A stretch of DNA of 43,344 bases, taken from positions 1 through 43,344 of the forward strand of contig QIGT01000495.1 in assembly GCA_003230835.1 (NCBI GenBank), given 5' to 3'. Of this stretch, positions 1-43,344 are shown piece after piece (position 1 is the stretch's first letter; every line of letters begins with the position of its first letter). Origin of the DNA: Gammaproteobacteria bacterium (GTDB taxonomy: Bacteria > Pseudomonadota > Gammaproteobacteria > Pseudomonadales > Azotimanducaceae). Below the pieces are notes generated by a model. It had not been told where the DNA came from, did no database searches, and saw only the letters and a program-made list of their open reading frames with translations. A program made the position numbers and the translations under genes.

Positions 1-1
1 C

Positions 2-1816
2 TGCGGTTTGCTCCTGATCGATTTCATCGACATGTTGGTACAAAAGAATCAGCGCGCAGTAGACAATCAAATGCGCGATGCCTTAGAAGCCGACCGCGCG
101 CGCATTCAAACCAGTAAAATTTCTCGTTTCGGTTTAATGGAAATGAGCCGACAACGATTGCGCCCTTCTCTCGAAGAGGTCACCACCGTGCTCTGCCCAC
201 GGTGTAACGGCCAAGGTCGAATTAGAGATACCAAGACATTAGCGTTAGGTATTTTGCGAGTGATGGAAGAAGAGTCGCTAAAAGAGCACAGCGCAGTGAT
301 CCGCGCCCAAGTGCCTCTTGCTGTGGGCGCTTATCTGCTGAACGAAAAACGCAAGGATGTCGCCGACATCGAGACTCGAACAGGTACGCATATTGTCATC
401 ATCCCCAATATGAATCTGGAGACACCTCACTATATTGTCGAGCGCCTACGCAGTGATCATGTTGCCGAAGAAGGTGATGTTTCAAGCGCAGCATTATCAA
501 ATTTGGCCAATCAAGCGACTCAACAAGATTTGCCCCAAGACCAGCCTATGCCTCAACATCCGCAAGCAGCGGTACGATCTATACAACCCGCAGCACCCCC
601 TGTACCAACCACGAAAGCGGCGCAACCAGTCCAACAAGCGACCACAGGACTCTCGGGGCGGCTGGCTAAGAGCCTTCAGCGGCTGACTAAAAGCCTATTT
701 TCCGATGAATCTGCTACAACAGAGAAAGACGACGCACCCAAAAGACAAGCGCCTGCCAAGCATCGCAACAAACGCGATGACCGCCCGGATCGCAACAAAA
801 ATCGAGGCACGCAACGACGTTCAGAGAAGCAAGACAAACCCACCAGTCGCTCGTCTAACCGTCATAGCGGAACCAAAAATAAAGATGATGAGAATAATCA
901 AGACCGCAAACGTGGCAAGCCTAGGAGTAAACCTGCGGCTCGCGAGCAAGAAAATCGGGAAAGGAAAGGACCCCATCGTGAACGACAAACAGACGCAGAT
1001 TCTGCTGCTGCACAATCATCAGAATCTACACCAGCGGCTGTTTCACGTGAGGAACGCATCCCAAGTGATGAGCAGTTAGCCCAAAGTAAGCGCGCACCCA
1101 GGCGCAAGCGCGGCGAAACACGGGAAAAACCCATCCGTGATACAGCTGCCCGTGATACAACCACCAGAGAAAAGCAGGGTGATGCAAACCAAGCTGATAG
1201 GAAAGTGGATACCAGCAAGCCATCCGCTCCGTCTAATGTAAAGCCTCAGCCAGTAAAAAACGAAGTGACTGAAACCGACAACAAAACTCAACCTAAGCGA
1301 GCCAAAAGTCAGCGCGCCGCAAACGACCCTCGAAATGGAGGTAAGGAGCCTTCAGCTCAAGGTAAGGAGCCCTCAGCTCAAGGTAAGGAGCCTTCAGCTC
1401 AAGGTAAGGAGCCTTCAGCTTCTGGTAAAGAGCCTTCAGCTCAAGGCAAGGAGCCTTCAGCTTCTGGTAAAGAGCCCTCAGCTCAAGGTAAGGAGCCCTC
1501 AGCTTCTAGTAAAGAGCCTTCAGCGTCGGGTAAAGAGCCCGTATCAGCTACTAAAGAACCATCGTCTACACCAATGAGAAGTAAAGCAGAAGCCAACGTA
1601 GAGAAAGCTCAACCCAACACAACTACTACCCAAGCGGCAAAACCTGCACCCACGCAGAAAACAGAACAAGCTGTGATTAAGGACAATAAAGCTAATTCTG
1701 CCCCTGCGCTGAGAGCTGCTAATGATCCCCGAGAGGTGCGTCGACGTCAGCGAGAAGCTGAACTACAAGCCCAGGGTGTCATACGCCGGTCCCCACCGGA
1801 TCAGAACAACTCATAG
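2..1816 (+). CDS. rne: Ribonuclease E, C-terminal part (5' end outside window)
   Basis: This is the endonuclease that initiates mRNA decay and processes rRNA and tRNA; its C-terminal half scaffolds the degradosome at the inner membrane. The reading frame is open from the window edge and shows the end of the catalytic core (LLLIDFIDM, then RQRLRPSLEE) and the zinc-link motif CPRCNGQG at about residue 63 of the visible part. After about residue 150 it becomes a long, disordered, Arg/Lys/Gln-rich scaffold with basic patches suited to RNA binding. The motif AANDPR occurs twice, on either side of a KEPSA heptad-repeat block, and the second copy continues into an Arg-rich tail. NDPR-type motifs are, from memory, protein-interaction motifs in Pseudomonas RNase E. 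The low-complexity scaffold also produces long spurious ORFs in other frames. The 3' end overlaps murB convergently by 16 bp. Confidence 0.95.
   Translation, partial: CGLLLIDFIDMLVQKNQRAVDNQMRDALEADRARIQTSKISRFGLMEMSRQRLRPSLEEVTTVLCPRCNGQGRIRDTKTLALGILRVMEEESLKEHSAVIRAQVPLAVGAYLLNEKRKDVADIETRTGTHIVIIPNMNLETPHYIVERLRSDHVAEEGDVSSAALSNLANQATQQDLPQDQPMPQHPQAAVRSIQPAAPPVPTTKAAQPVQQATTGLSGRLAKSLQRLTKSLFSDESATTEKDDAPKRQAPAKHRNKRDDRPDRNKNRGTQRRSEKQDKPTSRSSNRHSGTKNKDDENNQDRKRGKPRSKPAAREQENRERKGPHRERQTDADSAAAQSSESTPAAVSREERIPSDEQLAQSKRAPRRKRGETREKPIRDTAARDTTTREKQGDANQADRKVDTSKPSAPSNVKPQPVKNEVTETDNKTQPKRAKSQRAANDPRNGGKEPSAQGKEPSAQGKEPSAQGKEPSASGKEPSAQGKEPSASGKEPSAQGKEPSASSKEPSASGKEPVSATKEPSSTPMRSKAEANVEKAQPNTTTTQAAKPAPTQKTEQAVIKDNKANSAPALRAANDPREVRRRQREAELQAQGVIRRSPPDQNNS
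1340..1570 (+). repeat. 21-bp tandem repeat encoding KEPSA heptads inside rne
   Basis: Eleven consecutive 21-bp units encode GKEPSAQ or GKEPSAS; the last three units are more diverged (SKEPSAS, GKEPVSA, TKEPSST). The Q and S variants partly alternate, and third-position differences separate the units, so the array has expanded by unit duplication and has had time to diverge. It lies in the disordered scaffold directly after the first AANDPR motif. Copy number is likely to vary between strains. Confidence 0.95.
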
Positions 1817-2802
1817 GGTTCTAGCTCAAGTTCCACCTCGTACCGTTTGTAGATGTCAGCTTTGATGGCATCTGCAAACGCAATAATCTCAGCAGCTTGT
1901 GTGGCACTATTATTAACGATAACCAAGGGTTGTGTAGGCCAACACTCTACTGCGTTTGTCCCTTTGTTTTTCCAACCTGCACGATCTATTAGTTGAGCCG
2001 CGCTCAATTTAACCCCATTGTGCTGAGGATACTGAACCAGATCCTGGTGCTTCGACATAATTTGTGCAGCAGCTTTGTAGCTGACGATTGGGTTCTTAAA
2101 AAAACTCCCAACATTTGCGTCCCTGGATGGATCTGGTAGCTTCGCCTGGCGAATCTGCATGACAGCAACTGCAATTTGTTGTGGCGTAGGTTCTACAGAA
2201 GACAAGCCCTTTAGTTGCTGCTTCAGTTGCGCGTATTCGACCACCACTTTGGCTTTCTTTTGCAGCCGAAACTGTACGGCTAGAATAATCTGGCTTCGAT
2301 TGCGTTTAAATATGCTATCGCGATAGGCGAATTCACATGCCTCTACAGAGATATTTTGAACCTCGCTGTTTAACGACAGCACTTCAACATGCTGAATCGT
2401 GCTTGCCACTTCTACGCCGTAAGCACCAATATTCTGTACAGGTGCTGCGCCAACCGAACCTGGAATTAGCGCCAAATTCTCCAGTCCATACCATTTGTTG
2501 CGCACAGCGGACATAACAAATTCATGCCAACTCTCCCCCGCTGCTACCCTAACAAATACTTCATCTGACGTTTCTCGGACGATTTCAATACCACGCAAAC
2601 TCAACTGACAAACAAATTTGTTCACGTGAGGATGTGGGATAATGTTTGATCCCTGCCCTAGGACAAAAAACGACAGGCCAGCTTCGACTGCGGATGAGCG
2701 TACTCGCTTCAGTTCCCCGACAGATTGAACTCTACATCCACGCGCAGCAACGGAAGTGAGGTTTAAAGTGTTGGGAACTGCGTAGTTTTTTGTGCCTAAC
2801 AA
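1801..2802 (-). CDS. murB: UDP-N-acetylenolpyruvoylglucosamine reductase
   Basis: MurB is a cytoplasmic FAD enzyme that reduces UDP-GlcNAc-enolpyruvate to UDP-MurNAc with NADPH, the second committed step of peptidoglycan precursor synthesis. The 333-residue protein has the FAD-binding start (VLGQGSNII), the central LALIPGSVGAAPVQNIGAYG block, the RDSIFKRN segment, and the late GSFFKNPIV motif whose serine is the family's general acid. It is of the longer, type I E. coli-like class. The start codon overlaps the end of the alkB-like gene by 7 bp, which suggests translational coupling. The 3' end overlaps rne convergently. Synteny with rne is typical of Pseudomonas-like genomes. Confidence 0.95.
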   Translation of the reverse strand: MLGTKNYAVPNTLNLTSVAARGCRVQSVGELKRVRSSAVEAGLSFFVLGQGSNIIPHPHVNKFVCQLSLRGIEIVRETSDEVFVRVAAGESWHEFVMSAVRNKWYGLENLALIPGSVGAAPVQNIGAYGVEVASTIQHVEVLSLNSEVQNISVEACEFAYRDSIFKRNRSQIILAVQFRLQKKAKVVVEYAQLKQQLKGLSSVEPTPQQIAVAVMQIRQAKLPDPSRDANVGSFFKNPIVSYKAAAQIMSKHQDLVQYPQHNGVKLSAAQLIDRAGWKNKGTNAVECWPTQPLVIVNNSATQAAEIIAFADAIKADIYKRYEVELELEPYELF

Positions 2803-3353
2803 CTCAAAGCTTGCCTAAAGGTTAAATTTATCCGTACGCCTACTTGTTTATTGGTCTTTGCCAAGGTATGACGACAGCCCCCATCGAAAACCAGTAGAGA
2901 ACCGTGGCGTAATTCCAACTTTTCAACATCGGGTCGATCTGACTTAGATTCTCTAAGCCTATTCTCAACACGAAAAGATCGACGAGCACCCAAGCTCAGC
3001 GAGGCAATTTTTGTCGACCAAGCCATTTCGTTATCTCTATGCCAGCCCATGTAGTGACTTCCGTGACTGTAGCGATTTAGCAGTAGATAATTAAATTTAC
3101 AACCCACACTCTTTTCTATCTGGCAGCGTAGCGCCTGCAGTTTCTTAGGCCATCCATCGGCAACGTGATCGATACCAGTGTAACGATAATTCAAACCACG
3201 GTCGCCAAAGAACGCTAACTGGCGAGGCACGACGGTGGTTTTTCCGTACATTTGGAAGTACTCCTGCTGCCATAGCACTTGATCACTCCTCATTAGCCAG
3301 TTTAACAGCGCCGTGGCAGCGTCAATTGTTAGATAGTTTTGATTAATGATCAT
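2796..3353 (-). CDS. AlkB-like 2-oxoglutarate/Fe(II) dioxygenase
   Basis: This is a 185-residue member of the AlkB family, which repairs N-alkylated bases (1-methyladenine, 3-methylcytosine) by oxidative demethylation using 2-oxoglutarate, O2 and Fe(II). Its layout resembles the ALKBH2/ALKBH3-like bacterial type rather than E. coli AlkB: a PRQLAFFGD segment, then NRYSHGSHYMGWHRDNE carrying the HxD iron ligands. Further on are LGARRSFRV and the distal iron His in CRHTLAKT, followed by VGVRINLTFR, whose arginines bind 2-oxoglutarate. It sits upstream of murB in the same transcript with a 7-bp overlap and is divergent from the SDR gene, separated by 44 bp. Whether the substrate is DNA, RNA or protein cannot be told from sequence. 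Confidence 0.88.
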   Translation of the reverse strand: MIINQNYLTIDAATALLNWLMRSDQVLWQQEYFQMYGKTTVVPRQLAFFGDRGLNYRYTGIDHVADGWPKKLQALRCQIEKSVGCKFNYLLLNRYSHGSHYMGWHRDNEMAWSTKIASLSLGARRSFRVENRLRESKSDRPDVEKLELRHGSLLVFDGGCRHTLAKTNKQVGVRINLTFRQALSC

Positions 3354-3397
3354 TACGCTATACTAGCGTTTTCGAAACCCAAGAGGACAAAGCGCGA

Positions 3398-4165
3398 GTG
3401 AATATTTCAGGAAAAGTCGCAGCCATAACCGGCGGCGCATCGGGACTAGGTCGAGCAACTGCGCAAATGATAGTCGCCCAGGGCGGTAAAGTGGCCATTA
3501 TGGATATGAACCTTGAACTTGCCCAACAAACGGCTACCGAATTGGGCGATGCAAAAGCTTACCAAGTCGACGTTACTAACGACGACTCTGTAAGCAAAGC
3601 CATAGAAGACATCAAAGCAGATTTCGGCACCATCCACATTAATGTGAACTGTGCCGGTATCGGTGCTGCTGCGCGAACAGTAGGAAAGGACGGTGCCTTA
3701 GACATCAAAAAATTCAACTTAATCCTGCAAGTAAACCTGATCGGTACATTTTCTACCTTGAGTAAATGCGCAGCCGTGATGGCAGAAAACCAGCCAGAGG
3801 GAGAAGCACTCGAGCGCGGCATAATCATCAATACCGCTTCGGTTGCCGCTTTCGACGGTCAAGTTGGACAAGCCGCATATGCGGCAAGTAAGGCAGGTGT
3901 TGCGGGAATGACTCTACCTATCGCCCGAGACCTATCTCGGCAAGGTGTGCGAGTGTGCACTATAGCGCCCGGAATATTTGATACCCCAATGATGGCTGGT
4001 GCGCCCGAGCAAGTACGCCAGCCGTTGATTGATATGGTGCAATACCCTAAGCGCTTAGGCTTGCCACACGAGTACGCTCAGCTCGCACAGCAAATGATTG
4101 AAAATTGTTACCTAAACGGCGAAACAGTACGCCTAGATGGCGGCATTCGTATGTCGGCTAAGTAG
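3398..4165 (+). CDS. Short-chain dehydrogenase (3-hydroxyacyl-CoA dehydrogenase type II-like)
   Basis: This 255-residue classical SDR is close to the HSD17B10/3-hydroxy-2-methylbutyryl-CoA dehydrogenase group, which oxidises short hydroxyacyl-CoAs with NAD+ in fatty-acid or isoleucine breakdown. It has the NAD-binding glycine motif GGASGLGRA at residues 11-19, an acidic residue after beta-2 (IMDMN) favouring NAD, the catalytic serine in NTASVAAFDG, and the YAASK active-site motif. The C-terminal LDGGIRM is typical of the group. GTG is chosen as start because GAGG lies a little upstream and the glycine motif then begins at the usual distance from the N-terminus. It is a plus-strand gene between minus-strand envelope genes, so it is probably a later insertion into the murB-kdsB block. 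Confidence 0.9.
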   Translation: MNISGKVAAITGGASGLGRATAQMIVAQGGKVAIMDMNLELAQQTATELGDAKAYQVDVTNDDSVSKAIEDIKADFGTIHINVNCAGIGAAARTVGKDGALDIKKFNLILQVNLIGTFSTLSKCAAVMAENQPEGEALERGIIINTASVAAFDGQVGQAAYAASKAGVAGMTLPIARDLSRQGVRVCTIAPGIFDTPMMAGAPEQVRQPLIDMVQYPKRLGLPHEYAQLAQQMIENCYLNGETVRLDGGIRMSAK

Positions 4166-4172
4166 TTCTTGT

Positions 4173-4295
4173 CCAAAATACGCAGTATTTGGGCTTAGAA
4201 CTAGCGAGGGCAGGACGCCAGAGACAAAACCCGTAGGGTTTTGGGAGGTTTCTGCAAGAAACCGTTGGAAGGAAATTGCCAGGACGGCAATTTCC
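4173..4295. terminator. Array of four short hairpins between convergent genes
   Basis: Four inverted repeats lie in 123 bp between the convergent SDR and kdsB genes. They are 4173-4192 (CCAAAATAC..GTATTTGG with one bulge), 4225-4243 (CAAAACCC GTA GGGTTTTG, perfect 8 bp), 4247-4263 (GGTTTCT GCA AGAAACC, perfect 7 bp) and 4271-4295 (GGAAATTGCC AGGAC GGCAATTTCC, perfect 10 bp). A bidirectional terminator is the simplest reading, although none has a clean run of T after the stem. The same loop pentamer AGGAC also occurs in a short GGC-AGGAC-GCC stem near 4209. Confidence 0.6.
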
Positions 4296-4304
4296 GGACA
4301 GAAA

Positions 4305-5096
4305 CTAAGTAAGCTTCCTAGATCGAACGATATCGATCACCCGCGCCAGGTCTTGCGGAGTATCTACTCCGCCGGGCACGGGCATTGGACTATCAATTAC
4401 CCTTATACGATTTCCCGCCTCTAACCAACGCAGTTGTTCAAGTGCTTCGACCTGCTCAAGTTGAGAGTCACCCATCGAGGTAAATGATCGCAGCGCGGTC
4501 ACCCGATAAGCGTATATTCCGACATGACGAAACACCGGCAACTCGGCCACAGGAACTGTCAAGCTGCCTCCTGTTAACGCAACACCACTAACTATACTGT
4601 CACGAGCATAAGGAATAGGTGCGCGCGAAAAATAGATCGCATCCAGAGATTTGTTCCTAACGACTTTGACCGTGTGCGGATTAAAGTAATCTCTCTCGTT
4701 GAGAATAGGTTCACACACTGTTGCCATTTGTACGCTGCTATCATCAATTAACACGTTAGCCAAACAATCGATAACTTCAGGCGGAATGAGGGGTTCGTCC
4801 CCCTGCACATTGACAACAATATCATCCTCAGACCATGCCCGAGTTGCAACAACCTCCATCACTCGATCTGACCCAGACTGATGATCTATGCGTGTCAAAA
4901 GTGCTTGGTAGCCGGCTGAGGTGACTGCATTGAAAACGTCTTCGTGGTCGACCGCAGCAACTACGGTATCTGCATTTGCCCGGCTAGCTTGGGCCATGAC
5001 CCTCACCAACATTGGCTGGCCATCGATGTCTACTAGTGGTTTTGCAGACAGGCGAGTAGATGCATAACGTGCTGGGATGACGATACGAACCGCCAT
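4305..5096 (-). CDS. kdsB: 3-deoxy-manno-octulosonate cytidylyltransferase (CMP-KDO synthetase)
   Basis: KdsB activates KDO with CTP to give CMP-KDO, the donor for the inner core of LPS, in the cytoplasm. The 263-residue protein begins with the nucleotidyltransferase signature IPARYASTRLSAKPL at residue 6, followed by the metal- and substrate-binding VVNVQGDEPLIPPE, the FSRAPIPYARD segment, and HVGIYAYRV, all diagnostic of KdsB. Its length is usual for the family. The start lies only 3 bp after the stop of the fused msbA-lpxK gene, so the two are co-transcribed and supply linked steps of lipid A-core assembly. Confidence 0.96.
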   Translation of the reverse strand: MAVRIVIPARYASTRLSAKPLVDIDGQPMLVRVMAQASRANADTVVAAVDHEDVFNAVTSAGYQALLTRIDHQSGSDRVMEVVATRAWSEDDIVVNVQGDEPLIPPEVIDCLANVLIDDSSVQMATVCEPILNERDYFNPHTVKVVRNKSLDAIYFSRAPIPYARDSIVSGVALTGGSLTVPVAELPVFRHVGIYAYRVTALRSFTSMGDSQLEQVEALEQLRWLEAGNRIRVIDSPMPVPGGVDTPQDLARVIDIVRSRKLT

Positions 5097-5099
5097 CAG

Positions 5100-7988
5100 C
5101 TAACGCTCTAGCATCGCACGTTGGGGTGTTATCGCCGTAGCTGCAAGCAGCTCTTCTAACCTTCGCCTACCATCTTTGGGCAAGCTTACCGATACCCGCA
5201 TGAACCACACGTTAGAAAAATCTTGCTCAATGTGTTTTAGCTTGGCAGCATCTTTTTCGGTACATACAACGCTGATACCATCACTAAACAATACTTCATC
5301 GCCCTTAAAGTCGTGGTGGTCTTTGTAGACGTGCTTGATCGTACTAATATCCAGCCTTTGCAGGGTGGCAAAAAACCGACTCGGATTACCAATACCACAA
5401 ACCGCGTGGACCTCAACGTGATCCTGCGCGAACTTCTCGCAATCAAGATATTCACCAGTCTGCAAATTGTAGAATCCATCAGCAAGCATGGTCATGATAC
5501 TCTCGTCATCACACAAGTTGCTGGCTTCACCATTGGCAATGACCCAATCCACCCGATTTAGTCTCTCCAGCGGCTCTCTTAGCGGACCTGCCGGAATTAA
5601 CAACCCATTTCCAACACCCCTCGAACCATCAACCACGGCAATTTCAATATCTCTGGCCATCGCATAGTGTTGCAAACCATCATCTGAAATCGCAATGTCA
5701 CAGGCTTGGGTCTCAAGAATTTTCAGCGCCTTCACACGATTCGCACAAATCACTACCGCGCAACCTAGGCGGTCCCTTAGCTGTACGCCTTCATCACTAT
5801 ATCGTTCTGGATCAGCACCACTTGGAACCAAAGTTCCAGTTTTACTCAGAGTACCTCCATAACCTCTTAAAACTACGCCTGGTGAAAATCCGAGATCGCG
5901 CAATTCATTCACCAACCAACCAACCAAAGGCGTTTTCCCTGTACCACCCACGGTAATATTACCTACCACAATCACCGGCAAGCTGGTTCGAGAGGGTGTC
6001 TTTTTGCCAGTTAGGTAGGGTCTCTCTTGACGCTTCCGGCCCCAATTGTATATCCAACTAAAAGGCCGTAACAAATGAAGCCACCAAGAGCTTTGATACC
6101 ATGCACGGGTCAAACCCAAAGCAGATTTTTCAAAGGACTCCGAGGTTGGAAAGACTCGCGGGCGCGCTCTTCTAGTTTTGACGAGTGTTAGGCTCGCCGC
6201 GGTATCGGGGGAATCTTGGAATTGCGCATTATACAGTTCTGCATAGTGTCCACCGGTTTCTATCAATTCACCATGCTTACCCTGTTCAACTACCTCTCCG
6301 TCTTTAAGCACTATAATTTGATCCGCAGCTTCAACCGTAGAAAGCCGGTGGGCGATCACCAAAGTAGTGCGATCGCGCATCACTTCTTCTAGTGCTGCTT
6401 GGATATTTCGCTCTGATTCATTATCTAAAGCAGAGGTAGCTTCATCCAGTATTAGAATGGGAGCATTCTTCAACAGGGCTCGTGCAATGGCTACGCGCTG
6501 ACGTTGTCCGCCAGATAAGAGAACTCCATCATCTCCAACGATGGTTTCTAACCCGTCCGGCAACGCATTAATAAACTCGCTCGCGTAAGCCCGTTCGATT
6601 GCTTGCTCGATTGCTTCGTCGGACGCATCAGCTAAGTCTCCATACGCAATATTGTTTCTCAGCGTGTCGTTAAACAGAGTGACCTGTTGTGAAACCAGGG
6701 CAATCTCATGGCGCAGCGAGCCGAGGGTAAACTCTCGAGTATCTATGCCATCAATCAAAATTCTACCCTGGGCAATATCATAAAAACGCGGGATGAGTGA
6801 AGCTAATGTTGTCTTACCACTTCCACTTCGCCCAACCACGGCAATTGTTTTACCTGCCTCAATACGTAAAGTGATGTTTTTCAGGACCTGATTTGATTTA
6901 TCCGATGTTTGGGCCCCGCCAGACGTATAACTACTAGGCGCATAACTACTAGACGCATAACTAAAAGACACATTGTCAAATACAAGCTCTCCGCCTTCCA
7001 CTATCAGTTCTTTGGTTCCACTATCAACTTCGATAGATTCATCAAGCTGGGCGAAGACGTCGTCTGCCGCCGCCAGGCCCCGCTGCAATTTCGCATTGAC
7101 CTCAGATAATCTTCGGATCGGCCTACCCAGCATTCCAGCCCAACTTAGGAAGGCAATAGCCTGCCCGCTAGTCATGGTTTGGGCGGTGTCGTACAACAGA
7201 AGAATTAACAAGCTCAAAGCCAGGGCAATCAACGTCTCATTGAGTTGAGCACTCATCACCTTGGTGACAACCATCTTCAAGTTCTGCTGGCGATTGACCC
7301 GATTGAATCGACTAAACCGACTCGTTTCATACTTTTCCCCACCAAACGTTTTGACAACGCGGTATCCTGATACACTTTCCGAAACAACATGGGTCACGTC
7401 ACCCATAGAATTTTGGATCCGCTTACTAATGCGCCGAAACCGACTACTCGCGAACACCACCACTATGGCTAAAACGGGAACTGTGCCGATAAAAATGAGT
7501 GCCAGTTTCCAATCTAGCCAAATCATTGCGCCAAGGAACACAATTACTTTGAAGCCATCTTGAATAATTGCTCGAAGCGCATCGGTACCCGTGTCGCGCA
7601 ACTGAGCAACGGTAAACGTTATTCGAGACACGAGATGGCCATGCGCGGTCTTATCGAAGAATGAATTAGGCAGACGTAACAGCTGACCAAATAGCTGCTC
7701 GCGAATGTTATGGACGACATTGAATGAGACACTGGAAATTAGGATCTCACCCATTATGGTGCCAAACCCACGCACTAACGCAGCGGCAAACATCATGAGA
7801 GGAATCATAGCCGATGCCCGAACCGCAGAATCCTCCCAATGATCTATCAACTGACCAAACGCATAGCCAAAGTAGGCTTCAGCTCCTGCCGCTGCTAAGA
7901 AGCCAAGAATCGAGACAAGAAGTAGATACCAATAAGGCACTACATACCGCAGTAACCGCTTGTAAGTACTCCAATCGTTAGTGGCCAT
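5100..7988 (-). CDS. Fused lipid A flippase and tetraacyldisaccharide 4'-kinase (MsbA-LpxK)
   Basis: One uninterrupted 962-residue frame joins two normally separate proteins. Residues about 1-600 are MsbA: six membrane segments, Walker A GRSGSGKTT, signature LSGGQRQR and Walker B ILILDEATSALD. MsbA flips lipid A-core across the inner membrane using ATP. After a linker of about 35 residues rich in Ser, Thr and Arg, residues about 638-962 are LpxK: the N-terminal amphipathic or membrane helix (TRAWYQSSWWLHLL), the P-loop GNITVGGTGKTP and the DDGLQHY motif. LpxK phosphorylates the 4' position of the lipid A disaccharide. Each half has close to normal length. I see no ATG or GTG with a ribosome site in the linker; TTG codons occur at the LpxK edge without an obvious Shine-Dalgarno. 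The gene is flanked by exbD (18 bp upstream) and kdsB (3 bp downstream). Confidence 0.93.
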   Translation of the reverse strand: MATNDWSTYKRLLRYVVPYWYLLLVSILGFLAAAGAEAYFGYAFGQLIDHWEDSAVRASAMIPLMMFAAALVRGFGTIMGEILISSVSFNVVHNIREQLFGQLLRLPNSFFDKTAHGHLVSRITFTVAQLRDTGTDALRAIIQDGFKVIVFLGAMIWLDWKLALIFIGTVPVLAIVVVFASSRFRRISKRIQNSMGDVTHVVSESVSGYRVVKTFGGEKYETSRFSRFNRVNRQQNLKMVVTKVMSAQLNETLIALALSLLILLLYDTAQTMTSGQAIAFLSWAGMLGRPIRRLSEVNAKLQRGLAAADDVFAQLDESIEVDSGTKELIVEGGELVFDNVSFSYASSSYAPSSYTSGGAQTSDKSNQVLKNITLRIEAGKTIAVVGRSGSGKTTLASLIPRFYDIAQGRILIDGIDTREFTLGSLRHEIALVSQQVTLFNDTLRNNIAYGDLADASDEAIEQAIERAYASEFINALPDGLETIVGDDGVLLSGGQRQRVAIARALLKNAPILILDEATSALDNESERNIQAALEEVMRDRTTLVIAHRLSTVEAADQIIVLKDGEVVEQGKHGELIETGGHYAELYNAQFQDSPDTAASLTLVKTRRARPRVFPTSESFEKSALGLTRAWYQSSWWLHLLRPFSWIYNWGRKRQERPYLTGKKTPSRTSLPVIVVGNITVGGTGKTPLVGWLVNELRDLGFSPGVVLRGYGGTLSKTGTLVPSGADPERYSDEGVQLRDRLGCAVVICANRVKALKILETQACDIAISDDGLQHYAMARDIEIAVVDGSRGVGNGLLIPAGPLREPLERLNRVDWVIANGEASNLCDDESIMTMLADGFYNLQTGEYLDCEKFAQDHVEVHAVCGIGNPSRFFATLQRLDISTIKHVYKDHHDFKGDEVLFSDGISVVCTEKDAAKLKHIEQDFSNVWFMRVSVSLPKDGRRRLEELLAATAITPQRAMLER

Positions 7989-8006
7989 CAGGAGGAGTGC
8001 GCCTGC

Positions 8007-8441
8007 TTACTCTTCTTCATCGGGTTGCTTAGTCGTAATACTAATACGCACCAAACCGACCGTTCCTGCAGCATCCATCGCACGCACAACAACTTGGTGC
8101 GCCGCGAGCGCATCAGCAGTAATCACCACTCGTGGGGACACTTGTGATGGGTCTTGCAACTGCTGAGCCTCTTGCAGAGCTCTTACTAAGGTACGTTTTT
8201 CAGAATTGACCAACATCCGATTGTTAACAGAGTAGTCCCCCTGCCTGCTGATGGTGATCTCAATTGTGCCCTTGTCAACTTCTTGAACCTCACCACTTGC
8301 TTCTGGCAGGTTGATTTTTAGCTGGGTTTCTCGCACAAACGTTGTCGACACCATAAAAAAAATGAGCAGCAAAAACACAACGTCGATGAGTGGTGTTAGT
8401 TCAACGGTGGCTTCATGCCGGCCTCTTCGTCGTTTAGCCAT
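8007..8441 (-). CDS. exbD: ExbD/TolR-family biopolymer transport protein
   Basis: A 144-residue protein with a short cytoplasmic N-terminus, one membrane helix containing the critical aspartate (LTPLIDVVFLLLIFFMVS, near residue 20) and a periplasmic domain with the usual ARVVI-like strands. With ExbB it forms a proton-driven motor in the inner membrane. It lies between exbB and msbA-lpxK, the position seen in Pseudomonas-like genomes. No tonB is next to it, so the energised partner is unknown; the constant linkage with lipid A genes hints at an envelope role rather than siderophore uptake. Confidence 0.92.
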   Translation of the reverse strand: MAKRRRGRHEATVELTPLIDVVFLLLIFFMVSTTFVRETQLKINLPEASGEVQEVDKGTIEITISRQGDYSVNNRMLVNSEKRTLVRALQEAQQLQDPSQVSPRVVITADALAAHQVVVRAMDAAGTVGLVRISITTKQPDEEE

Positions 8442-8494
8442 ATTGCTGCTACTCCAGGCTCGCAGCTTGTGCGTGGGGGCTAGGGAACCTCTGA

Positions 8495-9121
8495 TTAGTC
8501 AACTTGAACACCATCAACATCGTGCCCATGTACCATATCAACTAGCTTACTGCTCTCGTGTTCCACTTCAACGATGAGTTCGTCTACCCTGCGCAGAAAG
8601 AATCTGTGAAACATCAGTGCTGGAATGGCTACCGATAAACCTGCCGCTGTAGTAATTAAAGCGGTAGATATACCACCAGCTAACACCCCAGCATTACCCG
8701 CACCTTCTCTCATCAGTGAATTGAACACATCGATCATGCCCACTACTGTACCTAACAGTCCCAACAGTGGCGCGATAGAAGAGATGATCCCCAACGCCGT
8801 CATGTAACGTTCAAGATCATGATTTATTTGCACGGTGGCTTCTTCCATCGCTTCTTTCATGATTTCTCTGCCACGTTTGGCATTCGAAATTCCAGCACCC
8901 AACACTTGGCCCAACGAAGAACCCATACGCAGGTCGCGTGTCTTTTGTTGGTCAAAGCCCTCTTGCTTTAAAGCAGTCCACGTCTGAGCAAGCAAATTTT
9001 TGGGCAATATTCGCGAACGCTGCAAAGACCACAATCTTTCTACACTTATTGCGGCCGCAATCACGCTACACAAAAGGATTGGCACCATCAGCCAACCACC
9101 GGATTGAATAATTTCTAACAC
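8495..9121 (-). CDS. exbB: ExbB/TolQ-family proton channel
   Basis: A 208-residue MotA/TolQ/ExbB protein with an N-terminal membrane helix (GGWLMVPILLCSVIAAAISVE) and two further helices in the signature region (LGIISSIAPLLGLLGTVVGM, and a second near GGISTALITTAAGLSVAIPAL). It conducts protons with ExbD. The gene is first in the minus-strand operon exbB-exbD-msbA/lpxK-kdsB, with 53 bp before exbD; its promoter should lie in the 70 bp before the PLP enzyme gene. Confidence 0.92.
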   Translation of the reverse strand: MLEIIQSGGWLMVPILLCSVIAAAISVERLWSLQRSRILPKNLLAQTWTALKQEGFDQQKTRDLRMGSSLGQVLGAGISNAKRGREIMKEAMEEATVQINHDLERYMTALGIISSIAPLLGLLGTVVGMIDVFNSLMREGAGNAGVLAGGISTALITTAAGLSVAIPALMFHRFFLRRVDELIVEVEHESSKLVDMVHGHDVDGVQVD

Positions 9122-9191
9122 TAGGCGCTCCTTTATCGCTACCCGCTTTGTTGTTCTATCTTGTTAGGAAAGGCGCATTTACCACGTACAA

Positions 9192-10358
9192 CTACCACGT
9201 ACAACCGCGTGCCGAAACCGGCCAACAGCTATGAATCAAACCATCTTCTTCTTGCACCCAGTAGTAGTCATGTAAATTTACCGTGGGATCGCAGTGGGGT
9301 GTAACAAGCTGGATCACCTGACCCAATGTGACACTCTGCATAGACTCTTTACTAATCAACACACCATGTTCGTCACCAGCAAATCTAAATTTCGTCGCTG
9401 CCAAGTCGTAAGGCACTGGAAAAACCGTATCCGAAGCCATTGATTTAAAACCGCCATCAACGGTAATCATGCCATCCATAGGCTGACTAATGGTCGTGCA
9501 GGCAATGGTTAACGAAACTTCAAAATCATCAAATCGATCTGCACTCTGGCTGCCAATGCAGCAATACTCTTCATCCATAAAAATGTAGCTTCCTACCTGC
9601 AAATCAGTAATTGAAGCCACTTCGGTATCAATGTCATAGGTGCCCGTACCGCTACCCGTGACAATTTCAATTCCAATACCCTGCGCACGCAACCATACCA
9701 GGCGTTCTTCGATCGTTGCCCAGAGTTTTAAAGACAGTTCACGTCTAGGCTCATAGCCTTCAATGTGCATGACGTGTCCGGCGTAATGTTGGCAGCCTGC
9801 GAAAGTTAAGCGTTGATCTGCGGAAATTTTCTCGACCAAGCGTAACATCACACTTTCACTGCGCGTACCGGTCCGTCCCATCGCCGCATCGAGATCAACC
9901 AGCACGTTGAGCCGCGCATCTTGAGGTAAACACGCAAGCAAGACCTCAAGGCCAAATTCGCTGTCCACAACCACGCTCAAAGAAGCCCCCTGTAGGGCTA
10001 AGTCACCCACGACATTGGCCTTGGTGGCCGTGGTTACAGGCGAAGTAATAAGAACTGTATTTACACCGGATGCAAGTAGAACAACAGCCTCACTGACTTT
10101 TGCCACACACACACCCACAGCACCGGCATCGATTTGCAGTTTGCTGATTATCGGGCATTTGTGGGTTTTAGCATGGGGACGAAAGCCCTTCCCGGCAGCA
10201 CCGAGATGTACCTTCATCTTCTCAATGTTGCGCATCAGAGCGGCACGATTGAGCACTAATGCTGGCGTAGGCAGTTCTTCAACTGCCAGTGCTTTTTTCA
10301 GCTCGATAGGCGTAAATTGACGTTGTCGAAGTTGCTCGACTAAGAATGGCATAGGCAT
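9192..10358 (-). CDS. D-threonine aldolase/alanine racemase-fold PLP enzyme
   Basis: A 388-residue fold-type III PLP enzyme of the D-threonine aldolase / D-serine dehydratase-like family (metal-activated). The PLP lysine is in RPHAKTHKC near residue 67. Glycine-rich phosphate-binding residues follow in VTGSGTGTYD. The C-terminal metal site motif HCDPTVNLHD, with His and Cys/Asp ligands, is in VTPHCDPTVN. It probably cleaves or dehydrates a D-3-hydroxy amino acid; the exact substrate is not readable. Its stop codon lies within a 13-bp tandem duplication (ACCACGTACAACT-type, about 9181-9206). galU is 39 bp upstream in the same direction, so they may share a transcript, though no functional link is evident. 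Confidence 0.87.
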   Translation of the reverse strand: MPMPFLVEQLRQRQFTPIELKKALAVEELPTPALVLNRAALMRNIEKMKVHLGAAGKGFRPHAKTHKCPIISKLQIDAGAVGVCVAKVSEAVVLLASGVNTVLITSPVTTATKANVVGDLALQGASLSVVVDSEFGLEVLLACLPQDARLNVLVDLDAAMGRTGTRSESVMLRLVEKISADQRLTFAGCQHYAGHVMHIEGYEPRRELSLKLWATIEERLVWLRAQGIGIEIVTGSGTGTYDIDTEVASITDLQVGSYIFMDEEYCCIGSQSADRFDDFEVSLTIACTTISQPMDGMITVDGGFKSMASDTVFPVPYDLAATKFRFAGDEHGVLISKESMQSVTLGQVIQLVTPHCDPTVNLHDYYWVQEEDGLIHSCWPVSARGCTW

Positions 10359-10397
10359 GGGTACATAGTTTAATTGAAAACTTACCTACAGCCTATT

Positions 10398-11243
10398 TCA
10401 ACAACCGCCTTTCTTATACTGATCGTAGTAGTAATTTGTCGCGGCTACAAAGCCGTCAATCGACCCACAATCAAATCGCCGACCTTTAAATTTATAGGCC
10501 ATGACGCATCCCGTTTTCGCTTGCTGGAGTAACGCATCGGTGATTTGGACCTCACCATTCTTACCCGCGGGTGTGGTGCGCAATATCTCAAAAATATCTG
10601 GTGTCAAAATATAACGGCCAATAATTGCCAAATTGGTCGGCGCCTCTGCAGGTGTAGGCTTTTCGATCATATCTGTTACTCGTATGAGCCTATCGCCTAA
10701 CGCTTCACCATCGACAATCCCATAGCTACCTGTTTGATTTTTAGGGACTTCTTCCACCGCAACGATGCTACAGCGGTACTGTTTAAACAACGCCAGCATC
10801 TGCGATAAAACACCCTGCTCATCACCGATACATAAATCATCTGCTAGCACGACGCCGAAGGGTTCGTCTCCGATGATTGCTTGGCCGGTGAGAATCGCGT
10901 CACCCAATCCGCGCATGGTGATTTGGCGAGTATAAGAAAAAGTACAGGTGTCGATCAACGATCTTATGCCTTGCAGAGATTTTTCTTTACCGGTCCCAGC
11001 AATTTGATGCTCGAGCTCATAACTCACATCAAAATGGTCTTCGATGGCACGTTTACCGCGCCCAGTAACAAAACCGATGTCTAACATGCCGGCCTCGGCG
11101 GCTTCTTCCACAGCATATTGGACTAGAGGCTTATCTAAAATCGGCAGTATCTCTTTGGGCATCGCCTTAGTGGCGGGTAAAAAGCGCGTTCCATAGCCAG
11201 CCACCGGAAAGAGGCATTTCTTGATCATGACATCCGTTTTCAC
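10398..11243 (-). CDS. galU: UTP-glucose-1-phosphate uridylyltransferase
   Basis: GalU makes UDP-glucose from UTP and glucose-1-phosphate for LPS core, exopolysaccharide and trehalose or galactose metabolism. The 281-residue protein has the nucleotide-binding VAGYGTRFLPATKAMPKE at residue 13, the GTGKEKSL segment, VVLADDLC with the metal-binding aspartate, VEEVP, the EKP motif (MIEKPTP), and the C-terminal KGRRFDCGS signature with the catalytic lysine region. The first residues (MKTDV) may be an extension; an ATG at MIKKCLFP is an equally good start. It is placed inside the otherwise conserved exbB-comEC interval. Confidence 0.96.
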   Translation of the reverse strand: MKTDVMIKKCLFPVAGYGTRFLPATKAMPKEILPILDKPLVQYAVEEAAEAGMLDIGFVTGRGKRAIEDHFDVSYELEHQIAGTGKEKSLQGIRSLIDTCTFSYTRQITMRGLGDAILTGQAIIGDEPFGVVLADDLCIGDEQGVLSQMLALFKQYRCSIVAVEEVPKNQTGSYGIVDGEALGDRLIRVTDMIEKPTPAEAPTNLAIIGRYILTPDIFEILRTTPAGKNGEVQITDALLQQAKTGCVMAYKFKGRRFDCGSIDGFVAATNYYYDQYKKGGC

Positions 11244-11392
11244 TGTATTTTGTCCATTCTAACCTGCGGGGTACGCGAGCGTGTTATTCAAAGATCAATA
11301 TGTGCGATGGTTCGCACCCTTTGTGCGGTTAGCCTCTTTCTAGCGGATTGCCTCTGCTAGCGGATAAAAAGGATCGTATACATTAAATAGAC

Positions 11393-11872
11393 TTAGCCCT
11401 GGTTTTCGAGGCTGCGCTCATACTCAGATTGAAGTCGTAACGAGGCCAGCAGATGTTCGCAGATCGCACGTCCCACTTTGCGCTGTTCTAGTTTGCCCAT
11501 TTTCTTAGTGTGCACTGGGCTCTGCCGAATACCCTGACTAGACATCACCCTACCTCGGCGAACTCGCCCTTTGAGTGCTTTAGACAAGCGAATTGCGGTT
11601 TCCATGTGTCGATTGGCGTGAACGAGTGTTTGGGAAGCTCTATTTATGCTAGAGGCTCTTTTTATGCTAGAGGTGCTATTTGACGAGATTGAGCTCGAAA
11701 CGCTATCCGCACTTGACTCAAACAGTGAAAAGTTTTCGCCTATACCGATGTTTTTCTGTTTCAGGCTATCAACCTGCTTCAGCCTATCAACCTGCTTCAG
11801 GCTGGCAGCTTCGAAATCAGCCAAACTCACATCAGATACTTTTCTCGGATCTTGTCTAGCAACACTTTGCAT
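11393..11872 (-). CDS. Orphan protein under a LexA-like box; possible SOS gene
   Basis: I do not recognise this 159-residue protein. The N-terminal third carries short internal repeats (LKQVDRLKQVDSLKQK), a Ser-rich linker (SADSVSSSISSNSTSS) and a second small repeat (IKRASSINRAS). The C-terminal half is basic and helical (RLSKALKGRVRRGRVM to the end). There is no signal peptide or membrane segment. The start has a strong Shine-Dalgarno (AAGGAG, 8 nt before ATG). About 40 bp upstream of the start is a sequence matching the E. coli LexA consensus at 19 of 20 bases. Its length is like that of SulA, the SOS division inhibitor, but I see no SulA motifs. It is co-directional with clpB, with the box in the 58-bp gap. 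Confidence 0.7.
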   Translation of the reverse strand: MQSVARQDPRKVSDVSLADFEAASLKQVDRLKQVDSLKQKNIGIGENFSLFESSADSVSSSISSNSTSSIKRASSINRASQTLVHANRHMETAIRLSKALKGRVRRGRVMSSQGIRQSPVHTKKMGKLEQRKVGRAICEHLLASLRLQSEYERSLENQG

Positions 11873-11909
11873 GGCTAACGCTCCTTATCCTGACCTGGAT
11901 ATTAAGACA

Positions 11910-11929
11910 TACTGTATATATATACAATA
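11910..11929. promoter_or_regulatory. LexA (SOS) box
   Basis: TACTGTATATATATACAATA differs from the E. coli LexA consensus (TACTG-TATATATATACAGTA) at one base, the G of the right half-site (ACAG to ACAA). It lies directly after the clpB stop and about 40 bp before the start of the orphan gene at 11872, on a minus-strand promoter-like AT-rich stretch. It is therefore best placed to repress the orphan gene. Confidence 0.72.
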
Positions 11930-11930
11930 G

Positions 11931-14504
11931 TTACGGAGACTCAACCATAAACACGATCTGATCGTTTTCAACCGCTCCGTGAATATGCTCACCGTGGCTA
12001 AATCGACCATTAAGAATATCGTTGGCCAATGGATCTTCGACCAATTTCTGAAACGCTCGCTTCAATGGCCTAGCGCCGTAAATTGGATCGTAACCTTGCT
12101 CAGCGATTTTGCTCAGCGCCTGGGAAGTTAGGGTGAGCGTCAGTTCTTGTTCGGCAAGTCGCGCATTGAGGGCCTGCAATTGAAGCTGCGCAATTTCTCT
12201 AATCTGCGCTTGGTTAAGAGGGTCGAACACTACCATGTCATCAACTCGATTGATAAACTCTGGACGAAAATGCTCAGTCACTATACCCATCACCGCCTCT
12301 TTAATAAGATCGACCTGCCCATTTTCAGTCAGCGTTTGAATAACTTGAGAACCAAGATTCGAGGTCATCACCAAAACAGTGTTTCGAAAATCTACCGTGC
12401 GGCCATGCCCATCGGTAAGACGCCCGTCATCTAACACTTGTAACAATATGTTGAACACATCAGGGTGGGCTTTTTCTATCTCATCTAACAATATAAGGGA
12501 ATACGGTTTGCGCCTGACCGCCTCAGTCAAGTAACCACCTTCCTCGTAACCGACATATCCAGGCGGTGCACCAATCAAACGAGCCACAGAATGTTTCTCC
12601 ATAAACTCTGACATGTCGACCCGTATGATCGCCTCCCGACTGTCAAATAAAACCTCTGCCAAGGCTTTACACAACTCAGTTTTGCCTACGCCAGTTGGGC
12701 CCAAAAACATAAAAGATCCGTTTGGTCTATTTGGATCTGACAAACCAGCGCGAGAACGCCTCACCGCCTGGCTGACCAAGGCTATCGCTGGCTCTTGTCC
12801 GATCACTTGTTTATGTATGAGTGTTTCTAACTGAAGCAGTTTTTCTTTCTCTCCTTCCATCATTTTAGCCACGGGAATACCTGTCCAATGTGCAACCACT
12901 TCCGCAATCTCAGCTTCCATGACTTTGTTTCGCAGCAATGTTGGCTCAGCCCCCGCAACCGGCTGTTCTATTTTTCTTTCTAACTCGGGGATAATGCCGT
13001 ACTGCAGCTCCGACATACGAGCCAAATCACCAGTGCGCCTCGCCGCATCGAACTCAATTCGCGCTGCCTCGAGCTCTTCTTTGAAGTCTTGGGTTCCGCG
13101 CAAGGCGCTCTTTTCAGCACGCCAAACCTCATCAAGCACATCGTATTCGCGCTGTAGTTCACCAACAGAGGCTTTTAGTTCATCTAATCGTTGTCGACTT
13201 GCATCATCAGACTCTTTCTTCAGCGCTTCCATTTCCATCTGCTGTTGAATTAAGCGACGTTCCAGTTTGTCCATGCTCTCAGGTTTGGAATCCATCTCTA
13301 ACCGAATGCGACTTGCCGCCTCATCGATTAAATCAATGGCTTTGTCCGGCAATTGTCTATCCGTTATGTAGCGATGCGACAATTTCGCCGCTGCAACGAT
13401 GGCAGGGTCGGTAATATCCACCCCATGATGAACTTCATAGCGTTCTTTTAATCCGCGCAATATAGCGATGGTGTCTTCCAAGCTTGGCTCATCGACCTGT
13501 ACCTTTTGAAAGCGTCGCTCAAGGGCTGCATCTTTTTCAATGTAAAGGCGATACTCATCAAGTGTTGTCGCCCCGACACAGTGAAGTTCTCCTCGCGCCA
13601 GGGCCGGTTTAAGCATGTTTCCAGCATCCATTGCTCCATCAGCCTTGCCCGCACCCACCATGGTATGTAGTTCGTCTATAAATAGAATAACGTTGCCTTG
13701 TTGCTTCGAAAGATCGTTTAGAACCGCTTTCAACCGCTCCTCAAACTCGCCTCGAAATTTCGCGCCCGCTACTAAGGCAGCTAAATCGAGGGACAGTACC
13801 TTCTTGTTTTTAAGCGAGTCTGCAACCTCACCATTAACAATACGTTGCGCCAATCCTTCTACAATCGCAGTCTTACCAACACCGGGTTCACCGATGAGAA
13901 CTGGGTTGTTTTTCGTACGACGCTGCAACACTTGTACCGTTCGACGTATTTCGTCATCTCGACCAATGACCGGGTCTAGTTTTCCTAACGATGCTTGTTC
14001 AGTGAGATCAATCGTGTATTTAGCCAGCGCACCTTGTGTATCTTCGGCATTCGTCTCTGTCACTTTCTCTCCATTTCTTTGTACTTCTACCGCTGATGCT
14101 AAAGCACTTGTGTTTACACCTACTTGTTCAAACATACTTCGCAGCTGCGGATCTTCGACCAACGCCAACAGCACACGATCAAGCGCAACATAATCGTCGC
14201 CAGCTTTTTGCGCAGCCACATCAGCCTTGGCTAGAACTTTATGTAACTCCGGAGATACGCCTACTTCGCTACCCGCTGAACCAAGCTGGGGACGCGCCTG
14301 CAGACTTGCCTCTACTTTTGGCAGCAATTCCTCGACCCTACCCCCACTTCTCGCGACGAGTTGGGTTGCCAATTTATCTTGCGACTGCAGTAGGACGTGC
14401 AGGAGATGTACCGGCTCGACCTGGCTATGATCATGACCCAATGCCAGTGATTGAGCATCTGCTAAAGCGGCTTGCATTCTCTGGGTTAGTTTTTCAATTC
14501 TCAT
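11931..14504 (-). CDS. clpB: ATP-dependent chaperone ClpB
   Basis: ClpB is the cytosolic Hsp104-type disaggregase that works with DnaK to pull proteins out of aggregates. The 857-residue protein has the two-repeat N-domain, NBD1 with Walker A GEPGVGKT and Walker B VILFIDE, the long coiled-coil M-domain (about 400-520, e.g. [16 protein letters not shown]), and NBD2 with [10 protein letters not shown] and [10 protein letters not shown]. Length and domain order are standard, and there is no ClpP-binding IGF loop as in ClpA/ClpX. A sigma32-like promoter lies upstream. An internal start for the short form of ClpB near the end of the N-domain is usual in the family, but I did not verify one here. 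Confidence 0.97.
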
Positions 14505-14546
14505 ATTTACTCTTGCAAATTGCTCACTGTTAACTTTCTGCTGCTA

Positions 14547-14574
14547 CAATGTGGTCGATTCCGACAATTTCAAT
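14547..14574 (-). promoter_or_regulatory. Sigma32-like heat-shock promoter of clpB
   Basis: Reading the minus strand, ATTGAA is followed by 14 bp and then CCACATTG, close to the heat-shock consensus CTTGAA-N13/15-CCCCATnT. It lies about 43-70 bp before the clpB ATG, in the 84-bp divergent gap shared with the PilZ gene. Heat-shock control of clpB is general in gammaproteobacteria. Confidence 0.55.
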
Positions 14575-14588
14575 AGAAATAACCCAAT

Positions 14589-15347
14589 ATGGAACAACGC
14601 GAAAACCCCCGCATCCACGTGCCATTAGTGGTGGAAATTACTCATCCCTCGTTAGGAACAATACGCTCAACGGCAAAAGACATTTCAGCTGGCGGAGTAT
14701 TTATTGGGCTGCAGGCTCACAAGCTAAGTGTCGGAGCGAAATTACGTGTCCGTTTGATGGGATCTCACTCAACCGACACCCAAATTTCGCCAACGGTGGA
14801 GATGAAAGTAGCCCATGTTGCAGAAGAAGGTCTCGGTCTTGCGTTTGTGAATCGAACTGCCGAACACCTGTGGCGCAGCGTAGAACGACTGCGCAAGGAG
14901 CTACAAATAGGCCAGGATTACTTCCAAGTGTATCAATGCGCGGTCATAACTCACATCATCAAAGGGGTACTGGTGGTTCAGAAACACGGGAAATGGATAT
15001 TTCCTGGGCACTATCTTGTCGTTAAAGAGAATCCAAAACAAGCGCTTGAACTATTTATTAAAGACAACCTCGGAATCTCGGATCCAAACGAAGTTGCGCC
15101 GATTAAAATAGACGGTGCCGAAGATGTATTCATTCCAGAAGCGGCAACCTATACCGTCTATTTCCATATGACAACCCAACAAAACAGCCCTACGCTAAAT
15201 TCAAAAAAGGCCATTGCCGGATACAAAGATTGGCGCTGGGTTAACAAAGCACGAGATGCTAACGAAATCACTTTTGCCACAGAACAACAACGTCGTATTG
15301 CGGCTTCAGTTTTACAGGCACAATTGGTTAATACTGAAAAATCCTAG
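14589..15347 (+). CDS. PilZ domain fused to a degenerate Nudix-like domain
   Basis: This is a 252-residue protein with two parts. Residues 1-110 are a PilZ domain with the c-di-GMP-binding motifs intact: RENPR (RxxxR) at residue 4 and DISAGG (D/NxSxxG) near residue 34. Residues about 115-252 look like a Nudix hydrolase fold: AVITHIIKGVLVVQKHGKWIFPGHYLVV, then the region of the Nudix helix ending DNLGI. However, the Nudix box GX5EX7REUXEEXGU is not kept, as the REUXEE part reads LFIKDN, so diphosphate hydrolysis is unlikely. I infer a c-di-GMP receptor with a ligand- or protein-binding Nudix-like output. It is divergent from clpB and overlaps the end of comEC convergently by 20 bp. Confidence 0.72.
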   Translation: MEQRENPRIHVPLVVEITHPSLGTIRSTAKDISAGGVFIGLQAHKLSVGAKLRVRLMGSHSTDTQISPTVEMKVAHVAEEGLGLAFVNRTAEHLWRSVERLRKELQIGQDYFQVYQCAVITHIIKGVLVVQKHGKWIFPGHYLVVKENPKQALELFIKDNLGISDPNEVAPIKIDGAEDVFIPEAATYTVYFHMTTQQNSPTLNSKKAIAGYKDWRWVNKARDANEITFATEQQRRIAASVLQAQLVNTEKS

Positions 15348-17421
15348 CCCGAGATGTTGAAACCACCTGTGGAAATTGACTAGACCAACTCACCGCGCCA
15401 CTTAATCCGGTCGTATAAGGTATTGCGCCTTGTTTGACATACCGCTCAAGCACAGATTCACGAGGGTGACCATACTGGCTGTCTTTTGCAGCGCTAAATA
15501 CGACGAAGGTGGCATCTATGTGCTCTACAAACCTCTGGTGGGACGACGTTTCGCTACCATGGTGTGGAGCAACAACAAGGTCTATGCCTTGGGGTAGCTG
15601 CTGCAAAAACTCAAGTTCAATTGCCTGACCAATGTCCCCAGCGAAATAAGCCTGGGTGCGGGCATTACTCACTACCACGGTACAGGACAGGTCGTTCTTG
15701 GTTGCAAAAGCGTCATCACGTGCCGTAGTCAAGGTTGAAAACATTACTTTATCCCACACCCAAGTAGTTTCGTTGGAACATCCGTGATTACGCTCGATCA
15801 ACCAGGCCGATGGGAACTCTAATTGAACCGCATCCAAGCCACCCGCATGATCGATGTCTGCGTGACTGATGACAATGCCGTCTAGTTGATCTGGTCCTGT
15901 CTGTTTCACTGCAGGTACCACTACCGCAGCACCGGTATCAAAACCACTCTTAAAGCGCGGACCAGCATCAATGAGCAGCCGGTGCCGATGGGTATCGACA
16001 ATGACAGCACTTCCCTGCCCAACATCTAGTACCGTAACTCGAAACTCTCCAGGTGGGATGCTGACGGAATTTGGCATCAACAGAATGCTACAAACTAATC
16101 CACTCACCAACCTGCGAAACCAGCCAATGGGCAGTAGCAGCCCCACAAAACCCATACTTGCCACCGCCACCTTCCCCAGTTGGAAAAAACCTAGAGAAAG
16201 ATCGATATCAGATATCACAAGCAACCATTCCAGCACCACACTCATGGAAATATCCGCGACCCACAGTAACTGCTGGCTAAGTAGTGTCGACGCTCCTAAC
16301 AAGTTCAGTTGCATACCAAGCATTGCCGTCGGAATAGTAATAGAGCTCATGAGTGGTACCGCAACAATATTGGCCAATGGGCTAATCAGAGGTACTGTGT
16401 TGACCATGAACCCCAGCCATGGTGTCAGTCCAAAAAACAGAGCGACTTGGCTCAAAACAAGCGCGCTAACCCACGAAACAGCTCGCCAGCGATGTACAAA
16501 CACGAACAGCAAGCAGGCTACAGCAATATAAGAAAACCAAAACCCCTGTTGCAGCACGATATTGGGTTGTAGCAGGATAGCAACCGCAAATACGGCAAAC
16601 AAACCACGCCACCAAGAAATTCGGCGCAGCGCGAGTAGCGCAAAAACAAGTAAGCCGTAACCTAATGCGGCGCGAAACACCGGTGGCTGCAAGCCACTTT
16701 GCCAAGCAAAAAGGAAAACCGCTAGAATGGAAAATATCAGCGCAACTTGTTTGGCGGTAAACCCCCAAGGTTGCCAGGTTAGTAAACGCAGCACCCCAAA
16801 CAGTATGCCAAAAGCCATGCCTGCATATATTCCCACATGTAAGCCCGAAACAACCATGAGATGGACCGTTCCGGTAGCGCGAAATAGCCCCCAAGACGTA
16901 TCTGTAACGCCTTGCTGATCGCCCAGCGCAATGGCACGCAGCAAACCCCAATTTTGATAACGAGTGGCTAACTCATGCTGAAAACTGGAACTGGACGATG
17001 CTTGTACATCTGATATTTTCTTAACGTAACCCGTAGCCGCATAGCCCTTCCCCATCAACCACCGCTGATAGTCAAATCCACCCGGATTCTTCATTCCCCA
17101 CAGAGGCCGAAGCTGGAGCCGAAAATGTGCGCGTGTGCCCTTGGCCAGCTCCTGTTTTGGGTAGTACCAGGATACCCGAACGATGCGACCCGCCAGCTCA
17201 ATACAACTAGATGAGCCATTGCTGTCACTACGAATGTCCAATGTAACCATATGCGGTTGACGTTGGCGCAGCGCAACTATTTCACCTTCAAGCTCGTGAA
17301 CTGCGGTCGCAAAACAATGCCCAGGCAAGCTATGGTGTGTGTACCAAAGACTAATACGAAGTACAATAACAGCACAAACAAGCATCAACACCCAAGGCGC
17401 TTTGGTCTTGCTCATTAGCAA
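15328..17421 (-). CDS. comEC: ComEC/Rec2-family DNA uptake channel
   Basis: ComEC carries single-stranded DNA across the inner membrane in natural transformation. The 697-residue protein has an N-terminal membrane segment, an OB-like DUF4131 region (about 40-150), the polytopic Competence domain (about 180-440, with VSGLHVGIYAGMAF), and a C-terminal metallo-beta-lactamase-like domain with VLDVGQGSAVIVD and HADIDHAGG, the metal-binding HxDxDHxGG motif. This architecture is complete and suggests a functional channel, although no pilus genes are in view. It diverges from the DUF2062 gene with 74 bp between them. Confidence 0.94.
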   Translation of the reverse strand: MLMSKTKAPWVLMLVCAVIVLRISLWYTHHSLPGHCFATAVHELEGEIVALRQRQPHMVTLDIRSDSNGSSSCIELAGRIVRVSWYYPKQELAKGTRAHFRLQLRPLWGMKNPGGFDYQRWLMGKGYAATGYVKKISDVQASSSSSFQHELATRYQNWGLLRAIALGDQQGVTDTSWGLFRATGTVHLMVVSGLHVGIYAGMAFGILFGVLRLLTWQPWGFTAKQVALIFSILAVFLFAWQSGLQPPVFRAALGYGLLVFALLALRRISWWRGLFAVFAVAILLQPNIVLQQGFWFSYIAVACLLFVFVHRWRAVSWVSALVLSQVALFFGLTPWLGFMVNTVPLISPLANIVAVPLMSSITIPTAMLGMQLNLLGASTLLSQQLLWVADISMSVVLEWLLVISDIDLSLGFFQLGKVAVASMGFVGLLLPIGWFRRLVSGLVCSILLMPNSVSIPPGEFRVTVLDVGQGSAVIVDTHRHRLLIDAGPRFKSGFDTGAAVVVPAVKQTGPDQLDGIVISHADIDHAGGLDAVQLEFPSAWLIERNHGCSNETTWVWDKVMFSTLTTARDDAFATKNDLSCTVVVSNARTQAYFAGDIGQAIELEFLQQLPQGIDLVVAPHHGSETSSHQRFVEHIDATFVVFSAAKDSQYGHPRESVLERYVKQGAIPYTTGLSGAVSWSSQFPQVVSTSRARIFQY

Positions 17422-17495
17422 CTCACTCGATTTTTACGCAACAAGCTATAATCCAATCCATGATGTGCCATAAATACCCAGGCATAATGTAATTT

Positions 17496-18026
17496 ATGCC
17501 TAAGAACCGTCTGCGAAAATATCTGCCAACACCCACACAAGTGCGTGAGCATCCGGCACTGCGACCGGTAGCCCATCTCCTACACGACTCTGATCTTTGG
17601 CATATGAATCGACGCACTGTTTCCGGGGCTTTTTTCATTGGTCTGTTTTGCGCATTTCTACCCATCCCAATGCAGATGGTCGTGGCCGCCGTGCTGGCCA
17701 TAGGCACGAGGTGCCATTTGCCCTTATCGGTCGCCCTAGTGTGGATATCCAATCCCATTACCTTCACACCGATGTTCTATTTCGCCTACCGACTCGGCGC
17801 CTGGTTACTGGGTAGTCAGATAGAAGCTGACAGCATCGAACTCAGTTTTGAGTGGCTATGGAACAACCTAGCGTCCATCGGTTATCCGCTTATATTTGGA
17901 TCTTTGGTTTGTGGCTGGGTTGCCGGTGTGAGTGGTTTTGTTATCTCGAGGACACTCTGGCGATTCCATGTGATCACGCGGTGGCGCGAGCGTCGAGAAC
18001 GTTTGCGTCGAAGCAAGAAAACCTAG
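17496..18026 (+). CDS. DUF2062 membrane protein
   Basis: A 176-residue integral membrane protein of the DUF2062 family, with conserved HPALRPVAHLLHDSDLWHMNRRTVSGAF leading into the membrane segments and the NPIT motif (WISNPITFTPMFYFAYRLG). The function of the family is not established. Three hydrophobic stretches are visible and the C-terminus is strongly basic. The position between comEC and the lol operon is, from memory, shared with Pseudomonas. The gene ends in a 4-bp convergent overlap with the first lol permease gene. Confidence 0.88.
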   Translation: MPKNRLRKYLPTPTQVREHPALRPVAHLLHDSDLWHMNRRTVSGAFFIGLFCAFLPIPMQMVVAAVLAIGTRCHLPLSVALVWISNPITFTPMFYFAYRLGAWLLGSQIEADSIELSFEWLWNNLASIGYPLIFGSLVCGWVAGVSGFVISRTLWRFHVITRWRERRERLRRSKKT

Positions 18027-19255
18027 TGTAGGTTTACGACCGGATCTAATTCCGCTGCCCTGCGCGCAGGCGCCCAGGCAGAGAGTAGGCAGAGACCCGC
18101 ACTCATCAGCCCAATGACTAACAAATCGAACGGCGATACCAGGGTTGGAACTTCGACAAAGAAAGATCCGTCCAACAAGTGCATGCCACTTACAGACTCA
18201 ACAAAGCCCAAGATTTGATTAATCCACTGCGCAACAAACAGCCCAGCCAAAATTCCTAAAATAGTACCGAACAGGCTGATGAGTCCACCTTGTAACAAAA
18301 AGACCCAACGAATCACCGCCTGAGTGCATCCCATGGTGCGCAGAATCGCAATGCTTCGACGTTTGTCATTCACCAACATGGTTTGACCAGCCACTATGTT
18401 AAAGGCTGCAATGGCCACAACTAACAACAGCAACACAAACATCATAGACTTTTCTAGCTGCACGGCTTGGAAAAGTTCTCCGTATTGTGTTTCCCATGAA
18501 CCTAGTTTCGACCGTGGGAATTCAGCGCTTAGCTCACCTGCAATCTGACCCGCCAGCAAAGGGTCAGCCAAGGTTAGCTGCAATCCAACCTCGCCCATTT
18601 TTTTCCATTGCCCGGCGGGAAAATAATCGAGATTAAGTACCACCAAGTTGTAGTCGGGTTCAGCCCCTAAGAAAAAGGCGTCGATCATTTCAAATTTCAT
18701 CATGCGAGGACGCACAATGTCCTGCTCCGTCTCAACCCCCATCATCAGCACCACATCGCCCCGATTCACCCCAAGAGCGCGAGCAAGCGGCGCACCCAGA
18801 ACTAACCCAGACGAATTCTCAGCCAATGCAGCAAGCCCGACCCCCAACATGTGATCGTTCAGTTCTCGCATATTTACGAGTCCGTCCCTATCAGCGGCAT
18901 ACACCACAACGGGGTGCACCTCTCCAGAGGCCGTAATCGCCCCAAGCCCACGATAATATCTGTGTACTCCTAGCACAGCAGATTTGTTCAAAGCAACTGT
19001 CGCAATCGGATCGTCAAGGCCTACATCCGCGATGGTTACATGCGGAATAGACTGTAGAAGTCGTGTTTTTAATTCATGATCAAAGCCATTCATTACCGTC
19101 ACCACGACGGTAAGTATCATCACGCCAAGACTAAGCCCGATAAATGACACCCAGGTAACAAAACGCGCAAACCGGTTTTCGCTGTGGGTGAGTAATCTCA
19201 ACGCCAACGAAAAGACCAAGCCAACATCTGCAGACCTGTGCGGTGCATCAGACAC
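18023..19255 (-). CDS. lolE: Lipoprotein-releasing system permease (LolC/LolE family), distal gene
   Basis: A 410-residue FtsX-type permease with a first membrane segment near residues 30-55, a large periplasmic domain (about 60-265) and three C-terminal helices. With LolD and the second permease it extracts lipoproteins from the inner membrane and hands them to LolA. The N-terminal conserved FARFVTWVSFIGLSLGVMILTVVVTVMNGF is typical. LolE is preferred because this is the third gene in lolC-lolD-lolE order, but LolC and LolE are homologous and could be swapped. The start overlaps the lolD stop by 8 bp. Confidence 0.88.
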   Translation of the reverse strand: MSDAPHRSADVGLVFSLALRLLTHSENRFARFVTWVSFIGLSLGVMILTVVVTVMNGFDHELKTRLLQSIPHVTIADVGLDDPIATVALNKSAVLGVHRYYRGLGAITASGEVHPVVVYAADRDGLVNMRELNDHMLGVGLAALAENSSGLVLGAPLARALGVNRGDVVLMMGVETEQDIVRPRMMKFEMIDAFFLGAEPDYNLVVLNLDYFPAGQWKKMGEVGLQLTLADPLLAGQIAGELSAEFPRSKLGSWETQYGELFQAVQLEKSMMFVLLLLVVAIAAFNIVAGQTMLVNDKRRSIAILRTMGCTQAVIRWVFLLQGGLISLFGTILGILAGLFVAQWINQILGFVESVSGMHLLDGSFFVEVPTLVSPFDLLVIGLMSAGLCLLSAWAPARRAAELDPVVNLH

Positions 19256-19958
19256 TCGAATTGGCCTCTTGAGCAGATATCGTCCCTGACTCCAATTTCA
19301 ATATCCGGTCAAAGTTCCCCAACATCGACGTGTCATGAGTCACCACCAAAAATGCGGTGGCATGGCTTTCGCTCAAGGCACTTAGTAAGTTCATCACCTG
19401 TACCGCATTCTCTTCATCCAAATTCCCTGTTGGCTCATCAGCTAGAACCACCTTAGGCCTTCCCGCCAACGCTCTAGCTACGGCGACTCGCTGACGCTCA
19501 CCACCAGACAGTTCACTGGGCAGATGGGTTGCCCGATCAGCTAGGCCGATATCTGCCAACAATTCCACTGCAGCAGCTTCTGCCTGGTGCTTTGTATTTC
19601 CAGCAATGCGTAGAGGCATGGCGATATTTTCTAATGCAGTAAATTCAGGTAGTAAATGGTGATTCTGATAAACAAAACCCATATCAGCACAACGAATTGC
19701 GGCTCTGGCGTTATTGTCAGCAGCAGACATTGGTACCCCACCTACTTCTACCACACCTTCGTCTGGGGTATCCAAGCCAGCAAGCAAGTGCAGCAAAGTG
19801 CTCTTTCCAGACCCTGACCGCCCCAGTATGGCAACTCGTTCTGCTGCGCGTAATTCTAGGTTTACCCCACAGATGACATCTATGCGACGCTTACCTTGAA
19901 CATAGAACTTGCTCAAATTCTGACAAGACAACACCACATTGGCCCCGCTGTCACTCAT
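19248..19958 (-). CDS. lolD: Lipoprotein-releasing system ATPase LolD
   Basis: A 236-residue ABC ATPase of the MacB/LolD type that powers lipoprotein release. Walker A is GRSGSGKSTLL (residue 44), followed by the LolD-like YQNHHLLPEFTALENIAMPL, the signature LSGGERQRVAVARAL and Walker B KVVLADEPTGNLDE. It overlaps both permease genes by 8 bp, showing tight translational coupling of the three subunits. Confidence 0.95.
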   Translation of the reverse strand: MSDSGANVVLSCQNLSKFYVQGKRRIDVICGVNLELRAAERVAILGRSGSGKSTLLHLLAGLDTPDEGVVEVGGVPMSAADNNARAAIRCADMGFVYQNHHLLPEFTALENIAMPLRIAGNTKHQAEAAAVELLADIGLADRATHLPSELSGGERQRVAVARALAGRPKVVLADEPTGNLDEENAVQVMNLLSALSESHATAFLVVTHDTSMLGNFDRILKLESGTISAQEANSSV

Positions 19959-21192
19959 GTGCTAGCACCTCACTGGGTAACAACCGCGTTGCTTTCCAGG
20001 CCGGATAAATGCTTGAACAAAATGAAATGAGCAGCGCACCCCCACCAATTTGCAAAAGATCCGCCGCGCGCACGTCTACCGGCAAGTAAGAGATAAAATA
20101 CTGTGTCATCAAATTCAGTTCCAAGATCACACTACCCCATTCAAAAGCCAGCGGCAGCACAAGTGCTAACCCAACCCCAACAATTAGTCCCAAGCCAATA
20201 CCTACCACGGCAAGCAGTAAGCCCAGTACACAAAAAATTAGCATGACACTGTGTGCGCTCGCTCCCAACGTGCGTAACACGGCCACATCCTGTTTGCGTT
20301 GTTCCACAATCATCACCAGCCCACTAACCAAATTGAAGGCTGCAACGCCAACCAGAAATGACAAGAGTACAAACATTGTCAATTTTTGCACCGCGATGGC
20401 TTGGTATAAACCTCCATGGCTACTCATCCAAGAACGGAAACGGCCTTGGTCTGGCGGAATTTCTTGATGAATTGCCTGGCGAATGGGTTGTATGACAAAT
20501 AAGTCTCGCAAACGACCTTGAACACTATGCACCCGCGTTCCCGTTCTAAACATGCGTTGTGCTGTCGCCAAATTAATATACGCGGCCTGGCTGTCTAATT
20601 GCGATTGGCTGGCAAAAATGTCTACCACCTCCATGCGACGCTGCCGGGGTATGGCGCCAACTGCCGTCACCCCAGCCGAAGGTAGGATGAGTTTTACACT
20701 GTCGCCAACCCCAACGCCCAGATCTTCAGCAAGATTGATACCCAGCAAAATGCCATACTTCTGCGAACGCAATACAGACAGGTCTCTGGAAGAAAGAAAC
20801 TGAGCCAAATCGGTGACCCCAGCATAACTTAGGGTATCTATGCCAGTAACCTTAGCCCCACGTATCTTGCCAGCAGCACTGATGAGGGCAGTGCCTTGAA
20901 CCACCGGTGCCAGCGCAAGCAAGTTTGGGTGAAGGTCTGGTTGCAACTGATCAACCTGCGCCATTGTAAGGCCGCCAGAGCCCTCCAAGGTGAAATGGGG
21001 CAAGACCGCCAACACTCTTTCTCGCAGCTCCCTTTCAAATCCATTCACCACAGACAGCACCACTACCAGTACAGTGACACTCAATGCCAAGCCGAATAGC
21101 GCCAAACGACTGACATAGGTCAGCGACGATCCTTTACCGGACAAATAGCGTAGGGCAACCCAAAATGGCAGTGTCCGATCTGTTTTCCTCAA
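19951..21192 (-). CDS. lolC: Lipoprotein-releasing system permease (LolC/LolE family), proximal gene
   Basis: This FtsX-type permease starts LPFWVALRYLSGKGSSLTYVSRLALFGLALSVTVLVVVLSVVNGF and has a periplasmic domain and three C-terminal helices. The ORF track starts at 21291 (446 aa), but the extra N-terminus has no family resemblance and overlaps the divergent PilZ gene. I prefer a TTG at 21192, preceded by GAGG nine bases upstream. This gives about 413 residues, the normal length, and leaves 35 bp to the divergent start. It is the first gene of the lol operon. Confidence 0.86.
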   Translation of the reverse strand: MRKTDRTLPFWVALRYLSGKGSSLTYVSRLALFGLALSVTVLVVVLSVVNGFERELRERVLAVLPHFTLEGSGGLTMAQVDQLQPDLHPNLLALAPVVQGTALISAAGKIRGAKVTGIDTLSYAGVTDLAQFLSSRDLSVLRSQKYGILLGINLAEDLGVGVGDSVKLILPSAGVTAVGAIPRQRRMEVVDIFASQSQLDSQAAYINLATAQRMFRTGTRVHSVQGRLRDLFVIQPIRQAIHQEIPPDQGRFRSWMSSHGGLYQAIAVQKLTMFVLLSFLVGVAAFNLVSGLVMIVEQRKQDVAVLRTLGASAHSVMLIFCVLGLLLAVVGIGLGLIVGVGLALVLPLAFEWGSVILELNLMTQYFISYLPVDVRAADLLQIGGGALLISFCSSIYPAWKATRLLPSEVLAHE

Positions 21193-21227
21193 TGTTGCTG
21201 CCTCGTCGCCTTGTTCTAAACTGATGT

Positions 21228-21767
21228 ATGGAAAACGACAAACGCCAATCTTTGCGCCTGTCTTTGAGTTTGCCCTTTGCTTGGCACTCATTTAGTGAAT
21301 TGCCTTGCCGGATCGAGTTGGAGAGTCATTTCAGCCAAAACCAGCTATCTCATACCACGCAACGCCTAGGTCACTTGCGGACCATAGATGAAGAGCTTCA
21401 AAAAGCAATCTCTGGGATTGACAACCTGCAAGTTCAACACGTACTGCGTCTGCTTGATCAGAAATACAGTTTGCTCACGCAGAGCTTCACTTTCGCTACG
21501 CCTGCCTGCCAAGACATTGTATTGAGTTTAGAGGGCGTTAGCTTCTCATGCGACACGCAGTTTAGCCGTGACAACGCATTGGGTATACACATTGTCTTGG
21601 ATGGTTACCATTTCTTGAGTTCAGCCCAGGTTAGCCACCGCACGCAGCATCTAGACAAACAAATGTACCGTTGCGGTGTTAGATTCTGCGACCTTTCCCA
21701 AGCGGATGCAAAATGCTTATCACGTTACTTGATGCGCTGCGCCAGTCGAAGCAGTCTGGTGAGCTGA
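21228..21767 (+). CDS. PilZ-domain protein with partly degenerate binding motif
   Basis: A 179-residue protein. The N-terminus has RQSLR, fitting the RxxxR c-di-GMP motif, followed by an unusual inserted helix-rich stretch (about 45-85). The second motif reads VLSLEG, so the xSxxG part is present but the leading Asp/Asn is replaced by Val. The C-terminal strand and helix (YRCGVRFCDLSQADAKCLSRYLM) is the usual PilZ ending. From memory Pseudomonas has a PilZ protein at the same place between lolC and sth. The ligand affinity is uncertain because of the Val. The 3' end overlaps sthA by 48 bp on the opposite strand. Confidence 0.78.
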   Translation: MENDKRQSLRLSLSLPFAWHSFSELPCRIELESHFSQNQLSHTTQRLGHLRTIDEELQKAISGIDNLQVQHVLRLLDQKYSLLTQSFTFATPACQDIVLSLEGVSFSCDTQFSRDNALGIHIVLDGYHFLSSAQVSHRTQHLDKQMYRCGVRFCDLSQADAKCLSRYLMRCASRSSLVS

Positions 21768-23150
21768 GCCCAACGCGGCGGCTGCCCCAAGGGCTGCAAC
21801 TCGGTAGTTCTCTGCGTAGGTTGGAAAGTTGAATACGTTTTCGATATATATATTTATGTCTGCATCTTGCAACATACCCATTTGGCCAATATGCACCAGA
21901 TCAGTAGCATTCACTCCGACAACATGCACACCACGTACAATGCCGTCCCCGCTCACAACCAGCTTCAACATGCCGTCCATGGTATTGGCGATATGGCCCC
22001 GAGCGATTTCTCGAAAATCAGACTTACCCACAACCACATCGGTATACTTTTCTCGTGCTTGAGCTTCGGTGAGCCCTACCGAAGCCAGCTCAGGAATCGA
22101 GTAAATTCCGGAAGGCACTACCCTACCTAACACGCCCACCTCGATACCTAGAATGCGACAGGCTGCTCTGCGGCCTTGCTCCATAGAGGCGGAAGCCAGT
22201 GAAGGCGGACCAATAACATCACCCGCGGCAAAGATGTTGGGCTGAGATGTTTGGCCATACTCATCTACATCCAACAACAATCGATCATTAAGCCTCAATC
22301 CCGCATTGTTGATTGCAAGGCTACTTAGATCTGCAATACGCCCTTGGGCACATAAAACCTTGTCACTTTTAAGCACTGCACCGTCGGCGAGATGGGTTTC
22401 AACCTGACTCACCCCATCAAAGACACACTTAACCATTTCTACGCCACCTAAGAAGGTGCCACCCCTTCGTTCAAAAGCCGTGACAAAACAACTCGTTAAA
22501 TCTTGGTCGAGAAAGCCTAGCGGTTGTGGGTATCGATCAACCAAGGTGACCTTGCAGCCCAACATGGCAAAAATTGACGCATACTCACAAGCAATCACAC
22601 CCCCACCCAAAACCACCATGGTTTGCGGTAGGTAAGCCAAAGTTAGAATAGAGTCACTATCGAAAATATTCTCGTGGTCGATGTCGACGTTATCCGGATC
22701 ACGCGGTTTTGACCCAGCGGCGATTACAAAAGAGGTCGCTGAAAAGGTTTCTTGGCGTCCAGTAGTCGTGAGCACATGGATGCTGTTTTTATCAATAAAA
22801 CTAGCCCGTCCGTGAATGATATCCACGTCATTGCGGCGCAATTGATCCGTCATATATCGGTCATGCGCAGCGACAACTTCGGACATCTCCCCAATAAGCT
22901 CGGCGACACTGATACTTTGATCTAACACAGGTCTATTCAGGGCTAACAAACGTGCGTTTATTTTGCCTCGTTCGACCGCGCGCTCACGCAGGGCTTTACT
23001 CGGAATTGTACCCTGGTGCACACAAGCGCCGCCAATTTCCCGCAGACGTTCGCACACGGCGACTCTCTGTCCCGATTTCGCCAGCTGAATGGCAGCTTTT
23101 TGACCGGCGGGTCCGGACCCAATAACCAGAGTGTCGTAGTGTGTCTTCAT
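21720..23150 (-). CDS. sthA: Soluble pyridine nucleotide transhydrogenase
   Basis: SthA is a cytoplasmic flavoprotein that exchanges reducing equivalents between NADPH and NAD+, mainly to drain excess NADPH. The 476-residue protein has the FAD-binding IGSGPAGQKAA at residue 10 and the second dinucleotide motif VLGGGVIACEYASIF near residue 185. In the position of the redox-active disulfide of related enzymes it has CVHQGTIPSKAL, that is, only one Cys, the diagnostic feature of SthA versus lipoamide dehydrogenase. The last 20 or so residues (after ALGAAAALGS) look like an unconserved tail encoded by the overlap with the PilZ gene. HDOD lies 7 bp upstream. Confidence 0.94.
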   Translation of the reverse strand: MKTHYDTLVIGSGPAGQKAAIQLAKSGQRVAVCERLREIGGACVHQGTIPSKALRERAVERGKINARLLALNRPVLDQSISVAELIGEMSEVVAAHDRYMTDQLRRNDVDIIHGRASFIDKNSIHVLTTTGRQETFSATSFVIAAGSKPRDPDNVDIDHENIFDSDSILTLAYLPQTMVVLGGGVIACEYASIFAMLGCKVTLVDRYPQPLGFLDQDLTSCFVTAFERRGGTFLGGVEMVKCVFDGVSQVETHLADGAVLKSDKVLCAQGRIADLSSLAINNAGLRLNDRLLLDVDEYGQTSQPNIFAAGDVIGPPSLASASMEQGRRAACRILGIEVGVLGRVVPSGIYSIPELASVGLTEAQAREKYTDVVVGKSDFREIARGHIANTMDGMLKLVVSGDGIVRGVHVVGVNATDLVHIGQMGMLQDADINIYIENVFNFPTYAENYRVAALGAAAALGSAHQTASTGAAHQVT

Positions 23151-23157
23151 TATTGTT

Positions 23158-23997
23158 TTAACCCATTTCTTTTACGGTTTCATCAATTCGATCTGCATGT
23201 TCAAGTAAAACTGCAAGATCATCGGGATAGAAATTTAAATGTTGTAGCGCCAGTTGCTGTATCGCGTCATCGACGTCTAAACATCGTTGCGCCTGACAAG
23301 TCGCCAGATAGGTGCTTGCATCGATAACAGCAACAGCAGCTTGAGCATTTTGCGCCTCGCTGAAGTTTCCTAGGTAGCGAATAGTTTCACCCACTGCTGC
23401 AGGTAGGTGCCAACGATCAGCCAGCACAGTTCCGGCTGCGCAGGCGTGGATATCCGTCAGCTCAATGACTTTCTGCTCTGTTAGCTTGGCGCCCATTTGG
23501 CATATTCGATTAATCACCACCGGCACGCCCACGTTGTGCAACAGACCAGAAAGATAAGCAATTTCTACATTTTTTCGCGATGCTCGCGCAACCTCTTTAG
23601 CCCATAAGCCAGTTCGCAATCCATGCCGCCAGGCTTTGCGTACTATCGCATCGTAGGGACTGGGTCGCAGCAACGTGCCACCCACCGAGATGGTCAACGC
23701 AAGTTCGCGGATGCGATCCAATCCTAGACGCGCAATCGCTTGCTGCAGCGCAACAATTTCTGTGGAACCCCTAAATGCCGGAGAATTGACAATGCGCAAG
23801 ACATGACTGGCTATGGCCTGATCTTGCTGGATTAAGGCCGACAAAGAAGTAGAATCAGCCTTATCGTCAAGTGTAGAGGACAACACTTCATTAGCGACCC
23901 GAGGCAGGATGGGCACTTCGAGCTTACCACCGCTGATCTCCTCGCTAAGTAGTTGGCCAATAGGTCCTTGTTCAGCAGCCGCGTTGGTAGGCGACAT
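23158..23997 (-). CDS. HDOD-domain signalling protein
   Basis: A 279-residue protein that is almost entirely one HDOD domain, a relative of HD phosphohydrolases that usually lacks catalytic metal ligands. The conserved PILPRVANEVLSSTLDD, then LIQQDQAIASHVLRIVNSPAFRG and the AIARLGLDRIRELALTISVGG helix are all present. A YLSGLLHNVGVPV segment keeps an HN where active HD proteins have HD. HDOD proteins are often linked with c-di-GMP and stress signalling. It is co-directional with sthA, 7 bp apart, so the two probably form an operon. No gene upstream is intact. Confidence 0.87.
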   Translation of the reverse strand: MSPTNAAAEQGPIGQLLSEEISGGKLEVPILPRVANEVLSSTLDDKADSTSLSALIQQDQAIASHVLRIVNSPAFRGSTEIVALQQAIARLGLDRIRELALTISVGGTLLRPSPYDAIVRKAWRHGLRTGLWAKEVARASRKNVEIAYLSGLLHNVGVPVVINRICQMGAKLTEQKVIELTDIHACAAGTVLADRWHLPAAVGETIRYLGNFSEAQNAQAAVAVIDASTYLATCQAQRCLDVDDAIQQLALQHLNFYPDDLAVLLEHADRIDETVKEMG

Positions 23998-24167
23998 TCC
24001 TATCCCTGGTTGACTAATTACACCCTAAGCATAGTTGAGTCGTGGCAAAATGTGTCCTGTCCAGGGTTCCCAGCCATGACATGCCGATGATCAGTTGATA
24101 CCCGTTGCCAAGAGCTATGTGGATATTCTGTTTACAAAGGTTTGTACGGACATGTTGAAAACAAAGA

Positions 24168-24278
24168 TCCCAGTACGCTGCCTATTTGGAGTTGGCGATT
24201 CGTGAGGGATTGGCGCTCACTACTTTGGACAAGAGTCTTATCAATGCAGCTAAAAAGCCAATGTACCTATTTATTTAG
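24168..24278 (+). pseudogene. C-terminal remnant of a PIN-domain (VapC-type) toxin
   Basis: A short plus-strand stretch encodes AAYLELAIREGLALTTLDKSL and ends normally. This is the conserved end of VapC-type PIN ribonucleases, including the last acidic catalytic Asp of TTLD. It has no start codon of its own, and a stop lies directly upstream in frame. No vapB antitoxin is nearby. The 3' end meets the serC remnant head-on. Confidence 0.7.
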
Positions 24279-24710
24279 CTAAATGAGGTGGAAGCTTCAG
24301 TGGGACGCCAGCAAACTGGGTGGTGGCACCCCCGTGTAGAAAGAGCACAGGGTAGTCGTCGCCAATATTCACAAGATCACGAAAATCTACCTCCGCTCGT
24401 GCAGCTACGTCGACAAATACTTTGCCGCGATGGCTCATCTACATCACCGGCATGTCTGTGCCTTTTGCAGCACGGCCTTTCACAGGAAAATCTGTAACTG
24501 GCGTACGCTTGCCGAAACCTTTCTCACTGGTGCTGAGTAAGAAACCACCAGCTTTGGGAATGATCAAGGAGATGACCTGCTGATCGCCACGTAGACGGAT
24601 ACCGCGTACGCCCTTAGCTGAACGTCCTATGGCTCGCACATCAGATTCTTTAAAGCGAATAGACTTAACCCGCACAGCTGACCAACACCACATCACTGGT
24701 ACGAAGATAG
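24271..24710 (-). pseudogene. Deletion-fused gyrA and serC remnant
   Basis: Reading the minus strand, the upper part encodes SDVVLVSCAG, then IRFKESDVRAIGRSAKGVRG to about KGRAAKGT, which is the C-terminal beta-pinwheel of DNA gyrase subunit A. It continues without a break into GTDMPVM-stop-MSHRGKVFVDVAARAE to HGGATTQFAGVPL, which is phosphoserine aminotransferase (SerC) from about residues 25 to 75. gyrA and serC are neighbours in many gammaproteobacteria, so this is one locus that lost the gyrA end, the intergenic region and the serC start. Two lesions are visible: an extra T after CAG-GGT (frameshift) and a TAG where SerC has Glu. Confidence 0.85.
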
Positions 24711-24775
24711 GCGAAACAAAGGGCATTTCCGATAAGGTTGTCGGGTATTGCGACATGCTGCGTTTGGCTATGGGC
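24707..24775 (-). repeat. Dispersed repeat, copy 1 (blocks A and B adjacent)
   Basis: Block A (about 24707-24753; core ATAGGCGAAACAAAGGGC then TTGTCGGGTATTGCGA) is nearly identical to 40358-40404. Block B (24755-24775, ATGCTGCGTTTGGCTATGGGC) matches 40486-40506 with one mismatch. Here the blocks are one base apart; in copy 2 about 80 bp separate them. Block A ends exactly where the gyrA remnant begins. I do not recognise the element. Confidence 0.8.
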
Positions 24776-24977
24776 TGTTGCCCAGGCGAAACCGCGGGAC
24801 GCCTTTGCAGCCGATGAGAACAGATTAACCGGGGCTGATGTCAATCGCACAACACGCATCGACAACTAGGCTATAAAGGGGCTTACTCCCTACCTGCCAG
24901 TGAAAAGCTTTCATTCCCTGGCGGGGTAAGTTTCGTTGTAAACACCAAAACTGTGATCAATAAGTTTAAGTATGGCC

Positions 24978-24995
24978 AAGTATATATTTATACTT
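24978..24995. promoter_or_regulatory. Second operator-like inverted repeat
   Basis: AAGTATA-TATT-TATACTT is an inverted repeat using the same AAGTATA/TATACTT half-sites as the larger palindrome at 26083-26114. A further AAGTAT half-site lies just to the left (about 24968). It is placed between the gyrA remnant and the 3' end of the regulator gene, with no gene next to it to control, so it may be what is left of a target promoter. Confidence 0.45.
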
Positions 24996-25043
24996 ATATT
25001 TTTTATCTCTGAGTGACACCCCCATGTTGGACGGTTTCAACAT

Positions 25044-26070
25044 TCATATAGTAGTTTTTGTCGGTGTGTTGAGGCCACTCATGCGCTCGCGAAGTACTTG
25101 AACACAGCATGCCAATCTCGCTTGGTCGCGACTGCCAATAACATCAAATTTATGCAAGTGCGCGGCAGGTGAGTCGGAGCTACCGAGCATCACCACAAAT
25201 ATCCAAGTTGTTTAAAGCCATGTCGAGTTGGACCCCCTCGACAACTCCCCAAGTCACCAACGCTGAAAACTCTAGGCAAGAGGCACTTGTGCGAAACCCT
25301 TCCAGCGCCACTACAATGTCATCACTGTGGTAATCCCCTGGCAATGCGTCCAACAGGATGACTGGACAACTGTCAACCTGGCCCCAAAGTTGGCTACATT
25401 GTCTAAACTCTCGCCTTACCGTAGAAAGGGTCTGAGCCGAATGTGCTGACGTAAGCAAAGCGATACGCTCATGCCCTGAATCGCGCAACAGCTTAAAGGC
25501 ATCAAACATTGCGCGCCGCCAATCGGTAGAAATGGAATCAACATCAACCCCTGAGACATAGGCGCCATCCACCACAATATGTTGTACACGATCATTTAGT
25601 GCAGCTAAAAAGTCGATCGACAACTTGTGGAAATGATTTTGCAATAAGCAGCTTTTGAAACGCCCTAGCGGGCTAAGCAGCTCCAAGGCCTGATCTTCGT
25701 TTGCGTAACTCACCTGCAACATCAAAAAATGCTCTTGTTGCAAGTGACACTCCAGCGACCGCACAAGGTTGGGGGCGATGGCATTTTCTGAAGTGCGTCG
25801 TAACACCAGGACATCACCTTCCCCACTCTTCTTTAGAGGCCGCGCATCATCACCTAGATTGGCTGGCGCTATAATTGTGCCCAGTCCGCGGCGCGAGACC
25901 AATACGCCATTGTCAATATACGGTCCCATTGCGGCCTGAATACTCTTCTGGCCGGTGCGAAGGCGCTTCATTAGGGCCTTAGTAGTGGGTAGCCGATCCC
26001 CAGGAGCACCCTCCTTTACGGCAACGTCTAACCAGGATTGGATGTCATAGGTTTTTATTTTTGGCGCCAC
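25044..26070 (-). pseudogene. GntR-type regulator with LacI-like ligand domain, frameshifted near its end
   Basis: The GTG-started ORF (25180-26070, 296 aa) has an N-terminal winged helix of GntR type (GDRLPTTKALMKRLRTGQKSI, then MGPYIDNGVLVSRRGLGTII). After it comes a LacI/periplasmic-binding-like ligand domain (e.g. HIVVDGAYVSGVD, then SGHERIALLTS). The ORF stops at GDAR, but the next frame continues directly as GSSDSPAAHLHKFDVIGSRD and ends at 25044, giving a total of about 342 residues, a usual length for this class. So one base has been gained or lost around 25180-25190, by real decay or sequencing error. A perfect palindrome lies 12 bp before the start, suggesting autorepression. Confidence 0.72.
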
Positions 26071-26082
26071 TTTCTTAGGTAT

Positions 26083-26114
26083 AATATAAGTATAACAAGA
26101 CTTATACTTATATT
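26083..26114. promoter_or_regulatory. Perfect 13-bp inverted-repeat operator of the GntR-type regulator
   Basis: AATATAAGTATAA - CAAGAC - TTATACTTATATT is a perfect palindrome with 13-bp arms and a 6-bp spacer. It begins 12 bp upstream of the regulator's GTG, over the ribosome-binding and promoter region. Dimeric GntR/LacI-type proteins bind such sites, so autoregulation is the likely role. Confidence 0.68.
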
Positions 26115-26177
26115 AGCCCCTGTCAAGCTGCCCGCATCACCAGTGTTGACACTATTGTGATGGCTCGAATATTCTGG

Positions 26178-26432
26178 TCAACCATTCCCGGACACTTTCA
26201 TTTCAGACAGTTCGTATTTGACCGGCGACATATCTTGGTTGGTAGTGTGTAGTCGATCGTTGTTGTAGTAACGCATATAATCCGCTACGTCTTGCTTCAT
26301 GTGGACTCGTGTTGGCCGTGCGTATCTGCTGAATGCAGCATGACATCTGCTTTTGGCGTCAGTTAAAAAGGGGTGATTACCTGCCCAGTCATCATCTAGA
26401 TACGTTTCTTCAAAAGCTGCAGCGTATGCCAA
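26178..26432 (-). pseudogene. IS3-family transposase, C-terminal remnant
   Basis: The last 45 or so residues, VHMKQDVADYMRYYNNDRLHTT followed by NQDMSPVKYE, are the C-terminal end of an IS3-family OrfB integrase (the rve_3 segment). The preceding 40 residues do not look like the expected transposase core, so the 5' part is probably foreign sequence joined in frame. GTGTCCGGGAATGGTTGACC overlapping the stop (about 26176-26195) may be the terminal inverted repeat. No opposite end was found in the window. Confidence 0.7.
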
Positions 26433-26467
26433 GCACGCCTAAAAATTTGCCTCTAATGCCCACTCCA

Positions 26468-27036
26468 CTAAGGCGGCCCCAACCCAGGAGCCCAAACCAA
26501 TGAGAAGATAAAAACTGATTCGGCCAATAGCACCTGCATTTTAGCATCAACTATGCGTAAGTGAATACCGCGTAACGGCAAGTACAGCGAAACACTCGCC
26601 ACAAACAAGCCCAAGACAACATTTACTGCGGCTCCAACCGCTGCTGTGTTGGGATCAGCAATAAGATTGGCACTGATGGATATCATTAAAATCATGATCA
26701 GAGCATTGCGTACGCCTTGCTGTGTAAACGGCTTTAAAGTTTCTGCAACCAACCTGTGAGCGGCACAACCAGCATGGCAAGAGGGAATTTTAGTTGCCTT
26801 TCAAAGCCGAAATCGGAGCACAACTGACGATTATGTTGTGTGGTGCAGCGACTCAGGTACACGTGCGCTACCGTTAAATAGCCGATGAGTACCATGACCG
26901 TAATATAACTACGCAACGCAATGCTTGGAAGGTCACCATCAACCACCGCCTGGTAGAGACCAATGTACACTGCAAAAAACATGAACCCTACGACACCAAA
27001 TACCGCAGCCAACAGTCCTGTGACGACCGCTGGCAT
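26468..27036 (-). pseudogene. Multi-pass membrane protein split by a frameshift
   Basis: Two consecutive minus-strand ORFs (26734-27036 and 26468-26752) overlap by 19 bp and together read as one membrane protein of about 190 residues. The first half ends LAMLVVPLTG and the second resumes LVAETLKPFTQQGVRNALIM. Five to six hydrophobic segments are visible, with short charged loops. I do not recognise the family. A single-base indel near 26740-26752 accounts for the split. It is not intact unless the indel is a sequencing error. It lies next to the IS3 remnant. Confidence 0.5.
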
Positions 27037-27115
27037 GGGTAGTCATTCAATCAATTGGTGTGACCAAGGCTGTATGGTTGGGGATAACCTCAAAGGTACA
27101 AGCGGGGTTGTGTCA

Positions 27116-27781
27116 CTACGTTTGTTGCAGTGCCCTGGATTTGTTGCTGCGCAGGAAAATAAACCACGCCAACCACAATACGAGCAAAATGGCGATACCC
27201 GCAAAAATTGCTGGCCGAGGATCGCTCAAACTACTTTGTGAACCCGCATAAGCAGTAATAAACGCATAAGGCACACTACCTATGGCGTAGCACAGCAAAA
27301 ATTTCCCAAAGGCCATGCGATTAGCGCCTGCAAGACAGCAACTTACCTCAGGGAGCATGGGCAGCGCCCGGCAAATGATCAGCACTATGGTGCCACGCGT
27401 GGAAAATAAATCTCCCATTTCGCGGAGCTTTTGCGGGTCTTTATATATCTTCAGTAACAACCCAGGACCGTAGTACCAACAGATTGTGTAGCCCGTAAGC
27501 CCGGCCAACATTATGCCAATAGCAACACTTAACCCACCATATAGCGCCCCTAAGAAATAACCTGCCAACAAGCCCAAAGCAAGCGTGGGTACCGGAATAA
27601 CCAAATCTAAAAGCAGCAGTACGATTACAATAAGGGCAACCAACAAAGGATTAATTTGTGCTGCAGCCGTTAGCGCTGCCTTAATATCATCTAGCGTCAA
27701 GACCCCAGTCACGCCGATGATGATAAGCGGAAACGCCAGGATCACCGCCAAAACCAACGCAACTTGTACTAAACTTTTCAT
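27116..27781 (-). CDS. TVP38/TMEM64 (DedA-like, VTT-domain) membrane protein
   Basis: A 221-residue inner-membrane protein of the VTT/SNARE-associated superfamily, relatives of which move phospholipids or undecaprenyl phosphate across membranes. An N-terminal hydrophobic segment is followed by the VTT core, with ILLLLDLVIPVPTLALGLLAGYFLGALYGG and the conserved ALPMLPEVSCCLAGANRM region, then a final membrane helix with a basic C-terminus. The substrate of this member is unknown. It is co-directional with the upstream secreted-protein cluster but separated from it by 220 bp. Confidence 0.8.
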   Translation of the reverse strand: MKSLVQVALVLAVILAFPLIIIGVTGVLTLDDIKAALTAAAQINPLLVALIVIVLLLLDLVIPVPTLALGLLAGYFLGALYGGLSVAIGIMLAGLTGYTICWYYGPGLLLKIYKDPQKLREMGDLFSTRGTIVLIICRALPMLPEVSCCLAGANRMAFGKFLLCYAIGSVPYAFITAYAGSQSSLSDPRPAIFAGIAILLVLWLAWFIFLRSNKSRALQQT

Positions 27782-27837
27782 TCTTACTTCCCGTTACCCG
27801 ATAACGTGGATACGCTGGATTATGCCCGCCCATCTAG

Positions 27838-27984
27838 CAAACGTACATTAACACTGGATATGCTGAGGTAGTCAACGCAGCAACGCCGTCGCTCATTCAA
27901 CATGGGCCGGTGGAACCGCGACAGGTGATACATATTATGCAAGGCGATCTTGAATGGTTCCGGCAGCACCTGCCCGCGGGTTAA
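27838..27984 (+). other. Coding-like open stretch without a start (possible gene tail)
   Basis: In the 220-bp gap between the VTT gene and the secreted-protein gene, the plus strand is open for 48 codons. It reads GYAEVVNAATPSLIQHGPVEP, then MQGDLEWFRQHLPAG, and a stop. The composition is protein-like rather than random, and there is no good start or ribosome site except a late ATG 15 codons before the stop. I cannot assign a family; it may be a remnant of a lost gene. Confidence 0.25.
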
Positions 27985-28001
27985 TCAGCCTGGTCAAATA
28001 A

Positions 28002-28922
28002 TCAACTTGCTGGTTCAAAGTGAATTGGCTCTGAAGGCAGTACCTCGAACATAGTCGATGGCTCGATTACCTGATAGCCCTTGGGAACTTCAAATAGTGA
28101 TGGATCTGGCTCATCTGTCGACAATATTTCTGCCCTATAAATGATTCGACCAAATCTGGGGTCCACTTCTTCGGATCGCAACATCATGTGTAACTCGGGT
28201 GCATACCAAGTCTTTTTAATCACAATGATCTCTTTTTCATTTCCTATGCTATCGGCCTCATGAGTGGTAACACGCACCTTACCCTCCACGCGTACGCCGT
28301 CTAGGGTATCCTGGCCCAACGATTCAACTGTGGTTTTACCGGGACTGAATGCCATTATTGATGGCCCAGGAAACGCGTGACCTCCTGTTGGTTCAACAAA
28401 CACACTGGCCTGCACGTCTATTTGCGCGTGCTCAGGCACGGGGCTGCTAAAATTAAGTTCATCACGTGGGACGCCCGGATCTGATTGTAAATTGGAAACA
28501 TCAATAAAGGGTTGCGAAATGTTAGTAAAATTTGAAGCTACCGGTAGCTTAATGGCCGTTTTGTTGTGGGGGTGAAGCATGACTACGCGGTTTCGTTGAG
28601 GGTCTGATAGGGAGATCGCTTGATTCCCCATTGGATCGGCTTCATGTTCCCGCCGCACCCGGCCCTCCTTATCTCGGTACAACACAATGACATTGTTATG
28701 CACTATTCGATTACCATCGACAAGTTCTTGTACGGACCGAACGGTAATCCGTGCGCTTACGGGCGCGTTCTTGATCGTCTCGGTGCTAAAAAAGTCGGGG
28801 AACATATCCGGAGTCGTTGCCATCAAAATACGTGCAGGTTCTGATGCGGCAGCAGTGGTCGTAATGGTTAGGAATGATGCAACAAGTGTGATGGCCATTG
28901 CGCGACAATATTTTCTAAACAT
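28002..28922 (-). CDS. Secreted/periplasmic protein of unknown function
   Basis: A 306-residue protein with a clear Sec signal peptide (MFRKYCRAMAITLVASFLTITTTAAASEP, cleavage after AxA around residue 25). The mature part is rich in beta-strand. It contains the segment TDEPDPSLFEVPKGYQV near the end, of the kind seen in DUF4412/LolA-fold-like bacterial proteins that bind hydrophobic ligands or sense envelope state. That resemblance is weak and inferred by eye. It starts 4 bp after the anti-sigma gene, so it is probably the third gene of the ECF sigma operon and a target or sensor of that system. Confidence 0.72.
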   Translation of the reverse strand: MFRKYCRAMAITLVASFLTITTTAAASEPARILMATTPDMFPDFFSTETIKNAPVSARITVRSVQELVDGNRIVHNNVIVLYRDKEGRVRREHEADPMGNQAISLSDPQRNRVVMLHPHNKTAIKLPVASNFTNISQPFIDVSNLQSDPGVPRDELNFSSPVPEHAQIDVQASVFVEPTGGHAFPGPSIMAFSPGKTTVESLGQDTLDGVRVEGKVRVTTHEADSIGNEKEIIVIKKTWYAPELHMMLRSEEVDPRFGRIIYRAEILSTDEPDPSLFEVPKGYQVIEPSTMFEVLPSEPIHFEPAS

Positions 28923-28925
28923 AGC

Positions 28926-29369
28926 CTAGTGTCCTTTCTGGTTAATATAAACTAGATGCGGAATGCCTTGTTCGTCGTAAACCACATGGGAATTTAGATA
29001 TCGGATTTGCGTTCCGCCGGTGAGTGAGTGCACGCGTATCGGCATGGGTATTTGGGAGAGCAAATAATCAGGCGACGTATCTTCACGGTCATGGGTAACC
29101 TGCGTTACCTTTGGCGTGTTTTGAGGTGAGCGCAAGCTGCTCAAACCCACCGCGACCAATAACCCTGCAGCAATTGAAAGTGGTAACCAGACAGCTCTGC
29201 GTTTTATATTGACTATAGGCTTTGTGTCAACTACCAGCTGCGGAGCGCCTCGCGCTGATACGACATCTAAGACCTTCTCAGCAATTTCATTGGGCGCACG
29301 CACGTCCTCTAAAGACTTGCGATACTGCGCCAACAGTTGGTCTACGCTTTGGGGTTCTTGTTGCGACAC
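28926..29369 (-). CDS. Putative anti-sigma factor (single-pass membrane protein)
   Basis: A 147-residue protein with a cytoplasmic N-terminal helical region (QSVDQLLAQYRKSLEDVRAPNEIAEKVLDVV), one membrane helix (WLPLSIAAGLLVAVGLSSL, about residues 75-93) and a short periplasmic C-terminus. No zinc-binding HxxxCxxC motif is present, so it is not a ZAS-type anti-sigma. The assignment rests mainly on the gene position, 7 bp after an ECF sigma factor, and on the topology. It is followed immediately by the secreted protein gene. Confidence 0.62.
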   Translation of the reverse strand: MSQQEPQSVDQLLAQYRKSLEDVRAPNEIAEKVLDVVSARGAPQLVVDTKPIVNIKRRAVWLPLSIAAGLLVAVGLSSLRSPQNTPKVTQVTHDREDTSPDYLLSQIPMPIRVHSLTGGTQIRYLNSHVVYDEQGIPHLVYINQKGH

Positions 29370-29376
29370 GGCTTAT

Positions 29377-29979
29377 CTATTCCCTCAGTGCAACCGGTTC
29401 TATAACCGTGTATTTCAGTTGCTCACGAGCCCTCGACAATCTGGATCGGACAGTGCCAATCGGTAAATCTAAGATTGTTGCAGTTGCTGCATAATCAAAC
29501 CCTTGTAACGCACATAAAACCAATACTTCTCGATGCTCAAATGATAGCTGCGCGATAGCTCTATCGATCGCTTTGAGTTCGCTTGAAATCTCGAGCTGGT
29601 TTTCTGGTGACAACACTACGCTTTCGTCGATCGTTAGCATCTGTGCCTTTCGCTGCTGATTCAGGATAAATCGAACCTTGTTGCGAACGACGCCGAACAA
29701 CCACCCCAGAGCACTGGGGCTACGTGTTACATCGAAATCGTGAGCATGCTGGATCATATAAAGAAATACTTCTTGAGTCGCTTCTTCGGCAATAGATCTG
29801 GATCGCGAGACGACTAGTGCATAACGATAAATGGCGTCGCCATGGCGCTCATATAACATTCTGAAAGCTTGTTGATCATCTCTAACCTTCGACAACAGCT
29901 CTCGATCGGGCAGACCCTTACTTTGTGTGTCTTTACCTTGCGTGTCTATCGTCAAGGTTTTAGCGCCATTGCGTGACAT
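29377..29979 (-). CDS. ECF-subfamily RNA polymerase sigma factor
   Basis: A 200-residue sigma factor. Region 2 reads FRMLYERHGDAIYRYALVVS, then EEATQEVFLYMIQHAHDFD, and region 4 ends with FEHREVLVLCALQGFDYAATA followed by LDLPIGTVRSRLSRAREQL, the helix-turn-helix that contacts the -35 element. No region 1.1 or 3 is present, which is the ECF pattern. Co-transcribed with an anti-sigma-like and a secreted protein, it likely responds to an envelope or extracytoplasmic signal. The 214 bp upstream to the phnE-like gene contain no other gene that I can support. Confidence 0.88.
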   Translation of the reverse strand: MSRNGAKTLTIDTQGKDTQSKGLPDRELLSKVRDDQQAFRMLYERHGDAIYRYALVVSRSRSIAEEATQEVFLYMIQHAHDFDVTRSPSALGWLFGVVRNKVRFILNQQRKAQMLTIDESVVLSPENQLEISSELKAIDRAIAQLSFEHREVLVLCALQGFDYAATATILDLPIGTVRSRLSRAREQLKYTVIEPVALRE

Positions 29980-30193
29980 TTCCGTTTGGTAGGCCCTAAT
30001 TTGCCTTCAATGGGAGGTATGTCCTTACGGTGGAAATGAGTTCCTTGACGGATCTGGTTGCAATATGATTCCACCTGAACTGAAGGTGCGTACAATTCAA
30101 GTAGATATTGATACAAATGTCACCCACAAAATCCACAAAACCTATCTTGCTCATTACTGGTGCAATGCCTGCCAGAAAATCCACCATCGCTAC

Positions 30194-31114
30194 TTACGAC
30201 AATCGGCGCAGCCAACGCCGGGCAAAGCTTGAAAACACATCACCAACAATGATCAGAACCACACCAAGTAGTACCAGAAATATCATTTCGTCATAGAAAT
30301 TACGCGCACGCGCTTCTTGAATCCAAAACCCCAGGGAAGCAATACCCAGCATACCCAGAACTGTCGCTTCACGAACACAGGTTTCCCAACGATAGAAAAA
30401 GAACAACAAAAACCGTGGTAATCCCACAGGCAGAACCGCCATGACCGATACATGTGCTCGACTAGCACCCAGTGCGTGTAACGCCCTCAGCGGGGCCGCC
30501 GGCAAATCTTCGGTAACTTCAGCGGAAAGTTTGCCCAAAATGCCTGCATTATGCAGTGCCAGCGCAAGCACAATCGACCACACTGTCGGTCCTAACAATG
30601 CAAGCAATAAAAATGCCCAAACGTACTCTGGTATGGCTCTCAATAGGATGAGCACCCCGCGTGTGACAACCAACATTATTTGCCATAACAGGCGGCTGAC
30701 GACCGACGGCGATCCATGGTTCAAGCCAAACGGTTGGTCCGTGGCAATGTTACGCGCCGCGGGAATGGTGAGGAGTGCGCCCATTACTGAAGCCAAAACG
30801 ATGGCAGCCACAGATATCAGAAAAGTCGTATAGAGCGCCTCAAAGCCTTTGTTATCTAGTATTTCCCAACCCCACCGCGCAGCGACTGCCCAATCAAAGT
30901 CAACATTGTGTAGAGGAAAGGGCAATAGTTCGCGCAAAAACCTCTCTACGTTAGCCTGGCGAGATTGAGTAAAGGTATCTGCTGGGAAAAAATCGCCAGC
31001 TAACCAGGCAATACCCATAAGTGCAAACATAATCCCAACGCTGATACGCACCGGCCAATTTTTTGGCCGTGTACGATACAGATCCAGAACGGCTATGGAC
31101 CTCAACTCGTTCAT
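30194..31114 (-). CDS. PhnE-like ABC importer permease (second copy)
   Basis: A 306-residue permease of the phosphonate/phosphite-type ABC family, with about six membrane helices and the EAA-like coupling loop ALRALHALGASRAHV in the C-terminal half, then RWETCVREATVLGMLGIASLGFWI, a strong PhnE signature. Its ATG overlaps the stop of the first permease gene by 4 bp (ATGA). Two different PhnE-type permeases in tandem are probably assembled as a heterodimer in one transporter. Confidence 0.85.
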   Translation of the reverse strand: MNELRSIAVLDLYRTRPKNWPVRISVGIMFALMGIAWLAGDFFPADTFTQSRQANVERFLRELLPFPLHNVDFDWAVAARWGWEILDNKGFEALYTTFLISVAAIVLASVMGALLTIPAARNIATDQPFGLNHGSPSVVSRLLWQIMLVVTRGVLILLRAIPEYVWAFLLLALLGPTVWSIVLALALHNAGILGKLSAEVTEDLPAAPLRALHALGASRAHVSVMAVLPVGLPRFLLFFFYRWETCVREATVLGMLGIASLGFWIQEARARNFYDEMIFLVLLGVVLIIVGDVFSSFARRWLRRLS

Positions 31115-31977
31115 CGCAAAAGCTCACGCCGAAACAACCCACTCCACCAATCAGCAATAACAATCAAGATAAGCAGGGTGTAGAGATAACTCCACAATTC
31201 CCCATAGTGCAAATTTTCAAAGGCTGCGGCGATATAGAAGCCGAGAGTGGGAAAACCAAAAAAACCCAGCACTGCTGAGGTGCGCAACAAACACTCAAAT
31301 CGATACAGCACATAGGCCAAAATATCGGGCATCGCACAGGGTATAAGCGCAAAACAAAATACCTGCAAACGCGAGGCACCGGCCGCACGCAGCGCATAGG
31401 CTGCTTCACTGGGCGCTTCATCAACCAACTCAGCAAATATTTTTGCCAAGATACCCGCACACGGCAGCGCTAAGGCGATCACCGCGCTCATTTGACTCAA
31501 ACCAAACGCGGCAAGAAACAACACCGCCCACAGAAGCTCATGCACCGAGCGCATCAGGGTAATGAGCAACCGTATCAGTGCATGCATAACCCCTAGCAAC
31601 GCTGCTCCCAGTGGGCGCCCGCTCGATGGCTCGTGCGCGCCAGCAGGCAGCCATAGTGCCGTACTGGCAAAAAAGCCCAATACCGCTCCACCAACCAACG
31701 CTAGGCTGAGCGCAGCAGCTGCAAACAGTATGGTCTGCCAAGCGGCAGCAAGGGCCTTAATTAATAACGGCGGGGTGTGTAGCGGCACTGCTGATTCATA
31801 ACTCAGTGCTGGGGATAACGCGCGCGCAAAAAACTGCCCAGCGGTGTGTATGCCGCCAGCATTGGGTAACAACTGAGACCATTGCAAATCTAAAGCATAA
31901 ATTGAGGCAAAACCTGCGGCCAATAGGCCCACTAGAATCCAGCGTCGTCGCCCAATGTTAAGACCGTCGTCACGCAA
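31111..31977 (-). CDS. PhnE-like ABC importer permease (first copy)
   Basis: A PhnE-type permease with conserved ALRAAGASRLQVF and RFECLLRTSAVLGFFGFPTLGFYI. The ORF track places the start at 32058, but both that start and my choice are TTG codons. I prefer TTG at 31977 because it overlaps the end of the PhnC gene by only 8 bp, gives about 288 residues (usual for the family) and avoids an 88-bp overlap. The two permeases share the late signature but differ in the rest, so they are old paralogues rather than a recent duplication. Confidence 0.82.
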   Translation of the reverse strand: MRDDGLNIGRRRWILVGLLAAGFASIYALDLQWSQLLPNAGGIHTAGQFFARALSPALSYESAVPLHTPPLLIKALAAAWQTILFAAAALSLALVGGAVLGFFASTALWLPAGAHEPSSGRPLGAALLGVMHALIRLLITLMRSVHELLWAVLFLAAFGLSQMSAVIALALPCAGILAKIFAELVDEAPSEAAYALRAAGASRLQVFCFALIPCAMPDILAYVLYRFECLLRTSAVLGFFGFPTLGFYIAAAFENLHYGELWSYLYTLLILIVIADWWSGLFRRELLR

Positions 31978-32731
31978 TGTGATATAGCTCGTCAAATTCT
32001 GCTTGAGTGATACAACCCACTGATTTATCGAACAGCACCCGCCCAGACTTGAGGGCAATTAGGCGCGGAAAGTACGCTCGGGCCAGCTCCAGGTTGTGCA
32101 AACTGACACATAGGGTGAGTCCTCGGTCGGTACAAATCTGCCGTAATAACGCAATGGTACGCTGTGCTCTGGCGGGATCTACACTGGATATGGGCTCGTC
32201 CGCTAATATGATATCTGGCGACTGGAACAGCGCGCGCGCAATTGCAACACGTTGACGCTGACCACCGGAAAGGCGATCGGTACGCTCATAAAGTTTCTCC
32301 GCAATACCCACACTGTCGAGAATTTCATAAACTTTCTGGACCACGTCATCTGCCGGAAACAAAAAATCTCTAACTCCACCCACAAAAGAACGTTTCCCCA
32401 AGCGACCGCTCACCACGTTTTGCAACACCCTAAGATTAGGCACAAGGCTGAAGTCTTGATGGATAAACCCAATACGACTACGGACCCGGCGGAGTTGCGC
32501 CGCAGTGAGTTTTGCCAACTCATGGCCGTTGGCTTCAACCGAACCACTATCGGGCCGAATCATGCCGCTACAAACGCTAAGAAGTGTACTTTTCCCGGCG
32601 CCGCTTAATCCAACCAGCGCAACCGCTTCTCCAGGTTGCAAACTCAATGACACGTCATCCAGAGCATGAGTTGAAGCATGCGCTACCGTTACATTGCGAA
32701 TCTCCACATGGCCGTCACTCATCACCTTCAC
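31970..32731 (-). CDS. PhnC-like ABC importer ATPase
   Basis: A 253-residue ATPase with Walker A GLSGAGKSTLL (residue 38), Q-loop IGFIHQDFSLVPNLRV, signature LSGGQRQRVAIARALF and Walker B DIILADEPISSVDPARA. The PhnC-type DFSLVPNLRVLQNVVSGRL segment supports the phosphonate/phosphite/selenate-like group rather than general importers. It overlaps phnD by 4 bp and the first permease by 8 bp. Confidence 0.88.
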   Translation of the reverse strand: MKVMSDGHVEIRNVTVAHASTHALDDVSLSLQPGEAVALVGLSGAGKSTLLSVCSGMIRPDSGSVEANGHELAKLTAAQLRRVRSRIGFIHQDFSLVPNLRVLQNVVSGRLGKRSFVGGVRDFLFPADDVVQKVYEILDSVGIAEKLYERTDRLSGGQRQRVAIARALFQSPDIILADEPISSVDPARAQRTIALLRQICTDRGLTLCVSLHNLELARAYFPRLIALKSGRVLFDKSVGCITQAEFDELYHIA

Positions 32732-33672
32732 CGGATCATATTGAGTATTTTAGCGACGTCACGAATACCGTCGAAGTCTTGGTTTTTTGCAACAATGAGT
32801 CGCTCGCGGGGCAGAGCTGCAAGTAATTTGGGATCATCGATATCAACCAAGACGGACTGTAGGCGCTGGATAAAACCGCGGCCAAACAAAGTCTCTACAT
32901 GAGGATGGACGGTCCAGTTGTAATCAGCGTAAGGTGGTGTCTTCCACACGACTTGCACTCGCTCAGGATCGGTAGAACCTTCTAACACCCGCCGCTCATA
33001 AACTTTGTAATTTATTGCGCCTACTTGATATTGCCCCGAGCCAACCAGTTCTGCGGTTTTATCGTGGCTTCCAGAAAAGCCAACCGGGTGGTCAAAATAG
33101 TCTAGCGGCGTTTTCCCAGTGTGATGGCGAATAAAGTATTCTGGCATCAAGCGTCCTGAAGTTGAGCTAGGGGACCCAAAGGTAAAACGCAGTGAGGCAA
33201 TATCTTGAGGAAATTTGCTGCTGGGTTCTATACCGGCGTCTTTGTGAGCAATGAAGTAGGTAAAATAGTGTGGGTCAGTTGCCCCCTGGGCAATCGCCAT
33301 GGCACCGGCTACTGCCTCACGCGCTTGCACACCAGTGAACCCTCCAAACCAAGCTAAGTGCACATCGCCGTTACGGAACATTTCAACACTGGCTTGGTAG
33401 TCGCGCGCAGGCACGTAGGTGACAATCCTCCCAAGCTGTTCGCTCAGATAAGCTGCCAGGGGCTGAAACTTCTCCTGCAATTCGGTACTGTTTTGATCAG
33501 GAATTGCGGTGAAGCGCAATGGGGGGGTTCCCGCGTGAGATTCAGGTTCGCCATCACACGCAGATAGAATCATAAACAACAGCAGGAGAGGAAAAAAACA
33601 ACCTATTAAGGAAACAGGGTTGTTGAAAGGGGTTACAGGTCGACGAACTCGCCGACTGGCAAAGGCAGTCAC
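32728..33672 (-). CDS. PhnD-like substrate-binding lipoprotein (phosphonate/phosphite or selenate-type importer)
   Basis: A 314-residue substrate-binding protein. A hydrophobic signal (LIGCFFPLLLLFMILSAC) ends in the lipobox LSAC, so it is an inner-membrane lipoprotein on the periplasmic side. The mature N-terminus LRFTAIPDQNSTELQEKFQP and the segment VHLAWFGGFTGVQAR are typical of the PhnD family, close to the branch that databases label, from memory, as putative selenate-binding. The true oxyanion is not readable. It is the first gene of a four-gene importer operon (phnD-phnC-phnE-phnE). No C-P lyase, ptxD or selenate gene is in view. Confidence 0.83.
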   Translation of the reverse strand: MTAFASRRVRRPVTPFNNPVSLIGCFFPLLLLFMILSACDGEPESHAGTPPLRFTAIPDQNSTELQEKFQPLAAYLSEQLGRIVTYVPARDYQASVEMFRNGDVHLAWFGGFTGVQAREAVAGAMAIAQGATDPHYFTYFIAHKDAGIEPSSKFPQDIASLRFTFGSPSSTSGRLMPEYFIRHHTGKTPLDYFDHPVGFSGSHDKTAELVGSGQYQVGAINYKVYERRVLEGSTDPERVQVVWKTPPYADYNWTVHPHVETLFGRGFIQRLQSVLVDIDDPKLLAALPRERLIVAKNQDFDGIRDVAKILNMIR

Positions 33673-33808
33673 AATCGCAGTCTCAACTGAGGTACTCCAG
33701 GTACTTTTAAAACGTGTTTTACAACGTTATGGATGGGTAGGAAAGCGCAGCAAGCTACGGCATTCAATGCAGTGGATCAACCATTAATTTGAGTCTGTAA
33801 ATATTTCT

Positions 33809-33922
33809 GTGCAACTGCATTTACAAGAAAATGCGACCAAATGTTCGTGCCGACAGCTGCTGGAGTTGCTCGGTTTACTTATCGGGTTGATTTTCGTATA
33901 TTTCGGTTGGCACGCGCTTTAA
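33809..33922 (+). CDS. Possible 37-residue single-pass membrane protein
   Basis: Too short for the ORF track. A GTG at 33809 opens a 37-residue frame with a hydrophobic run LLGLLIGLIFVYFGW after a polar N-terminus with two Cys (KCSCRQ). It lies alone in the 389-bp gap between phnD and the histidine kinase gene, on the opposite strand to both. There is no convincing Shine-Dalgarno, so it could be a fragment. Otherwise I see no gene, terminator or repeat in this gap. Confidence 0.3.
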   Translation: MQLHLQENATKCSCRQLLELLGLLIGLIFVYFGWHAL

Positions 33923-34061
33923 GATCTAACGGCTTAGGTCAATGAGCCCTCAAAGCGGGATATGACTGAGTGAACCAGGGGTTGGCATAGTGATTGCGCT
34001 CTCTCACAAAATAATGTGTACAGAGTAAGAAATTGCTGCCGCGATATATCGACAAGCCACG

Positions 34062-36275
34062 TTATTTGGTGGCGTTTGAACTCACCGTCGCCCGTAGATT
34101 CGCTTGCGTGGTTACCTCGTTGATTTTTTCAGTGAGCTGTTGAAACCTAAATGGTTTCATCAGAAAGGTAGTATTCAAATCTTCAAGCAAAGGCGCAGAG
34201 ACATTGCTTTGATAACCGCTCATCAACACAACTGGTAGTTCCGACGAAAGTGATCGAATAGCTAGATGCGTTTCGATACCGTCCATCTCCGGCATGGTGA
34301 TATCCAGCAGGATTAAAGAGATGTTGTCCTGATGCTGCTGCAGAATCGCTATGGCTTCTTTACCGTGAGAGGCTTGAATTGTATCAAAACCAATGCGTTC
34401 CAACATATTCGCCGCTACCCGACGCACCTCGGGCTCATCGTCTACCAACAATGCCAGGCCACCGTTGTGCCCTTCCTGCTCAACCTGTTGACCGACTAGT
34501 TCAAGTGTACTGGCTTCGGTGGCTGGCAGAGCGATTGTAAAGGTAGAGCCGCACCCCGGTTCCGATTCGACTTTTATACGACCGCTATGAGATTGCACAA
34601 TACTCATCACGTTGGCTAAGCCGAGCCCCCGACCTGTGAACTTGGTCGTGTAAAACGGATCGAAGATCCGCTCTTTCGTTTCCGCGTCCATGCCACACCC
34701 GGAATCCGCCACCTCGATGATCACAAACAGAGCGACATCGCCCCCTTCGCTAGTCTCCATTTCCAAAGCGTCGGTGCGCAATGTCACCGATCCGACCTCA
34801 TCGCCTAATGCGTCTGATGCATTGGTGATCAAATTAAGAATGACCTGTGACAACTGACCTGAGTCTGCCATGACAAGCGGCAATGCCTGAACAAACTCGG
34901 TTGTGAACGTCGCCTTCTTCGATACCGCCGAATGTGACAGCTCATTGATCTCCCTGCACAATGCATTGACGTCAACCAGCCTATTTGCTGGGGTGTTCTG
35001 GCCCGCATAGGTCAGCATCTGCCTTGTCAGTTCGACAGCTCGCTCTGCCGAATGAACAATGGTCTCAAGATACGCAGTCATATCGCTTGTTGACGAGACA
35101 TCAGATTTTGCCAGCTCAGCACTGCCCAATATCGCCACCAGTATGTTGTTAAAATCGTGAGCTATGCCACCAGCCATGACACCTAGGGTTTCAAGTTTCT
35201 GCCCACTCCGAACCCAATCTTCTAATTCATTCTTTTCCGCTTCCACGCGGCGTTGCTCAGTTAAATCGCGCAACACCCACACGGCACCGATCACACCCTG
35301 TGCTTGATCGTGTAATTCAGTTGTAGAGACAACCACGGTGAATAATTGTTCAGGTGTTGTCGACTCGAAACTCAATTCCTGCCCAATAGGCATCGCCTCC
35401 CGAGCGTAGTATTCCGCCATCTGTACCGGAGCGATATCCAGCAGATATTGATTCAAGCAGCTCTCTTGATTTTGCCCGAACATCTTTGCACATGCCTTAT
35501 TGATGAAGCGCACAACGCCTTGCGAATCAATTACGAACACACCGTCGGGAATGTTTTGCAAAATTTGTGGTGCCGTGAATTCTGGCGTCAGATCGATCAA
35601 TCGGTATCTAATTGAGCCAAACAGTGTCGCAAAATGCATAACACTCATGATCACAAACCCAAAGGGATACACGGCAAAACCAAACGCCGGGATGAAATCT
35701 ACCAAGGCCAAGGTAGCAAACATATTGCCGTGGCAAAAAGCTTGGATTTTTTGACGATACACACCGCCAAGATTCTCTTGCGACAACATGCGTCGATAGA
35801 GCAACACAACTTCGACAAAGGTCACTAATAAAAAACACAGTGGGAGGAGCCCCCAGAGTGTGAAGTTGGGATAAAGTCCCCAGCTGTAGACATACGGGGT
35901 AGACAGCAACACAGGGTTCGCCAAACTAACTACCGTAACCACAACAGACAAGCCATAGTGCCATTGAATCTGGGGATGGAATTGATGGGCTACACCCGCA
36001 GTTACCACATTGAGATGAAATATCACGCCGGGTAGCATGCCGAGACTGAGTTGCAACATTCGCGACCAAAATTGAACCTCTGAGTGAGTGTCCGCAGACG
36101 CCACCATCGCCATACAAAAAAGCCAGCCAGCTGCCAAAGCACCGTACACAGCATGCATTCGTGCCGCAGTCGACTGGGGGTTTCTGGCCAGGATAACGCC
36201 AGCGAACAGCAAGGCTCCGAGAGTCGCGAAACTCAGAAACAGGCTGTGTAGCGCTGGAGATATCACCATGATCAA
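34062..36275 (-). CDS. Hybrid sensor histidine kinase (7TM-type sensor, PAS, HK, receiver)
   Basis: A 737-residue protein. Residues 1-225 form about seven membrane helices of the histidine-kinase N-terminal 7TM type. A PAS domain follows (about 235-345, e.g. LQNIPDGVFVIDSQGVVRFINKACAKMFG). The phosphoacceptor histidine is in GGIAHDFNNILVAILG, with the N, G1 and G2 boxes (LNLITNASDAL, DSGCGMD, GRGLGLAN) and a C-terminal receiver with LLVDDEPEV, phosphorylated Asp in ILLDITMPEMDGIE and the KPF lysine. The layout is NtrB-like in its GGIAHDFNN box. No cognate response regulator is next to it, so it is an orphan. The promoter region faces the carboxylesterase remnant. Confidence 0.92.
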   Translation of the reverse strand: MIMVISPALHSLFLSFATLGALLFAGVILARNPQSTAARMHAVYGALAAGWLFCMAMVASADTHSEVQFWSRMLQLSLGMLPGVIFHLNVVTAGVAHQFHPQIQWHYGLSVVVTVVSLANPVLLSTPYVYSWGLYPNFTLWGLLPLCFLLVTFVEVVLLYRRMLSQENLGGVYRQKIQAFCHGNMFATLALVDFIPAFGFAVYPFGFVIMSVMHFATLFGSIRYRLIDLTPEFTAPQILQNIPDGVFVIDSQGVVRFINKACAKMFGQNQESCLNQYLLDIAPVQMAEYYAREAMPIGQELSFESTTPEQLFTVVVSTTELHDQAQGVIGAVWVLRDLTEQRRVEAEKNELEDWVRSGQKLETLGVMAGGIAHDFNNILVAILGSAELAKSDVSSTSDMTAYLETIVHSAERAVELTRQMLTYAGQNTPANRLVDVNALCREINELSHSAVSKKATFTTEFVQALPLVMADSGQLSQVILNLITNASDALGDEVGSVTLRTDALEMETSEGGDVALFVIIEVADSGCGMDAETKERIFDPFYTTKFTGRGLGLANVMSIVQSHSGRIKVESEPGCGSTFTIALPATEASTLELVGQQVEQEGHNGGLALLVDDEPEVRRVAANMLERIGFDTIQASHGKEAIAILQQHQDNISLILLDITMPEMDGIETHLAIRSLSSELPVVLMSGYQSNVSAPLLEDLNTTFLMKPFRFQQLTEKINEVTTQANLRATVSSNATK

Positions 36276-36478
36276 AGGGGCTCAGGAATTATCCTACTAC
36301 CCAATACAATGCGCTCGGTCACCCTGTGTTGCAATAGCTGGTCAACAAAGCTGACTAGTGGATCCATGACCAATCGGTAACCCTAACTATTACTTGTGAT
36401 TTGTATTCAAGCGTCTCGCATTCAAAATCGTCCTTCAATGCATATAGGTTACAAGAACCATGATTAAGGGCCACTTGC

Positions 36479-36799
36479 GTGCACTTCTCTAAATACCCGG
36501 TTAGGTTGATTTTTACGCTTTTAATGTCAACGAATTGCGCCAGGGTGCTGGCGTCAAGTAAAGCTCTAGAAGTTATCCCGCGTGATACCAAGCTGGGGCA
36601 AATTTCAGGTGTCGTTGATGACGGCGTACATGTTTTTCGAGGCGTGCCGTATGCGGCCCCGCCGACAGGTGAAAAAAAGTGGAAGCCACCTCAACCCATT
36701 CAACCTTGGGAGGGCGTGCGCGACGCGAACATCTGGTGTCGTGTTAGTCACGGTCAATTTCAGAATCTGGACTATGGGCAAGTTCGCCCATCCTGCTAG
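36479..36799 (+). pseudogene. Type-B carboxylesterase, N-terminal remnant
   Basis: A GTG-started frame with a signal-like N-terminus, followed by LGQISGVVDDGVHVFRGVPY and AAPPTGEKKWKPPQPIQPWE, the conserved opening of type-B carboxylesterases. After about 90 residues the similarity ends abruptly and the frame stops 16 codons later. A complete enzyme would be about 500 residues with a GxSxG nucleophile, none of which is present. The rest was probably deleted. Confidence 0.8.
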
Positions 36800-36855
36800 T
36801 AAAATGATCTGAATGTTTTTCAAGGCCAACTCTGTAGCGTGTGATGCTTCCTAAA

Positions 36856-37269
36856 TCATGAACTAGGTACCAATTCAATTTGCACCAGCATGCCAAATAT
36901 TTTTGGTGCGTTGGGTAGCAACCGATCAAATACTGCGGAACGGTGTTCAGCGTCACCTTCTATAGCACGGGCTTGCCCATTGAGTGTTTCACCCCGCACA
37001 AGAAGCTCAACCGGCGCCCCTTGCCCACGAAGTTGGCGCCACCAAGCCCCATCTGCCGCAGCGTACACCGTATCACCTTCGCGAAGGTAGTTGACAGGAA
37101 ATGTCTTTCCATCAGGCAGTACAATAAGCATCACCTTATGTGCACGCTCACCGTTCGGGTTGTCACGCAGTTCGTGGACCACGTTAGGGTTTACAATTAA
37201 CCTCATGTAGCCCACATAACCAGCGACGAGTACCGCCAAGATGACGATCAGAATCAGCACGTATTTCAT
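36856..37269 (-). CDS. Membrane-anchored split-barrel flavin-binding-like protein
   Basis: A 137-residue protein with one N-terminal membrane helix (YVLILIVILAVLVAGYVGYM) and a C-terminal beta-rich domain. KVMLIVLPDGKTFPVNYLRE, then GAWWRQLRGQGAPVELLVRG, resemble the deazaflavin/F420-dependent nitroreductase-type split barrel. This likeness is inferred by eye, and FMN or F420 binding is not proven. It is the sole gene between the carboxylesterase stump and the VOC gene and has its own direction. Confidence 0.55.
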   Translation of the reverse strand: MKYVLILIVILAVLVAGYVGYMRLIVNPNVVHELRDNPNGERAHKVMLIVLPDGKTFPVNYLREGDTVYAAADGAWWRQLRGQGAPVELLVRGETLNGQARAIEGDAEHRSAVFDRLLPNAPKIFGMLVQIELVPSS

Positions 37270-37319
37270 GTACAGCTCAACAAATAGCTAATCATATTAG
37301 TCACCACACTTCCCAACCC

Positions 37320-37721
37320 CTACTCGGCGGGTTTATGGAATTCAATCACATTACCGTCTGGGTCACGTATGAAGAAGAATTCCGCCCCTTCAAATTTGAC
37401 ACGTTCAGTCACCGTTATCCCTAACTCACCGAGCCGGGCTTCTACCGCCTGGATATCGGTGATCTCCAAAGCAATATGCGTATAACCTGGGTGCTTAATC
37501 TCATCGTCCATTAAAACATTATGCTCAGAGGTGTTCTCACTGGCGTTGAGTATCAAGTTAAGGTTTACTCCAGAATCGTGCTCCATAATCGCTACCGGTT
37601 CTGGACCAACCGGACCGACAAGAAATTTGAAACCCAAATTTTCATAAAATTCGCGGGTGACAGCAAGATCTCTCACACGCAACCCGACATGGTTAATACG
37701 AGTAATCTCTTTCATAGACAA
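37320..37721 (-). CDS. VOC-family (glyoxalase/dioxygenase-like) protein
   Basis: A 133-residue single-module vicinal oxygen chelate protein: INHVGLRVRDLAVTREFYENLGF at the start, GYTHIALEITDIQAVEARL in the middle and FFIRDPDGNVIEFHKP at the end. The metal ligands typical of glyoxalase I (His in NHVG, Glu in MEHDSG, His in THIALE, Glu in VIEFH) are all present. The substrate is unknown; lactoylglutathione lyase or a fosfomycin/bleomycin-type resistance protein are options. The neighbouring methyltransferase pseudogene ends 12 bp upstream. Confidence 0.82.
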   Translation of the reverse strand: MSMKEITRINHVGLRVRDLAVTREFYENLGFKFLVGPVGPEPVAIMEHDSGVNLNLILNASENTSEHNVLMDDEIKHPGYTHIALEITDIQAVEARLGELGITVTERVKFEGAEFFFIRDPDGNVIEFHKPAE

Positions 37722-37732
37722 CCTCCAAGCGT

Positions 37733-38460
37733 TTATACATTTTTCACCTTAGCAGAGATCACCTTGTAACCAACATCTAGAGATAACGAACCCAAAATAG
37801 CATGATTACTTTTTGCCCACACCCCACTATTAAGATCGTCTCGCAGTTTTTGCAAACCCTCCGGCAAGTTCTCTATTTTAGAAAAAGGCGAGATCTCGAC
37901 TGCCGCACCTGGCTGCTCAGATAAGCTTCAGGTCTTTTTCAAAAAGCGGCTAACAACCCGTCTTTGCAATCATGGGGGATCCGCAACGTGCTAATTTCAA
38001 CATCAACAAAATGCTCATTTAGCTCTTCAAGGTCAGGAAAAATGCATTTATCCATTTCATAGATTTCTGGAAAATAGTTTCGTGTCAGCCAGAACGGGTC
38101 CGATTTAGGGTCCCATGTGATGGCAACAAACATTTCTGTTGTTACTCTATTCATCTCACCAAACGCCAGCGCTCTATTTTCCCAATGATGCATAGAAAAC
38201 ACAGTCATCGCGTGCGAAAAACTGTTACTTTCGAAGGGCAGATTCTCAGCACAAGCCTTCTCTGCCGGGTAAGAACCCGCTTTCCTTTGAGAGATCATTT
38301 CCGATGATGGCTCAACCGCCACCAACTCGACGTTCTGCGGTTCATATGATCTTGTCCCAGCGCCAATATTCACGATCCAAATTGCGCCTCGCGAATGAGC
38401 TGCAAAGCCACGCCCGCTCTTCGAAAGAGTGGCACAACCAATACCGCATTTATCTAGACG
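37733..38460 (-). pseudogene. Class I SAM-dependent methyltransferase pseudogene
   Basis: The ORF 37939-38373 holds the SAM-binding motif VNIGAGTRSYEP, then VELVAVEPS and HHWENRALAFGEMNRV, all of a type-11 methyltransferase. It is broken several ways. Upstream in frame, TLSKSGRGFAAH looks like the family's N-terminal IGRGYA motif, but the segment between is shortened and there is no start. The frame stops at GLLAAF with TGA, and the same frame continues KRPEAYLSSQVRQ. Then another frame continues EISPFSKIENLPEGLQKLRD down to a stop at 37733. So there is one nonsense codon (TGG to TGA), one frameshift and a damaged 5' end, which lies next to repeat copy 3. Confidence 0.78.
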
Positions 38461-38479
38461 GCTAACGCCTTTTCGGAGG

Positions 38480-38498
38480 ATAGGCGGAACAAAGGGCA
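38480..38498 (-). repeat. Dispersed repeat, copy 3 (short)
   Basis: ATAGGCGGAACAAAGGGCA matches the end of repeat copy 1 (24708-24726) with one mismatch. It lies at the truncated 5' side of the methyltransferase pseudogene, in the same orientation relative to that gene as copy 1 has to the gyrA remnant. Confidence 0.6.
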
Positions 38499-38544
38499 GC
38501 CATTAGTCTTGTTTGACGTAGGAAAGTGAGCCTGGCCCCATTTT

Positions 38545-39954
38545 TTAGCTTTGAACGAATCTCACGACATCAGCGAGCTCAAATTTTCCACCTCTACCTG
38601 CAATACATGCTAATGGTTTCCAGGCTTTCTGATTAAGGAAGCTTGTTTCGCAATGCTTGAGTATACCAATAAACACTTCTAGCAAAATAGCAGACCCGGC
38701 AGGCCCTAACTTACACCCTTTACCTAATGTTCCCGCCTCTCTCATTAAATAGAAAAACAATGGTGTTTCTTTGGCAAGCTCGCTGCAGCCATGAGGGATG
38801 ACTTCGTCGAGTTTGAGTGGCGCGAAATTGGTGGATATCGGATAGCCAGCGGCCTTAAGCGCTTTGACTACGGATTGGCCAGATGGCAGTGATAAGGCAT
38901 TGCCTCGGAGTAGGTTACGAAAGGCAAGAGAACGGAGGTTATCGCTGGCATCACGGCCAACAATATTATCAGGCAGATTGATGAGTTCAGTGGGTAATTG
39001 TAAATCGAATGCTTTGGTGAATAGTGGTGGAATACACTTATCAACTTCTAGTAAAAACCGCCAATCTACAACCAGGTCCGTTGGCAGGCTGGTAAACCCT
39101 TCGGTACCAAAACGTTCATCAAAGAGATCCACCTCAGGATGCTGGCTGTTGACTGCGTAGCGTGAGCGTACAGTAGTGTGACCAAAACGATATGCAGCAA
39201 CGCTAAACTCTACAGGCATAGGCAGGTTGTGGTGTTTATCTGCTTTGTAGATCAAGGGGAAGCTAGTTTTTTTCATGGCAAAGTTGAAAATTTTTGTGTC
39301 GCAAATTCGCGCTAGCAAATCGTTAACTACCAAGTATTGATAATGATAACGAGTCATTTTCTGAGCTTCTTCAAAACGGTTTTCCGGCGACACACTAGAC
39401 ACCAGGCTGTCATAAATTTTGTTATGAAAGCGAATAAACAATAATTGTATCTGCGAGATGAAAATATTCTCATCATTGCGTGGGTCACCAATAAGCGCTG
39501 TGCCATTTTCGCTGCGAGGTAAATCGTTAGGGTTGCCACTGTTGCCTACTAGCAGTCGTCCAGGCGCAGTAGCGCCTTCATAAAGGTGTGGGCTCGCCTC
39601 AGGTCCAAATCCATAAACACAATCCAGATCCAAAGTAGGCGTGCGCAGATTGGGTAATTCTTCAATAGCAGCATTGGATAATGGTTCACCCTCGATATCA
39701 GAGGTGGTATCCAAGGTAATGTCGTGATCGATGAACTGTGAGAAAAAAGTGTAGCCAGCAGGTATTTTACTGTCACCGCTTGAGTCGTCTTGATCGTCCA
39801 TAGGCGAGCCTGGGCCGCCTAGTGCTGCGGCCTGTTCCTCACTGACTGGTAATCCTTTGAGTTTGGGAAAAAGCTTGCCAAAGTTGCCAAGGCGGGCATG
39901 GGAGCAGCCTTTAGCCTTGCTCATACCGTGATGTTGCATGGGAAATTTACTCAT
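38545..39954 (-). CDS. Animal-type haem peroxidase
   Basis: A 469-residue member of the peroxidase-cyclooxygenase superfamily (animal haem peroxidase). The distal histidine is in FFSQFIDHDITLDT at about residue 78. The GDPRNDENIFISQIQLLFIRFHN block and the proximal His in YRFGHTTVR (about 270) are all in order. There is no signal peptide, and the N-terminus is His/Met-rich (MQHHGMSKAKG). Bacterial members oxidise halides or organic substrates with H2O2 and may aid defence. A good Shine-Dalgarno (GGAGG, 8 nt) precedes the ATG. It is intact but sits in a zone of gene fragments. Confidence 0.88.
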   Translation of the reverse strand: MSKFPMQHHGMSKAKGCSHARLGNFGKLFPKLKGLPVSEEQAAALGGPGSPMDDQDDSSGDSKIPAGYTFFSQFIDHDITLDTTSDIEGEPLSNAAIEELPNLRTPTLDLDCVYGFGPEASPHLYEGATAPGRLLVGNSGNPNDLPRSENGTALIGDPRNDENIFISQIQLLFIRFHNKIYDSLVSSVSPENRFEEAQKMTRYHYQYLVVNDLLARICDTKIFNFAMKKTSFPLIYKADKHHNLPMPVEFSVAAYRFGHTTVRSRYAVNSQHPEVDLFDERFGTEGFTSLPTDLVVDWRFLLEVDKCIPPLFTKAFDLQLPTELINLPDNIVGRDASDNLRSLAFRNLLRGNALSLPSGQSVVKALKAAGYPISTNFAPLKLDEVIPHGCSELAKETPLFFYLMREAGTLGKGCKLGPAGSAILLEVFIGILKHCETSFLNQKAWKPLACIAGRGGKFELADVVRFVQS

Positions 39955-39985
39955 TGTTGAACCTCCATATTATCCGTTAGATATA

Positions 39986-40213
39986 TCAGTCCCTGGCCAC
40001 TGATCGTTGCATTTTTCTACGGTGATCGAAGGTAAGTGATACCGCAGGTAGAACACAAAGTTCTAACTCAGGATAGGCCCGAAATTGCTCCAGATCAAGC
40101 ATTTCTATTGGTGCGTGGACTTGCACACTATAACGGCTGCTATAGTGGATTTGACCAGTCTGGCTTGTATGTAGATTAATACCGCGAGAGCTTTGTACGC
40201 TGCATTTCGTCCG
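39986..40213 (-). other. Coding-like stretch without a start upstream of the peroxidase
   Basis: The minus strand is open for 75 codons between two stops and reads RGINLHTSQTGQIHYSSRYS, then EMLDLEQFRAYPELELCVLP, and LTFDHRRKMQRSVARD. It has protein-like composition with beta-strand patterning, but no start codon with a ribosome site and no family that I can name. It ends 31 bp before the peroxidase ATG. The rest of the 39955-40809 gap holds only the repeat and a transposase tail. Confidence 0.3.
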
Positions 40214-40357
40214 CTAAGGCGCGGCGTTAGGCTTCGTTGCAATAGAACAACTATTGCGCCCAACACGCCTTGCCAGCAAATAAAAGTCTCAGAATCACGC
40301 TCACTCAGATAGAGGAAAGTAAAAATAAAAGTGTCTTTCAGGCCAATGGGATTAAGA

Positions 40358-40506
40358 ATAGGCGAAACAAGGGGTATTTCCCATAAGGCTGTCGGGTATT
40401 GCGATAGGATAAGTTGTAGATTGGAGTAGACCTCCAAGCTGGCCTAATGGTCGGTGGGATCACAGCTTACGCAAGAGGAAGCTAAATGCTGCGTTTGGCG
40501 ATGGGC
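40358..40506 (-). repeat. Dispersed repeat, copy 2 (blocks A and B separated)
   Basis: Block A (40358-40404: ATAGGCGAAACAAGGGGTAT, then CTGTCGGGTATTGCGA) and block B (40486-40506) repeat the sequence at 24707-24775 with few differences. About 80 bp of extra sequence separates the blocks here. On the minus strand, block A reads SQYPTALWEIPLVSPI, while copy 1 reads SQYPTTLSEMPFVSPI. This could reflect a short shared coding segment or just the shared DNA. Confidence 0.8.
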
Positions 40507-40512
40507 GGTATC

Positions 40513-40758
40513 TCAACGTGGTTTATTGGGTCCGAATGCCTGCCTTGAGCTGTTGCCCAAAGGCTCATTATGAGGCGTGAAACAGATCGTCGTTACGTCG
40601 GTGTCTGTCTGCTCGCGCTGGCCTGGGCGGCGCTTGTTGCAGGCCCTTGTTGCAGATGAACATGGTCGAGTTGTCTGCATCACGTCGGGCTGGGTGATGG
40701 TGGCAATCACCCGTAGGCGTGCACCACAGCGGGGGCACTGCTCGAGGGCGATACCGAC
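40513..40758 (-). pseudogene. IS91-like transposase, C-terminal remnant
   Basis: The minus-strand frame reads VGIALEQCPRCGARLRVIAT, then ITQPDV, matching the late zinc-ribbon-like CPRCGxxLRxIAxI segment common to IS91/IS801-type Y2 transposases. A stop lies upstream in frame, and the following residues do not match what I recall of the usual end, so only a tail is left. The catalytic HUH and YY motifs are absent. Such elements move by rolling-circle replication and can carry adjacent DNA. Confidence 0.6.
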
Positions 40759-40764
40759 CTAGGT

Positions 40765-40781
40765 ATTAGGCGAAATAGAGG
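40765..40781 (-). repeat. Possible diverged end of the dispersed repeat, copy 4
   Basis: ATTAGGCGAAATAGAGG resembles the block A end (ATAGGCGAAACAAAGGG) and lies directly beside the IS91-like transposase remnant. It is short and diverged, so the match may be chance. Confidence 0.35.
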
Positions 40782-40809
40782 CCTGCTGTTCTTTAGAGAG
40801 GGTAGCATT

Positions 40810-41217
40810 TTGAGTGTTTGGGTAAAAAGCGCGGACAATGACGTGAAATTAATTCAGTACCTTTTGCTCGCAATCGTAATTTGCATTTTTGTTTTTTTGA
40901 TACTTTCAATCTTTTCTGATGAAGAGTTTGCCTTCTCGATCAGTATTCTATGTTTCCCACTTGCACTCTGGAGCGCCAGGCTCATGGTCGCATTTCGAAA
41001 GGGAACAATTACTAGGCGAATTCCGTTGCTTGACGGTGGTCCGGTAAGGTCAGGTCAGTTTTGGTCCTTTTTCCCAGATGTATACAAACGCAAGCCTGGC
41101 TTTGATGGTTTTAAGGGATATTTTTTCAAGGAAACTGTGTGCTGCACATTTTTCTGGTTGATGTTTTTGCTACCAGCATTGATGCAGATCCTGAGGGATG
41201 CCGGATTCGACGTTTGA
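40810..41217 (+). CDS. Hypothetical membrane protein
   Basis: A 135-residue protein starting at TTG with a good GAGAGGG ribosome site about eight bases upstream. Three hydrophobic segments are visible (YLLLAIVICIFVFLILSIF; FAFSISILCFPLALWSA; CCTFFWLMFLLPALMQIL). Between the last two is a charged loop. I do not recognise a family. It follows the IS91-like remnant, so it may be an insertion-borne gene. About 155 bp with no supported gene follow before nqrM. Confidence 0.55.
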   Translation: MSVWVKSADNDVKLIQYLLLAIVICIFVFLILSIFSDEEFAFSISILCFPLALWSARLMVAFRKGTITRRIPLLDGGPVRSGQFWSFFPDVYKRKPGFDGFKGYFFKETVCCTFFWLMFLLPALMQILRDAGFDV

Positions 41218-41372
41218 TATTTCTGTCGAGCATCTTGCATTGCCTAGCATTGGCCGTGCAAAAGCTCGTCTTGCTCCTTGTAAAACATCCTCCCAAAACG
41301 CATGCCATCATTGGTTCGCTGCTTGGGATCGTAGATAGCCATCTATTTGTCTTTGAAGAGGCTCCCTAGCGC

Positions 41373-41582
41373 CTACTTGCCAACGCGAGTGGTGAGATTT
41401 GCCTCATCACTTGAATCGCAAAGGCCAGGATCCCCACCACAAATCTCGCAATCACCCGACATGCCGAGCGCTTTCATGCCACCGCAAGTTCCGGCAATCG
41501 GCTTTCTACCCATGAGAACACCAATGGCCATGGCCGCAACTAAAAGTAAGGTCAACACGAACGCAAGAATCATGGTGGTCAT
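41373..41582 (-). CDS. nqrM: Na+-NQR maturation protein NqrM
   Basis: A 69-residue protein with one membrane helix (ILAFVLTLLLVAAMAIGVLMG) and the conserved cysteine-rich motif GTCGGMKALG, then GDCEICGGDPGLCD. NqrM (DUF539) helps install the metal centre of the sodium-pumping NADH:quinone oxidoreductase. It starts 10 bp after apbE ends, and apbE-nqrM is the standard tail of the nqrABCDEF operon. The nqr structural genes are not in the window and the genes upstream of apbE are unrelated, so this pair seems to stand apart from them. Confidence 0.9.
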   Translation of the reverse strand: MTTMILAFVLTLLLVAAMAIGVLMGRKPIAGTCGGMKALGMSGDCEICGGDPGLCDSSDEANLTTRVGK

Positions 41583-41592
41583 GTATAAACCT

Positions 41593-42690
41593 CTACTCTG
41601 GTTCTAACGGATAGGGTGTTGATAGATCGGGTACTGATAGATAGGGTTGCATACGCAAATTATAGCGCCCAACAACCTTTTGCGCACGCCCTTGTTTTTC
41701 CGCGTCACGACTCATGATGTATACCGCAAAGTCATGCTCTGCAGCCATCGCCATGCCTGCTTGCTCTCCCAACACCATGATCGCTGTAGCATAGGCGTCC
41801 GCCCACATGGCTTGGGGGTGAACGACGGTCACGGAAACTACGGAATTAGCCGTAGGCAAACCGCTTCTTGGATCGAAAACATGGTGAACTTTCTTGCCGT
41901 CAACCATACGGAAATTTCGATAGTCACCCGATGTTGCCACGGCCAAGTCTGTGAGGTTAAGGACCATTCGACTCTCACCCATTTGGCTCGATTTAGGTAC
42001 TTCGACGCCAATACGCCATAGCTCACCGTGGCGGTTTTCTCCGGCTAACTTGATCTCACCACCCACATCCACCATATGGTCATGGCAGTTCTGTTGTGAC
42101 AACGCTAGGGAGACTTGATCTACAGCGTAACCCTTGGCCAGGGCAGAAAGATCAACGAAAACACTGGGCAGCAGCTTGCGAATTCTAAGAGATGCCAATT
42201 CAATTTTATCCATGCCCACAACTGCGGCCACGATTGCTTGTTCTGCTGTACTGGGTACCACCTCACTAGAGTTTGCACCGAAACCCCACAAATTCACCAG
42301 CGGCCCTACCGTCACATCAAATGCACCGTCACTTTGTTGCGCGACCTCAGCGGCAGTTTCAATCACCTCAAACAACTGCGCAGACACTGGCTGCCATGAG
42401 GTTGCAGCGCTGTGGTTAAAGCGCGACAACTCAGACGCTTCCAAATAGGTGGACATTGTCTGATTGACTGCTGTGAATATGTCCTCTATTTCATTTTTGG
42501 AGACCTGACATCCATTTACCATCCCAAAGGACACGCGATAGTAGGTACCCATGGTTAGACCTTGCCACTGCTGGAATTCAGCCCCACCACATCCTGCAAT
42601 TAAAACCCAGATGCTGAAGCACATCGTCCAGGCGTCAATTTTACGCCGCGGTGAAGTTGCAAAGGCTGAATAAGTCCCGTCTTTTCTCAC
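41593..42690 (-). CDS. apbE: FAD:protein FMN transferase (lipoprotein)
   Basis: ApbE attaches FMN covalently to Thr residues of NqrB and NqrC (and RnfG-type proteins) on the periplasmic side. The 365-residue protein has an N-terminal signal with lipobox LIAGC at about residue 34, the conserved WQGLTMGTYYRV start of the mature domain, the SALAKGYAVD motif, DVGGEIKLAG and HHVFDPRSGLPT, whose residues bind metal and FAD. Length is standard. It is co-transcribed with nqrM and divergent from the symporter gene, with about 260 bp between. Confidence 0.94.
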   Translation of the reverse strand: MRKDGTYSAFATSPRRKIDAWTMCFSIWVLIAGCGGAEFQQWQGLTMGTYYRVSFGMVNGCQVSKNEIEDIFTAVNQTMSTYLEASELSRFNHSAATSWQPVSAQLFEVIETAAEVAQQSDGAFDVTVGPLVNLWGFGANSSEVVPSTAEQAIVAAVVGMDKIELASLRIRKLLPSVFVDLSALAKGYAVDQVSLALSQQNCHDHMVDVGGEIKLAGENRHGELWRIGVEVPKSSQMGESRMVLNLTDLAVATSGDYRNFRMVDGKKVHHVFDPRSGLPTANSVVSVTVVHPQAMWADAYATAIMVLGEQAGMAMAAEHDFAVYIMSRDAEKQGRAQKVVGRYNLRMQPYLSVPDLSTPYPLEPE

Positions 42691-42785
42691 GTTTTCTCAC
42701 AAAACAATCTAAAACTAATTAAGCTTAGGGTGGCATTGTGACGTGAGTCGGGCACAATTGGAAAAAATCACAATAAATTTCATTG

Positions 42786-42944
42786 ATGAATCCGCTACCC
42801 ATACACAGACCCGCCAGACTTTCATCGCGACGATACGCCGCAGCTCCTCGACCTCAAGGTGCTAACACGCGCCAAGCACGCCACCGCGCCGAGTTAGGTA
42901 AGGTGGCCATCAGCCCGGGTCACATCATCAACTTATCGGTTTAG
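42786..42944 (+). CDS. Possible small ORF ahead of the symporter gene
   Basis: An ATG at 42786 opens a 52-codon plus-strand frame ending TAG six bases before the symporter GTG. The N-terminus is Arg-rich (RPARLSSRRYAAAPR) and the product has no hydrophobic segment or known motif. No strong ribosome site precedes it. The close spacing could allow translational coupling or a leader function; a chance ORF is as likely. The remaining 95 bp to the apbE start hold the divergent promoters, with no feature I can name. Confidence 0.22.
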   Translation: MNPLPIHRPARLSSRRYAAAPRPQGANTRQARHRAELGKVAISPGHIINLSV

Positions 42945-42950
42945 AGTACT

Positions 42951-43344
42951 GTGCAATCGCGATGGTTCGCGCCTATTTTAGTATTGGCAGCCTTGCTCGG
43001 TTGGCTGTTAGCAAGTTTGTTCCCAGACCATTCAGTGCTGGCGCCACTGACCCGCGTCATTCAGAGCAGTTTCTTAGCTGCGCTCAAGATGATCATAGCG
43101 CCACTGATTTTTTTCTCTTTGCTGACCGGTGTCATGCAACTGCGAAAATCTGGCAGTATGGGTCGTCTAGGCGGTATAACCGTATTCTACTATCTATGTA
43201 CATCGGCTATCGCCATTTGTATTGGCTTGTTAGTAGTGCTCTTCATCCATCCATGGACAGAATACCCTCCCCTGTATGACACCCCTGCCGCGGTCTCTTC
43301 AGCCGCCCCAAATGCCGCTGCTAATGCCGCTGCTAATACGACTG
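42951..43344 (+). CDS. Dicarboxylate/amino acid:cation symporter (DAACS), 5' part
   Basis: The GTG-started frame runs off the window. It reads FAPILVLAALLGWLLASLFPD, then LAALKMIIAPLIFFSLLTGV, then GITVFYYLCTSAIAICIGLLV. This is the N-terminal part of the GltP/DctA family, which co-transports C4-dicarboxylates or glutamate/aspartate with Na+ or H+ across the inner membrane. An in-frame TAG lies just upstream, so the start cannot be further out. The periplasmic loop after the third helix carries an Ala/Asn-rich run (SAAPNAAANAAAN). The ORF track missed this frame. Confidence 0.85.
   Translation, partial: MQSRWFAPILVLAALLGWLLASLFPDHSVLAPLTRVIQSSFLAALKMIIAPLIFFSLLTGVMQLRKSGSMGRLGGITVFYYLCTSAIAICIGLLVVLFIHPWTEYPPLYDTPAAVSSAAPNAAANAAANTT

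Follow-up and report, generated by a model that had tools for sequence, protein, structure and literature searches.

A PilZ domain joined to a Nudix-fold domain without catalytic glutamates in a family of Pseudomonadales

The window analysed here is a stretch of 43,344 nucleotides from a gammaproteobacterium of the Azotimanducaceae (contig QIGT01000495.1). It carries an open reading frame of 252 amino acids with an ATG start (positions 14589..15347, + strand), whose product joins a PilZ c-di-GMP sensor domain to a Nudix-fold domain lacking the cutting residues; we refer to this gene as PZN (PilZ and pseudo-Nudix). As the original prediction had noted, PZN diverges from clpB (11931..14504, − strand), from which it is separated by an intergenic gap of 84 bp. 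On the other side lies the convergent comEC (15328..17421, − strand; Pfam Competence and Lactamase_B), the 3′ end of which is overlapped by PZN over 20 bp. Searches of the genus, order and family, together with genome contigs, yielded 36 homologues, giving an alignment of 37 sequences. PZN was found between clpB and comEC in all relatives with readable flanks, and the wider order usually included galU past clpB and DUF2062-lolEDC past comEC. We also observed a small open reading frame without a Pfam match between galU and clpB (11393-11872, − strand), whose homologues occupy the equivalent position in several relatives. Further along the window, a second PilZ gene (21228-21767, + strand; 179 aa) diverges from lolC, and its Pfam PilZ match falls exactly at the cut-off of 22.5 bits; we take its position to be that of PA2989 in the P. 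aeruginosa gene order. A short open reading frame at 26178-26432 (− strand), with a C-terminus resembling by eye the end of an IS3-type transposase, is probably an insertion-sequence remnant.

The clpB-PZN intergenic region contains a sigma-32-like promoter of clpB (14549..14574, − strand), made up of ATTGAAA (14568-14574), a 13 nt spacer and CCACAT (14549-14554), which scored above all 100 shuffles. Of 22 clpB-PZN intergenic regions, the window included, 20 had an element of this type (near TTGAAA, 13 nt, CCnCAT) that pointed toward clpB and kept the 13-nt spacing. When the promoter scan was directed toward PZN, the best sigma-32-like site was at shuffle level. Directly downstream of PZN and in the same direction, a gene for a DUF2244 integral membrane protein (Pfam) was present in 24 of the 37 PZN loci (L016-L020, L029-L035 and others) and missing in the window. 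Sister genomes without PZN kept the clpB-DUF2244-comEC order, and we rejected DUF2244 as an obligatory partner because it is missing in the window and other loci and persists where PZN has been lost.

Of the receptors for c-di-GMP, PilZ proteins are the best known. The PilZ domain of PZN (residues 2-93; 14592..14867, + strand) matched Pfam PF07238 with an E-value of 3.7e-10 and a score of 40.5 bits against a cut-off of 22.5; nothing besides PilZ was returned by Pfam for the window protein. No YcgR domain was found in PZN by Pfam, and its PilZ domain is N-terminal, unlike that of the flagellar brakes YcgR/FlgZ, which is C-terminal. Both signature motifs proposed originally are indeed complete. 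In the RxxxR motif, R4-E-N-P-R8 (14598..14612, + strand), both arginines were kept in 36 of the 36 relatives having the N-terminus. The DxSxxG motif, D31-I-S-A-G-G36 (14679..14696, + strand), was kept as D/NxSxxG in 36 of 37 relatives, with D or N at position 31 in all 37, S33 in 36 and G36 in all 37. Foldseek matched the barrel fold to PilZ structures with c-di-GMP (8u0i at a TMt of 0.77, 4xrn and 4rt0), and its matches included PA0012 with c-di-GMP (8u0i) and the Alg44 PilZ domain.

The second half of the protein (residues 110-252; 14916..15344, + strand) was identified as a Nudix-fold domain by AlphaFold2, Foldseek, Pfam in relatives and hhalign. Taken alone, the C-terminus of the window protein matched no Pfam family, and NCBIfam offered no more than a weak MutT hint (E 0.12). 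Among relatives scanned singly, Pfam NUDIX matched 23 of 29 (best E 4.3e-7), and single C-terminal domains reached an E-value of 1e-7 and 32 bits against the Pfam cut-off of 21.1. Profiles of the PZN family retrieved ordinary Nudix hydrolases, some encoded in other genomes and some in that of the window, and Pfam confirmed two of them. In hhalign, the PZN Nudix half aligned with the retrieved Nudix proteins at 97.8% and E 1e-12, and when PDB sequences were searched with the PZN domain by hmmsearch, every protein returned either was a Nudix protein or contained a Nudix domain (best E 1e-5). AlphaFold2, run on the 37-sequence family alignment, gave a mean pLDDT of 88.4 and a pTM of 0.80 for the whole protein; the family alignment was needed, as the single sequence reached a pLDDT of 36. 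This fold test is independent of the Nudix guess because the alignment contained no separate Nudix hydrolase. Against the PDB, Foldseek returned for the Nudix half NrtR with ADP-ribose (3gz8), MutT2, Ap6A hydrolase, RppH and others, at TMt values of 0.64-0.77 for MutT2, Ap6A hydrolase, NrtR and others, and returned PilZ/c-di-GMP structures for the other half. The predicted fold and the profile, hhalign and PDB searches thus agree with the Nudix-like reading of residues 110-252, and the outcome that would have refuted the original prediction, a different fold for this half, did not occur. The product ends with this domain and its C-terminal helix, and no further domain was seen by Pfam or in the AlphaFold2 model.

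We then aligned the Nudix box, GX5EX7REUXEEXGU, placing the first G of the box at residue 141. The degraded box spans residues 141-163 (HYLVVKENPKQALELFIKDNLGI; 15009..15077, + strand), and the REUXEE positions of the window protein are occupied by L155, F156, I157, K158, D159 and N160. None of the 37 sequences had Glu at box position 15, which held Phe, Tyr, Met or some other residue instead, in line with the claim that the catalytic glutamates are missing; Arg14 and the other two box glutamates (Glu18/19) were unconserved across the same set. One relative (L074) retained PGG and one box Glu. The Nudix half nevertheless has invariant landmarks (L128, G134, W136, P139 and W217); W136, P139, W217, F229 and the hinge are fixed or nearly so across the family, and the same holds for D110, Q113, E184 and R235, although no catalytic reason for this is obvious. 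The interdomain hinge, R-x2-L-x2-G-x-DYFQ (residues 102-115; 14892..14933, + strand), is the most conserved segment, with a mean conservation of 0.79 compared with 0.63 for PilZ and 0.49 for the remaining Nudix half. The former catalytic helix (0.43) and the loop following it (0.31) are among the least conserved parts. Relative to the nearest relative (93% identical), dN/dS was 0.12 for the Nudix half and 0.10 for PilZ, values that describe one species pair. The absence of Glu15 from every sequence indicates that box loss is ancestral, and family-wide loss together with purifying selection (dN/dS 0.12) points to a maintained pseudoenzyme rather than a decaying one, consistent with the reuse of a Nudix fold that had been suggested at the outset.

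Next, we examined the distribution of PZN. The full-length gene was present in 37 of 207 genomes of the window's GTDB-type family, one Pseudomonadales family; sampling 369 genomes across the class and 299 across the phylum brought no additional full-length PZN to light. One weak hit, in L013, contained in-frame stops and was dismissed as spurious. One genome with 9 GGDEF matches carries a degraded PZN copy consisting of Nudix-like sequence only (L111, 1750-2226, − strand). Separately, a PilZ gene whose Nudix-like C-terminus is more degraded was observed between hisC and a zinc-ribbon gene (L069, 5264-5983; L160, 4764-5480), and a PilZ plus Nudix-like copy at the same site was split by a frame change (L161, 4226-5019); these three belong to one genus of another Pseudomonadales family.

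In the window genome, 12 matches to GGDEF and 5 to PilZ were counted. Within the family, all 37 PZN carriers had at least six GGDEF matches and PZN was present in none of the 126 members with fewer than six (Fisher p 1.4e-18, a descriptive value, as species are non-independent and several genomes incomplete, and in which GGDEF counts near 16 per genome mean at least that many). A further 44 GGDEF-rich family members were without PZN. Within the genus, carriers measured 4.0-6.0 Mb and non-carriers 1.6-3.4 Mb, so that co-occurrence is confounded with genome reduction; PilZ domains were confined there to the nine PZN carriers and two other genomes. Because PZN follows GGDEF content while clpB-DUF2244-comEC persists without it, PZN appears to be tied to c-di-GMP and not to its neighbours. 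The intact motifs and this strict co-occurrence with GGDEF-rich genomes lend indirect support to control by c-di-GMP. We rejected a flagellar role, as flagellin was found in most non-carriers of the genus and gave no match in the window genome and several carriers. Strong tandem pilT-family matches occurred in all nine genus carriers, in G027 and in G003 (one broken and one intact copy), and most non-carriers of the genus were without them. This pattern, which is likewise confounded with genome size, raises the possibility that the output of PZN is twitching or surface behaviour and is offered as a lead only.

We propose, with a probability of about 0.7, that PZN is a soluble cytosolic c-di-GMP effector that uses its pseudo-Nudix domain as a binding module. 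Judging from the conserved motifs and the structural relatives, the PilZ domain would use R4xxxR8 and D31xSxxG36 to bind c-di-GMP. Binding would move the Arg loop at the N-terminus and, by way of the hinge R102-L105-G108-D110-Y-F-Q, which hardly varies, reposition the Nudix-fold domain, such that engagement of its partner changes with c-di-GMP; the conserved hinge could, however, be structural rather than allosteric. The Nudix-fold domain very probably does not hydrolyse nucleotides, because the catalytic glutamates are absent. As to what it binds, a protein partner falls a little short of an even chance, and a small nucleotide or NAD-type ligand is possible but doubtful; we rank the protein partner higher because variability within the family is greatest in the former catalytic helix and in the loop that follows. 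Such a partner is probably encoded elsewhere in the genome, as no neighbouring gene matches the pattern of PZN presence and absence.

Several other readings were weighed against this effector. The pseudo-Nudix pocket might bind a nucleotide metabolite such as ADP-ribose or NAD and integrate it with c-di-GMP, making PZN a coincidence detector. NrtR with ADP-ribose (3gz8) is among the best structural matches of the Nudix half, the NrtR/AraR domains have lost the box yet kept ligand binding, and the Nudix fold of PZN is under purifying selection. The NrtR match is unspecific, however, since many Nudix enzymes reached similar Foldseek scores, and the low conservation of the former catalytic helix and its loop also argues against this reading, which we consider unlikely. 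Retained catalysis, as a residual or non-canonical Nudix enzyme, would fit the intact fold and the PGG and single box Glu of L074, but the universal absence of Glu15 and the lack of conservation of the other two glutamates leave it hardly credible.

Alternatively, signalling could proceed through PilZ alone, with the Nudix half serving only as a structural or dimerisation appendage. Many single-domain PilZ proteins of ~90-130 aa occur in the same order, and PA0012 is reported to work in this form (PMC10912698). Yet a PilZ-only version was not seen at the PZN locus across 37 species, the degraded copy in L111 kept the Nudix-like part, and D110, Q113, E184 and R235 are held fixed or nearly so, which together make an appendage rather improbable. 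A link to ClpB or the heat-shock response was implied by the divergence from clpB in the original prediction, and is hinted at by the Myxococcus PilZ-DnaK proteins. Adjacency to clpB is conserved in the loci read, and the heat-stress c-di-GMP system CdbS/CsdK provides a precedent (PMC10313047). This precedent, however, joins PilZ to DnaK and not to Nudix, the sigma-32-like promoter faces clpB only, and clpB remains in sister genomes that have lost PZN. We therefore did not retain the implied link, rejected heat-shock control of PZN as a default, and regard a heat-shock factor as very unlikely. Overall, the effector with a pseudo-Nudix binding module remains our preferred reading.

A recent review points to PilZ domains combined with poorly defined domains as a source of new receptors (PMC12564702). 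The PZN family supplies a candidate of this kind: it has ~37 orthologues, its fold is predicted with confidence, its locus is fixed, and natural loss variants exist. It also offers what is probably a clear example of a Nudix enzyme converted into a binding module beside a second-messenger sensor. NCBIfam contained no model naming the protein. No described PilZ-Nudix protein was found in the literature searched, which was covered by titles and term counts, with few subscription journals, and in which a description may have gone unseen; by the same titles and counts, papers containing both "PilZ" and "Nudix" treat the two apart. Within that literature, PZN is a previously unnamed receptor design, a probable PilZ effector in which the pseudo-Nudix half would serve for output or sensing. 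It makes two ideas directly testable, namely the ligand of the pseudo-Nudix domain and the control of that binding by c-di-GMP. If the coincidence-detector reading were true, biofilm-type signalling would be linked to metabolic state in one cytosolic protein.

Among known systems, PA0012/TssZ of Pseudomonas aeruginosa (PDB 8u0i) is the closest PDB sequence to PZN (E 4.7e-4) and a top PilZ structural match. It shares the N-terminal PilZ barrel with c-di-GMP motifs but is a single domain of 90 aa without a second domain; it is described as acting on type VI secretion together with HinK (PMC10912698). The best Foldseek E-value (1.7e-8), in an alignment spanning both PZN halves, came from SMa0793 of Sinorhizobium meliloti (PDB 3rh7), whose deposited annotation is putative oxidoreductase, and its TM-score of 0.34 and 9% identity indicate a resemblance in fold order at most. 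Box-dead Nudix domains are established as effector-binding modules in NrtR and AraR (PMC6800001, PMC4666351), which share with PZN the Nudix fold, an impaired GX5EX7REUXEEXGU box and a two-domain architecture. NrtR and AraR differ from PZN in their C-terminal winged-helix DNA-binding domain and in their ligand, ADP-ribose or L-arabinose; no such DNA-binding domain was found in PZN, where the partner domain is the N-terminal PilZ. Human TRPM2 likewise holds a Nudix-box-dead domain, NUDT9-H, within a signalling protein (PMC6461439), but is a eukaryotic ion channel gated by ADP-ribose and without a c-di-GMP part. Finally, CsdK1/CsdK2 (PilZ-DnaK) and MrkH (PilZ with a DNA-binding domain) resemble PZN in coupling PilZ to an unusual second domain, but where PZN has a Nudix fold, the former carry a DnaK chaperone and the latter binds DNA through its second domain (PMC10313047, PMC12564702).
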